This document shows positions 1 to 39,875 of a DNA stretch of 39,875 nt, one piece after another. The position numbers and the translations under genes were made by a program. Each line of letters starts with the position of its first letter. Position 1 is the first letter of the stretch. Under the pieces are notes generated by a model. The model made no database searches. It was not told the DNA's origin and was given only the letters and a program-made list of their open reading frames with translations. Source of the DNA: a virus; the IMG/VR virus record IMGVR_UViG_3300045256_000138, positions 1 through 39,875 of that record. One strand, written 5' to 3'.

Positions 1-322
1 AACTGAGCAAGCCGCGATTCGACGCCGAGGCGGTTGGAAGGTTAAACGTGTGCGCGCTACCGCTCGACGAAATGCCGAAATCGCTTCCCGATGTCCCCGT
101 GGCGAAGGTCTGCGTCGATCCGGTCAACCCGTTGAGTGATGTAATCGCGCTGCCGAGCTTGTTATTGAACGTTGTCCAATCCGCCGAACTGAGCAAGCCG
201 CGATTCGACGCCGAGGCGGTTGGAAGGTTAAACGTGTGCGCGCTACCGCTCGACGAAATGCCGAAATCGCTTCCCGATGTCCCCGTGGCGAAGGTCTGCG
301 TCGATCCGGTCAATCCGTTGAG
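1..322. repeat. 186-bp direct tandem repeat in fibre gene
   Basis: Bases 1-127 are identical to 187-313, and similarity continues with one mismatch to about 136/322. The period is 186 bp, exactly 62 codons, so frame is kept. Perfect identity over 127 bp, third codon positions included, suggests a recent duplication or gene conversion. Confidence 0.95.
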
Positions 323-1177
323 CGAGCTGATGCCGCCTAAGGCCGAGATCGTTCCGCCAGCGACTTGCAGACCGGAGCCGACAGTCAGGCACGCCTGTTT
401 ATTGCCTGACGCGGCGTAATAGATCATCTGGCCGGTCGTACACGCGGGAAACCGCGCATCGATTTCCGCCTTGTTGTAGGCCTGCGTTCCGGCGGGAATG
501 TTCACGCCTGGAGCGTTGAAGGCGCACAAAGCCTGATAGGTTGTTGGTGTTGTCGGCGGAATCGCAAGTTGCGAAATATTAGACGAACAAAGAAAAAATT
601 GGAGCGGCGCGCCACTGGGCTGGTAAATACCGATTGTCCATTTGGCTGTATTGTTGTCCGTGGCGTCCGTCGTCGCCGGGATTGTGATCTCGGGCAGATA
701 GAGCGACGATCCGCCGTTCTCAGTTACGACCGAGGCCGCATAGCGCCTGAACCACGACCCGGAGCCGGGCGCGCCAGGTTGGACGACATAACTTGCGCCG
801 CGCGGCGTGAAGGCCTGATTGGCATAGAAACGCCATTCGACCCATTTGTAAAAGACCATCGTCGCGCTGCCGGATGAACTGGCATAGTTCGTCGTGAGCG
901 TTAATGACGACGTGGAATCAATACTGGCCACGGTGTACGCGGTCGAGCCGATCTTGACGCGGAATCCACCGATGCCGACAGTGTTCGGCGGGAACAATGC
1001 GGACGATGTGACCGTCGGCGAGCCGCTTGTAACCGTAACGCTGATCGTCTTGTCATTGCCGATGCCTGCCGGGTTGAAACCGGGCAGGACGGAACCGGAG
1101 ATGGTAACGTCTGAGGCGCAGACCGGCGCTGTCAACGCCAGAATAAACGCGAGCGATAAGAGTAGTTTTCGGATCAT
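1..1177 (-). CDS. Tail fibre protein with tandem repeats, C-terminus cut by window edge
   Basis: The reading frame opens at ATG 1177 and stays open to base 1, so at least 392 residues are present and the C-terminus is missing. The first 20 residues (MIRKLLLSLAFILALTAPVC) look like a secretion signal, which is odd for a virion fibre. Residues about 20-110 are Ser/Thr/Gly-rich beta-type sequence. From about residue 280 a 62-residue unit repeats (DNA period 186 bp) and contains the phage-fibre motif ASNRGLLSSADWTTFNNK. Two copies are visible and more may lie beyond the edge. The start codon overlaps the stop of the upstream methyltransferase-like gene as ATGA. Likely role: receptor-binding or appendage fibre at the end of the tail operon. 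The fold is inferred from motif and composition, not a match I can verify. Confidence 0.8.
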   Translation of the reverse strand, partial: MIRKLLLSLAFILALTAPVCASDVTISGSVLPGFNPAGIGNDKTISVTVTSGSPTVTSSALFPPNTVGIGGFRVKIGSTAYTVASIDSTSSLTLTTNYASSSGSATMVFYKWVEWRFYANQAFTPRGASYVVQPGAPGSGSWFRRYAASVVTENGGSSLYLPEITIPATTDATDNNTAKWTIGIYQPSGAPLQFFLCSSNISQLAIPPTTPTTYQALCAFNAPGVNIPAGTQAYNKAEIDARFPACTTGQMIYYAASGNKQACLTVGSGLQVAGGTISALGGISSLNGLTGSTQTFATGTSGSDFGISSSGSAHTFNLPTASASNRGLLSSADWTTFNNKLGSAITSLNGLTGSTQTFATGTSGSDFGISSSGSAHTFNLPTASASNRGLLS

Positions 1178-1668
1178 GATTGGTAGAGAGAATTAAGCAG
1201 GCGGGATTCGACGCGAGCGCGCCACGCCAGCAAAAGGACGTAGAGAATTAGCGGATAAGCGGCCCAGAACTGCGCGAGCAGGAGGAACGTGCCCAGAGCC
1301 GAGAGCGTTAGCCCTGCATAGCCAGGATGTTTGCAAAACCGGTATGGCCCCTCACGTACAACCCGCACCGGTTTCACGACAAGCGGAACGAAATATGGGT
1401 TGGCGCGCATCGCCCAAACAAGAAGCGCGTTCCCGGCCGCGACGAGAACCGCGCCGAGGGTGCGCGCCTCGATCGGCAACAAAGTTGGCGCAGCAATTGA
1501 TTGAACCGCCGCCGTGATCGGAATGCTGATTGAGAGCAGGTTTGCCGCCCAGAACGCGAGCGGCTTGTGGCTGCGTGCATATCGCAACCGTGTTTCAACT
1601 GGGACAAACCACGCAATCGATAGCGTGGACAGGAAGGTCAGAATGATAAAGACCAACCAAGGGATCAT
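1174..1668 (-). CDS. Isoprenylcysteine carboxyl methyltransferase-like membrane protein
   Basis: A 164-residue integral membrane protein starting at ATG 1668, which overlaps the stop of the preceding 31-residue peptide (ATGA). About four hydrophobic segments are visible (near residues 3-20, 38-60, 70-85 and 120-150). The motif GPYRFCKHPGYAG near residues 107-119 matches the GPY-x(4)-HPxY signature of the ICMT/phospholipid methyltransferase superfamily, which binds S-adenosylmethionine at the membrane face. Phage tail operons rarely carry such an enzyme. It could alter host lipids or a small membrane substrate, but the substrate cannot be read from sequence. The coupling to neighbours on both sides shows it belongs to the phage operon and is not assembly contamination. 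Confidence 0.7.
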   Translation of the reverse strand: MIPWLVFIILTFLSTLSIAWFVPVETRLRYARSHKPLAFWAANLLSISIPITAAVQSIAAPTLLPIEARTLGAVLVAAGNALLVWAMRANPYFVPLVVKPVRVVREGPYRFCKHPGYAGLTLSALGTFLLLAQFWAAYPLILYVLLLAWRARVESRLLNSLYQS

Positions 1669-1760
1669 GGATTGCTGAAGCAGCCGCCGACCCACAGCGC
1701 GGCCGCGAGGACAATGACCGCCAGCGCCAGGAATAGGACAGCGCGAAATCCGGCGTTCAT
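1665..1760 (-). CDS. 31-residue single-pass membrane peptide
   Basis: A very short gene, ATG 1760 to TGA 1665, encoding a peptide with one hydrophobic stretch (FRAVLFLALAVIVLAAALWV). It fills the gap between its neighbours exactly: its ATG overlaps the upstream stop as ATGA and its own stop overlaps the ATG of the methyltransferase-like gene as ATGA. That double overlap is the main reason to call it real. Possible roles are a holin, a lysis regulator or a translational bridge. No family is recognised. Confidence 0.6.
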   Translation of the reverse strand: MNAGFRAVLFLALAVIVLAAALWVGGCFSNP

Positions 1761-2215
1761 ATCTTTGTAATTGCGGCGGAGCCGAGCTGGCCGACCATGC
1801 CCCACAGCGGACTTGGCTGTGGTTGTACGATCTGCGTGTTGAATCCGCTCGAATTGCCGCCCGTCTGGACGATTTGAGGGAGCAGTGTCTTGCGCCGTTC
1901 AAGCTCCATCAGGTTTTTCGCGTATTCCGCCTGCTGCGCTTCGGCCGCGGACTGCGAACGGATATTCCGCCGCTCGGCGTCCTGCTGTTGCATTCGGATA
2001 TGTTCAGGGACACCTTGCGCAAAAGCAGAGTTCCACCGATTCGACATCTCCTGCTCAGCGAGGTCGCCGCGCCGCCCGACACCGGGATCGATGTCGAGCG
2101 GCACGTCGAGGAATGCTTTCGCCTCCGGCGTGTCGGCGATGGACATCGTGCCGTAGGTGTTCACGTTGTTTTGTTGGAACGGAGCTTGAACAGGCTGTGG
2201 CTTTGGCTTGGACAT
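1757..2215 (-). CDS. Small virion or ejection-type protein, unknown
   Basis: A 152-residue protein starting at ATG 2215. The N-terminus is Pro/Gln-rich, residues about 70-110 are charged and Gln-rich with probable helix or coiled coil, and the C-terminal 15 residues are hydrophobic (PLWGMVGQLGSAAITKI). Position between fibre-type genes and the presence of a helical body with a hydrophobic tail would suit a minor virion or ejection protein, but that is inference. A copy of the repeated motif AGRCTACARA lies 16 nt upstream of the start codon. Confidence 0.65.
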   Translation of the reverse strand: MSKPKPQPVQAPFQQNNVNTYGTMSIADTPEAKAFLDVPLDIDPGVGRRGDLAEQEMSNRWNSAFAQGVPEHIRMQQQDAERRNIRSQSAAEAQQAEYAKNLMELERRKTLLPQIVQTGGNSSGFNTQIVQPQPSPLWGMVGQLGSAAITKI

Positions 2216-2231
2216 AACAACAACTCTTTTC

Positions 2232-2241
2232 AGGCTACAGA
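2232..2241 (-). promoter_or_regulatory. Repeated motif AGRCTACARA, copy 1
   Basis: Plus-strand AGGCTACAGA (minus strand TCTGTAGCCT) in the 36-nt gap upstream of the gene starting at 2215, with an AT-rich flank on the downstream side. It is one of five copies in the window. Function unproven: candidate phage promoter or transcript-processing element. Confidence 0.5.
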
Positions 2242-2251
2242 TTGCGCCGAA

Positions 2252-3001
2252 TTACCAACCCGTGTTGTGAACGCTGAACAACACCTTCACGCGCAGCGCG
2301 CTGTCATTGGCTGCATTCCCCGCGATTTCACCGGCGCCGATGTTGTGCAAGACGATCGCCTTGTTTTCATTGCCGGTCTTCGCAACGATGGCGTCCTTGA
2401 TTGGCACGGCCTGAGTTGCCGTGTCCGCCGACTGGTCAATAAAGCCTGTGCTTTCCACGGTATCGCTGACCGCAACGCCTGAGCCGTTGTTATATTTGAA
2501 CGACAGGTTAGCGGTTGACTCCGTGAAGACGTTTGACCCGTAGTCCAGCAACAGAACCGCGCCAAGGAATTCGATCACTGTCCCTGCGCCCTGCGCTTGA
2601 ACCATCGTTATCGGCGTCGCGCGCAATGCTTTCACCTGCGCCGAGGTAAGGCTAACTTCCGCCGCAAAGACCGCCTGAATGGGCGCGAAGTTGTACCAGT
2701 TAGCGATACCGTCCGAAATAAACCGCGCGCTCTGATTCTGCTGGCGCAGCGCCGACTGACCGACGATCGAGCCAGAGGCGGCCGCAATTTTGACGGGATA
2801 AGACGAGGTGTCCGTCTTAACGATCATGACATCGCCGACGTTTCGCCCCGCGCACGGATACCTACCGAGCGGAGTGGGAAGCGTGATCGTCACGGCCCCG
2901 CCTGAGGCGTCAACGAGAATCAAATCATCGCCGTCCTGAACGGTGTAATCCGCCGTTTTCGCCACGATCTGCTGATAAACACTGCCAAATTTGTTGGGCA
3001 T
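2252..3001 (-). CDS. Tail fibre or appendage structural protein
   Basis: A 249-residue protein starting at ATG 3001 with AAAGG upstream. The N-terminal third (VQDGDDLILVDASGG then TITLPTP) matches the beta-rich phage fibre style in which a spacer region gives 'value or pad' domains. The C-terminal half (from about residue 115, SLTSAQVKALRATPITMVQA) is a separate beta-rich domain. It follows a terminator that closes the GNAT-like gene, so it probably starts its own transcript. Likely a virion appendage or head-fibre protein. Fold inferred from composition and context. Confidence 0.65.
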   Translation of the reverse strand: MPNKFGSVYQQIVAKTADYTVQDGDDLILVDASGGAVTITLPTPLGRYPCAGRNVGDVMIVKTDTSSYPVKIAAASGSIVGQSALRQQNQSARFISDGIANWYNFAPIQAVFAAEVSLTSAQVKALRATPITMVQAQGAGTVIEFLGAVLLLDYGSNVFTESTANLSFKYNNGSGVAVSDTVESTGFIDQSADTATQAVPIKDAIVAKTGNENKAIVLHNIGAGEIAGNAANDSALRVKVLFSVHNTGW

Positions 3002-3020
3002 AAACTTTACCTTTCTGTTG

Positions 3021-3056
3021 AAAAATCAGGGGAGTTCGTTGGAGTCGAACTCCCCT
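3021..3056 (-). terminator. Rho-independent terminator after GNAT-like gene
   Basis: A perfect 11-bp stem, AGGGGAGTTCG paired with CGAACTCCCCT, with a 7-nt loop and, on the minus strand, five T residues (plus-strand A at 3021-3025) just after. It overlaps the last codons of the gene ending at 3026. Confidence 0.85.
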
Positions 3057-3466
3057 CTTGTCATCACAAATCTTCGTTCCCAGGGGAAAACGTCCTCTCG
3101 CCTCATCCCGCACCGGATAGCCAGCCGCGCAGCTGCGCGCCGCCCTTCCGGAATGACCGCCTCAATCACTTCAACCCCTTCGAAAATCACCTTGGCGGTT
3201 TGCCTGAGCAGCCACGCAAGGTAATTCGGATGGAAAGCCCGGCGGCGCGTCGTGACGTGGATACGGGCGACGGTTGGCGCTACTTTTTCAAACGAGACGC
3301 AACCGGCGCATTGCTTGTCGAGATAGAGGCCGAGGTGAATCCACTGCGGGCGCTCCATCTCTGCGACATAGCGCGCCCAGTCCGCCGCGATTTGGGGCCC
3401 ATGCTCCCATTCGGCGACGATGTGGAAGTGTTCGCGTTGTAAGGGTTGGATGTTGAGAGTAACCAT
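3026..3466 (-). CDS. GNAT-like acetyltransferase family protein
   Basis: A 146-residue protein starting at ATG 3466, whose ATG overlaps the upstream stop as TGATG. The layout fits a short phage GNAT fold: LGLYLDKQCAGCVSFE (strands 2-3 with the small 'G-x-V' turn), IHVTTRRRAF (strand 4 and the following acetyl-CoA-loop position), a helix with WLLRQTAKVIF, then VEVIEAVIPEGRRAAARLAIRCGM, the usual beta5-helix region. The canonical Q/R-x-x-G-x-G/A loop is degenerate (TTRRRAF), so activity is uncertain. GNAT-like proteins of this size occur in tail and structural operons of short-tailed phages, where their substrate is mostly unknown. Confidence 0.5.
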   Translation of the reverse strand: MVTLNIQPLQREHFHIVAEWEHGPQIAADWARYVAEMERPQWIHLGLYLDKQCAGCVSFEKVAPTVARIHVTTRRRAFHPNYLAWLLRQTAKVIFEGVEVIEAVIPEGRRAAARLAIRCGMRREDVFPWERRFVMTRGEFDSNELP

Positions 3467-4062
3467 CAGAATTGAATCACAGCAACTCGGAATGCGGCGC
3501 TGGCCGGATCGACGGCCCCGGCGCTATAGTTGTTAAACCTCACGCTGACTTGACCTGCCGCGCTTACCCATGCCGTGTAACAGGTATTCGCGTTGACTGC
3601 GCTATTGGGGACGCCTAACAGAACCACGTCACCAAGCGCCGCGCCCGTGACCGCGATTGTCAGATCACTTGACGACTGCGCCGCGGTATTCGGAAAGTCC
3701 AGCGTAGCCGTTGCGGAAAGGATCTTTGTGACTGCCGCGCCGCCGCCGACCTTGAATGAACCAGTATCGGCCAGACCGGCCAGTGTCAACGCGGCGAATG
3801 AAGGCGAACCAGTCGTTTTCAGATTTTGAGTGAGTGCGACCTGGAGGCCAACAGCGGGAGAAACGACCGGCGTAACGGAAATCCCATTACTGTCACCCGT
3901 CAGATTGCCTGCAACGAAAGCAGCGCCGTCCCACAGCGCAATTTGTCCGACCGCTGTCCCGGAGAGGCTTAGGTTGACGGCCTGCCGGATCTGCGCCACC
4001 GTCTCAGCGGCCCCCGCCGCCTGAGAGATGACATAATCCTCTGTGTAATCGTACGCCCTCAC
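3466..4062 (-). CDS. Tail fibre-like protein
   Basis: A 198-residue protein. The start is GTG 4062, overlapping the upstream stop as GTGA, with GGAG about 8 nt upstream. Residues 1-35 are helical, then Gly/Ser/Thr-rich beta sequence. The C-terminal half (SATATLDFPNTAAQSSSDLT onward) is a compact beta domain ending SAAFRVAVIQF, of a kind that often ends phage fibre or appendage proteins. A hydrophobic last strand at the C-terminus suggests a trimeric beta fold. Likely an appendage protein made together with the large tail protein upstream. Confidence 0.65.
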   Translation of the reverse strand: MRAYDYTEDYVISQAAGAAETVAQIRQAVNLSLSGTAVGQIALWDGAAFVAGNLTGDSNGISVTPVVSPAVGLQVALTQNLKTTGSPSFAALTLAGLADTGSFKVGGGAAVTKILSATATLDFPNTAAQSSSDLTIAVTGAALGDVVLLGVPNSAVNANTCYTAWVSAAGQVSVRFNNYSAGAVDPASAAFRVAVIQF

Positions 4063-6026
4063 CGCCGCTCCGTCAGCGGCATCCCTTGCGCAACTACCTG
4101 CTGCAAGCTGCCGTCCGTTGGAAAGTCCACGCGCACGGCCAGCGCGCGCCCTTCGAGATGCGTGAAGATGTTGGACTCGGTTCTATCGGCGCCTGTGAGC
4201 GTATAGGAGGCCGCGACCTCGCCAGTGTTGGTCACGTCGGGGATGGCCGCGTTTTGCTTGGCGATAAATGCCTGCAGGGTTGTCCCTTTGCCGGTGAAGA
4301 TGAATCCTTTGATCCGCTTGCGCACGCCCACGCCGCCAATGGCGTAATATTGCGAGGCAATGTAGGCGTTGCTCGCTCCCGCGCCGCCTTCCCAAAGCTG
4401 CACGCGATAATTCCCACCGGAGAGCAGCATCAAATAGCACTCGCCTTGCACGACGCAGAAATCCGTCACCTGTCCGCTGATCGTGTGCGGAGGCCCCCAC
4501 TGGCCGAGCTGTGTCATCCACGGAATAATGATTGTGTTGGTTGCCCCGTCATATTGGCAAAACAGCACCGCTTCATTCTTCGGATCGATGGCCAAAACGA
4601 CGCGCTGCGCATTCCAGTTCTGCATGTCCTTCCACGCAGGCGCGGCGAACATTACGTCAATGTTGTCATCCGTGCGCGTGCGGAGCGGCTTGTTGGAGTA
4701 GCCGTAGAAGAAGTCTTTATAGACCACGCCGTTGGCCGCCGATTTGAAACCGGGTTCACCAAGCACGCGAATGACGTAGGGCACGTCCGTTTGCCCCGTG
4801 AACGTCACGCTTTCAAGGCTCGTCGTAGTCATCAGAAATAGTTGCCGATCGCCGACCAGCACGTTAACCAGATCCGAGCCGGACGCCGTGACGATATTGA
4901 ACAGCCCGACGTGTTCAGGGTTGTCATCAAGTGTGGGCGTGATCGCCGACCCGGTGACAGCCGAAGAGGATTCCCCGCGCGTCCCCCACAGAAAGACTCG
5001 GTTCGCGAATTGGAACACGCCGGCGGCCTTCGGCGGTTTGAACACGTCACGGCTGAGCAAGCTGCCGAGTTCGCCGTTGTACCAGTCGGCCGCGGCCGTC
5101 GTAATCGTCGCCGTCTTGCCAGCGCCGGTTGACCCCGTGAAATTGGCCGTCAATGTCGCGGTCGTTTGGGATGTAACGGTCGCAATTGTATAACTGCCGC
5201 CGCTGATCGTTACCACATCGCCAGGGCGAAGGTCTTGCAAGAAGAACGTCCCGGCGCCGGCCGTCAGGTTCGGGCTTCCGTTTGTCGCCGTGAACGTTCC
5301 GCGCGGGACGATATACACGAATCGCACGATCCTCACGTCGCCACTCTGATCGCCCCAGCGCGTTCCCGCGAAGATCCAGCCATCCTGACCGCTCGCCGCC
5401 GAAGGTAAGACCACCTTCGCCAGATCCGCCGATGACGGTGTAAAGGCGTTGTAAACGACATTCGACGGCGCGCTGATAGCGTTTGTCGTCGATCGCCACG
5501 CGCACAGCGCAACGCCGGTCGAGCCGTTCATGTTTTTCGTCCCGCCGGCGCCAACCGTGACGTTGCCAGGCGGCAACGAAGGCGGATCGAAGCCCGCGTC
5601 ATACACGTTGTAGCCGCCAATTCCGTCCGGGACGCCGATACGAAGGCCTCCTGCTGTTGCCGAGGTGGTCAGGCCCGACACGGCCGTCTCGTCAAGATAA
5701 ACCTGTTGGCTTGTCAGTTCGCTGACATAGAACAGGACGGCGCGCAGATACCGCAGAATGCCCGCATACGGCAGGCGCCCTGAAACCAGACCGCCCGCGA
5801 TGGATGCGCGCTTGATGTCTACCGCACATAAGCGCGCGCCGGCGTTCGTCGCCGACACCTGTGAGATCCCTTTGGCGACTTCGACCTTGCCCATCGGGCG
5901 AAGCCAGACGTTGTTGCCTGCCTTGGCTGTGCGCTGCAACGCAGTCGGAGGGAGATCCGGCGCGGACGGAAAATATCCGCCGTCGAAACTGATCTCGATT
6001 TCTTGAAGCGCGTCAGGGCGAGGCAT
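4059..6026 (-). CDS. Large tail hub or DNA-stabilisation-type structural protein
   Basis: A 655-residue protein starting at ATG 6026, directly after the TAA of the upstream gene. It is beta-rich almost throughout, with repeated short-strand segments separated by Gly/Ser turns, and aromatic patterns such as FVYIVPRGTF, VFLWGTRGE and FYGYSNKPLRTR spaced as in beta-propeller proteins. Residues about 245-315 read as an inserted Ig-like or small barrel segment (TFTATNGSPNLTAG). In short-tailed phages, a beta-propeller protein of this kind plugs the portal and adaptor (P22 gp10 is the model). Length is greater than P22 gp10. The assignment as a tail hub is from fold-style reading and gene position, not from a recognisable motif. 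Confidence 0.55.
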   Translation of the reverse strand: MPRPDALQEIEISFDGGYFPSAPDLPPTALQRTAKAGNNVWLRPMGKVEVAKGISQVSATNAGARLCAVDIKRASIAGGLVSGRLPYAGILRYLRAVLFYVSELTSQQVYLDETAVSGLTTSATAGGLRIGVPDGIGGYNVYDAGFDPPSLPPGNVTVGAGGTKNMNGSTGVALCAWRSTTNAISAPSNVVYNAFTPSSADLAKVVLPSAASGQDGWIFAGTRWGDQSGDVRIVRFVYIVPRGTFTATNGSPNLTAGAGTFFLQDLRPGDVVTISGGSYTIATVTSQTTATLTANFTGSTGAGKTATITTAAADWYNGELGSLLSRDVFKPPKAAGVFQFANRVFLWGTRGESSSAVTGSAITPTLDDNPEHVGLFNIVTASGSDLVNVLVGDRQLFLMTTTSLESVTFTGQTDVPYVIRVLGEPGFKSAANGVVYKDFFYGYSNKPLRTRTDDNIDVMFAAPAWKDMQNWNAQRVVLAIDPKNEAVLFCQYDGATNTIIIPWMTQLGQWGPPHTISGQVTDFCVVQGECYLMLLSGGNYRVQLWEGGAGASNAYIASQYYAIGGVGVRKRIKGFIFTGKGTTLQAFIAKQNAAIPDVTNTGEVAASYTLTGADRTESNIFTHLEGRALAVRVDFPTDGSLQQVVAQGMPLTERR

Positions 6027-7103
6027 TTAGAGCAGAGTGATTTTGGTCGTGTTGGCGAGAAATCCATTCACCAGGACGAGAATATCGACCGTCCCAGCGC
6101 CGCGCAGGCCTTCATTCAGCCGTACGTTGATCTGATCCAGACCCGCGAACTGTGGTTGCGGGCCAGCCCAGACCACCGGGCAATCGCGCCCGCCGATCCG
6201 CACCTGAATAACACCATCCGTATCGATTCCCGTACCGAATAAGACCAGGTAGCCGGGATTGCCCGCAGTGCCCATGCTGGCGGGAATGGTGTCGCCGGAC
6301 GGATTACCCACGGCTCGATAGTTGCGCCCATCATTTGTGACCAGCGCCGCGGCCGCCCCGCTCCCAGCTTGGTTCGTTGTGAAGATGGCCGGGTTCGGCG
6401 CGGTCAGTATTGCGCCTTCGCTCCTCTCCCCGTTGGAGTCAACGCTGACACTGACCGTGCCGATTGCCCATTCGGGCATCAGAAAATTGATTTGTAGAGG
6501 CGAAACGTAGAATAGGACGGCCGGAACACCGTTCACTACCACCTGCGTCCCTGCGAGACTTGTCGGGAGTGGAAAGCCGGATGCCGCAGCGGTTTCGGAG
6601 GTCAGACGAACGCCCGCATTTGCAAACAGGCTAACGATCGCGCCCGGACTCGCTGGCGGATTGAATGACGCCGCGGAGACAGCGGTAAACCCGCTGCTCC
6701 CACCAGGACCGCCAGGATTACCGGCGCACATATCGCAAGGTTTTGTATGCGGCGGATTCCCGCTCGTGACCGTCTGGCAACTCGCGCCGGACTTCATCAC
6801 CTGTTTGATCGTGTACACCGCGGCGAACGCGCAGCCGACAGGCTCAGAGAATGAGATGGCGCTTCCCGGCGCATCGCCGATCTTTACGCCTCCACGATAA
6901 ATCTCGTAATGGTCAATCAACGAGATCGGATCGCGGTTCAGCCATCGCAGGTTAATGTTCGAGCACGCGCTCGGAAAACCTTGATAAGTCGGAGGCGTGC
7001 AGGCGCCTTGCGCAGCGACTTCAGGCGCGTGCGACGAAGGCGCAATCGCCAAGCTGAGAATCAACAGGACAATAGGCCAAAGAATGAATCGGGTTACTAT
7101 CAT
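6027..7103 (-). CDS. Secreted protein with TIGR03437 (Solibacter-type) C-terminal domain
   Basis: A 358-residue protein starting at ATG 7103, overlapping the upstream stop as ATGA. It has an N-terminal hydrophobic segment (FILWPIVLLILSLAIA), a Cys-rich fibronectin-like middle (DHYEIYRGGVKIGDAP; about residues 30-130), a Gly/Pro linker, then from about residue 140 a domain with the TIGR03437 pattern: AASFNPP, SPGAIVSLFANAG, VVVNGVPAVLFYVSPLQINF, GTGIDTDGVI, and FAGLDQINVRLNEGL. This domain is abundant in Acidobacteria and rare elsewhere, so the gene was probably taken from the host lineage. In the tail operon it may act as a cell-surface adhesion or decoration domain. Of all genes here it gives the best hint of host. 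Confidence 0.8.
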   Translation of the reverse strand: MIVTRFILWPIVLLILSLAIAPSSHAPEVAAQGACTPPTYQGFPSACSNINLRWLNRDPISLIDHYEIYRGGVKIGDAPGSAISFSEPVGCAFAAVYTIKQVMKSGASCQTVTSGNPPHTKPCDMCAGNPGGPGGSSGFTAVSAASFNPPASPGAIVSLFANAGVRLTSETAAASGFPLPTSLAGTQVVVNGVPAVLFYVSPLQINFLMPEWAIGTVSVSVDSNGERSEGAILTAPNPAIFTTNQAGSGAAAALVTNDGRNYRAVGNPSGDTIPASMGTAGNPGYLVLFGTGIDTDGVIQVRIGGRDCPVVWAGPQPQFAGLDQINVRLNEGLRGAGTVDILVLVNGFLANTTKITLL

Positions 7104-7399
7104 TCGTTTTCTCCGGGGCTGGGTTGGCTACGCTCCATCCGGTCAACGTCCGCTTGAAGCGCGAGAATCGCGTCCGCGCGGATTGCAACTTCCCGCCGGA
7201 ATGTGGCCTCTATCGCCCTGCGCTTTGCCTTCAATCGGAGGATTTGGGCGTTAATCTCACCTATGGCCTTTTCGTGTTCGGCCAGGGCGAGCGCGTCGCG
7301 GTCACGTAGGTCATGGATTTGCAGGCGGGAGAGATAGAGCGCTTGCTCCGTCGGTGTGAACAGACCCGTAACTCGTTTGACCCATTCCCAAAATTTCAT
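7100..7399 (-). CDS. Small coiled-coil protein
   Basis: A 99-residue protein, ATG 7399, overlapping the upstream stop as ATGA. Residues about 20-90 are almost all helix-forming with heptad-like spacing (LRLKAKRRAIEATFRREVA), predicting a coiled coil. The N-terminus (MKFWEWVKRVTGLF) is amphipathic. It overlaps the next gene as ATGA. Possible spanin, holin-associated or minor virion role. No family recognised. Confidence 0.6.
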   Translation of the reverse strand: MKFWEWVKRVTGLFTPTEQALYLSRLQIHDLRDRDALALAEHEKAIGEINAQILRLKAKRRAIEATFRREVAIRADAILALQADVDRMERSQPSPGENE

Positions 7400-7977
7400 T
7401 GCGGCTTTGCTTCGAGCTTGCGGAGGGCAACCGTCACCAATTTCCCGGTGAGGTCGTCTTCAAGCTGGACTGGAAAATCGCTAACGTTCGACGGCGCAAA
7501 GCTGGCCGTTATTGTGAGCGGTCCAGATACCGATTGAATGTCCGCCGGCGTGTTCACCACCGTATTCAACGCCCGCGTGGCTATGACCTGCCCCTTCAGG
7601 CAGTAATAGGCGAAGGCGGTAGGCTGAGGACGCAGGAAATCAGCGTAATGCGGCAGACACACCAAGACATTGCCATCAGCGTCGATCACAGCGCCAAGAT
7701 TGATGCCTTCGAGGATGATCTCCCCCGCCTCACCTGTGATGCTGCCTGCGGCCGTCAATAAATCAGTGCTTTCCCCAGCGCCGTTCAGATTGACGGTGTA
7801 TTGCTGTTGCAGCCAGGCGCGCCGCTCCGGATCGCGCATCACGTCATTGGCCAGCTCATGAATGGCCGCTTGCACGCACGCGGCTAGATCGAGTTCAGCC
7901 ACGGCCCATAGACGCGAATCGGGAGAGCCTGCGGTTAAACGGCGTTTGGCGGCTTCAATGAGCTCGGAAAGTGTCAT
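7396..7977 (-). CDS. Conserved-type phage structural protein, unknown
   Basis: A 193-residue protein, ATG 7977, overlapping the DUF3307 gene stop as ATGA. An N-terminal helical half (residues 1-60, MTLSELIEAAKRRLTAGSPD) is followed by a beta-rich half with VNLNGAGESTDLLTAAGSI and GKLVTVALRKLEAK at the end. This helix-then-beta plan is seen in connector or adaptor-type proteins, but no diagnostic motif is present. It is translationally coupled on both sides. Confidence 0.6.
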   Translation of the reverse strand: MTLSELIEAAKRRLTAGSPDSRLWAVAELDLAACVQAAIHELANDVMRDPERRAWLQQQYTVNLNGAGESTDLLTAAGSITGEAGEIILEGINLGAVIDADGNVLVCLPHYADFLRPQPTAFAYYCLKGQVIATRALNTVVNTPADIQSVSGPLTITASFAPSNVSDFPVQLEDDLTGKLVTVALRKLEAKPQ

Positions 7978-8399
7978 AGGTAACGCAACGCCAGCGCATT
8001 GCAGAGAACGTGAAGGCAGTTATCAGCGATGATCAAAAGCCAGACTGAGAGCCATGCCGGAGAGTCCGGCGTGTAGCCTGTCGATGTAGGCTTCGGCGTG
8101 TTCCACCTATATCGTTCAAGTATAGGCTTATCGGGGACGTAATTATCCCAGAATGGACAGACCCAGTTTTTCGCCCATACGAGGTAGCGAGCTAGCCGCC
8201 AACGATCAATCACGAAGTGCGAGCCAATGATCACGGCAAGAGCGAGCAAGGACGGTCGAAGGAATAGAAACGGAATGGCATAGGTCAGAACGTGAACCAG
8301 CGCCGCAACGCTGCGCTTCGTTTTCTCCGTCGCCATCCAGTGAGATTGAAGAATGTAGTCTCCAATCGCATGCGCGAGTATTTGATCAGCAGTAATCAT
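7974..8399 (-). CDS. DUF3307 family membrane protein
   Basis: A 141-residue membrane protein starting at ATG 8399. The N-terminus ADQILAHAIGDYILQSHWMA followed by TEK matches the DUF3307 signature (H-x(2)-D-x(2)-LQ-x(2)-WMA-x(2)-K), and SHFVIDRWRLARY is the second conserved block (H-x-x-ID-x-x-K/R). Three to four hydrophobic helices are visible. DUF3307 proteins occur in phages and bacteria with no settled function. Its operon position before tail genes suggests a membrane role late in infection. The next gene overlaps its stop as ATGA. Confidence 0.75.
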   Translation of the reverse strand: MITADQILAHAIGDYILQSHWMATEKTKRSVAALVHVLTYAIPFLFLRPSLLALAVIIGSHFVIDRWRLARYLVWAKNWVCPFWDNYVPDKPILERYRWNTPKPTSTGYTPDSPAWLSVWLLIIADNCLHVLCNALALRYL

Positions 8400-8407
8400 A
8401 AAATTGC

Positions 8408-8550
8408 AACTGCGGGCCGGACTCGATACCGGCTTGCACAGCTAACAGCTTGGCTTCCTATTGCTAGGTCCATGTGTCTTTCAGGGTCACTGAATCCCGT
8501 GCAGTACTGGAGCCCCTTATTCCTACGTGTCCTTCCACGTCGCCGCAGTT
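8408..8550 (-). ncRNA. Intergenic segment with tRNA-like fold, identity uncertain
   Basis: A 154-nt gap with no long gene. On the minus strand, AACTGCGG (8550-8543) can pair with CCGCAGTT (8415-8408), and a hairpin GCCGG/CCGGC (8433-8416, 8-nt loop TATCGAGT) abuts that closing stem just as a tRNA T-arm abuts the acceptor stem. The heptamer CTGTTAG (8448-8442) resembles an anticodon loop with U33, GUU and A37, but its stem is only partly paired. A further hairpin is ACGTG/CACGT at 8525-8540. At 143 nt it is too long for a normal tRNA and I find no CCA. Competing reading: two chained tiny ORFs (8464-8595, 43 residues; 8396-8473, 25 residues) that overlap each other and the next ATG. Confidence 0.25.
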
Positions 8551-8555
8551 ATAGA

Positions 8556-9266
8556 TTAAGTCGCCGACGGCGAGGCCTGCGCCAAGCCGCTCCATTCAGG
8601 AGCGCCAAGCGCGCGAATCTCCTGCAGGTGTCTCAGATATTCGGCCTGACATTGCTGGCCTAACGCTGCGTACATCCCCTCTTTTCCGGCCAACAGCGCC
8701 ACGGCGCCGCAAATCAGCGCGCGCTCGTGAATGTCGCGGACCGGGATATTGCCGCTGAAATCGGTTGGGCGTTCGAAAAAGCAGATTTCAATCGTCGCGC
8801 TGCTGCAGGTAAGTTCGATCTTGTTACCCACAACCGCATACCAAGAAATATTAAGGCCGTTATAGAGCGTGGATTTGAACTGGTTGTAACTGCGTACTCT
8901 GTCAGCATCTACAGGTAGGCAGACGTTGCCAGTGCTCCCATCCTTCACTCTGCCGATTACGCCGATGACGGGCTTATTGGTCAACGGGGTCACGGTTGGC
9001 AGAGGGTCGCCGCTGTTCACTGTCGCGTTGGTAACGAACAATCCCCGCTCCGGGTGATGCGGCGTTTCGCAAATGGCGTTCACGATCTCCGACAGTGTGG
9101 CGACAACGGCGTCTTTAATCGCGGTTTTCGGAAAGTCCGGGCCAATTAAAGTCGCATCGTCCAGCGTCGCGGCGTAATTTGTGTCGGAACTGGCGGCATC
9201 AGCGCCTACAACGGCGCCGAGCATCAATGCGACTTCCTGGAAGACTTTGTTAAAGGCGACGCTCAC
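8556..9266 (-). CDS. Phage virion protein, unknown
   Basis: A 236-residue protein. I chose GTG 9266 because GAGG lies about 8 nt upstream and the start sits 2 nt after the upstream TAG. In-frame sequence upstream of that GTG overlaps the preceding gene extensively and reads as non-coding. It begins MSVAFNKVFQEVALMLG, a helical start, then beta-rich segments such as KPVIGVIGRVKDGSTGNVCLP and NKIELTCSSATIEICFFERP, and ends in a helix-rich tail (GMYAALGQQCQAEYLRHLQE). Likely a head-tail or tail accessory protein because of position. No recognised family. Confidence 0.6.
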   Translation of the reverse strand: MSVAFNKVFQEVALMLGAVVGADAASSDTNYAATLDDATLIGPDFPKTAIKDAVVATLSEIVNAICETPHHPERGLFVTNATVNSGDPLPTVTPLTNKPVIGVIGRVKDGSTGNVCLPVDADRVRSYNQFKSTLYNGLNISWYAVVGNKIELTCSSATIEICFFERPTDFSGNIPVRDIHERALICGAVALLAGKEGMYAALGQQCQAEYLRHLQEIRALGAPEWSGLAQASPSAT

Positions 9267-9268
9267 AG

Positions 9269-9769
9269 CTACCTCAGAGACGAACGCATTGGAACAACAT
9301 GAATTGAATAAACACAGCCCGACGGCGAACCGCTCGCGCCGGACACCTTCTCCCGGATCCGAATCCGGTCGCCGAAAGGCCCCTGCCGCGCCGAACCCGC
9401 CGACATTGATTCCTGCGTCGGCGCGCTGCCCTGATCGAGCGCGGTGATGGTCGTGCCGGTGTGACCAGCCGCCGCTGCGCGCCCCTGCACAGCGAATCGC
9501 TGTGCGCCCGTCGTTGAGCCGAGCGTGATGGCCTTGCTCGAAATAAGGTCGTCCCACGTCACGCCACTGTCCCAGGAGTCTTCGATGTAAATGTTGACCG
9601 TTCCGGTTGCGGCGCCGGCGTTCGTGACGTTGATCAAGACGAGCAACGAATCGTAGTTTTCCAAGCCTGCAAGGATTTGTTGGCCGACAGCGAGATCGAG
9701 CGTCACCGTTCCATTGGCAACGTTCGACGTGCGATTTTTGATAAGAGGAATTACCGGAGGATTGAGCAT
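9269..9769 (-). CDS. Beta-rich virion protein, unknown
   Basis: A 166-residue protein, ATG 9769, six nucleotides after the upstream stop. A beta-sandwich-like pattern runs through residues 15-115 (GTVTLDLAVGQQILAGLENYD, then LLVLINVTNAG, GTVNIYIEDSWDSG), and the C-terminus turns basic (RIRIREKVSGASG). A decoration or tail-associated protein would fit. No family recognised, and no clear ribosome binding site, which suggests coupling to the upstream gene. Confidence 0.6.
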   Translation of the reverse strand: MLNPPVIPLIKNRTSNVANGTVTLDLAVGQQILAGLENYDSLLVLINVTNAGAATGTVNIYIEDSWDSGVTWDDLISSKAITLGSTTGAQRFAVQGRAAAAGHTGTTITALDQGSAPTQESMSAGSARQGPFGDRIRIREKVSGASGSPSGCVYSIHVVPMRSSLR

Positions 9770-9775
9770 AGGATT

Positions 9776-10537
9776 TCAATCGAAGGAGCCGTACCCGCTT
9801 CGGAATCCGACGCGGCGGCCAGTTTGGGAACGGACATAGAGCTCGAAGTCGCGCGTGTATCTAGCCTCGTCCATTCTGAGCGAAGCCGCATATTGAAGCC
9901 GCTGATTCTGATTCAGCTTTTCTGTATCCTTGTCGCCACCAACCCACCATTTGGCTATCGGGAGCGCAGAGAGCGCGGCGCGCACTTCGATCAGATGATG
10001 ATGTTCAGGCAGGACGGGAACCGAGCCGAGCGCGGCGCCGCTCGCCCAATCACCAATGGAATACAGAATGCGATATGTCGCGGCGGCTTGAGGAATGGGA
10101 CGAACGCGCGCGGAGACGTTTGCCCCGTTCTGATCACGAAGAAACGCAATGCCGAACGCTGTGTGATTGCTGCCGTCAACGAAGCCCGCGAACCCGTTGG
10201 CGCCGTCGTTCGGCCCCTCGTAAGCCAGGTTAATGTTCTGAACTTCGTAAAATGGGACCGTGCGCTCCCAGTGGCCAGGGTTCGACGGATCTTCTGTGTA
10301 AATCAAAAGCGCCTTGCCCCATTGACCCGCGTTCAGCAAGTAGTCGCCCTGACCCGGTGCGACGGCCAGTGGGATTTCGGCTGTTGCCCAGGCCTGAGAG
10401 GTATTGTTGAGATGGTTATAGACGGACTGGCAGTGATCAAGAACGAGGCGGAACAGGTGCCGCGCTGATGGAGATTGCGGCAGAGGATCGCCGAGCCTCA
10501 ATTTGACGTTGCTGATCATTTCCGCCAGGTTCGCCAT
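9776..10537 (-). CDS. Head-to-tail connector or adaptor-type protein
   Basis: A 253-residue protein, ATG 10537 immediately after TAG of the upstream gene. The N-terminal 45 residues are helical (LAEMISNVKLRLGDP, then HLFRLVLDHCQSVYNHLNN), the central part is beta-rich (AVAPGQGDYLLNAG), and a C-terminal helix carries LNQNQRLQYAASLRMDEARYTRDFELYVRS. This helix-beta-helix plan and its place after the capsid and before the tail genes suit an adaptor that sits under the portal, as the gp4-like factors do in P22-type phages. No diagnostic motif seen. Confidence 0.5.
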   Translation of the reverse strand: MANLAEMISNVKLRLGDPLPQSPSARHLFRLVLDHCQSVYNHLNNTSQAWATAEIPLAVAPGQGDYLLNAGQWGKALLIYTEDPSNPGHWERTVPFYEVQNINLAYEGPNDGANGFAGFVDGSNHTAFGIAFLRDQNGANVSARVRPIPQAAATYRILYSIGDWASGAALGSVPVLPEHHHLIEVRAALSALPIAKWWVGGDKDTEKLNQNQRLQYAASLRMDEARYTRDFELYVRSQTGRRVGFRSGYGSFD

Positions 10538-11590
10538 CTATTTCGCCTTCGGCTTGGGATTTTCCTGAACAGACTGCGCGGCAGGAGATGGAGCCGGTTG
10601 CGCCGGCGTGGTCAGCTTGTCCATTATCTGTCCGAACATTTGCGCGAGCATCAGCTGATTCTCTTGAAGCTGCTTCAGTACATCCACAACTTCGACGTTG
10701 CGCTCCGTCGCCTGTTTCTCAATCAGATTGCCGACCGTCTGATTCAACTGCGTCTGCAATTGCGTCGCCTTCAGTAACTGTTCATCCGGCTTCGTAATCT
10801 CGAGCTGCGCCATCAACTGCTCGGCCACGTCGCTGAATCGATATGTCCAGCCTTCCTTCATCGTTCCCGTGGCAACCAGCGTCTGCTCGAACTTGATTCG
10901 ATCCATCGCCCATAACCGGAACTGCTCACACGCCGAGAGCATTTCTTCGGCGATGGAGCGGAAATCCGAGCCGTCCTTTGTCTGGCTGTGCGCGGTCAGA
11001 ATCGCCTCTTCAACGCCTCGCAAAGTCACCGGCAGCTTCGGATATTCCGGGAAGAAGAAGCGCTGGACGCCCCGACCGACGACATCTGTCCACGACCAGT
11101 CGCGGAGCGCGGCGATCTCCACGACGCCCTTGCTTTGCCCTTGGTCATTGTTCGCCCAGGTTAGGATCGAGCGAATTTGCTCGCCTGGAAAAGCCTTCAC
11201 GCCGGGTAAAGTCTCATGCCACCTCGCGCCGGCTTGCGGAAAGCCCTCGAAGGTCTCCGCACCAGCAGGGATCAATTCCGGTGGCAGCCAGACAGCCGCG
11301 ATTTCGAGCGGCGTGAACATGCAGCGCGGCAACACGCCCTTTGTTCGCAGCAGACACGGCGAATTGATCTCTTCACCGCCGGCCGAGTAGAGCGGGAATA
11401 CCTTGTTTGCGTTGGCATCGAATTTGACGCCGAAGCCGGTCATCTCGCGCAGTTCGCGTTTACGCCTCGGCGCAATCACGTCACCCGGAAAGAACAGGTA
11501 GCGCGTCGCGCTCTTCGATACCGCTTCGTCATCCGTGAAGACGGGCATCGACTCGTCAATGATTGGCGTAGCCAAAACAGCAGTGGCCAT
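10538..11590 (-). CDS. Head-module protein of unknown function with coiled-coil C-terminus
   Basis: A 350-residue protein, ATG 11590, joined directly to the nuclease stop (TAA then ATG) with AAAGGAG about 8 nt upstream. Residues 1-200 look globular and mixed alpha/beta. Residues about 215-320 are Gln/Leu-rich with coiled-coil spacing (QLQTQLNQTVGNLIEKQATE), and the last 25 residues are Pro/Ala/Lys-rich and probably disordered. Likely a virion or assembly protein. No family recognised. Confidence 0.6.
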   Translation of the reverse strand: MATAVLATPIIDESMPVFTDDEAVSKSATRYLFFPGDVIAPRRKRELREMTGFGVKFDANANKVFPLYSAGGEEINSPCLLRTKGVLPRCMFTPLEIAAVWLPPELIPAGAETFEGFPQAGARWHETLPGVKAFPGEQIRSILTWANNDQGQSKGVVEIAALRDWSWTDVVGRGVQRFFFPEYPKLPVTLRGVEEAILTAHSQTKDGSDFRSIAEEMLSACEQFRLWAMDRIKFEQTLVATGTMKEGWTYRFSDVAEQLMAQLEITKPDEQLLKATQLQTQLNQTVGNLIEKQATERNVEVVDVLKQLQENQLMLAQMFGQIMDKLTTPAQPAPSPAAQSVQENPKPKAK

Positions 11591-12115
11591 TTAATTACTC
11601 CTTTGCGCGCGCATTCGTTTGCGCCAGATGCGCGGTTCAATCGGGCTTGGCGAAGCCCAAAGGCCACGCTTCGCCGCTCTGGACTCGCTGTAAGCTTTCA
11701 AGTATTCGGCCTTCTCTTCAGCGGTAAGTGACCGACCATAGAGCGGCAGATACCACGCGGCGCCGTTCTTGACTTGCTCAAGACCGGCATCAACGCCGTT
11801 GATCTTGATCACAGCCAACGGACGCTTCCAAACAGTGTCACGACCCCGGACTTCGACGGTCACGTCTTTGCCGAGGATTAGTTGAGAAAGTTGCAACTGG
11901 GATTGCTGCCAATACGGTTGGCGCGATGCCCGCTCCGGCGCATCAATGCCGATGATGCGGTAGTTTTTGACCTCGACGCGGCCGTTTTTCAGGGTTCGCT
12001 CGATGCGGGCGTTGTCACCGTCGTAAACGCGCACGACCCGACCAGTGAACGCGCTTTGCGCGAGCGCTGGCGAGGCCAACAAGATCAGCAATGGAAGAAT
12101 CAGCCATCTTCTCAT
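11591..12115 (-). CDS. Secreted Staphylococcal nuclease (thermonuclease) homologue
   Basis: A 174-residue protein. I chose ATG 12115 because it overlaps the upstream stop as ATGA, has GGGGGTG just upstream, and gives a clean signal peptide (residues 1-20, cleavage near ALAQ). The SNase fold shows D32-G-D34, then R53, the block GIDAPE (D58, E61) and R98 in KRPLAVI, which correspond to the calcium ligands, the two catalytic arginines and the catalytic glutamate of staphylococcal nuclease. It should therefore be an active Ca2+-dependent nuclease, acting outside the cytoplasm if the signal works. Phage SNases may degrade host or competitor DNA or assist entry. Its presence within the head operon is unusual. 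Confidence 0.85.
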   Translation of the reverse strand: MRRWLILPLLILLASPALAQSAFTGRVVRVYDGDNARIERTLKNGRVEVKNYRIIGIDAPERASRQPYWQQSQLQLSQLILGKDVTVEVRGRDTVWKRPLAVIKINGVDAGLEQVKNGAAWYLPLYGRSLTAEEKAEYLKAYSESRAAKRGLWASPSPIEPRIWRKRMRAQRSN

Positions 12116-12306
12116 CGGTTCACCCCCTGTACGGTGCGTGACGGCATCGGGGCCGGCGTCAGGATCGAGGGATTGAATTGGAACTCTGTCTGCCGCACGT
12201 TCGGCGGGCAGGTAAACGTGCCATTCGCAAGATTGTAATAACAGCCCTGCGCCTGCATACCTTGCGCCCACGCCAGATAGAGGAGTAGCCAAGCCATGAT
12301 GTTCAT
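12112..12306 (-). CDS. Small secreted or membrane-anchored protein
   Basis: A 64-residue protein, ATG 12306, with AAGGAC about 8 nt upstream. An N-terminal hydrophobic stretch (MNIMAWLLLYLAWAQG) acts as signal or anchor, followed by a short exported part with two cysteines (GCYYNLANGTFTCPP). Its stop overlaps the nuclease ATG as ATGA, so the two are produced together. Function unknown. A partner for the exported nuclease is one possibility. Confidence 0.55.
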   Translation of the reverse strand: MNIMAWLLLYLAWAQGMQAQGCYYNLANGTFTCPPNVRQTEFQFNPSILTPAPMPSRTVQGVNR

Positions 12307-12332
12307 TAGTTTTGTCCTTTCAGATTTAAGGA

Positions 12333-12435
12333 TTCGCGCCGGGTTGTTGTTCCAGTCCAGCCCGTTGAAACAAAGCAGGCCCCCAATAGTTCTAGTCCTG
12401 CCTAATTTTCAAGGAGCAGTCTAGCCCGGCGCGAA
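12333..12435 (-). other. Intergenic segment closed by a long inverted repeat, possible structured leader
   Basis: This segment fills the 138-nt gap between genes ending at 12445 and starting at 12306. An 11-bp perfect stem, TTCGCGCCGGG (12333-12343) and CCCGGCGCGAA (12425-12435), closes about 80 nt. Inside it, on the minus strand, TTGAAA/TTTCAA and GCAGG/CCTGC can pair to form one long hairpin. No T-run follows, so it is unlike a simple terminator. It may be a structured leader of the small secreted protein and nuclease pair. Confidence 0.4.
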
Positions 12436-12444
12436 ATTGAAGAT

Positions 12445-13305
12445 TCATTCGGGGACGATGATGCCGCTTGGCCGTCGCTTGAACTGCTTGCTGGGATAAG
12501 CGAATTTATACTTACCCCACGCGAGCGTCTTTGGGTTGTCCTCAAAGGCTCTCCACCCATGTTGAGCCAGCCACGAAGCCCACCCGTCATGATTGATTTG
12601 CGCGTTCTCTTCCTTGACTTCCTGCGCTTCCGCGTAGGCTAGTCGCTGAAGCTCATCGAGCGCGTATTCGGGCAACGGTTCGTGCGGCGAGTGCTTGTAA
12701 GGATCGGCGTCGCGCAGCGCGATCGCCCTGCGCAGGATGTCCAGATCCTTCTCACCGGGTTCGCGGTAATAGCCCCAACATCGCCGGCGATGATCACGCC
12801 AGGCGCGGTCACAGCAGGCGTTGTCAGGATCGTGTTCGGCGATGGTTCTGAGGTAGCCGTACCATCCATCGGCAGGCGGTTCGCCGCGTTTGTCGACGTG
12901 CCGACCGATCAGCGGGTCATAGATGTACCGCGTCCTCTGCCAGCTCTCCCAATACTGGCCGGGTTCAAAGCGTTGCTCGAGTATCCAACGCGGAACCGAT
13001 ATATCCACTTCGTCACCATTGGGAAGAGTGACGGTAATAAATCGATACTTCGCCCGATGCTCGCCTTTTGTCGGCTTGCCGAGGGAGTCAAATTCCGTAT
13101 GAAAAAATTCGCGGGACTGCCAGGCCCAGACCAGCCGCACAATCGGCTTGCCGTCCGACGTGCCGCAGATGCGGTTAAGCTTCTTTTGGAACTTGCGGGC
13201 GTTGAAGGTCGGAGGCTCCCAGATTCCGGGAGAGCACCAGCGCAACGGATTATCGTAGAGATGGTGTCTATCCTTCGTGGACAGATGATCAGCGGGAGCA
13301 ATCAT
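12445..13305 (-). CDS. Conserved-type phage protein, unknown
   Basis: A 286-residue protein. ATG 13305 is preferred over an adjacent GTG because it overlaps the upstream stop as TGATG. It is rich in Trp, Tyr, Arg and charged residues, e.g. IVRLVWAWQSREFFHTEF, RAKYRFITVTLPNGDEVDIS and DGWYGYLRTIAEHD, with a CCDRAW motif near residue 165. The composition is that of a soluble, non-membrane protein. It sits in the head module after the capsid gene. I do not recognise the family and no catalytic motif stands out. Confidence 0.6.
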   Translation of the reverse strand: MIAPADHLSTKDRHHLYDNPLRWCSPGIWEPPTFNARKFQKKLNRICGTSDGKPIVRLVWAWQSREFFHTEFDSLGKPTKGEHRAKYRFITVTLPNGDEVDISVPRWILEQRFEPGQYWESWQRTRYIYDPLIGRHVDKRGEPPADGWYGYLRTIAEHDPDNACCDRAWRDHRRRCWGYYREPGEKDLDILRRAIALRDADPYKHSPHEPLPEYALDELQRLAYAEAQEVKEENAQINHDGWASWLAQHGWRAFEDNPKTLAWGKYKFAYPSKQFKRRPSGIIVPE

Positions 13306-13583
13306 CACAATTCGCCAACGAGTTCAACAATCACCGCGTCGTTACCCAACGCGACCTTGGCTTTCAGCGTGACTGTCACGCCCGCAAGCGTCACGGTCTC
13401 CGAAGTCACCAGGAACGACCCGCCGATCGCTTTCACGTTGCGCTTCAGATGTCGACAAAGGTAAGTCGTCGTGTCATCGGCGGCGCCGGTTGCGCCGGTC
13501 ACGGTTACGAACTCGGACGGGCGCGTGCTGCGGCGGCTTTCGGGGCCGAGATCGCCCCCACCGTATGCGGCAGAGATGGCCAT
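13305..13583 (-). CDS. Small beta-rich protein after capsid gene, possible decoration protein
   Basis: A 92-residue protein. ATG 13583 is chosen because AAGGAGT lies 7 nt upstream; an in-frame start further upstream would run through the capsid terminator. The C-terminal two thirds are alternating beta-strands (GSFLVTSETVTLAGVTVTLK, then VALGNDAVIVELVGEL). Size, beta content and position right behind the major capsid protein suit a capsid decoration protein. It follows a terminator, so it depends on read-through or its own promoter. Confidence 0.6.
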   Translation of the reverse strand: MAISAAYGGGDLGPESRRSTRPSEFVTVTGATGAADDTTTYLCRHLKRNVKAIGGSFLVTSETVTLAGVTVTLKAKVALGNDAVIVELVGEL

Positions 13584-13598
13584 AGAAACACTCCTTGC

Positions 13599-13632
13599 AA
13601 AAAGATGTGGGAGAGATCGAAACCTCTCCCAC
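13599..13632 (-). terminator. Rho-independent terminator after major capsid gene
   Basis: A 9-bp perfect stem, GTGGGAGAG (13607-13615) paired with CTCTCCCAC (13624-13632), with an 8-nt loop, and on the minus strand five T residues follow (13603-13599). It lies 41 nt after the capsid stop at 13673. It also overlaps the spacer just before the next gene's ribosome site. Confidence 0.85.
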
Positions 13633-13672
13633 GATTTACCAGCCAACCAATAAGCAACTAAAAGCGGTCTGA

Positions 13673-14944
13673 TCAGGTAGTTTGGGTAACCACCGAGCTG
13701 AGCGCCGCACGTTTAATGAAGCCCATCGAACGCGGCAGTAACGTGCCGGGGTTCGCGCGGCAACCGAGCGCGCGCTGGTAATCGTCGGACCCGGTGTTAT
13801 TCGAGCCAAGCAGCATGCGCCATTCCTGATTGTCGAGGTTCATCTCACCGAATGCGCGTTCCTCAAACATCTTCATGTTTTCGGCCTGCGCCAGGTAGAC
13901 GCGGTCGTCGTCCATGTCGGCGTCACGGACGAATACGGTGTCGCCGTCCTCGTACCGTTTCGCCACGCCCTTGACCGTATCACCACCTTCCGCCGAGCGG
14001 ATGTAGAAGCCGAGGTTGTAACCCTGCTTCCTCAGCACCGAGTGCTGACCGAAGGTGATGAAGCCTTGCAATTTAGCTTCGGCATCTTCGGAGTTGTTCC
14101 GCGTGTTGATCGTCGACTTCAGCGTTTCCATCGCGGCCGGCGACAGGACAGCGCCATTCAGATCGAGAACCGGCGCATTCAGGTCCGGAAAGTTGGCCGT
14201 GTTTAAGCCCTGCAAAACGCGGTTCTGATCGTTGATGAGCCAGCCTAGTCCCCGCATATACCGGTTATAGCTGCCTACGTCTACGATCGGATCGCCCGAA
14301 GTGATCGTACCTGAGGTGACGTTGATCGACGCCGACGTTTTGCCCGGCGTTACCACAGTGAACGTTCCGCGCACCGTGCCGTTCGACGTGTTGATGGCCT
14401 GATAGGTGTGCCCCTCTTCGAGCCGGGACGCGCCTTTGGTCTGCCCCGGCGTCGTAGCCGCGGCGGTCGTGCAGTTCATCGTCGCGACGCCAGTGCTATT
14501 GATCGTTGACGCGGAATAAGCCAGCGCGCCAGATCCGTCGCCGTAGAACATTTGATTCAGGCGCTTCGTCGCTGATTCCGTATAGAGCTTGAGGATGTTC
14601 ATCAAACTCTGGACGTTGTTTTTCTGGTCTTTCTGGAAAGCTGAGATTGTGGAACCCTGCCAGATCATCGGCAGCGCGTACCCGGCAGGATAGACAAACA
14701 TTGATTGGGTCTGCATCGGGACAGCGGCGTTAAAGCTGCTGTTCGACGGAACCCACCCGGTGTGGCCGCCGGGACGCCGCGAATAGTACGGGAGACGGAC
14801 GCCCTTCTCTGTAATCTCGCGCTTCTCAGTATCCTTCTCGAAAGCGTTGTACCCAGGTGCGTTGTTCTCAAAAAAACTCCGCACCATCATTTCGACATCC
14901 TGACGTTTGAGATCAGGCAAGTTATCAAAAGCGACATTACCCAT
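13673..14944 (-). CDS. Major capsid protein (HK97-fold type)
   Basis: A 423-residue protein, ATG 14944, with TAGGAGT about 10 nt upstream. Position directly behind the scaffold, length and composition fit a major head protein of the P22-gp5-like HK97 class. The N-terminal arm is helical (KRQDVEMMVRSFFENNAP). A beta-rich insert with Thr/Ser/Gly-rich sequence runs at about residues 150-240 (STINSTGVATMNC; then GTVRGTFTVVTPGKTSASI), as in capsid insertion domains. The E-loop-like segment is rich in charged residues (AFEKDTEKREITEK). It starts translation strongly and ends in a good terminator, as expected for the most abundant phage protein. Call rests on position and composition, not a motif match. 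Confidence 0.7.
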   Translation of the reverse strand: MGNVAFDNLPDLKRQDVEMMVRSFFENNAPGYNAFEKDTEKREITEKGVRLPYYSRRPGGHTGWVPSNSSFNAAVPMQTQSMFVYPAGYALPMIWQGSTISAFQKDQKNNVQSLMNILKLYTESATKRLNQMFYGDGSGALAYSASTINSTGVATMNCTTAAATTPGQTKGASRLEEGHTYQAINTSNGTVRGTFTVVTPGKTSASINVTSGTITSGDPIVDVGSYNRYMRGLGWLINDQNRVLQGLNTANFPDLNAPVLDLNGAVLSPAAMETLKSTINTRNNSEDAEAKLQGFITFGQHSVLRKQGYNLGFYIRSAEGGDTVKGVAKRYEDGDTVFVRDADMDDDRVYLAQAENMKMFEERAFGEMNLDNQEWRMLLGSNNTGSDDYQRALGCRANPGTLLPRSMGFIKRAALSSVVTQTT

Positions 14945-14956
14945 GATTCGTTACTC

Positions 14957-16405
14957 CTATCCGCCCGCCTGCTGCTTCCATTGCAGCCATTCCGTCGTAA
15001 ACGGCTTGACGCCAGGAGGAGGCGTCTTTGCGCTGTTCGACGGCAGGCCGCCAGCGCCGACGCTTGGGCGGGCTTGCGCCTCCAGCTTCGATTTCTCCAC
15101 TTCCCGCAATCCCTGATTGTGACCGGCCAGAGCCTTCGCCACCTTCACGGCAATGCCGTTCATTTTGGCCATCGTCGTTTGATAGAGCCTGTTGACTTCC
15201 TTCTGCGCCTGCGCCATCGCCGCGTCGTTGCGGTATCCGGCCAGTTGCGGGTTGCCCGCAATGGCCTCGTATCGCTTCACGAGGTAGGCTTGCTGCGACA
15301 GCGCGTTGAGCGCATCGTCAAAGCCCTGATCGAGCGTGACGCCCAAGGACTTCAGCATTCCTTCGGTTGCAAAGCGCAAATTGGGATCAAGCAGATTCGC
15401 CAGGGTTGCCATCACGGCGCCGGTTTGCACGGCGTTGATTGTCGGGTCAGCGGAGAATTGAATCTGAGAGGTAAGACCTTTCTGAATGGAATCGAACGCG
15501 TCCCGACGAAGCTTCGTCGCGTAATCCTCGAAAGATTTATCCACGCCGTCCCAGAACTGCTTCATTTCAGCCTGTTGACGGGCTTCCTGCTGCTGTCTGT
15601 ATTCGTCGCGGAACTTGCGAGACTCGAAAGCTTCCTGCTGTGTCTGCAAAAACTCTTCGAGCGTCGCATCGTCCATCTGCTGCGCCTGCAAGCGCAGCGA
15701 CGGCGACAGGGACTTGTAGACGTCGTGGAATTTTTCGGGAATCCCGGCGAGTTCGTTCGGCGGAACGATTCCGCTACTAATCGCGTTGGAAGGGTTGCGG
15801 GTCAGCGCGACATAATCGTCGAGCCGCTTCGGATCGAGGCCCAGGCGCTGGAAGATTTCCTGCGCGAAGGTCGAACCGTCGGCGCGGCGCGTAGACCAGA
15901 GATCGTTAAACAACTGTTCGACAAGCGCCGGCGAACCTTCCTGCAACTTCGCAACGAATTGCGAGGTCGAAGGGATGGGCAGGCCGGTTGCCTGGTCGTA
16001 CCGGATATTTCCGTTCTCGTCTGTCGCGTGCCCGTAAAGACCATTGAGCATCTCAAGGTGTTGCGTGATCTGATCCGTGTCGCCGAAGTCGGCGAGCGGC
16101 TGATACTGCGCCCTGAGCGCTTTATGGTCCTGATTCAGTTGGCGCAACTGCTGCCGGAGGTTTAAGACCGCTTGTACATGAGGATTATTCGCCTGCCCCT
16201 GAAGATCATCATCATTCTCAGGTATTGACAGTTCGGGAGCCTCAGCCTCCCCGGTCTCCACTGGCGTTGTTGCTGATGGCGCCGTCTCGGTTGAGAGAGC
16301 GCCGGAATCCCCCTGGCTGACCGGAGCATCAGCCGCGCCCGTGGAAGCAGGCGCGCTAGCGGTAGGAGTAACGTCGCTAGATACATCCGAAAAGTTATCT
16401 TCCAT
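14957..16405 (-). CDS. Scaffolding protein
   Basis: A 482-residue protein, ATG 16405, placed between portal and major capsid as in P22-type head operons. Residues 1-70 are Ser/Thr/Ala/Glu-rich and probably disordered. The rest is highly charged, Gln-rich helix (e.g. QQEARQQAEMKQFWDGVDKS), with a coiled-coil region at about 75-110 (VQAVLNLRQQLRQLNQDHKA). Low complexity, no beta core and high helix content are typical of internal scaffolds that are removed during maturation. A copy of the repeated motif AGRCTACARA lies 28 nt upstream. Long for a scaffold, so fusion with other functions is possible. Confidence 0.7.
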   Translation of the reverse strand: MEDNFSDVSSDVTPTASAPASTGAADAPVSQGDSGALSTETAPSATTPVETGEAEAPELSIPENDDDLQGQANNPHVQAVLNLRQQLRQLNQDHKALRAQYQPLADFGDTDQITQHLEMLNGLYGHATDENGNIRYDQATGLPIPSTSQFVAKLQEGSPALVEQLFNDLWSTRRADGSTFAQEIFQRLGLDPKRLDDYVALTRNPSNAISSGIVPPNELAGIPEKFHDVYKSLSPSLRLQAQQMDDATLEEFLQTQQEAFESRKFRDEYRQQQEARQQAEMKQFWDGVDKSFEDYATKLRRDAFDSIQKGLTSQIQFSADPTINAVQTGAVMATLANLLDPNLRFATEGMLKSLGVTLDQGFDDALNALSQQAYLVKRYEAIAGNPQLAGYRNDAAMAQAQKEVNRLYQTTMAKMNGIAVKVAKALAGHNQGLREVEKSKLEAQARPSVGAGGLPSNSAKTPPPGVKPFTTEWLQWKQQAGG

Positions 16406-16433
16406 AAAAAGTTACAAAATAGAGCGTTTTAAA

Positions 16434-16443
16434 AGACTACAAA
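16434..16443 (-). promoter_or_regulatory. Repeated motif AGRCTACARA, copy 2
   Basis: Plus-strand AGACTACAAA, upstream of the scaffold start at 16405 with 28 nt between, in an AT-rich stretch. It may drive separate transcription of scaffold and capsid genes. Function unproven. Confidence 0.5.
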
Positions 16444-16461
16444 TCGATTGCGGCAAACTTG

Positions 16462-16539
16462 CTACTTCTTCGGCGGAGGCGGCGGATTCTTCTGCTTTTT
16501 GTTTTTCGGCGCGCGCTCCGGTAAGTCTTTGGCCGTCAC
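16462..16539 (-). CDS. Possible 25-residue Lys/Pro-rich peptide
   Basis: GTG 16539 overlaps the stop of the preceding membrane peptide (GTGA) and encodes a peptide of 25 residues rich in Lys and Pro, ending in PPPPPKK before TAG. Only the overlap supports translation. No function can be suggested. The alternative is that this is a non-coding spacer. Confidence 0.25.
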   Translation of the reverse strand: MTAKDLPERAPKNKKQKNPPPPPKK

Positions 16540-16643
16540 AGCCCCCGAATCGCTTTCGATAGCTGCCATGCGCCGACGCCGACGACCGCAACAGCGCAGC
16601 CAAGCGCGAGCGCCGCGACGCCAATGATTTTCTTTGCCTTCAT
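16536..16643 (-). CDS. 35-residue single-pass membrane peptide
   Basis: ATG 16643 to TGA 16536 encodes a peptide with a positively charged start (MKAKK), one hydrophobic segment (IIGVAALALGCAVAVVGVGAW) and a short basic tail. Its ATG overlaps the portal stop as ATGA and GAGG lies about 7 nt upstream. The small size, single transmembrane helix and coupling to the portal gene make it a plausible phage membrane peptide, but no family is recognised. Confidence 0.55.
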   Translation of the reverse strand: MKAKKIIGVAALALGCAVAVVGVGAWQLSKAIRGL

Positions 16644-19000
16644 TGTTTCGCCTCTTGTGTTGGTGGTTGCTGCGGCATCATCGCCGCGCCAGCCGCCTGA
16701 ACCTGAGCGCCCTGCATCGCAATCGCCGCCTGTTGCTGGCCACTCAGTTGGAACAACTGTTGGACAAGAACCTCGACCGCCGCGCGCAACTCCATAGGCG
16801 AATCCAAGCCTTCATCCGTCAGAAGGAAATCCTGGAACCAGATCGCAGCCTCGCGCATCGTCTTCTCCGGCTCCATCGGACTGATCGGCGGTTGAATCGC
16901 CATCACCAAGCCGAACGGATCGGCCATCCCCATCTGAAGCGCGGCCTTCATCTGTTCGAGGCGTCTACGGCAAACCTGCGCGGTCACATCGAAATCGTCG
17001 AATTCGGTTTTGACGTTCCACAGGCGCGCCAATTCAGCAACGAGCGCCGGAGACTGCTGCAAGGCGGCGAGATAATTCTGAAACCCACCGAACAGGCCCA
17101 TAAAGAACGCCATCGCGTTGTCACGCTTCGTGACGCTGTTCTGCGGTAGCTCCGATTCTTTGACGACCTCAAACCGCAAATCCGCTTTGAGGTCAACGCC
17201 GGAAAGCCAAATACCCTGCTGACGGCCGTATTTGCCCGCGAGCGGGAACCATTGCTTGATCGGAAAATGCCGGCGATATAACTCAACAACCTTCTCCGCG
17301 ATGGACTGCCTGACCAAACCCTTGATAGCCAGGAGCGGGCCGAAGATACTGTTCGCGTTTGCGTCCGCAATCATTGCCCCGCGCGCGGTGTCGTTACTCT
17401 GGTTCATCAGGCCGCCGTTCGTGAAGTCCGTTGCGTGCGAGGTCGTAGCAAAGGCCTGCGTCAAAAAGCTCTGGACGTATTGGACGAACTGGCCCGGCAC
17501 CGATTGCGGCGTAAGCGGCAACACGGCATCAGCCAGCCTTTTCGTCTCCGGCAATTGGTGCAAATTGACGAAAACGTTCGCTTTCGGATTGCCTAAATAT
17601 CCCGCCTGGTCATCGTCAATCAACATCTTATCGGCAAGGATGGCAGGCGTCGCAGCGGCGTCCATATAGGCCAATTGCTGAGAGTCCAGTTTGTTTAGCC
17701 GCTTCTGGACTTCGACCATATCTTGCCCGCCACGCCCGGCGCCGGACATTAGCTTCATATGCCAGACACCAGAGGCGATGTGATCGGAATGCCGTTCGGC
17801 GTAGATACCTAACACCGTGGCCATCCCGTTTAGGCCGACAGCGACAAGGCCTTTGGGGAACAGATCCGTCAGCTTTGCGCCCGCGGGCAACGGCTGGCCG
17901 TCCACCGTCTGCTCATCGCCTTTGACATCGATGTCGGCGTAATCGTCCGGCGAAAGCCACATCTCGCACAGGTTGACTTGATCCTGATTGAGGAAGGTAT
18001 TGCGGCGATGGTTGCCACGGCCGTCCACCGCTTGTCCGCTGTAAGCCAGGGATTGCGCGACGTTGAGGCCAAGATCTGATTCGGACGGATTGCCGGGAAT
18101 CTTCACGCGGCCCAGCAAGCGCCGGATCGACCCGAGGCTGACGCGCTGCTGATAAATGAACCAGGAGGATTTTTCCGCGCGCTTCGTCAAATCCCAACGG
18201 CAGGCAGAGAATGGCAGTTGGTCGAGAACTAGATCGCCGGTCTGGACCGGTTCCTGCCCGATAACAGTCGGAATAGTGTCCGTCGCAGGCGGTTCGACGA
18301 GAACGTATTCGCTCCCACAACGCGGACAGAGCGGCTGCATTCCTTCAGCCTGCCCTGGAAACTCATCGGCAACGCCAGCGTGCCCGCAGTCGCCGCAGTA
18401 GCCCGCGCCGTCGCCGAGCCGGATCTCCCGATTCTCCGTGATCTCCCGGAACGCAATTGCGCCCTCGACGCTCGCATCGTATCGAAGCCTGGAAAGGTAT
18501 GTCCCGAACGTCAGCGCAAGCAACGCTTCCTGTTCGTTGAACCACGGATCGAAGAATTCATTCTCGTAATGGTCAACAATGATCGCCCCGGCTTTGCTGG
18601 CCATCACCGATTCATCTGTGTCGCGGCCCGGCTTCACCGTAATGTCCGGGTTCGACAGCATCCACTTGGTGATGCAATTCGTCACGTAGAATTGCATCAG
18701 GTTTAGCGCGCGCTTTACGCTGTCGTCTTCGCGCTGGGGCCGGATCGTGAGCCAACCGCCCGTCCACGGGTTACGCTCGAGAATCTGATCGCCCTGAATG
18801 AACCTACCAACCAGTTCGCCGGCGAGGATCATTTCCCGCCAAATGGCTTGCTCAAGATTCCAAAAGTGTTTGAAGCGTTCCTTGAGCGCGTCAGCGAGAT
18901 AATGAGATTGGCCTTTGCTCTCTTGCAGCGAGAGCAAAGGATTTAAAGGCGCAAAGTTCTGACCAGGACGGACAGGAATGATGGAGGAGTAGTCGGTCAT
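16640..19000 (-). CDS. Portal protein with inserted zinc ribbon
   Basis: A 786-residue protein, ATG 19000, 13 nt after the upstream stop. Length and gene position (terminase, portal, scaffold, capsid) fit a P22-like portal, the dodecameric ring through which DNA is packaged and ejected. Segments such as QFYVTNCITKWMLSNPDI, KLMSGAGRGGQDMVEVQKRLN and a Gln/Met-rich C-terminal tail (QQQAAIAMQGAQVQAAG) are typical of this family's core and helical tail. Two CxxC pairs at C202/C205 and C225/C228 (YCGDCGH and LCPRCGS) form a zinc-ribbon insert that classic P22 portals lack. Its role is unknown; it may stabilise the insert or bind a partner. Confidence 0.8.
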   Translation of the reverse strand: MTDYSSIIPVRPGQNFAPLNPLLSLQESKGQSHYLADALKERFKHFWNLEQAIWREMILAGELVGRFIQGDQILERNPWTGGWLTIRPQREDDSVKRALNLMQFYVTNCITKWMLSNPDITVKPGRDTDESVMASKAGAIIVDHYENEFFDPWFNEQEALLALTFGTYLSRLRYDASVEGAIAFREITENREIRLGDGAGYCGDCGHAGVADEFPGQAEGMQPLCPRCGSEYVLVEPPATDTIPTVIGQEPVQTGDLVLDQLPFSACRWDLTKRAEKSSWFIYQQRVSLGSIRRLLGRVKIPGNPSESDLGLNVAQSLAYSGQAVDGRGNHRRNTFLNQDQVNLCEMWLSPDDYADIDVKGDEQTVDGQPLPAGAKLTDLFPKGLVAVGLNGMATVLGIYAERHSDHIASGVWHMKLMSGAGRGGQDMVEVQKRLNKLDSQQLAYMDAAATPAILADKMLIDDDQAGYLGNPKANVFVNLHQLPETKRLADAVLPLTPQSVPGQFVQYVQSFLTQAFATTSHATDFTNGGLMNQSNDTARGAMIADANANSIFGPLLAIKGLVRQSIAEKVVELYRRHFPIKQWFPLAGKYGRQQGIWLSGVDLKADLRFEVVKESELPQNSVTKRDNAMAFFMGLFGGFQNYLAALQQSPALVAELARLWNVKTEFDDFDVTAQVCRRRLEQMKAALQMGMADPFGLVMAIQPPISPMEPEKTMREAAIWFQDFLLTDEGLDSPMELRAAVEVLVQQLFQLSGQQQAAIAMQGAQVQAAGAAMMPQQPPTQEAKQ

Positions 19001-19013
19001 TAAAGATCAACGC

Positions 19014-20039
19014 CTACGCCGCTACGCCCTCAGGTCGCCAGTTCTTGCCGCCGTAACGCTCGCGGTCTCTTGTTACACTGACCTTTAGAGCCTGCAACGC
19101 TTCTTCGACGGTTGAGGCGGGACAGGTCAAACCGAAGGTCGCATCTTGCCCGCAGTCCCAACTGTTTTCACCCTTGCCCGGTGTTGGAATGCCGCGCTCA
19201 CATTCGATAAGGGCGCGTCGCATTTTGAACGGCCACGGCTTGCGCGGGCGCGTCCATACAGCTTCAACGATCTTCACCTTGACCGGATAATCACTTTCGG
19301 GCATTGAGACGCTGGCCATCTGCTCTTGCAATACGGCCTCACTGTATTTCGACCTGCCCCAAACTAGGTCGGACACGAAGCAAGACCATTCCCAGCCTTT
19401 CCAGCCTGCACAGTCCCGACAATCATTGCCGGCATGATGAAGCCCGATCTGGAAATGATCCTCAAAATAAGTAATGCCGGTTTCGTGCGCCCAGGAGTGG
19501 CGCGAATAGCTATATTTCTTTGGTAGGAGATTTTCGAGCGTAATCCAGAAGTGAGCCAATCCGAAATGCAGTCTCAACTGAGCGTCGCGCTGCGAATCGC
19601 CGTCGAATAGACCAATCGAAAAACCCAGCCACCAACGCGGATCGAAGTTCCATGAAAAACAAACCTGCCGGTTGCGCTTGCCGTAGCCGTCGCGGGCTTC
19701 ATTCCACTTCCGGTGAAACCAGGCTCGCCCGTGAATCCATCCTGGCCCCTGCGTTCCGTCCTTCTTATCGTTTAGGTTTTGCCAATGAAAACGTTTGCGA
19801 ATCCATTGCTTCAACGACCAGTCGCGGAACAGAAGCGCAAGAGGAACAACAGACATCCACAGCGCTGGCGTAATCCAAAAGGCGACCGCATCGGTTCCGT
19901 GATCCTCTTTAGACTCCCAAGCGCCACCGTTCGACAACACGCGCTTTGCGGCGGCCATCGCGCTTCGCTTGAAAAAGAAAGCGTAAGCTTTTTGCGTAGC
20001 AGAGCCTCTTTCGGCTTGCAGCAACAGGTAAATTTTCAT
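19014..20039 (-). CDS. Large Trp-rich phage protein, unknown
   Basis: A 341-residue protein, ATG 20039, overlapping the upstream stop as ATGA. Very rich in Trp, His and Phe (FSWNFDPRWWLGFSIGLFDG; then LRLHFGLAHFWITLENLLP). A hydrophobic segment lies at about residues 52-72 (VAFWITPALWMSVVPLALLF), possibly one membrane pass. The block HSWAHETGITYFEDHFQIGL, then HHAGNDCRDC, has His and Cys that could bind metal. It sits between terminase-linked small genes and the portal. The family is not recognised and no enzyme motif can be assigned. Confidence 0.6.
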   Translation of the reverse strand: MKIYLLLQAERGSATQKAYAFFFKRSAMAAAKRVLSNGGAWESKEDHGTDAVAFWITPALWMSVVPLALLFRDWSLKQWIRKRFHWQNLNDKKDGTQGPGWIHGRAWFHRKWNEARDGYGKRNRQVCFSWNFDPRWWLGFSIGLFDGDSQRDAQLRLHFGLAHFWITLENLLPKKYSYSRHSWAHETGITYFEDHFQIGLHHAGNDCRDCAGWKGWEWSCFVSDLVWGRSKYSEAVLQEQMASVSMPESDYPVKVKIVEAVWTRPRKPWPFKMRRALIECERGIPTPGKGENSWDCGQDATFGLTCPASTVEEALQALKVSVTRDRERYGGKNWRPEGVAA

Positions 20040-20410
20040 AGATCAATTCCAAACGGTTCATTCGGCGTCACCATCTCGCCACGCCGTCTTCGTTCAAACA
20101 TCGCATCCGCATCCTGCCGCGAATGCCCGGCCTCTGCCGCGGCTTCCCGGTACGCGTCCCGTATGGCTTCCTCAAGCGCGGTATACTCAACGCCTCGCGG
20201 CATCACTGGAATATTCACTGGCTTATCAGGTCGCTCTTTCGGTAAGGCGTAGCATCCGGCGGCAGTCAGGGCGCGGTTAAGTAGTTCATTTTCGCGCGTG
20301 CGGTTGCGCTCGCGTTCGGCGTGCAACGCGCGTTCGAGTTCGGTTGCGCGACTCTCAGCCCTTTTCAGTTGCTTGAGAATACGCGCCATCTCGCGGCGTG
20401 AAACCCACAT
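20036..20410 (-). CDS. Small charged, partly coiled-coil protein
   Basis: A 124-residue protein. ATG 20410 is favoured over a GTG one codon upstream because it overlaps the upstream stop as TGATG. Residues 3-48 are strongly charged helix with heptads (LKQLKRAESRATELERALHA), followed by a Pro-rich link and a second helix (ALEEAIRDAYREAAAEAGHS). Unknown function. Coupled on both sides. Confidence 0.6.
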   Translation of the reverse strand: MWVSRREMARILKQLKRAESRATELERALHAERERNRTRENELLNRALTAAGCYALPKERPDKPVNIPVMPRGVEYTALEEAIRDAYREAAAEAGHSRQDADAMFERRRRGEMVTPNEPFGIDL

Positions 20411-20733
20411 CACTGCAACATCTGGTTGCGGTCTTTGGTGTTGGCGGCCTGCGTGAGACCGACAAGGCCATCAACGGTCGTCAACGGGTTGATGTCGGCG
20501 TCGTTCAGTTCACCGCTCGCGGCGCCAAAATCGATGGCGCGCTGGAAGCGATGCTTGTTCGGGAGTTGATCCGCGTGCGCCGCGGCGTTGGTGATTAGAT
20601 CGCGAACGCCGGTCACAGTGTCAGCCGCCACGACGCCAGCATCCGTCAGGTAGCCTTCTTCGGCGGCCGCGCGGAGATTCGCGCCGACCTCGCGGGAAAG
20701 ATTTAGCTGGTCTGCATGTAAAACTACAGCCAT
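20410..20733 (-). CDS. Small alpha-rich protein, unknown
   Basis: A 107-residue protein, ATG 20733, preceded by AAGGAG at good spacing. It looks globular and alpha-rich (REVGANLRAAAEEGYLTDAG). Strong ribosome site and compact size suggest an abundant virion or assembly protein in the packaging operon. No family recognised. Confidence 0.6.
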   Translation of the reverse strand: MAVVLHADQLNLSREVGANLRAAAEEGYLTDAGVVAADTVTGVRDLITNAAAHADQLPNKHRFQRAIDFGAASGELNDADINPLTTVDGLVGLTQAANTKDRNQMLQ

Positions 20734-20786
20734 GATGTTTTCTCCTTGTTAGAGTGGAATTGCGGGAATATCGAGCCGCGATGCGG

Positions 20787-21092
20787 CTATTTCTTCGCTG
20801 TCGCCGCCTTCGCCTTCGATGTCGTCTTCGGCTTCGCCTTTGACTTCGCTTTCGGCGCTGGCGCGACTTCGACCAATGGCGCAGGCTCATCCACCTGAGG
20901 CGGTGGATTCAGGATTGCGAAAACGGCTTCGTCAAAGGCATCTTCGCGCGTGCCCGTCTTGGCCACGCTCTGAGCCTTGTAGGCGAGCCGTGATTGATGA
21001 TTGGGCGCACAGGCCCGGAAATCGGGATCGTCAGCGGGTTTTACTTGCGCCCAGGCCTGAGCGGCAATTCTTCGAGCTTCTGAATCGAGCAT
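20787..21092 (-). CDS. Small protein with Lys/Ala-rich tail
   Basis: A 101-residue protein, ATG 21092, with AAGGAG about 8 nt upstream. The first 65 residues form a helical domain (ARRIAAQAWAQVKPADD), and the last 25 are a Lys/Ala/Pro-rich, highly basic tail (KAKSKAKPKTTSKAKAATAKK-type repeat) that could bind nucleic acid. A short hairpin, AGCCGC/GCGGCT (20774-20788), overlaps its stop. Function unknown. A DNA-condensing or minor head role is possible. Confidence 0.6.
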   Translation of the reverse strand: MLDSEARRIAAQAWAQVKPADDPDFRACAPNHQSRLAYKAQSVAKTGTREDAFDEAVFAILNPPPQVDEPAPLVEVAPAPKAKSKAKPKTTSKAKAATAKK

Positions 21093-21119
21093 GATGGTTT
21101 CTCCTTAATCAAAATCGTC

Positions 21120-21169
21120 GGGGCCAGCGCCCAATCATTCCACCGAATACCCAAGGCGCGAGAGGCCCC
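21120..21169 (-). other. Two-step hairpin between terminase and next gene
   Basis: In the 135-nt gap between the large terminase stop (21228) and the next start (21092), GGGGCC (21120-21125) pairs with GGCCCC (21164-21169) and, inside, GCGCC (21127-21131) pairs with GGCGC (21155-21159). A four-T stretch follows at some distance on the minus strand. It may be a weak terminator or a leader hairpin that limits read-through from terminase into the small genes. Confidence 0.45.
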
Positions 21170-21227
21170 AACTGGATTTGGCGCACTTCACAAAAATTCC
21201 AAATTGCAGAGCAGATTGCGCGAAGCA

Positions 21228-24122
21228 TTAACTTATAAGCCTACCGAATTCATCGAAGCGTTGGACGCTGGATTTCACTTTCTTTCGCGCCTCTTGCTTT
21301 GCGAGCACATATGCAAGTTCAGCCTCAGGCGTCAGGCCTTGCCCTTGCGGCGCCGTCTCACGTAACGATTCGTAGCGGAGAGGTTCGGGGATAGCTGCCT
21401 CAATCTGCTCGTTCCTGTTCAAAGGCGCGGCGTGTAAGGCGAATTGCGCGAGGACGCCCCGGGATGAATCAACAGCGTCATCGTCAATCTTGTTTTGCCC
21501 GGTGTGAAACTGGGAATAGAGCGGGATTTCAAAGCGCAGTCGCGCAAACCCGCTGGAATCCTTGGCGCCTCTTACTCGCAACTGTCCATACGCATCGCAG
21601 TAGAGTTCACCCTGCCCATCAGGAACTACGAGGATAAACCGCGTGTAACCCATCACCGGCTCGCCTGCCTTCGGGTGTCCAGGCGGATAGATGCGGAACG
21701 GGTGTGGACGCTTCGGATTTACATCCATCAGGTTCTGCATCGCCGGTACGCCGCTCCCGCGTTGCGCTTTCCATTTACGGAAAAACACCTGCTCGCCTTT
21801 GGGCAGATCAAGAATGAAGGCGTTAAGCGCGGCGCTCGCTTCGTGCGACATCACGGAGAGCTTTATTTGCCCATCCAGGATGTTATTCATTGCGCGCCAG
21901 GCTCGAATCGCCCGCGCAACACCTCCAGGGCTGACGACCTCTGCAATCTCCGTCGCGTTATAGGGGAAATGCGGCAGGACAACTTCGCCGATACCGAGAA
22001 CGACATCATCGAAAGGATATCGCTGATCGGGCCGGGTCCATGCCGTATATGCCGAGGGATGGGCGCGTGTTGTATTACCTGTAATGGTAATCTGCCCATT
22101 GTGCCGAGCAATCACCGCGCCCTCTTTAACGCTCGGACACCAAACGTTATGCAATCCCGGCAATGATGTAATTTCAGGTTTTTGCAACGTCCTATGACGC
22201 AACAAGGGCACTCGATTGGACTTGCCCCACTGACTTTGATGCTCTCGCTCAAGGCCAAGCCGAATGCCGGAGAGAGTAGCCAGAATCTGAAACGCGTCCA
22301 TTACTGGGCCGCGCTTCTGACAGAAGACCGCCTTGCGCAATGTCCCATTATTCGTCCCTTCCGCAGCGAGCATCGCGTTTAACATCGCCTCGCGCGCAGC
22401 GCCTGATAAGCGAGTAACCAAAGCGGGCAAGCTTTCTTTACCTTTGTAACCAGTCGCTTCACACAGACGGGCCATTGACTCAACGCCTAAATAAAACAAG
22501 CGAGTCCCGTTTGCGCTTGGCTTCAACTCTTTCCATCTCAGCCCTGACGCCTCTAAATCGGCAATCACAGCATCGGGATAATTCTTTTGACACAGAATAC
22601 CCGCTTTATCCTGCTCCCATCCGTCAGTAACCAGCCAGCCCAGAACCGCAGCCATCGCGGGCGAACACTGAATAACGGGCTCTTCATAGCAATTCGCCGC
22701 CAGGACCAGAACAGTTTGCGCATGGTTAAAACTGATCTCGTTTAAGTTTTGACGCTTGTAAGTATCGCGCGTCATCCGTTCACGCTTTTTTCTCTTTACA
22801 ATCCAAGCGTGATCCGGGGTACAAACAAAACGGAACGACTTGCGACGCATCTCAACCAACGGCTGATCATTCTTGTAAACCTTCTTCAATAAAGGCGACC
22901 AGACAATCTCACGTTTATTTTCCCAATCGTATGCCGCGACTTCTTCGCCTTCGATCAGTTGATCGTGCGTTTTCCAACCTTCCCTAGTCAGTATTTCGGT
23001 ATCAAGAGTCAAGCAACCCCAGTCTAACCCGTCCGCTACTTCCCACCGCTCAGGCCAGCGGATGCGGCCGTTGACGATCTGCAGATCGGCCCCCGCTCGC
23101 TTGAAGCCCGCGGCGACTTCCGACACTGTGCAGACGTGATAAATCTCGTCATAGCCCAGGAAGTCATTCCCTTCATCAATCAACGCAACATTGTGTTGGC
23201 ACTCGCGTTCAAAGCCGAATTTACCGAAGCGCGCCAGAAGCCGTTCGCAATGCTTGAGGTCTACCGCCGGGTCAACCGTCTCACCGGCTACAATCCGCCA
23301 TCGGTAACTGCCGTCTTCCAGGTATTCCTTTTCGGCGTCGTACCATTTCAGCAGCGGATTCGGGCCGTCGAAGATCCGATCGGTCAGAATGTCCGCCCGC
23401 TGGTCAAGAACCTGCGCGCAGATCGAATCTCTGTGAATCAGATTCTGCGGGAAGATGACGTTGGCGATTTCGGCGCCCGCCGGCAGGATATCGTTACGCA
23501 GGATTTCAAGTTTCTTCTGCGTCAGTTCGCGGGAATCCTTCAGCGTGTCGATGTCGTCCATCACCAAGAGGTCCGGGCGTTCATTCTCTTCGGATTTGAA
23601 GCCGCGAGAACTGCCGAGCAGCCAGATCGCTTCGACCACCGCGCCGTCCGCCGTCACGAGTCGCTGCCGGGACCAGTTTGTGAGGGCGTTGCGCGTTTTC
23701 TCAGCTCGCGGTCGCAACTGCGGGTAGTCGCGAAGCACCGCCTCTGTTTCGAGCCGCCGCTTGATCCCCGCCAGGTGCTTTTCAGCCTGATTTTCCGTGC
23801 CGCTCAAATACAGCACGTAGCGGATGCGCCGGCGCGCGAGGAGGTAAACAATCAAAGATTCGGCGTTTGTCGACTTGCCTAAGCCGCGCGGGTCGCAGAT
23901 GACGTATGGCCGCCGTTGGACGCCAGGCTCGAGCGCATCACCCCATTCCCAGAACTTGGTTTGGCTTACCGTGAACGGGCGCGAGAAATCGCGCGGGAAG
24001 TAGCGGCGGAGCCAGCTTTGCCAGCCTTCGGATTCAATCTCCGCCGGGTCACGCATTAACCGGCTGAACGATTGCGCCGATGCGTTAATGTCAATGGCCA
24101 GCGCAAGGCTTAGCTGATCCAT
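21228..24122 (-). CDS. Terminase large subunit, interrupted by an intein
   Basis: A 964-residue precursor that would splice to about 650 residues. ATG 24122 is preferred (13-nt overlap with the small subunit); an ATG at 24155 is also possible. The ATPase part has the Walker A loop CDPRGLGKST (residues 76-85) and Walker B LLVMDDID (185-192). The nuclease part begins at GLDWG, with D367 the likely first metal ligand of the RNase H-like fold, and further Asp residues follow near the C-terminus (NKIDDDAVDSSRG). This enzyme cuts phage DNA and pumps it through the portal. The intein occupies residues 370-683, directly after that Gly, so nuclease activity needs splicing. The outer parts rejoin as ...GLDWG-TTRAHPSAYT. 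Confidence 0.9.
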   Translation of the reverse strand: MDQLSLALAIDINASAQSFSRLMRDPAEIESEGWQSWLRRYFPRDFSRPFTVSQTKFWEWGDALEPGVQRRPYVICDPRGLGKSTNAESLIVYLLARRRIRYVLYLSGTENQAEKHLAGIKRRLETEAVLRDYPQLRPRAEKTRNALTNWSRQRLVTADGAVVEAIWLLGSSRGFKSEENERPDLLVMDDIDTLKDSRELTQKKLEILRNDILPAGAEIANVIFPQNLIHRDSICAQVLDQRADILTDRIFDGPNPLLKWYDAEKEYLEDGSYRWRIVAGETVDPAVDLKHCERLLARFGKFGFERECQHNVALIDEGNDFLGYDEIYHVCTVSEVAAGFKRAGADLQIVNGRIRWPERWEVADGLDWGCLTLDTEILTREGWKTHDQLIEGEEVAAYDWENKREIVWSPLLKKVYKNDQPLVEMRRKSFRFVCTPDHAWIVKRKKRERMTRDTYKRQNLNEISFNHAQTVLVLAANCYEEPVIQCSPAMAAVLGWLVTDGWEQDKAGILCQKNYPDAVIADLEASGLRWKELKPSANGTRLFYLGVESMARLCEATGYKGKESLPALVTRLSGAAREAMLNAMLAAEGTNNGTLRKAVFCQKRGPVMDAFQILATLSGIRLGLEREHQSQWGKSNRVPLLRHRTLQKPEITSLPGLHNVWCPSVKEGAVIARHNGQITITGNTTRAHPSAYTAWTRPDQRYPFDDVVLGIGEVVLPHFPYNATEIAEVVSPGGVARAIRAWRAMNNILDGQIKLSVMSHEASAALNAFILDLPKGEQVFFRKWKAQRGSGVPAMQNLMDVNPKRPHPFRIYPPGHPKAGEPVMGYTRFILVVPDGQGELYCDAYGQLRVRGAKDSSGFARLRFEIPLYSQFHTGQNKIDDDAVDSSRGVLAQFALHAAPLNRNEQIEAAIPEPLRYESLRETAPQGQGLTPEAELAYVLAKQEARKKVKSSVQRFDEFGRLIS
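22074..23015 (-). other. Intein with LAGLIDADG homing endonuclease, mixed class 1/class 3 signature
   Basis: 314 residues inside the large terminase, Cys1 (codon 23013-23015) to Asn314 (22074-22076), followed by Thr+1. Block A is CLTLDTEIL, block B CTPDHAW with T66 and H69, block G ITITGN. The penultimate residue is Gly, not the usual His. Trp71 in block B (position B:12), Cys293 in block F (VWCPSV; F:4) and Thr312 (G:5) make up the Trp-Cys-Thr triplet that defines class 3 inteins, yet Cys1 of class 1 is also present. Two LAGLIDADG-like motifs, LGWLVTDG (about 125-132) and AMLAAEG (about 214-220), indicate a homing endonuclease. Reading frame is intact. Confidence 0.9.
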
Positions 24123-24787
24123 TGCGCGGCCTGTGGAGTGTGGGCGCGCATCCATTCGAGAGCGTTCGGACGATCGAGGGCCAGTTCATCCATAACACGC
24201 TGCAATTGCGTTTCAGCCCACTCGCGCCGATTCTTCAGGTCAGTCTCGTTCTCTTTCGGCTGCTGTTTCAACCCGTGCAGATCGGCGAGGACGCGGGCGG
24301 CGCCTTGCGCGTCGTGCAATTCGAGTTCGGTCGTGACAATGCGCTCCGTAACACCGTCGTCATGTGTCACTTCGCGGCTATTCGTCTTGATCTTTTTGAC
24401 CAGCCGGGACACGCCGCGTTGCTGCGCAGCTACCAAATCGAGACTGCCATCCGGTTTGAAGCAGTCAGCCAAGTCGGCCAGGTCAGCGCGCAGATGATCA
24501 CCGAGCAGGAAAAGAACTTCATCGGCTGTCGCGGCCATGCCGTCGAGTCGCGCGCGCACGCGCGAGGCAATCTCAGGTTTTCTCAGGTTTTCATAGGCTA
24601 CCTGGGCCAGCGTATGATCGGTTCCCTTATAGCCAGCATCACGCGCAGCTGCTGTGCCGTTACCGCCGTTCGTAAAATAGTGATCAACGAAAGCGTCCTG
24701 CTTCAGTGTAGGTTTACGAGCGGGCTTTTTCTTTGCAGTTTTCTTTGCGGGCTTACGTCCGCTCTTACGTCCATTTATCGCGCTCAT
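24110..24787 (-). CDS. Terminase small subunit
   Basis: A 225-residue protein. ATG 24787 overlaps the upstream stop as ATGA with GAGGG just before it. The first 28 residues are Lys/Arg/Ala-rich and flexible. Residues about 29-75 carry the helix-turn-helix style of Terminase_2 proteins (LKQDAFVDHYFTNGGNGTAA, then ARDAGYKG), and NLRKPEIASRVRARLDGM follows the usual 'V-A-x-x-I' helix. The C-terminal part is helical (LELHDAQGAARVLADLHGL). It recognises viral DNA and directs the large subunit encoded immediately downstream, with which it overlaps. Confidence 0.85.
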   Translation of the reverse strand: MSAINGRKSGRKPAKKTAKKKPARKPTLKQDAFVDHYFTNGGNGTAAARDAGYKGTDHTLAQVAYENLRKPEIASRVRARLDGMAATADEVLFLLGDHLRADLADLADCFKPDGSLDLVAAQQRGVSRLVKKIKTNSREVTHDDGVTERIVTTELELHDAQGAARVLADLHGLKQQPKENETDLKNRREWAETQLQRVMDELALDRPNALEWMRAHTPQAAQWIS

Positions 24788-25206
24788 ACCCTCTGAATCT
24801 CTCCCCCGATCCACCCACGGCCAACAACGACTTCCCGCGCGTCGCTGAACAGGCAGTCATCGTCAATTGCGGCCTGTCGCTCAGGTAACGAGACCGATCG
24901 GCCCGACGGATCCTCGAGATATGCCTTTTCGACTTGCCGCCACTGAGACGGGATCGAATAGCTGACGTCGCTGTTGAGGTCGTAAAGCCGGAGCGCGCCG
25001 GTTTCACCGTCCGGGCGCACGTCGTAACCTTCAGCGACTTTGGCCAGCAAGGGAGACTCCTGGATCAATCGCTTGTAACGGACAGCGAGATTGAACCACT
25101 GCGGCGCTACCTGGTAACGGTAGCCCGCAGCGGAGATGACGATGCAAATAAAAACGCGGCTCTTGGTTTGGCCGCGCCATCGGTGAGAACGAGTTTTTTT
25201 AGACAC
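24784..25206 (-). CDS. Phage protein of unknown function upstream of terminase
   Basis: A 140-residue protein starting at GTG 25206 with no good ribosome site; no in-frame ATG is available. The N-terminus is basic (KKTRSHRWRGQTKSR), followed by a short hydrophobic stretch (VFICIVISAAGYRYQV) and a mixed globular region with DLNSDVSYSIPSQWRQVEKA. Its stop overlaps the terminase small subunit ATG as ATGA, so it is in the packaging operon. Function unknown. Confidence 0.5.
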   Translation of the reverse strand: MSKKTRSHRWRGQTKSRVFICIVISAAGYRYQVAPQWFNLAVRYKRLIQESPLLAKVAEGYDVRPDGETGALRLYDLNSDVSYSIPSQWRQVEKAYLEDPSGRSVSLPERQAAIDDDCLFSDAREVVVGRGWIGGEIQRV

Positions 25207-25360
25207 AAATACAGCGAGGATTATTAGACAGGCTCAACCTCAAAGTAGAGGGAGCAAAAGGATTGTTCACGTTCAACGCCTTACGGCATCACAGGAATAA
25301 TTACAACGCTCGTGAAATCCTTGCGTGTTTAAGGATAGAGTGCTCAACGCCTTATGGCAT

Positions 25361-25459
25361 CTGACCGCCGCCGTTGCTGCCCCTGCAGCATGCTTCAAAG
25401 CCAATAAGAGGTTTTCCCAATATATTCAAGCTTGCACAAAGAACCGTAGCGGCGGTCAG
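25361..25459 (-). other. Intergenic gap with long-range inverted repeat
   Basis: The 262-nt gap 25207-25468 holds no gene I can support. CTGACCGCCGC (25361-25371) is complementary to GCGGCGGTCAG (25449-25459), an 11-bp perfect match spanning 99 nt. A near-duplicate TCAACGCCTTAYGGCATC occurs at about 25274 and 25344. It lies just after the holin-like gene, where a transcript end would be expected. There is no T-run, so it may be a structured 3' end. Confidence 0.4.
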
Positions 25460-25468
25460 AAATCGTTG

Positions 25469-25828
25469 TCAATCCTTCGCCTGCGCACCACGCCGCACAG
25501 CGATCAGATCGAGTAAATTTTTGCCGAGTTGCCCGAACAGCAGCGCGCCAATCAATCCCAGCAACCACGCGCCTGCGGTGACGTAGGTTTCGATCTTAGC
25601 GAGGCGCACTTCGATATTCAGCTTCAAGGCGTCGTGCGCCTTACTCAAATCTTCCACCTGATGCTCGACGCGTTGGATGTCGCGGATCTCTGAGCGATCG
25701 GTTTGCGTTTGCGCGACGGCCTGAACGCCGGCGAATAGCGCAAAAGCCAGCGTAAGCGCCAGCAATGTGATTTCAAGTTTACGGATTCGCAATAACGCCA
25801 TGTTCGGCTCGTGTAAAACGCCTTGCAT
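25469..25828 (-). CDS. Holin-like membrane protein
   Basis: A 119-residue protein starting at ATG 25828 with GGTGGA upstream; ATG 25801 is an alternative. It has an N-terminal hydrophobic helix (LEITLLALTLAFALFAGVQA), a polar coiled-coil middle (about residues 48-85, VEHQVEDLSKAHDALKLNIE) and a second hydrophobic helix near the C-terminus (GAWLLGLIGALLFGQLG) followed by a basic tail. This coiled coil plus C-terminal membrane helix recalls the XhlA-type lysis proteins, but the extra N-terminal segment differs. No endolysin is visible nearby. Role in lysis is inference. Confidence 0.45.
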   Translation of the reverse strand: MQGVLHEPNMALLRIRKLEITLLALTLAFALFAGVQAVAQTQTDRSEIRDIQRVEHQVEDLSKAHDALKLNIEVRLAKIETYVTAGAWLLGLIGALLFGQLGKNLLDLIAVRRGAQAKD

Positions 25829-25948
25829 AAATCCACCCGTGGGGGATGGTTTCGAATTTCAACGTTCGGCAGTTGGAAGAAAAAGATCTACATAAATCCT
25901 CTCTGGTAAAGGTTATTTTCGTGATTCGAAAGAACTATTTAGTCGGAT

Positions 25949-25976
25949 GTTACCAAATGGTTTGCAAATTGCAAAG
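25949..25976 (-). promoter_or_regulatory. TTTGCAA palindrome upstream of holin-like gene
   Basis: Plus-strand TTTGCAAATTGCAAA at 25961-25975 is a near-perfect palindrome, and GTTACCAAATGG at 25949-25960 lies next to it. On the minus strand this gives TTGCAA 16 nt before TAACAT, a weak sigma70-like arrangement for the unit starting at 25828. A related arrangement sits near 32889. Candidate promoter or operator. Confidence 0.35.
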
Positions 25977-26049
25977 AGAAAGTTGGCAAAGGCGGGTAAA
26001 AATAAGGCACTGGTCACGGCCAGCGCCTCCGATCTACAGGATTGCGTGG

Positions 26050-26265
26050 CTACGGCGTGGGCGTTGGCGAAGGAGACGTTGACGGAGCGGGAGCCAAAGC
26101 ATCCTGGACTGAGTGGAACTTCTCCAATTCGCGCATCGTCCGAATATTGGTCTGCCGTTCAAGCCAGAAAGAATGACCGATAGCCGCAATCAAAAATAGT
26201 ATCAATAGTATCGATACTAACCTTGATAAAATCGAGGGAGACGGCGATCGTTTGACAAGTTTCAT
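26050..26265 (-). CDS. Short membrane-anchored protein with shared C-terminal tail
   Basis: A 71-residue protein starting at ATG 26265 (TTG two codons upstream is possible). One hydrophobic segment (LVSILLILFLIAAIGHSF), a helical part, then a Pro/Ser/Thr-rich C-terminal tail (STSPSPTPTP). The tail and its DNA are repeated at the end of the next gene upstream. It lies downstream of a terminator, so it may have its own promoter. Function unknown. It may be a remnant duplicate or a partner of the 203-residue protein. Confidence 0.5.
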   Translation of the reverse strand: MKLVKRSPSPSILSRLVSILLILFLIAAIGHSFWLERQTNIRTMRELEKFHSVQDALAPAPSTSPSPTPTP

Positions 26266-26280
26266 AGCCAATATTTGGAG

Positions 26281-26313
26281 AAAAGGAGGCGAAGATGCGT
26301 CTTCGCCTCCTTT
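26281..26313 (-). terminator. Bidirectional-type hairpin terminator
   Basis: A 13-bp perfect stem, AAAGGAGGCGAAG (26282-26294) paired with CTTCGCCTCCTTT (26301-26313), with a 6-nt loop. On the minus strand it ends in a short T-run (TTTT). It follows the gene ending at 26375. Confidence 0.8.
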
Positions 26314-26374
26314 GTTGATTACATTCTTTCCCGCCTGGTCAAGACCAGCGCCTTCAGCCTATAGGACTGCGTGG

Positions 26375-26986
26375 CTACGGCGTTGGCGAAGGGGACGTTG
26401 ACGTAATTTCCCGCAGGTCTTTAAGTCCCAAATACAAGCGAGCATAGGTACTCCAATCCGTGACCTCGTAAGGCTGATCCGGCGCAACGCGGCGTGCGTG
26501 CATCACAAGCTTGCCGCAAAAGCCTATATCAGGCTTAGCCTTTTTCCATACTGCAACCATCTTATTGTCGCCATAATCATATAGTTCGCGAAATTCCCAC
26601 TCGCCGTTGGCCAACGCCTCGCAGAGCGCCGGTTTTATCTCGATTATATCTGGTTGGTCACGATCCGAACCTTCCGTCTCATTAAGTTCCTTCCAAACCG
26701 GGCGACCCCATTGAGCCTTCTTCCACAGTCCTAAATCACACTGACCGTCTTTTGACGAGGCACGTAATTTTTCAAAGGCTGTTTCCAGCGTGCGATCACG
26801 CCCAGGATCGGTGATTACTGACTTACAGCCAGCCTTACGATCACAAACGCGCATAGGAACGTTTAACGGGTCCGCATCGGATAGGACGAACTCTCTCCAT
26901 TTGTCGTTGGATATTGTCAGAAACCTCCAAATAACAGGAGTTAAAATCAATAATACGATGATCATGATCATCCATTTTCGAATCAT
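26375..26986 (-). CDS. Membrane-anchored protein downstream of RHS gene
   Basis: A 203-residue protein. ATG 26986 is chosen because AAGGAG lies 8 nt upstream. N-terminal membrane anchor (KWMIMIIVLLILTPVIWRFL), then a Cys-containing soluble domain (RVCDRKAGCKSVITDPG; GQCDLGLWKK; ALCEALANGEWEFREL; IGFCGKLVMHARRVAP) with about six cysteines, suggesting an exported, disulphide-bonded region, and a STSPSPTP tail. It follows the secreted RHS gene, separated only by a palindrome. By analogy with RHS toxin loci it could be an immunity or accessory protein, but nothing in the sequence proves that. Confidence 0.6.
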   Translation of the reverse strand: MIRKWMIMIIVLLILTPVIWRFLTISNDKWREFVLSDADPLNVPMRVCDRKAGCKSVITDPGRDRTLETAFEKLRASSKDGQCDLGLWKKAQWGRPVWKELNETEGSDRDQPDIIEIKPALCEALANGEWEFRELYDYGDNKMVAVWKKAKPDIGFCGKLVMHARRVAPDQPYEVTDWSTYARLYLGLKDLREITSTSPSPTP

Positions 26987-27005
26987 AGAAGAAAACTCCT
27001 TAGTT

Positions 27006-27051
27006 GGTGACGGGTACAAAAGGACTTTATTACCGGCTTGTACCCGTCACC
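27006..27051 (-). other. 14-bp perfect inverted repeat after RHS gene
   Basis: GGTGACGGGTACAA (27006-27019) pairs with TTGTACCCGTCACC (27038-27051) with an 18-nt loop, in the gap between the RHS stop (27075) and the next start (26986). No T-run follows on the minus strand. It may be a transcript end, an RNA-stabilising hairpin or a protein-binding site. Confidence 0.6.
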
Positions 27052-27074
27052 GCTTTATCAATATACCAACTCAC

Positions 27075-30000
27075 TCAATGCCGTCGCCTTCTTACAGGCA
27101 GAATGATTTTCTTTTTGTCATAGTCGTTCCGACGCGCTTTTTCATTCTCCCACATATCCTCCTTGCTTTCTTTAGGAGAACCGATGTTTAACCATAAGAA
27201 ATAGTTATACAATCGATTTTCCATGTCTCGCCTGCGTGAATACAGAAATGCCCAGTTGAAGCCTTGTGAATTCGAAAATAAATCTTCGGGGCTAAAAGCG
27301 CTTGCGCCGAAGCCGATCGTGGCATTGTGGTAGTTAATATCGTCTTGATTCGATTTCGCGATTATCTCTAAGGCCTCAGGAGACAATTGATCGGTCAAGT
27401 AATCCCATATCGCTTTTCTGACATTAGTTTTCACCTTCGCGAGTCCTTGAACCACCTCTACGCCCAGCCCCAACATAGCAGTTTCAAGCGCGCCGTCTCC
27501 TACAGATGTCCCCGTTATTATGGAACCAGATCCCTCTGCGGTGTTAGCAGCCGCAGCGAAAAAGTGGTTAAGGTCTATCGTCCGGCCCAGCGTACGCGAG
27601 TACGCATATCCTTCGTGCGAAGCAAAATGGTCAGCGAGCGCCCGTAAAATTTTAGCATTGCGATCACCTCGCACCATAATTGGCACGCCATTGATCACAT
27701 GCTGTACTTCCCGTCGCAAATCTCTTTCGGTCCGATATCTGTTGCGCAACGGCTTCATCCCATCAGGATCAACATGCGATGTGGGCTGATTGCGCACATA
27801 GGAATAGCGATTCCATCCCTGCGGCCTACCAATCTGCGACGCTGCGTCCAGCGGATCGACGCTGACGAATCGCCCGATGATGTTGTTATAGTACCGTGCG
27901 CCAAAATAATCCAGCCCGGTTTCTCCGTCGTGATACTGCCCGGTGAAACCCTTGCTTGAAATCGAAGCCACCGGGTAGCCGCGGTTTATTGTGCGCACAC
28001 CGACGCCCGAAAGCAGTTCTTCCCCAAACGGCAGATAATCGTGCCGCTGCATACCGGCGCCGCCGCTCAAATCGCCCCACCAGTCGACGAACATCCGGGG
28101 CGTACCGAGCACGTCGTTCACTACCCACTTAATGTTCTCAGCGAATTCCGCGTAAATAAGCAACTGACCGTCTTTGTAACCGTACTCCTTGCGCGGCGCG
28201 GTCGCCACGGTGTTGTAATTGTACTCGGCCAGCAGTTCACCGCCGATGCCGTAGATATACCAGGTCTCGGCTGATGCTGTGCGCTTGCGGGCGCGCTTGC
28301 CGATCGTGTCGTAGACGTAATCCACCTGGCCGCCATCGTACGATCGTGTCAGCCGACTGTGCCCATCGAATTGCCGGTTGGCCGATCCGCCCGTCGTCGT
28401 GTAACTGTCATAGATCATGTTTCCGGCGTTATCATAGGTGATCGTTCCGGTCTGACCGGACGGCACGGCGACGCGGTTGTTGGTTTTGTTGATGTCGACC
28501 GCCTTCTTGTTGATCGATCCAGTGCTGTTCGTGGCGTCAATCCGGCGATTGCCGAATTTATCGTACAGGTAGATCTGCTTGAAGGCCTGGGTGTTTGAAT
28601 AGGCGCCGCTGATCCAGGTTTCGGAGAACTCTTGGACGTATTCAAGACGATTGAACGCGTCGTAATTGTAATACTGAGTGGCCATCACCCAATCGGACAC
28701 GGCGTTGTCGAGCGGAATGAAGTGCTCGGCGCGCCAAAGATTGCCATTGTTGTTTGTGCCGCCGTCGCCCCAGGCGTAATTGCTCGCGTAGTAATAGCGC
28801 AAAGCGCCTCGGTTCCAGCCCCACTCATCCGTCGAGCTCGTGCCCAACCGAATGTCATAGTTCTGAAGCCGGTTGTTGTAATGACGGTTCAGATAGAGCG
28901 CCGTGTTTGTCGGCCATGATTCGCGCAACGGCTGCCCGGCTGGGTTGTAGGTAATGGCCGTGATGTAATTGCTTTGACTGCCGTTGAGGTTCCCGTTCAT
29001 CGTGGCGACGCGGCCCGCCTGGTCAAACGTCGTGTTCACCGTGCGGCCTGACGGGTACTTGACCTGCGTAACCTGTCCCGCCAGATTGTAGGTCTGCTCG
29101 ACGGCATAGGACCGTTGATACACGCCCGAGGTGTTCGAGAGCGATGTGGTCTGTTTCTTCACCCGACCGAATGGGTCGTAAGTATCAACCACCAGCTTGC
29201 TATAAGCCGGGCCGTCGCCGGGAATCGAACTGAAATTCTCGGCGTAATCCAAGCGTCCTTTACCGTACGCTAGACCGGGACGGTCATAGTGATACGCTAC
29301 AGGAAGATCGGATGAGCTATCATCCCCGTAGCCGAGAAGGCGGTTGATGTCGTCATAGCCAAAGTAGGTCACGACGCTGCGCGGGTCCGTCTTCGTAAGG
29401 ACATTGCCGTTCTCGTCGTACGTGATGGTGTTTGACCAGGAATTATTACCACTCACGGCATCGGTGATCGAGTGCGGCGCCGATTGCTCAGGCACTCTGG
29501 TTGCCTTTAATCGCCCGAGCCCGTCATAAAGCCAGTAGCGATTCTGCGTGTCTGCGCCGTCCACCTGCGTAGACTTCACCAGCTTGTCAAAAACGTTGTA
29601 GACATAAGTGGTTGTCGTTTCCGCCGCGCCGCCGGGGTCTGATACCGCAGACGTTGCGCGCCCTAGACCGTCCGCAACAATTTTGTTCTTTTTTGACGCC
29701 GGGTCTTGAACCGTCGTAGCGTTCCCGCTGTAAGTGACCGTGCTGGTGGCGCCGTCTGGTGTCTCGGTTGAGATTACGCGCCCCAAACCGTCGAAGCTGA
29801 TCGTCGTCCATGTTCCGCTCGGTGTGCTCGCAGTGTCGTAGTTCGTGGAACGGTATGGGTTGGACGTTCGATAGGCGCGCCCTAGGCCGTCATATTCGGT
29901 GTCGACGATGCTCCAATTGCTGCTGCCTTCGCTCTTCGCTGCTCGAATTGTACGGCCGAGGCCGTCCCATTTGCTTGCCGATTTCAGATTCTTGTCGTCA

Positions 30001-32354
30001 CTGGCGGTCTGGTCTGTCTCAACGATCAGCTTTCGGTTAGCGTCGTCATGTGTGTAGAAAATCTGCATCTGCGCCGGCAATCCGACCGCGCTGATTTGTT
30101 TGGTAACGCGATCAAGAGCATCAGCATAATAGGTGCTGATTACCACGCCATTCGCGTCCTGAGCGTCCACAGTCTGGCCAAGATAATAATCGAACTGCTT
30201 GAACGATTCGTGACCGACGGCATTAGTGGCCTTCGTCGGGAAAGCAAAGGTATGTTGGCCGGAAGCTAATTCTGAAGGCTGCGTATGCGTTGTCGCGTCC
30301 CCATTTGGACCGCCGAAGTTGTCGGTAAAGTCGAAATCCGTCACTTTCCCGCGCGGATCTACGAGCTTGACGAGGTTGCCGGCGATGTCGAATTGCGAGC
30401 TTGTGACAACCGTGGAACCGCCGACAACGATGTGGCGAGTAACGGACGTGGCATTGCCGCGCTTCTGATAGCTCGTCGTAAAGCTTGAGTCAAATTGGAC
30501 GATTCCAGAGCGATCCACGAGACCATACATACTGTAATTGTCATAGTCGAAGACCGTGCGCGCCCGCTCCGTGCCGCCGGCATCGTAGACAGACACCTGC
30601 ACAGGCAAATTGCGGATGTGGATGCTGGTGTCGGTCGCATAATTGACGCTACTCTGATTAGGATTGGTGGTCAGATAAGTCGTTGCGGTACGGCGCAACA
30701 ATGAACCAGGTGAGCCGGAGCCCCAATCGAATTCGTCCTTCTGAATAATGTTATTGTAAGCGTCGCTTGAATATGTGTACTCCTCTTTCGTGACCAAGTT
30801 CGGGCTGACATCGTGCAATGTGGTGGTCACCCGAACGAGGCGCGGGTCAAAACTCGCCGTTCGCGTGCCCCAAGTGTAAGTGACGCGCGGCTCCCAGTCG
30901 TTGTCCATAGTACGCAGAAGTGTGGAGGATCCGGAATAGAACTCAACTTTATCCTCCAGATTGTCACTCCAAGTGGAATAGCCGACCGGGTCATTCGCAA
31001 AAGTTATGTTGGCGGTGGGATCACCGAAGAAATAATGCTTCTCGCTGGCGATGACCGTCGTCGTTCCGGGTTGCAGGCGCTCGACCACAGTCGGAGAACT
31101 TGCGCCACTGCGGCTATAACTCGTTTCCTCTACTGGTGTTGTTGCGCTGGTACTGGTGTATGCGCGACGCTTGGATATGCGGCGGTGAATACCGGCCGAT
31201 CCTGGCATCGCGCCGGATGACGTTGCCCCATAGCCAGCTTCCCAGTCGTATTCAATCCTTCCGCCTGTGGGCAGGTCGACGCGCGCAAGTTCTCCATAAT
31301 TGTTATACCAAAGGCGGTATTCGTGAGTCTGACCCGTGTCGGCAGGAAATGTGATGCTAGTCGGGCCACCTGCCCCAATGTCTTGATTCGGATATTGCAG
31401 CGCACTGATTTGTGGGAAAGCGGTGCTATAAGTGAAGGGCGAAAAGTCCGGGCGCAGCCAGGTCGACCCCAGAGAAATCGTGACCGATCGACTCGCGCCC
31501 TGATAGCCTTTCCAACTGACCGTGGTCGTGCTGCCGCTGACCGAGACGGTGTAGACGCGGTTTAGCGCGTCTGTAATTTGCGTAAGCTGGTCGCCGCTAT
31601 ATTGAAAGGTGATCTTATTACCATTCCGGTCACGAATGGACTCTACGTTACCAGCAACTATGCGGTAGCGTGTTCCATCCTTCATCATCAGATTGCCCGT
31701 TGGTCTTCCAATGGAATAAGAGGCAAAATCAGAAATCGCCGAGTCGCTGACAAAAGTCATCGCGGATCCATCCGTGGAATACCAAGTGTTTCCGCGCGAA
31801 AACCCGGTGGTGCAGCTACCGTTCGTCCCTTTAGGTTGCCCGTTATAGATCGCGTCAACGAATTGCGTCTCCGACCCATCCGCGCTGAAGAAAGAGAGGC
31901 GCGTCAGCATCGTGTCAAAAGCACTGTCGGCCCCCTGACACCCTTGTATATCTTGGCCTGCATGGCGCGAAAGCATATAGCCCGGCGTGATGGACGTATT
32001 CCGCCCAGTCCAGTTCGTGTCATCTAAGTAATAACGATAATCGTAAATGCAGTCTGGCGCGCAATTGACGACATATTGCTCTCTGTCAACCGTCCAGCGC
32101 TTCTCAATGTTCTGATACAGAGTGACGCCAGCGGCGCCGCGGCCGCCTATTGTCAAAACCGGCAGGCTGAAATGGAGCGAGCCGGTAGCCAGGTTGATGC
32201 GTTCAAAACCTGAAAGCGGCAGCCCTCCGGGCGCGTCTCCCCGGCTTAATCCTGAAGGCGTGTACCCATCATACGGTTTCTGCATTTGAGCCGTCGCAAC
32301 GAACGGCAACAAAGCGCACAACAACAATGCAATGATTGGAGATTGTCGTTTCAT
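27075..32354 (-). CDS. Secreted RHS-repeat protein with unique C-terminal domain
   Basis: A 1759-residue protein. ATG 32354 is chosen because GGAAAGGAA lies just upstream and a signal peptide follows (IIALLLCALLPFVATAQ). After the signal, the region YDGYTPSGLSRGDAPGGLPL and GFERINLATGSLHFSLPVL is the form used by acidobacterial RHS proteins. YD-repeats (YDGLGR, YDNAGN) run to about residue 1490, forming a hollow beta-shell, then the RHS core GRFVSVDP and HVDPDGM (about 1487-1533). The final 226 residues (27075-27755) are unrelated, include SPEDLFSNSQG, and end in RRRRH. RHS proteins often deliver such variable tips as toxins. The Sec-type signal and phage location are unusual. No catalytic motif seen in the tip. 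Confidence 0.9.
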   Translation of the reverse strand: MKRQSPIIALLLCALLPFVATAQMQKPYDGYTPSGLSRGDAPGGLPLSGFERINLATGSLHFSLPVLTIGGRGAAGVTLYQNIEKRWTVDREQYVVNCAPDCIYDYRYYLDDTNWTGRNTSITPGYMLSRHAGQDIQGCQGADSAFDTMLTRLSFFSADGSETQFVDAIYNGQPKGTNGSCTTGFSRGNTWYSTDGSAMTFVSDSAISDFASYSIGRPTGNLMMKDGTRYRIVAGNVESIRDRNGNKITFQYSGDQLTQITDALNRVYTVSVSGSTTTVSWKGYQGASRSVTISLGSTWLRPDFSPFTYSTAFPQISALQYPNQDIGAGGPTSITFPADTGQTHEYRLWYNNYGELARVDLPTGGRIEYDWEAGYGATSSGAMPGSAGIHRRISKRRAYTSTSATTPVEETSYSRSGASSPTVVERLQPGTTTVIASEKHYFFGDPTANITFANDPVGYSTWSDNLEDKVEFYSGSSTLLRTMDNDWEPRVTYTWGTRTASFDPRLVRVTTTLHDVSPNLVTKEEYTYSSDAYNNIIQKDEFDWGSGSPGSLLRRTATTYLTTNPNQSSVNYATDTSIHIRNLPVQVSVYDAGGTERARTVFDYDNYSMYGLVDRSGIVQFDSSFTTSYQKRGNATSVTRHIVVGGSTVVTSSQFDIAGNLVKLVDPRGKVTDFDFTDNFGGPNGDATTHTQPSELASGQHTFAFPTKATNAVGHESFKQFDYYLGQTVDAQDANGVVISTYYADALDRVTKQISAVGLPAQMQIFYTHDDANRKLIVETDQTASDDKNLKSASKWDGLGRTIRAAKSEGSSNWSIVDTEYDGLGRAYRTSNPYRSTNYDTASTPSGTWTTISFDGLGRVISTETPDGATSTVTYSGNATTVQDPASKKNKIVADGLGRATSAVSDPGGAAETTTTYVYNVFDKLVKSTQVDGADTQNRYWLYDGLGRLKATRVPEQSAPHSITDAVSGNNSWSNTITYDENGNVLTKTDPRSVVTYFGYDDINRLLGYGDDSSSDLPVAYHYDRPGLAYGKGRLDYAENFSSIPGDGPAYSKLVVDTYDPFGRVKKQTTSLSNTSGVYQRSYAVEQTYNLAGQVTQVKYPSGRTVNTTFDQAGRVATMNGNLNGSQSNYITAITYNPAGQPLRESWPTNTALYLNRHYNNRLQNYDIRLGTSSTDEWGWNRGALRYYYASNYAWGDGGTNNNGNLWRAEHFIPLDNAVSDWVMATQYYNYDAFNRLEYVQEFSETWISGAYSNTQAFKQIYLYDKFGNRRIDATNSTGSINKKAVDINKTNNRVAVPSGQTGTITYDNAGNMIYDSYTTTGGSANRQFDGHSRLTRSYDGGQVDYVYDTIGKRARKRTASAETWYIYGIGGELLAEYNYNTVATAPRKEYGYKDGQLLIYAEFAENIKWVVNDVLGTPRMFVDWWGDLSGGAGMQRHDYLPFGEELLSGVGVRTINRGYPVASISSKGFTGQYHDGETGLDYFGARYYNNIIGRFVSVDPLDAASQIGRPQGWNRYSYVRNQPTSHVDPDGMKPLRNRYRTERDLRREVQHVINGVPIMVRGDRNAKILRALADHFASHEGYAYSRTLGRTIDLNHFFAAAANTAEGSGSIITGTSVGDGALETAMLGLGVEVVQGLAKVKTNVRKAIWDYLTDQLSPEALEIIAKSNQDDINYHNATIGFGASAFSPEDLFSNSQGFNWAFLYSRRRDMENRLYNYFLWLNIGSPKESKEDMWENEKARRNDYDKKKIILPVRRRRH

Positions 32355-32388
32355 AGTTTCCTTTCCTGATTGTGGATCACCTACTTTT

Positions 32389-32398
32389 AGGCTACAAA
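32389..32398 (-). promoter_or_regulatory. Repeated motif AGRCTACARA, copy 3
   Basis: Plus-strand AGGCTACAAA, 34 nt upstream of the RHS start at 32354 and next to the terminator of the preceding operon. It is well placed to begin a separate RHS transcript. Function unproven. Confidence 0.5.
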
Positions 32399-32406
32399 CG
32401 AAATCC

Positions 32407-32436
32407 AAAAAAAAGAGACAGGCGCAACGCCGTCCC
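32407..32436 (-). terminator. Rho-independent terminator ending the early operon
   Basis: On the minus strand, GGGACGGCG pairs with CGCCTGTCTC (one bulged base) with a 3-nt loop and is followed by eight T residues (plus A 32407-32414). It starts directly after the stop at 32437. It separates the replication operon from the RHS gene. Confidence 0.9.
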
Positions 32437-32784
32437 TTACCTGAAATCTATCGGGGGCATTTGATAGACCCCGTAACGGCGCGCTTCATACGCATAGGCA
32501 TCTGTTCCACCCGCCGCTAAGAGTTCCGAGCCTCGCCCGAGCGTCACTTCGCATACCAACTCCACAAATGTTCGCGCTCGTTCGCTGTCGTCAAAGGGCA
32601 CATCCAGCCGCTTCGCGTGCGCTTCCCTGGTAAGCGCGGCTTTGGCGATCTCCTGCTGTAGCGATTTTGGGAAAAAAGTGAATAGGCGCTTGGCGTCGTC
32701 GATCGAGAGCGCGCCAGCGCCAACGACGAGCTTTTTCCGGGGCTTGATTTCGGAGGTCATGCTGGCTGGTTTTCTTCTTGGCAT
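32437..32784 (-). CDS. Small protein of unknown function ending the early operon
   Basis: A 115-residue protein starting at ATG 32784, with a weak GGGAA upstream. Basic N-terminus (MPRRKPASMTSEIKPRKKL), then a helical domain (SIDDAKRLFTFFPKSLQQEI; then RARTFVELVCEVTLGRGSEL) and a Tyr-rich tail (YAYEARRYGVYQMPP). A strong terminator follows directly. Might bind DNA or regulate, but no motif is recognised. Confidence 0.55.
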   Translation of the reverse strand: MPRRKPASMTSEIKPRKKLVVGAGALSIDDAKRLFTFFPKSLQQEIAKAALTREAHAKRLDVPFDDSERARTFVELVCEVTLGRGSELLAAGGTDAYAYEARRYGVYQMPPIDFR

Positions 32785-32802
32785 CGTGAGTTCCCAAGGT
32801 TA

Positions 32803-32848
32803 AAACCGCCGCGACAGGGGAGGATAGTCTTCTCTGTCCCAGCGGTTT
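32803..32848 (-). other. Hairpin in leader of 115-residue gene
   Basis: In the 177-nt gap 32785-32961, AAACCGC (32803-32809) pairs with GCGGTTT (32842-32848), and GACAG/CTGTC pairs inside. It lies just before the start codon at 32784 and has little T-run, so it may be an attenuator or processed leader. Confidence 0.5.
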
Positions 32849-32887
32849 GTGGAGGTAGTATCGACCGGCGCGGACTGTAAACCAGAT

Positions 32888-32914
32888 AGTTACAATTTGC
32901 AAAACAATTTTGCG
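32888..32914 (-). promoter_or_regulatory. TTGCAAAA palindrome and GTTAC element
   Basis: Plus-strand GCAAAACAATTTTGC (32899-32913) is a perfect palindrome with GTTACAATTT immediately beside it (32889-32898). A TTGACC hexamer lies just upstream on the minus strand (32926-32921). It resembles the arrangement at 25949-25976, and the two sites flank the RHS cargo. Candidate promoter or operator for the 115-residue gene. Confidence 0.35.
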
Positions 32915-32961
32915 CTACGGTCAAGGTTTTAATGTTCGGCGCGCGGGGAAGGGGAGGCCAC

Positions 32962-33198
32962 CTAGACAGGGCCGGCGTCGATTTCGGCCATTTTTGCCCC
33001 CGCCTCGACCATCACGTCAAAGGCCGCTTCCGCGATCGCCATTAATTCCGCCGCCTTCGCCCGCACAAACTCTGGGTTATCGGCGTTTGCCAACAAGTCT
33101 GAGGCGATGAGCGCCAGATCGAACGCCGCCATCGGATTTGAGTTTCGCTCTGGTAAAACTGATTGCTCCCCTGAGCGCGCTTTTGAGTTTTTCGGCAT
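32962..33198 (-). CDS. Small helical protein
   Basis: A 78-residue protein, ATG 33198, with a strong GGAGG 8 nt upstream. After a short polar start, two amphipathic helices are visible (AAFDLALIASDLLANAD; RAKAAELMAIAEAAFDVMVE). It overlaps the end of the preceding gene by 122 nt in another frame, which is long for phage genes; either the upstream protein is shorter in vivo or both are made. Function unknown. Confidence 0.5.
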   Translation of the reverse strand: MPKNSKARSGEQSVLPERNSNPMAAFDLALIASDLLANADNPEFVRAKAAELMAIAEAAFDVMVEAGAKMAEIDAGPV

Positions 33199-33649
33199 CT
33201 TGATACCTCCGTTTCATATCTTCCCATGTTTCGAGCTTGAGCAGACCGTAATACTCATACAGCCACTCGCCTTTGGTCTTGCGCTTGTACTCGCACACCC
33301 AACCGCCGCCTTTGCGATTCCAATAAGTGTTCGGGAAAACCTGCGGCGGTTTCTCCAACTCTTCGACCTTCGGCTCAAACTTTTGAGTTTGAGTCTCAAA
33401 CTGTTGTGTTTGAGCAACGCCGACGTTTTGAGTTTGAGTCTCAAACTGTTTAGGTGTTTGAGACTCAAACTGTATATGCTGCGGTTGAACGACTTGCAAC
33501 GGCTCAAACTGTTGAGATTGAGACTCGAACGCCGGTGTTCGAGTCTCAGCTTGCGAGTTTGAGCCGCGCTCCGGTTTCCTTACTTCAGCCGCCGCAGCCT
33601 CAACCGGCGCGGCTGTGACGGCGGTTATTTTCCCACTTCGGTGGGCCAC
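33077..33649 (-). CDS. Low-complexity protein with Gln/Thr repeats
   Basis: A 190-residue protein starting at GTG 33649, overlapping the preceding gene by 25 nt. The first half is low complexity with repeated QFETQTQ-like units (residues about 38-95), encoded by a palindromic DNA repeat. The second half has a compact basic, aromatic segment (YWNRKGGGWVCEYKRKTKGE; WLYEYYGLLKLETWEDMKRR) that looks like a real folded domain, possibly nucleic-acid binding. The repeat may have grown within the coding region. No family recognised. Confidence 0.5.
   Translation of the reverse strand: MAHRSGKITAVTAAPVEAAAAEVRKPERGSNSQAETRTPAFESQSQQFEPLQVVQPQHIQFESQTPKQFETQTQNVGVAQTQQFETQTQKFEPKVEELEKPPQVFPNTYWNRKGGGWVCEYKRKTKGEWLYEYYGLLKLETWEDMKRRYQDAEKLKSALRGAISFTRAKLKSDGGVRSGAHRLRLVGKRR
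33366..33563. repeat. Cluster of TTTGAGWCTCAAA palindromes
   Basis: GTTTGAGWCTCAAAC occurs as three perfect palindromes (33387-33401, 33432-33446, 33456-33470), with degenerate relatives on either side. All are inside the coding region of the gene at 33077-33649, where they encode the QFETQTQ-like units. Confidence 0.85.
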
Positions 33650-34365
33650 TTTACTGGCTGCTGCAAATGATCAGCAATTCCATCGCCGTTTACATCCCAC
33701 TCCCACAGCAGCGCGCAGACGCCAAAGGCGACGATGGACGCGAGCAATTCAGCCGCCGCGAAGCCGATCAGCCACCAATACCACTTGTTCAGCACCTGAT
33801 CGAGCGTCACGACCGGGCCGGAGTCGACCGGCTTAGGGACTTCGGGAATAACAGCGCTGACCGCTGAGGCCGGAGCGGCCGGACGCACAGCGCGCGGAAC
33901 AACAGCGCCAAGACGGCGCGCCGAATCGTTGCGAACTGCTTCAGCCTGCAATTGTCGGGCGTTAGCCTGCGTCAAGTCGCGCTGAGCTTCGATCAACTTT
34001 AAGCTGTCCTCAACGGCGGCCCTACGCCGGGATTCGGCGCGATCTTCTTCCGTGTGCTTTTGTTCGGTCGCCTGGTGAACCGCCGACACCTCGCGCGCCA
34101 GTACCCAATGGCAGACCAGATTCGCGGCCATCACCAGGCACAGGAACAGGTGCGCAAGCAGGCAGTAGCGCCGAACGTGCGGCATCGCATAGCCACTGGC
34201 GACAGCGAAGCATCCAGCGATGCCAATGGTGATGACCACCATCCCGGTCGCCAGCCAGGTTGATTCGGGGAAAACTTTGTGATTGGCACAGGCGAGCAGG
34301 CAACCGGGAATCAGGACGGCGAATAACATCCCGGCGACCTTGCCCCAAACGAAACTTTTGAACAT
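33625..34365 (-). CDS. Membrane protein with coiled-coil middle, unknown
   Basis: A 246-residue protein, ATG 34365, with GGAGGG about 8 nt upstream. Two to three N-terminal hydrophobic helices (MLFAVLIPGCLLACA; MVVITIGIAGCFAVASGYAM; LLAHLFLCLVMAANLVCHWVL), a charged coiled coil at about 98-150 (EEDRAESRRRAAVEDSLKLI), a Pro/Ala-rich linker and a final hydrophobic helix (WWLIGFAAAELLASIVAFGV) followed by DVNGDGIADHL, an EF-hand-like calcium loop. Unknown function. It lies in the early region, so it may act on the host envelope or on superinfection. Confidence 0.65.
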   Translation of the reverse strand: MFKSFVWGKVAGMLFAVLIPGCLLACANHKVFPESTWLATGMVVITIGIAGCFAVASGYAMPHVRRYCLLAHLFLCLVMAANLVCHWVLAREVSAVHQATEQKHTEEDRAESRRRAAVEDSLKLIEAQRDLTQANARQLQAEAVRNDSARRLGAVVPRAVRPAAPASAVSAVIPEVPKPVDSGPVVTLDQVLNKWYWWLIGFAAAELLASIVAFGVCALLWEWDVNGDGIADHLQQPVKWPTEVGK

Positions 34366-34387
34366 AGTGTCCCTCCAAGATCAAGGA

Positions 34388-34546
34388 TCAAAAGGGACGG
34401 TGGGAAGCGCAAACGGTTGATTTCTTGGTTAGCAACAGTAGAATCATCGCGCCTGCACGTCCACGCCGTCTAAGGTTACGTGGTTTATCGGTTCGGCAGC
34501 CCTTTAACCTGCCGGATCGAAGTGCAGGCGAATGATAATCCAACAT
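34388..34546 (-). CDS. Possible 52-residue basic protein (overlaps a structured segment)
   Basis: ATG 34546 to TGA 34388 gives a basic peptide of 52 residues (DYHSPALRSGRLKGCRTDKP; then RNLRRRGRAGAMILLLLTKK). It starts 16 nt after the AGRCTACARA motif but has no clear ribosome site and its DNA coincides with strong inverted repeats, so a non-coding role is at least as likely. Confidence 0.25.
   Translation of the reverse strand: MLDYHSPALRSGRLKGCRTDKPRNLRRRGRAGAMILLLLTKKSTVCASHRPF
34450..34530 (-). ncRNA. Three-way-junction-like structured segment
   Basis: In the 200-nt gap 34366-34565, CGCCTGCAC (34450-34458) and GTGCAGGCG (34522-34530) form a 9-bp closing stem. Two hairpins lie inside: CCACG/CGTGG (34461-34483) and CGGCAG/CTGCCG (34494-34514). 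On the minus strand the loops contain GTTA and TAAC, so a loop-loop contact is possible. The size (81 nt) and form resemble a compact riboswitch or regulatory RNA, but no known consensus is matched. Confidence reflects the fold only. Confidence 0.35.
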
Positions 34547-34562
34547 TCTGTAACCTGCAAAT

Positions 34563-34572
34563 AGACTACAGA
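34563..34572 (-). promoter_or_regulatory. Repeated motif AGRCTACARA, copy 4
   Basis: Plus-strand AGACTACAGA, overlapping the stop of the DpdA-like gene and upstream of the structured segment. A short CTGTA/TACAG inverted repeat lies over it. Function unproven. Confidence 0.5.
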
Positions 34573-35498
34573 TCGTTCCATAAAACGGCCTGTGCGGCTT
34601 TAACATCAGGTTCCCGATAAAACTGAGACTGGCGCAGGTTCGCAAGATGATTGACCCACCAAGACACATTGCACCGCCATTTTCCGCACGCGACGCGCAC
34701 ACCGGCCTTTTCTTTGTTCTTCCACGTGCAATTGAGAATCGGCGCGGATGAATCGGTCGAGAGTCGCAAGCCGTGCTCATCGCACAACCAGAGCAAAGGC
34801 GCTAAAGCGGGTTCATATAAAACGCCGAAGATGTGGACGCGAATCACCCCGGCCGCGGCGATCAGCGGAATGCACCGAGTGATTGTTCGTAAAAACGTTG
34901 GCATCCATCTCTTGAACCGCCCCAAGATGCACCATCCGCCGAGGCCGATCCAATCGTCAACGGTGGCCACCTTCAACACTTCAGCAACGCATTCCGCATA
35001 TTGCGCGTCATCAACCCCTTGGCAAGCTAAAACCAAATCCCGCGGGTAAAGCTCGCGCTGGCGCGCGGCGAGGTAGTGAGCGGCTTCGATGGTTTCGCGC
35101 ACGGCGCTTTCGGCCATTTGCACAGTCCAGCGCCGCTTGAACTTCTGCCCGTCCACCCAGGTTTCGTCAATCAGCCGGTCATAGCTTACCAGCGCGCTGG
35201 CTTTCCATTCGCCACCCCATTTTTCGCTGGCCCGTTTCTCCCAGGCCAATTGACGTTCCAGCGATTGCTCAGGCGTCAAACGTTCCTCCGGCGGATCCGT
35301 GAACGCGCCGGAATCGAGTAAGCCGTCAATCTCGTTGGTGTCCATCTTGCAGACCTGCGGACGATGCGCAGCTGAGAAGCAACGCGCGCCGGTCAGGTCC
35401 TGCGCCTCACCCTGAACGCGGGATGCGTGGCTACCAACAAACAATTTCACCGCTGGAGAGGGTAGGTAGATCATGAGTAGTCCAAAAAGAGGCGTCAT
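34566..35498 (-). CDS. DpdA-like tRNA-guanine-transglycosylase family protein
   Basis: A 310-residue protein. ATG 35498 overlaps the upstream stop as ATGA; ATG 35474 is also possible. The TGT-superfamily frame is clear: LDSGAF (residues 61-66) matches the catalytic DSGGF/Y motif, LTPEQSLERQL the following helix, ACQG (158-161) the QG motif, GLGGWC (185-190) the substrate-glycine motif, and STDSSAP (247-253) the position of the second catalytic Asp. TGT relatives of this short phage type (DpdA) place 7-deazaguanine bases into DNA instead of tRNA, guarding it from restriction. There are no queuosine-precursor genes in the window, so a precursor would have to come from the host or other phage genes. 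DpdA function is inferred from family style. Confidence 0.65.
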   Translation of the reverse strand: MTPLFGLLMIYLPSPAVKLFVGSHASRVQGEAQDLTGARCFSAAHRPQVCKMDTNEIDGLLDSGAFTDPPEERLTPEQSLERQLAWEKRASEKWGGEWKASALVSYDRLIDETWVDGQKFKRRWTVQMAESAVRETIEAAHYLAARQRELYPRDLVLACQGVDDAQYAECVAEVLKVATVDDWIGLGGWCILGRFKRWMPTFLRTITRCIPLIAAAGVIRVHIFGVLYEPALAPLLWLCDEHGLRLSTDSSAPILNCTWKNKEKAGVRVACGKWRCNVSWWVNHLANLRQSQFYREPDVKAAQAVLWNDL

Positions 35499-36601
35499 TC
35501 GCAACGGCAAGAAGCCTCTGCAAATAATTCCCGGTATCGCTCGCGCACTGTTTCCGCAGACGTGAAACGCACGGGCAGCCCCGCCAGCACGCCTATTTGC
35601 AACCGCACATCCGCTAACAATTCACACTGGCCAGGATCCGGCACGAATGTTGGCCAGCCTTTGACGAAGCGTAGTTCCGGCGGGATGTGCGCTTCCAACG
35701 CGCGCCGGCGAACAGCCACCGCTTTCGCTCTCTCAATCCCTTCGCGCTCCGCTTCGGTGAGCAGGTCCGGGCGTACATCGCTAAGCCAGCGGGCCGGCTG
35801 GAAACTGAAGCCGCTGGCGATTTCCAGCGCCACAACTCGTCGATAAGCCGCGTGATTTCGCTCATCGCGCAAACTAGCCTGCAGGTCGTGAAGGCTGCTC
35901 AACACACAAACAGAGCAACTGACCCGGGAGTTCCCGTTGACGCGATAAGCGTAATGCAGGGGGAAGCCGGCGCGAACGTGCTCCGCAAAAACATCCTCGA
36001 TAGGCCATTCCAAAATCGGATACCAGTCACGGCCGCCTTTTCCGCCGGCGCGCAGAAGTCTCTTGTTCGGCTGCGAAATCGGCTTCTTGGCCCGACCTGC
36101 CGACTCTTCGCGCCGGATGCCAACCGCATTGATGATCGGCAGGCCGTGAAATCTGACGGCTAACTCGCGCGTGATAGGGGCGACTTTTAACTCAGATGTA
36201 CAGAATCTCATCCCCGCCGAACTCCACGGCGTGATTAGCGTCACACAAGACAGGTTGATATACCGTTCGACGTTGTCGCGCCAGCGCTGTTCCCATCTCT
36301 CAATCATCCCGCCGGATTGCCGGCGCACGACGATCAATTCCAATCCGAGATGCGCGGCCAGGCGTTCGCATTGCGGTAGTGAATCTTTGTGTTCGATCTC
36401 GCCAAGATCCGAGTGAATCAGTACACGCGGCCCCGTGTGACTGATCGCATCAAGGAAGCGAGCCACAGCGAGCGCCGCCGCGTCGGAATCCTTGCCGCCG
36501 CTGGCGCCGATCGCGACCGCCGCGTTTTGGGCGAGTAAATCGGCGGTTTCTGCGTCTATGGCCAGCTTGTATCGCTCAGCCGTGGCGAGAATCTGCGTCA
36601 T
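35495..36601 (-). CDS. PP-loop ATPase of the PAPS-reductase family
   Basis: A 368-residue protein. ATG 36601 is chosen because it overlaps the RusA stop as TAATG and GGGAGG lies 8 nt upstream. The PP-loop SGGKDS (residues 34-39) binds ATP. The block RFCTSELKVAPI (about 132-143) is the CT-x(2)-K-x-x-P motif of PAPS reductase-like adenylating enzymes. CSVC (229-232), with other Cys, could form a metal site. Such proteins adenylate or thiolate a substrate. The gene is directly coupled to the DpdA-like gene, so a joint role in nucleic-acid base modification is a reasonable idea, but phage PAPS-family proteins mostly have no known substrate. Confidence 0.75.
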   Translation of the reverse strand: MTQILATAERYKLAIDAETADLLAQNAAVAIGASGGKDSDAAALAVARFLDAISHTGPRVLIHSDLGEIEHKDSLPQCERLAAHLGLELIVVRRQSGGMIERWEQRWRDNVERYINLSCVTLITPWSSAGMRFCTSELKVAPITRELAVRFHGLPIINAVGIRREESAGRAKKPISQPNKRLLRAGGKGGRDWYPILEWPIEDVFAEHVRAGFPLHYAYRVNGNSRVSCSVCVLSSLHDLQASLRDERNHAAYRRVVALEIASGFSFQPARWLSDVRPDLLTEAEREGIERAKAVAVRRRALEAHIPPELRFVKGWPTFVPDPGQCELLADVRLQIGVLAGLPVRFTSAETVRERYRELFAEASCRCE

Positions 36602-36969
36602 TACTCGACCTCCCACGCAACAAGCTCGATCCGCGGCCGCTGTTTATCCTCAAACCGATAAGCGTGGATCTCGACGATTTGCGAATCGTCTTCCCAGGCC
36701 ACGTTATTAAGTGCGTCAAGCAAGACCTTAAAATTCGCATCAAGATCGCGCGCCTTCCGAGGCCTGAACACCTTGACCTCGACGCCTACAGCGCCGGTCA
36801 ACTGGAACGCTCCTTGGCTGCGGGCGTCGTAGCCCACTGTGGATTTGTACGTTCTGCCTTCCTCGCTGAGCACCACGCGGCCCCTGTAGTTGCGCCAGAG
36901 GCGATTTAAGGCCGGGGGATAGGGCAATGTGAGAGCGACTTGGATTTGTTTTTCTTCTTTACGCGGCAT
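36601..36969 (-). CDS. rusA: RusA-family Holliday junction resolvase
   Basis: A 122-residue protein. ATG 36969 overlaps the upstream gene's end by 11 nt. It matches RusA length and pattern: LTLPYPPALNRLWRN at the start and the signature DLDANFKVLLDALNNVAWED (residues 75-94), which supplies the acidic metal ligands (D75, D77, and the later WEDD) together with the Lys. The enzyme cuts Holliday junctions made during phage replication or recombination and helps resolve branched DNA before packaging. Neighbouring genes are nucleases and a helicase, consistent with this role. The next gene is coupled through TAATG. Confidence 0.9.
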   Translation of the reverse strand: MPRKEEKQIQVALTLPYPPALNRLWRNYRGRVVLSEEGRTYKSTVGYDARSQGAFQLTGAVGVEVKVFRPRKARDLDANFKVLLDALNNVAWEDDSQIVEIHAYRFEDKQRPRIELVAWEVE

Positions 36970-37807
36970 TGCGATCCTCCGATCCTTCATTTGCTTCGAT
37001 GGCCACCGCTTGCAGTTTGAAGTTCGTAATCGCGCTGCGCGCCTCACTGGCCATCCGCTGGAGCTTGGCGGCTTCGCGCTCGATCTCTTCAATGGTAGGG
37101 AGGTATTGCGTGAGCTTGCCGTTGAGCACGAAATTGACGGCCTCGCCGATTTTCTGGCCAGTGCGGAATCGATGAAGTTTGACGCCCGTCGCCTGCTCAA
37201 AGCCTTTGACTTGCGCGAGAAGCTTTTCGTGCTCTTCCCGAAGTTGACGAAGTTCACGACTGACTTTTTCTTCGCCGAACTTGCGGCCTTGCTCGAATTG
37301 GTTCTCGACAGCACGCTTAATCCTTGCCTCTACTTCGGCATCGTTAGCCAGCTGTGTCGCAGCCGCACGGAAGATGCTGGCGAGAAAGACGCGCGAAATC
37401 GGCTCTGGCTGGAGCGGCGCGGCTTGTTTAACGATGGACAGCTTGCCGTTTTTGGGAGCGAGTAATCCCCAATTGGCCGGGATTTCTTCCTCCTTGACGA
37501 TCTCGCACGAACCGACGACCAGATGCCAAAAATCGCAAAAGCGAGCGATGGATTCAGCCTTGGCCGGGTTCTGTTTTTCCTTCAGCCAATCCTGGCGGCT
37601 GGCTTTAATCTCGCAACCGATCAGGTGCAGGCCGCGCGACGGCCAAACGCTCATCACAAGCGCATCAGCGAATCGACGACGGCCGCCGGTTGCGCCAGTG
37701 CCGTTGGCGACCTCGAACAGCAGGTAATATTCGGGATCCTTGAAGTATTCGCGCAGCGCGGCATTGATTTGCGCCGTTGTCCAACTTTCCTGTTTATGAT
37801 CCGACAT
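36959..37807 (-). CDS. MmcB-like PD-(D/E)xK nuclease-family protein
   Basis: A 282-residue protein starting at ATG 37807, with GAGG 7 nt upstream. The N-terminal domain shows RRFADALVM (D48), then LIGCEIKASRQDW (E66-x-K68), the D...E-x-K core of PD-(D/E)xK folds, and KAESIARFCDFWHLVV matches the 'CD-x-W/F-Y-x-V' strand of MmcB-type DNA repair proteins. The C-terminal part (about 170-280) is coiled coil and Glu/Lys-rich (EEKVSRELRQLREEHEKLLA). It probably acts on DNA in replication or repair. A copy of the repeated motif lies 21 nt upstream. Confidence 0.7.
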   Translation of the reverse strand: MSDHKQESWTTAQINAALREYFKDPEYYLLFEVANGTGATGGRRRFADALVMSVWPSRGLHLIGCEIKASRQDWLKEKQNPAKAESIARFCDFWHLVVGSCEIVKEEEIPANWGLLAPKNGKLSIVKQAAPLQPEPISRVFLASIFRAAATQLANDAEVEARIKRAVENQFEQGRKFGEEKVSRELRQLREEHEKLLAQVKGFEQATGVKLHRFRTGQKIGEAVNFVLNGKLTQYLPTIEEIEREAAKLQRMASEARSAITNFKLQAVAIEANEGSEDRNAA

Positions 37808-37828
37808 GACAAACCTCAGCCTAAAATC

Positions 37829-37838
37829 AGACTACAAA
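37829..37838 (-). promoter_or_regulatory. Repeated motif AGRCTACARA, copy 5
   Basis: Plus-strand AGACTACAAA in the 35-nt gap between the CoiA-like stop and the MmcB-like start at 37807. Flanks are AT-rich. Function unproven. Confidence 0.5.
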
Positions 37839-37842
37839 ACAA

Positions 37843-38919
37843 TTAATCTTCAACTGCAGCAACAGTCCGCTTTACCTGCTCGAAACTGGTCCTTCGATAA
37901 TTCGCCACGGCGATATAAAGCGACCCGCTCATTTTCACCGCTAATCGAATGCCGTACCGGTCTACTTCAGGCATGACGCCTTGCCTTTCCACCTCTACGG
38001 CCAGCAAGAGCGCATCCGATCCGGGCGCAAGCTTCGCTTTATACCGCTCCCATTCCGATTTACGTCGCCTGCGTTCTTCTTCGTTGCGATGCGCTTGCGC
38101 AAACACCTCCTGTCGCTGTCTCTCAAGATTAACAGCCTCTTCGCGCCGCCACTGGGCATCGCGCACTCGCTTAAGTTGTATCTCTTCCTCGACCCGGCGC
38201 GCCCGCTCCGCTTCTTCTTCGCGCTGCCGTTGCGCCGCGATCTCTTGCCGCCGCGCCCATTCCACCGCGCACGGCTCGCAATACCGTGGCGGTTCGGGAT
38301 AGGTAACGCCCGCGCCTACGGCATCAATCGAAAGAATGTCCGCTGCTTCAATATGCTTGAAACAGTGACCGAGTAATAAGCTTGTCGCCGCCGCCTCGAA
38401 CCACTTCAGCGACGCGGCGGCTAAATCCCTCTTCTTTTCGATACCCACGGCGTGCGTGTGGCAAACTTCAGCGGCGCCGACTACATCAGCGCCTTTCACG
38501 CAACTGACATCAGGGCGCCGACCCGCGACTTTTAATTCCGGTTTCGCATAGTCGTACCCTTCGATCCTAAAAAACGAATACCAGTTCCTGCAAAGCACGC
38601 ACTGATAAACCAGCGACGCGCGATGAAATTGATTCAGCTTTTGCGATAAAAACACCTTCGCGTTCAAATGCGTGGCGGATTCACCGCTGCGGCTGATCAC
38701 GCAGTCAGCGTCAACATCATGCCGGAAGTGGTCAGCGATCTTATGCTCAGGCGGTTTGGCTAAAACAATAACCACACCAGCCTCGCACTCAGGGCAAGTT
38801 AAATCCGTCGGGCGCCCTTTAGTCGTACCGCGCAAATGATCGAATGATCGAATACCCACCAAATCATCGCCGCGCTTAGCGTATCTCAGTTTCACTTGTG
38901 AGAAATCTATATCTACCAT
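37843..38919 (-). CDS. CoiA-like nuclease with zinc finger and coiled coil
   Basis: A 358-residue protein. ATG 38919 is chosen because AGAGGAGG lies just upstream and it overlaps the helicase stop. It has the CoiA layout: CPEC (C42/C45) and HFRH (64-67) make a zinc-binding N-terminus, then E80-x(3)-H84-x(3)-K88 (ESATHLNAK), a second CxxC (C107/C110), RRPDV (134-138) and AEVCHTH (150-156), which together give the PD-(D/E)xK-like nuclease core. Residues about 230-305 are a charged coiled coil (RQREEEAERARRVEEEIQLK). CoiA proteins in bacteria act in competence; phage versions probably process recombining DNA. Its neighbours are other nucleases. Confidence 0.7.
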   Translation of the reverse strand: MVDIDFSQVKLRYAKRGDDLVGIRSFDHLRGTTKGRPTDLTCPECEAGVVIVLAKPPEHKIADHFRHDVDADCVISRSGESATHLNAKVFLSQKLNQFHRASLVYQCVLCRNWYSFFRIEGYDYAKPELKVAGRRPDVSCVKGADVVGAAEVCHTHAVGIEKKRDLAAASLKWFEAAATSLLLGHCFKHIEAADILSIDAVGAGVTYPEPPRYCEPCAVEWARRQEIAAQRQREEEAERARRVEEEIQLKRVRDAQWRREEAVNLERQRQEVFAQAHRNEEERRRRKSEWERYKAKLAPGSDALLLAVEVERQGVMPEVDRYGIRLAVKMSGSLYIAVANYRRTSFEQVKRTVAAVED

Positions 38920-39875
38920 CCCGCCTCCTCTGCAATATCCCCCCAATTAGCCGCCGCAGGCTTTCGGGATTGCTTGCTGCGCCCATTGCCGTTGCTGTTC
39001 GTCGCGCGATCATGATCAGGCTCGAAGGCTCGATACGTTCCGATATCGGCGACTTCGAAACGCGACCGGTCCCCGAAAAACACCATCGGAATTTGCACGT
39101 CAGATTTACCGCCGCGTTGCGCGGCGATGTCCAGAATCCGGCGATTGTCGCCCAGGTCGTGAGCGTCTTCGCGCTGGATAAAAATCACCACGTCGCTGTC
39201 TTGCTCAATTGATCCACTCTGGCGCAGATCGCTCAGCCTCAGCTTGGCGTCCGACCGATCCGCGAATTTGCGATTAACCTGACTTAGGCCGATAACCGGC
39301 AAATCAAACCCCTTGCTGATGCGCTTCAATTCGCGCGTAACCTGACTAACGCGCGCCGTGTCGTTCTGGGTAAAGCCGTCCGCATCGCATAGTTGGATGT
39401 AGTCAACTACGAGCAGGTCAATTCGCTTGTGAATACGCTTCACCTTCCGCACAAGCGCTTTCATCGTCGCCGGCGTGACGGCTTCAAAGCCTTCCAGGTA
39501 CTCAATCGGCATTGAGGCGATAGCATCTCTCGCGATCCTAACGCGATCTTTTTCACCATCGGTTAATGAGCCAGTCAGTAAATCATCCAGCGAGACTTTC
39601 GCGAACGCAGCCAGCGCGCGCTCCGTTAATTCGTCTACCGACATTTCGAGCGAGATGAACAACACAACGGGCTTTCCTTGCGCCGTCTGGTTTTCGGTTA
39701 TGACGTTATGAACCAGGTTAAGAGCAAGCGTTGTCTTGCCGACCTTCGGCGGCGCCGCCAGCACGTGAAATCGTGGACGAAGGCCGTAAATAGCCCTATC
39801 TAGCGGAGCGTAGCCGGTCTTTAAGCCAAGCGTCTGCGTTGGGCTTTGCCAGGTTTCTTCGAGGCGTTGCAAAAC
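38913..39875 (-). CDS. dnaB: DnaB-type replicative helicase, N-terminus cut by window edge
   Basis: The frame is open to the right edge, so the start lies beyond it; a TTG at 39872 is the only visible candidate and is unlikely to be real. The RecA-like C-terminal domain is complete: Walker A APPKVGKTT (residues about 40-48 from the TTG), Walker B LLVVDYIQL (153-161), then RVSQVTRELKRISKGFDLPV, the QVNRK sensor region, SGSIEQDSDVVIFIQRE, and an arginine-finger-type block QRGGKSDVQIPMVF. The N-terminal primase-interaction domain is not in the window. It unwinds phage DNA at the fork. The stop overlaps the CoiA-like start by 7 nt. Confidence 0.9.
   Translation of the reverse strand, partial: VLQRLEETWQSPTQTLGLKTGYAPLDRAIYGLRPRFHVLAAPPKVGKTTLALNLVHNVITENQTAQGKPVVLFISLEMSVDELTERALAAFAKVSLDDLLTGSLTDGEKDRVRIARDAIASMPIEYLEGFEAVTPATMKALVRKVKRIHKRIDLLVVDYIQLCDADGFTQNDTARVSQVTRELKRISKGFDLPVIGLSQVNRKFADRSDAKLRLSDLRQSGSIEQDSDVVIFIQREDAHDLGDNRRILDIAAQRGGKSDVQIPMVFFGDRSRFEVADIGTYRAFEPDHDRATNSNGNGRSKQSRKPAAANWGDIAEEAGW

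What the first reader, a model, noticed from the sequence alone, without database searches (positions are those of the whole stretch)
22074..23015. Terminase intein combining Cys1 with the class 3 Trp-Cys-Thr triplet
The 314-residue intein has Cys1 (class 1) and also W71 (B:12), C293 (F:4) and T312 (G:5), the noncontiguous triplet that defines class 3 splicing. A few published inteins with such a mix splice by the class 3 route, which is thought to come from phages. The penultimate residue is Gly. It sits directly after GLDWG, the first metal-ligand site of the nuclease, so packaging nuclease activity depends on splicing.
Basis: partly seen in the sequence, partly recalled or inferred. Interest (0 to 1): 0.75.

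Follow-up and report, generated by a model that had tools for sequence, protein, structure and literature searches.

The report
Two-cysteine intein in phage packaging enzyme
A phage DNA-packaging enzyme is interrupted by a self-removing protein segment (an intein) that carries two potential starting cysteines; this mix turns out to be common in one large intein family, so the segment is probably removed in the ordinary way, but a distant relative in that family has lost the first cysteine and is known to start from the second.

Summary
Window 22074-23015 (minus strand) encodes a 314-aa intein in a phage large terminase (TerL), with Cys1, W71 (B:12), C293 (F:4), T312 (G:5), G313 and N314, placed directly after GLDWG. 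An inteinless relative (GLDWG|TT) and a 66%-identical intein at the same site confirm the boundaries.

The class 3 reading is not supported. The intein belongs to a large family (called 'gn' here) with Cys1, Cys at F:4 and penultimate Gly. Among 207 non-redundant members, residue 1 is Cys in 204 and Ser in 2, with one parsing error. Trp at B:12 (20/207) and Thr at G:5 (99/207) vary. Cys1 plus the full Trp-Cys-Thr triplet therefore occurs in about 10% and is not class-diagnostic. With those columns masked or removed, the intein scores 72-79 bits to gn and 28 to canonical class 3, and sits in gn in the tree. The AU test does not formally reject a class 3 placement (p 0.10-0.19).

Most likely it splices by class 1, through Cys1, with C293 assisting.

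One unexpected link: AceL NrdHF, a biochemically proven but atypical class 3 intein, scores as a gn member that lost Cys1. Class 3 chemistry may thus have arisen twice.

The parts
21228..24155 (-). Large terminase (TerL) precursor ORF, 975 aa, with intein
   Evidence: PHROG phrog_38 terminase large subunit E=5.7e-27 over the ATPase part
23016..24155 (-). N-extein: ATPase domain (Walker A CDPRGLGKST, Walker B LLVMDDID) up to GLDWG
   Evidence: translation; PHROG match
23016..23030 (-). GLDWG, motif I of the RuvC-like nuclease with its first Asp, directly before the intein
   Evidence: conserved in L001 (GFDWG) and inteinless L012 (GLDWG|TT); nuclease role from knowledge of TerL folds
22074..23015 (-). 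Intein, 314 aa, with LAGLIDADG homing endonuclease
23013..23015 (-). Cys1 (A:1), expected nucleophile
   Evidence: Cys in 204 and Ser in 2 of 207 family members
22803..22820 (-). Block B T66-P-D-H69-A-W71: TxxH (class 1-like) plus Trp at B:12
22617..22646 (-). First LAGLIDADG motif VLGWLVTDGW (D131)
   Evidence: sequence; helix 129-141 of the model (construct numbering, +10)
22356..22382 (-). Second LAGLIDADG motif LNAMLAAEG (E219)
   Evidence: sequence; helix 215-229 of the model (construct numbering, +10)
22137..22139 (-). Cys293 (F:4)
22074..22082 (-). Block G end T312-G313-N314: Thr at G:5, penultimate Gly, terminal Asn
21228..22073 (-). C-extein: rest of nuclease domain, +1 Thr, with conserved MSHEASAA and KIDDDxVD motifs

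Best explanation
This is a mobile, LAGLIDADG-bearing phage intein of a large family ('gn': Cys1, Cys at F:4, penultimate Gly, C-end C-x10-R-x-N-G-x5-G-N) inserted beside motif I of the TerL nuclease domain. It most likely splices by the class 1 route: H69 with T66 strains the N-terminal bond, Cys1 forms the linear thioester, Thr+1 takes the N-extein over, Asn314 cyclises with Gly313 in place of the usual His, and the exteins join to give GLDWG-TTRAHPSA. Cys293 sits where class 1 inteins usually have Asp and probably assists by acid/base or hydrogen-bond help, T312 braces H69, and W71 packs the core. Shown here: boundaries, residue columns, family membership by profile, conservation pattern, fold prediction. 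Inferred: every chemical step, endonuclease activity, and that the nuclease is inactive before splicing.
For: Residue 1 is Cys in 204 and Ser in 2 of 207 non-redundant family members (the remaining one is out of register by one residue), in samples not selected on residue 1; Trp B:12 is found in 20 and Thr G:5 in 99. In a sample not selected on F:4, about 100 of 103 have Cys there and the 3 exceptions (Asp, Asp, Ser) keep Cys1. A profile search of actinobacterial genomes, not tied to the C-end motif, gave 10 cleanly parsed members, all with Cys1. With class-diagnostic positions masked the intein scores gn 72-79 bits, canonical class 3 28, canonical class 1 5.6. Tree without those columns: gn one side of a branch (98/91; 100/96), class 3 another (100/99; 100/98). 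B:7 is Thr/Ser in 206 of 207, the class 1 TxxH feature (PMC7891396). The RDF-type intein, a gn member (90.6 bits vs 11.6 for class 3; 317 aa with Gly316 as in the tested Bethlehem gp51 intein), splices fully, and changing its penultimate Gly to His slows it strongly (PMC5050341), so penultimate Gly is compatible with efficient splicing.
Against: No Cys1 member of the family has, in the papers I could read, been tested for a need of Cys1; the RDF intein was called class 1 by sequence only. Cys at F:4 is almost as strictly kept as Cys1, which a plain assisting role does not obviously demand. AceL NrdHF, which scores as a gn member, uses its F:4 Cys as the nucleophile (PMC7891396). The AU test does not exclude a tree with this intein inside class 3 (p 0.191 and 0.103).
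Confidence: 0.72

Rival explanations
1. Relay: Cys1 forms the first thioester, the acyl group moves to Cys293 (block F branched intermediate) and then to Thr+1, so both cysteines are needed in sequence; a two-cysteine hybrid of class 1 and class 3.
For: Both cysteines are near-invariant in the family. The AceL NrdHF relative shows that F:4 Cys in this family can carry the N-extein (PMC7891396). The G316H mutant of the RDF intein accumulates an intramolecular disulfide-bonded precursor (PMC5050341), which could, but need not, be Cys1 to F:4 Cys.
Against: Three members replace F:4 Cys by Asp or Ser and keep Cys1 (L307, L338, L295), so the relay would not be obligatory across the family. No intermediate has been seen.
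Confidence: 0.15
2. Class 3: Cys293 attacks the N-terminal bond directly and Cys1 is a bystander.
For: Full Trp-Cys-Thr triplet in the right columns; the masked profile score is nearer class 3 (28 bits) than canonical class 1 (5.6); AU test not significant; AceL NrdHF precedent.
Against: A bystander Cys1 would drift, as residue 1 does in canonical class 3 (Ala, Pro, Ser, Met, Asp in 11 examples); here it is invariant. Trp and Thr, near-invariant in class 3 (about 95%, PMC7891396), are free in this family. Canonical class 3 has penultimate His, absent here.
Confidence: 0.1
3. The intein no longer splices and TerL is a pseudogene.
For: An inactive class 3 intein has been described (PMC3196547).
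Against: The frame is open, all catalytic residues are intact, the fold prediction is confident, and the exteins keep TerL motifs shared with L001 and L012.
Confidence: 0.03

Closest known systems
Mycobacteriophage RDF-type intein (Bethlehem gp51; here PhrostyMug gp50, L418)
   Same: Same family by profile (90.6 bits), Cys1, His B:10, Cys F:4, Thr G:5, penultimate Gly, LAGLIDADG; the Bethlehem copy is shown to splice (PMC5050341)
   Different: Val at B:12 instead of Trp; inserted in a metallophosphoesterase, not TerL
AceL NrdHF split intein (PDB 6zgq; recovered in L383)
   Same: Scores with the gn family (59.8 bits vs 8.5 for class 3); Cys F:4, Thr G:5, penultimate Gly, Asn
   Different: Ala1, Met at B:12, split, GIY-YIG gene between halves; class 3 mechanism proven (PMC7891396)
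Canonical class 3 inteins (MP-Be type L345, Catera gp206 type L346, M. smegmatis DnaBi1)
   Same: Trp B:12, Cys F:4, Thr G:5, His B:10, phage distribution
   Different: Residue 1 not Cys, penultimate His, no TxxH, separate branch (100/99)
Canonical class 1 inteins (Cys1, Asp F:4, penultimate His)
   Same: Cys1, TxxH in block B, terminal Asn, Cys/Ser/Thr +1
   Different: Asp instead of Cys at F:4, His instead of Gly at G:6, distant in profile score (5.6 bits)
Cys1 Trp-Cys-Thr inteins in phage DNA polymerases (KIL, A150; L007, L004) and actinobacterial chromosomes (junction WADIGY|C...TGN|SFMACP)
   Same: Same combination of Cys1, Trp, Cys, Thr and penultimate Gly
   Different: Other host proteins and insertion sites

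Membership tests
Class 3 intein | Trp B:12, Cys F:4, Thr G:5 in the right columns | tested here: met
Class 3 intein | No N-terminal Cys (operational definition of PMC7891396) | tested here: not met
   Cys1 present
Class 3 intein | Falls in the monophyletic class 3 clade | tested here: inconclusive
   Best tree puts it outside (98/91 and 100/96 for the split), but AU p 0.191 and 0.103; masked profile 28 vs 72-79 bits
Class 3 intein | Penultimate His (11 of 11 canonical examples here) | tested here: not met
   Gly313
Class 3 intein | Splicing starts at Cys F:4 and does not need residue 1 | not testable with these tools
   needs C1 and C293 mutants
Class 1 intein | Cys, Ser or Thr at position 1 | tested here: met
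   Cys1; near-invariant in the family
Class 1 intein | TxxH in block B | tested here: met
   T66-P-D-H69; Thr/Ser in 206 of 207 relatives
Class 1 intein | Linear thioester at Cys1 is required | not testable with these tools
   needs C1A and thiol-trapping assay
gn family (Cys1, F:4 Cys, penultimate Gly; name used here only) | C-x10-R-x-N-G-x5-G-N C-end, Cys1 and His B:10 | tested here: met

The most novel reading that the evidence does not exclude
The gn family splices by a two-cysteine relay (Cys1, then Cys F:4, then +1), making it a living intermediate between class 1 and class 3, and class 3 chemistry has arisen at least twice: once in the canonical Trp-Cys-Thr/His-Asn clade and once in AceL NrdHF by loss of Cys1 from a gn ancestor.
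Probability: 0.15. Interest if true: 0.7.

Novelty: new member of a known kind. Interest (0 to 1): 0.35.

Why it matters
The Trp-Cys-Thr triplet is used to call class 3 inteins from sequence, and one paper states it is found only in class 3 (PMC7664689). The triplet is common in Cys1 inteins of a separate large family, so it should not be used alone. The link from that family to AceL NrdHF questions the view that class 3 arose once (PMC4031507), and gives a concrete set of double-Cys inteins in which the class 1 to class 3 step can be tested with single mutations.

Tried and rejected
Single-protein Pfam, PDB and PHROG scans did not detect the intein itself. Profile searches for loci with a 9-sequence alignment failed for lack of conserved stretches; motif patterns were used instead. 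An apparent Ala1 member (L100) was rejected as a parsing error, because its frame holds two similar inteins or intein fragments in tandem. A same-site argument linking AceL NrdHF to the phiTE NrdB intein was dropped: both lie in E-x-x-H motifs but different ones (FSE|TIHS vs RDE|SMHV). Trp-Thr coupling in the family (20 of 20 Trp members have Thr, Fisher p about 1e-7 ignoring kinship) could not be shown once kinship was counted (about 5 changes of Trp, 1 supported independent pair). The 2011 paper that defined class 3 distribution (PMC3133030) is not held, so its own list of mixed cases was not read. Recent transfer of the intein: it is more conserved than its exteins to L001 (66% vs 47-49%), but codon identity at shared residues is equal (about 40%), so no recent transfer is shown.

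Full report
Observation. The 975-aa ORF at 21228-24155 (minus strand) matches phage terminase large subunits (phrog_38, E=5.7e-27). Its residues 381-694 are an intein, window 22074-23015, with Cys1, W71, C293, T312, G313 and N314 as reported. The window is the whole of a 39,875-base virus record. Only one close intein relative was found in the IMG/VR scans: L001, 66% identical, in a TerL at the same site, GFDWG|C...GN|S, with the same key residues. L012 is a TerL relative without an intein, GLDWG|TTLGHP, which fixes the insertion point between Gly and +1 Thr.

Anatomy. Block B reads T66-P-D-H69-A-W71. Two LAGLIDADG motifs (VLGWLVTDGW with D131, LNAMLAAEG with E219) keep both acidic residues. 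An AlphaFold model of the intein with ten extein residues on each side is confident (mean pLDDT 91.7, pTM 0.90) and its best matches in the PDB are intein-endonucleases TliVMA, PI-SceI and PhoVMA. The intein follows GLDWG, which by its pattern and conservation is motif I of the RuvC-like nuclease domain; the C-extein holds the conserved MSHEASAA and KIDDDxVD stretches. Seven mycobacteriophage terminase insertion sites in the literature all lie in the ATPase domain (PMC5050341), so this site differs from those. Another frame in the sample has an intein one residue further on in what looks like the same motif (VDWGG|TNPHAV, L309/L311).

Family. Relatives in known phages score 22-27% identity over the full length, in DNA polymerases, methyltransferases, portal proteins and TerL, and several combine Cys1 with Trp B:12, Cys F:4 and Thr G:5. 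To measure this, two C-end DNA patterns were scanned. The first (W-C-x10-R-x-N-G-x5-G-N) is free at residue 1, B:12 and G:5. The second (R-R-N-G-K-x4-G-N) is also free at F:4. Together they gave 207 non-redundant inteins. Residue 1: Cys 204, Ser 2, and one misregistered by one residue. His B:10 is in all. B:7: Thr/Ser in 206. B:12: Met 89, Val 44, Ile 22, Trp 20, others. G:5: Thr 99, Ser 33, Cys 24, Gln 18, others. In the F:4-free sample of 103, 88 have Cys at the exact spacing, 12 have it with a slightly longer spacing, and 3 have Asp, Asp or Ser with Cys1 kept. A profile search of 198 actinobacterial genomes, not tied to the C-end pattern, found 10 cleanly parsed members, all with Cys1, most with the full triplet. 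Limits: sampling rests on C-end motifs, so members with other C-ends are under-represented, and residue 1 was placed by profile alignment.

Class 3 comparison. Eleven canonical class 3 inteins were taken from phage records, including the TerL intein of phage Violet (Pro1, the Bethlehem type) and an exonuclease intein of phage Sauce (Ser1, the Catera gp206 type); matching these two to the tested inteins rests on my knowledge of those inteins. The seed used to find them was written from memory and checked against PDB 6rix and 6bs8. Their residue 1 is Ala, Pro, Ser, Met or Asp, with Trp-Cys-Thr (one has Asn at B:12) and penultimate His. Thirteen canonical class 1 inteins came from genomes. In a tree without residue 1, B:12, F:4 and the last three columns, gn, class 1 and class 3 separate (gn 98/91, class 3 100/99), with this intein inside gn; a second tree agrees. 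Holding this intein with class 3 costs 9.9-14.0 log units, but AU p is 0.191 and 0.103, so it is not formally rejected. Profile scores discriminate better: masked, this intein scores 72-79 bits to gn, 28 to class 3 and 5.6 to class 1, while left-out class 3 members score 125-167 bits to class 3 and 13-23 to gn.

AceL NrdHF. The gn profile found, as its best PDB match, AceL NrdHF (6zgq, E=4.6e-8), and did not list the canonical class 3 structures at E<=1. The full gene was found in IMG/VR (L383): 98+48 residues with H68, M70, C124, T144, G145, N146, in agreement with the paper. It scores 59.8 bits to gn, 8.5 to class 3 and 2.7 to class 1, and falls in gn in the trees, on a long branch; the AU test does not reject a place with class 3 (p 0.167 and 0.308). 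It lacks Cys1 and uses F:4 Cys as nucleophile (PMC7891396). The simplest reading is a gn intein that lost Cys1. This would make class 3 chemistry arise twice, against the single-origin view (PMC4031507).

Mechanism. Near-invariant Cys1 and drifting Trp and Thr point to class 1 with an assisting Cys at F:4, a residue known as the second commonest at that position (PMC4031507). The RDF-type gn intein splices completely and worsens when its penultimate Gly becomes His (PMC5050341). The near-invariance of F:4 Cys, together with AceL, leaves room for a relay through F:4. No chemical step was tested here.

Verdict. A real, well-described observation whose special claim fails: Cys1 with Trp-Cys-Thr is common in this family and does not by itself indicate class 3. 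The link to AceL NrdHF is the part worth following.

Noticed in passing
L383:3001-4643 (AceL NrdHF) against the gn family: A biochemically proven, atypical class 3 split intein scores as a member of the Cys1/F:4-Cys/penultimate-Gly family, suggesting a second origin of class 3 chemistry.
   Followed up: partly
L388-L397 (actinobacterial chromosomes): Most of these carry Cys1 plus Trp-Cys-Thr plus penultimate Gly at one recurrent junction, WADIGY|C...TGN|SFMACP, probably in a ribonucleotide reductase.
   Followed up: partly
L295, L307, L338: Three family members have Ser or Asp instead of Cys at F:4 and keep Cys1; natural variants useful for testing the role of F:4.
   Followed up: no
L252, L312: Two family members start with Ser1 and keep Cys at F:4.
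   Followed up: no
window 22803-22805 and 22080-22082 (W71, T312), and the family sample of 207: All 20 sampled members with Trp at B:12 have Thr at G:5; significance is lost when kinship is counted.
   Followed up: partly
L100, L132: Single open frames that seem to hold two inteins or intein fragments of this family one after the other.
   Followed up: no
window 27075-32408 (-): A 1777-aa protein with RHS repeats (PF05593, E=6.9e-18) in the phage record.
   Followed up: no
window 35495-36616 (-): PAPS-reductase-like protein (PF01507; phrog_424 E=1.7e-22).
   Followed up: no
window 38913-39872 (-): DnaB-like helicase C-terminal domain (PF03796, E=9.6e-58) at the end of the record.
   Followed up: no
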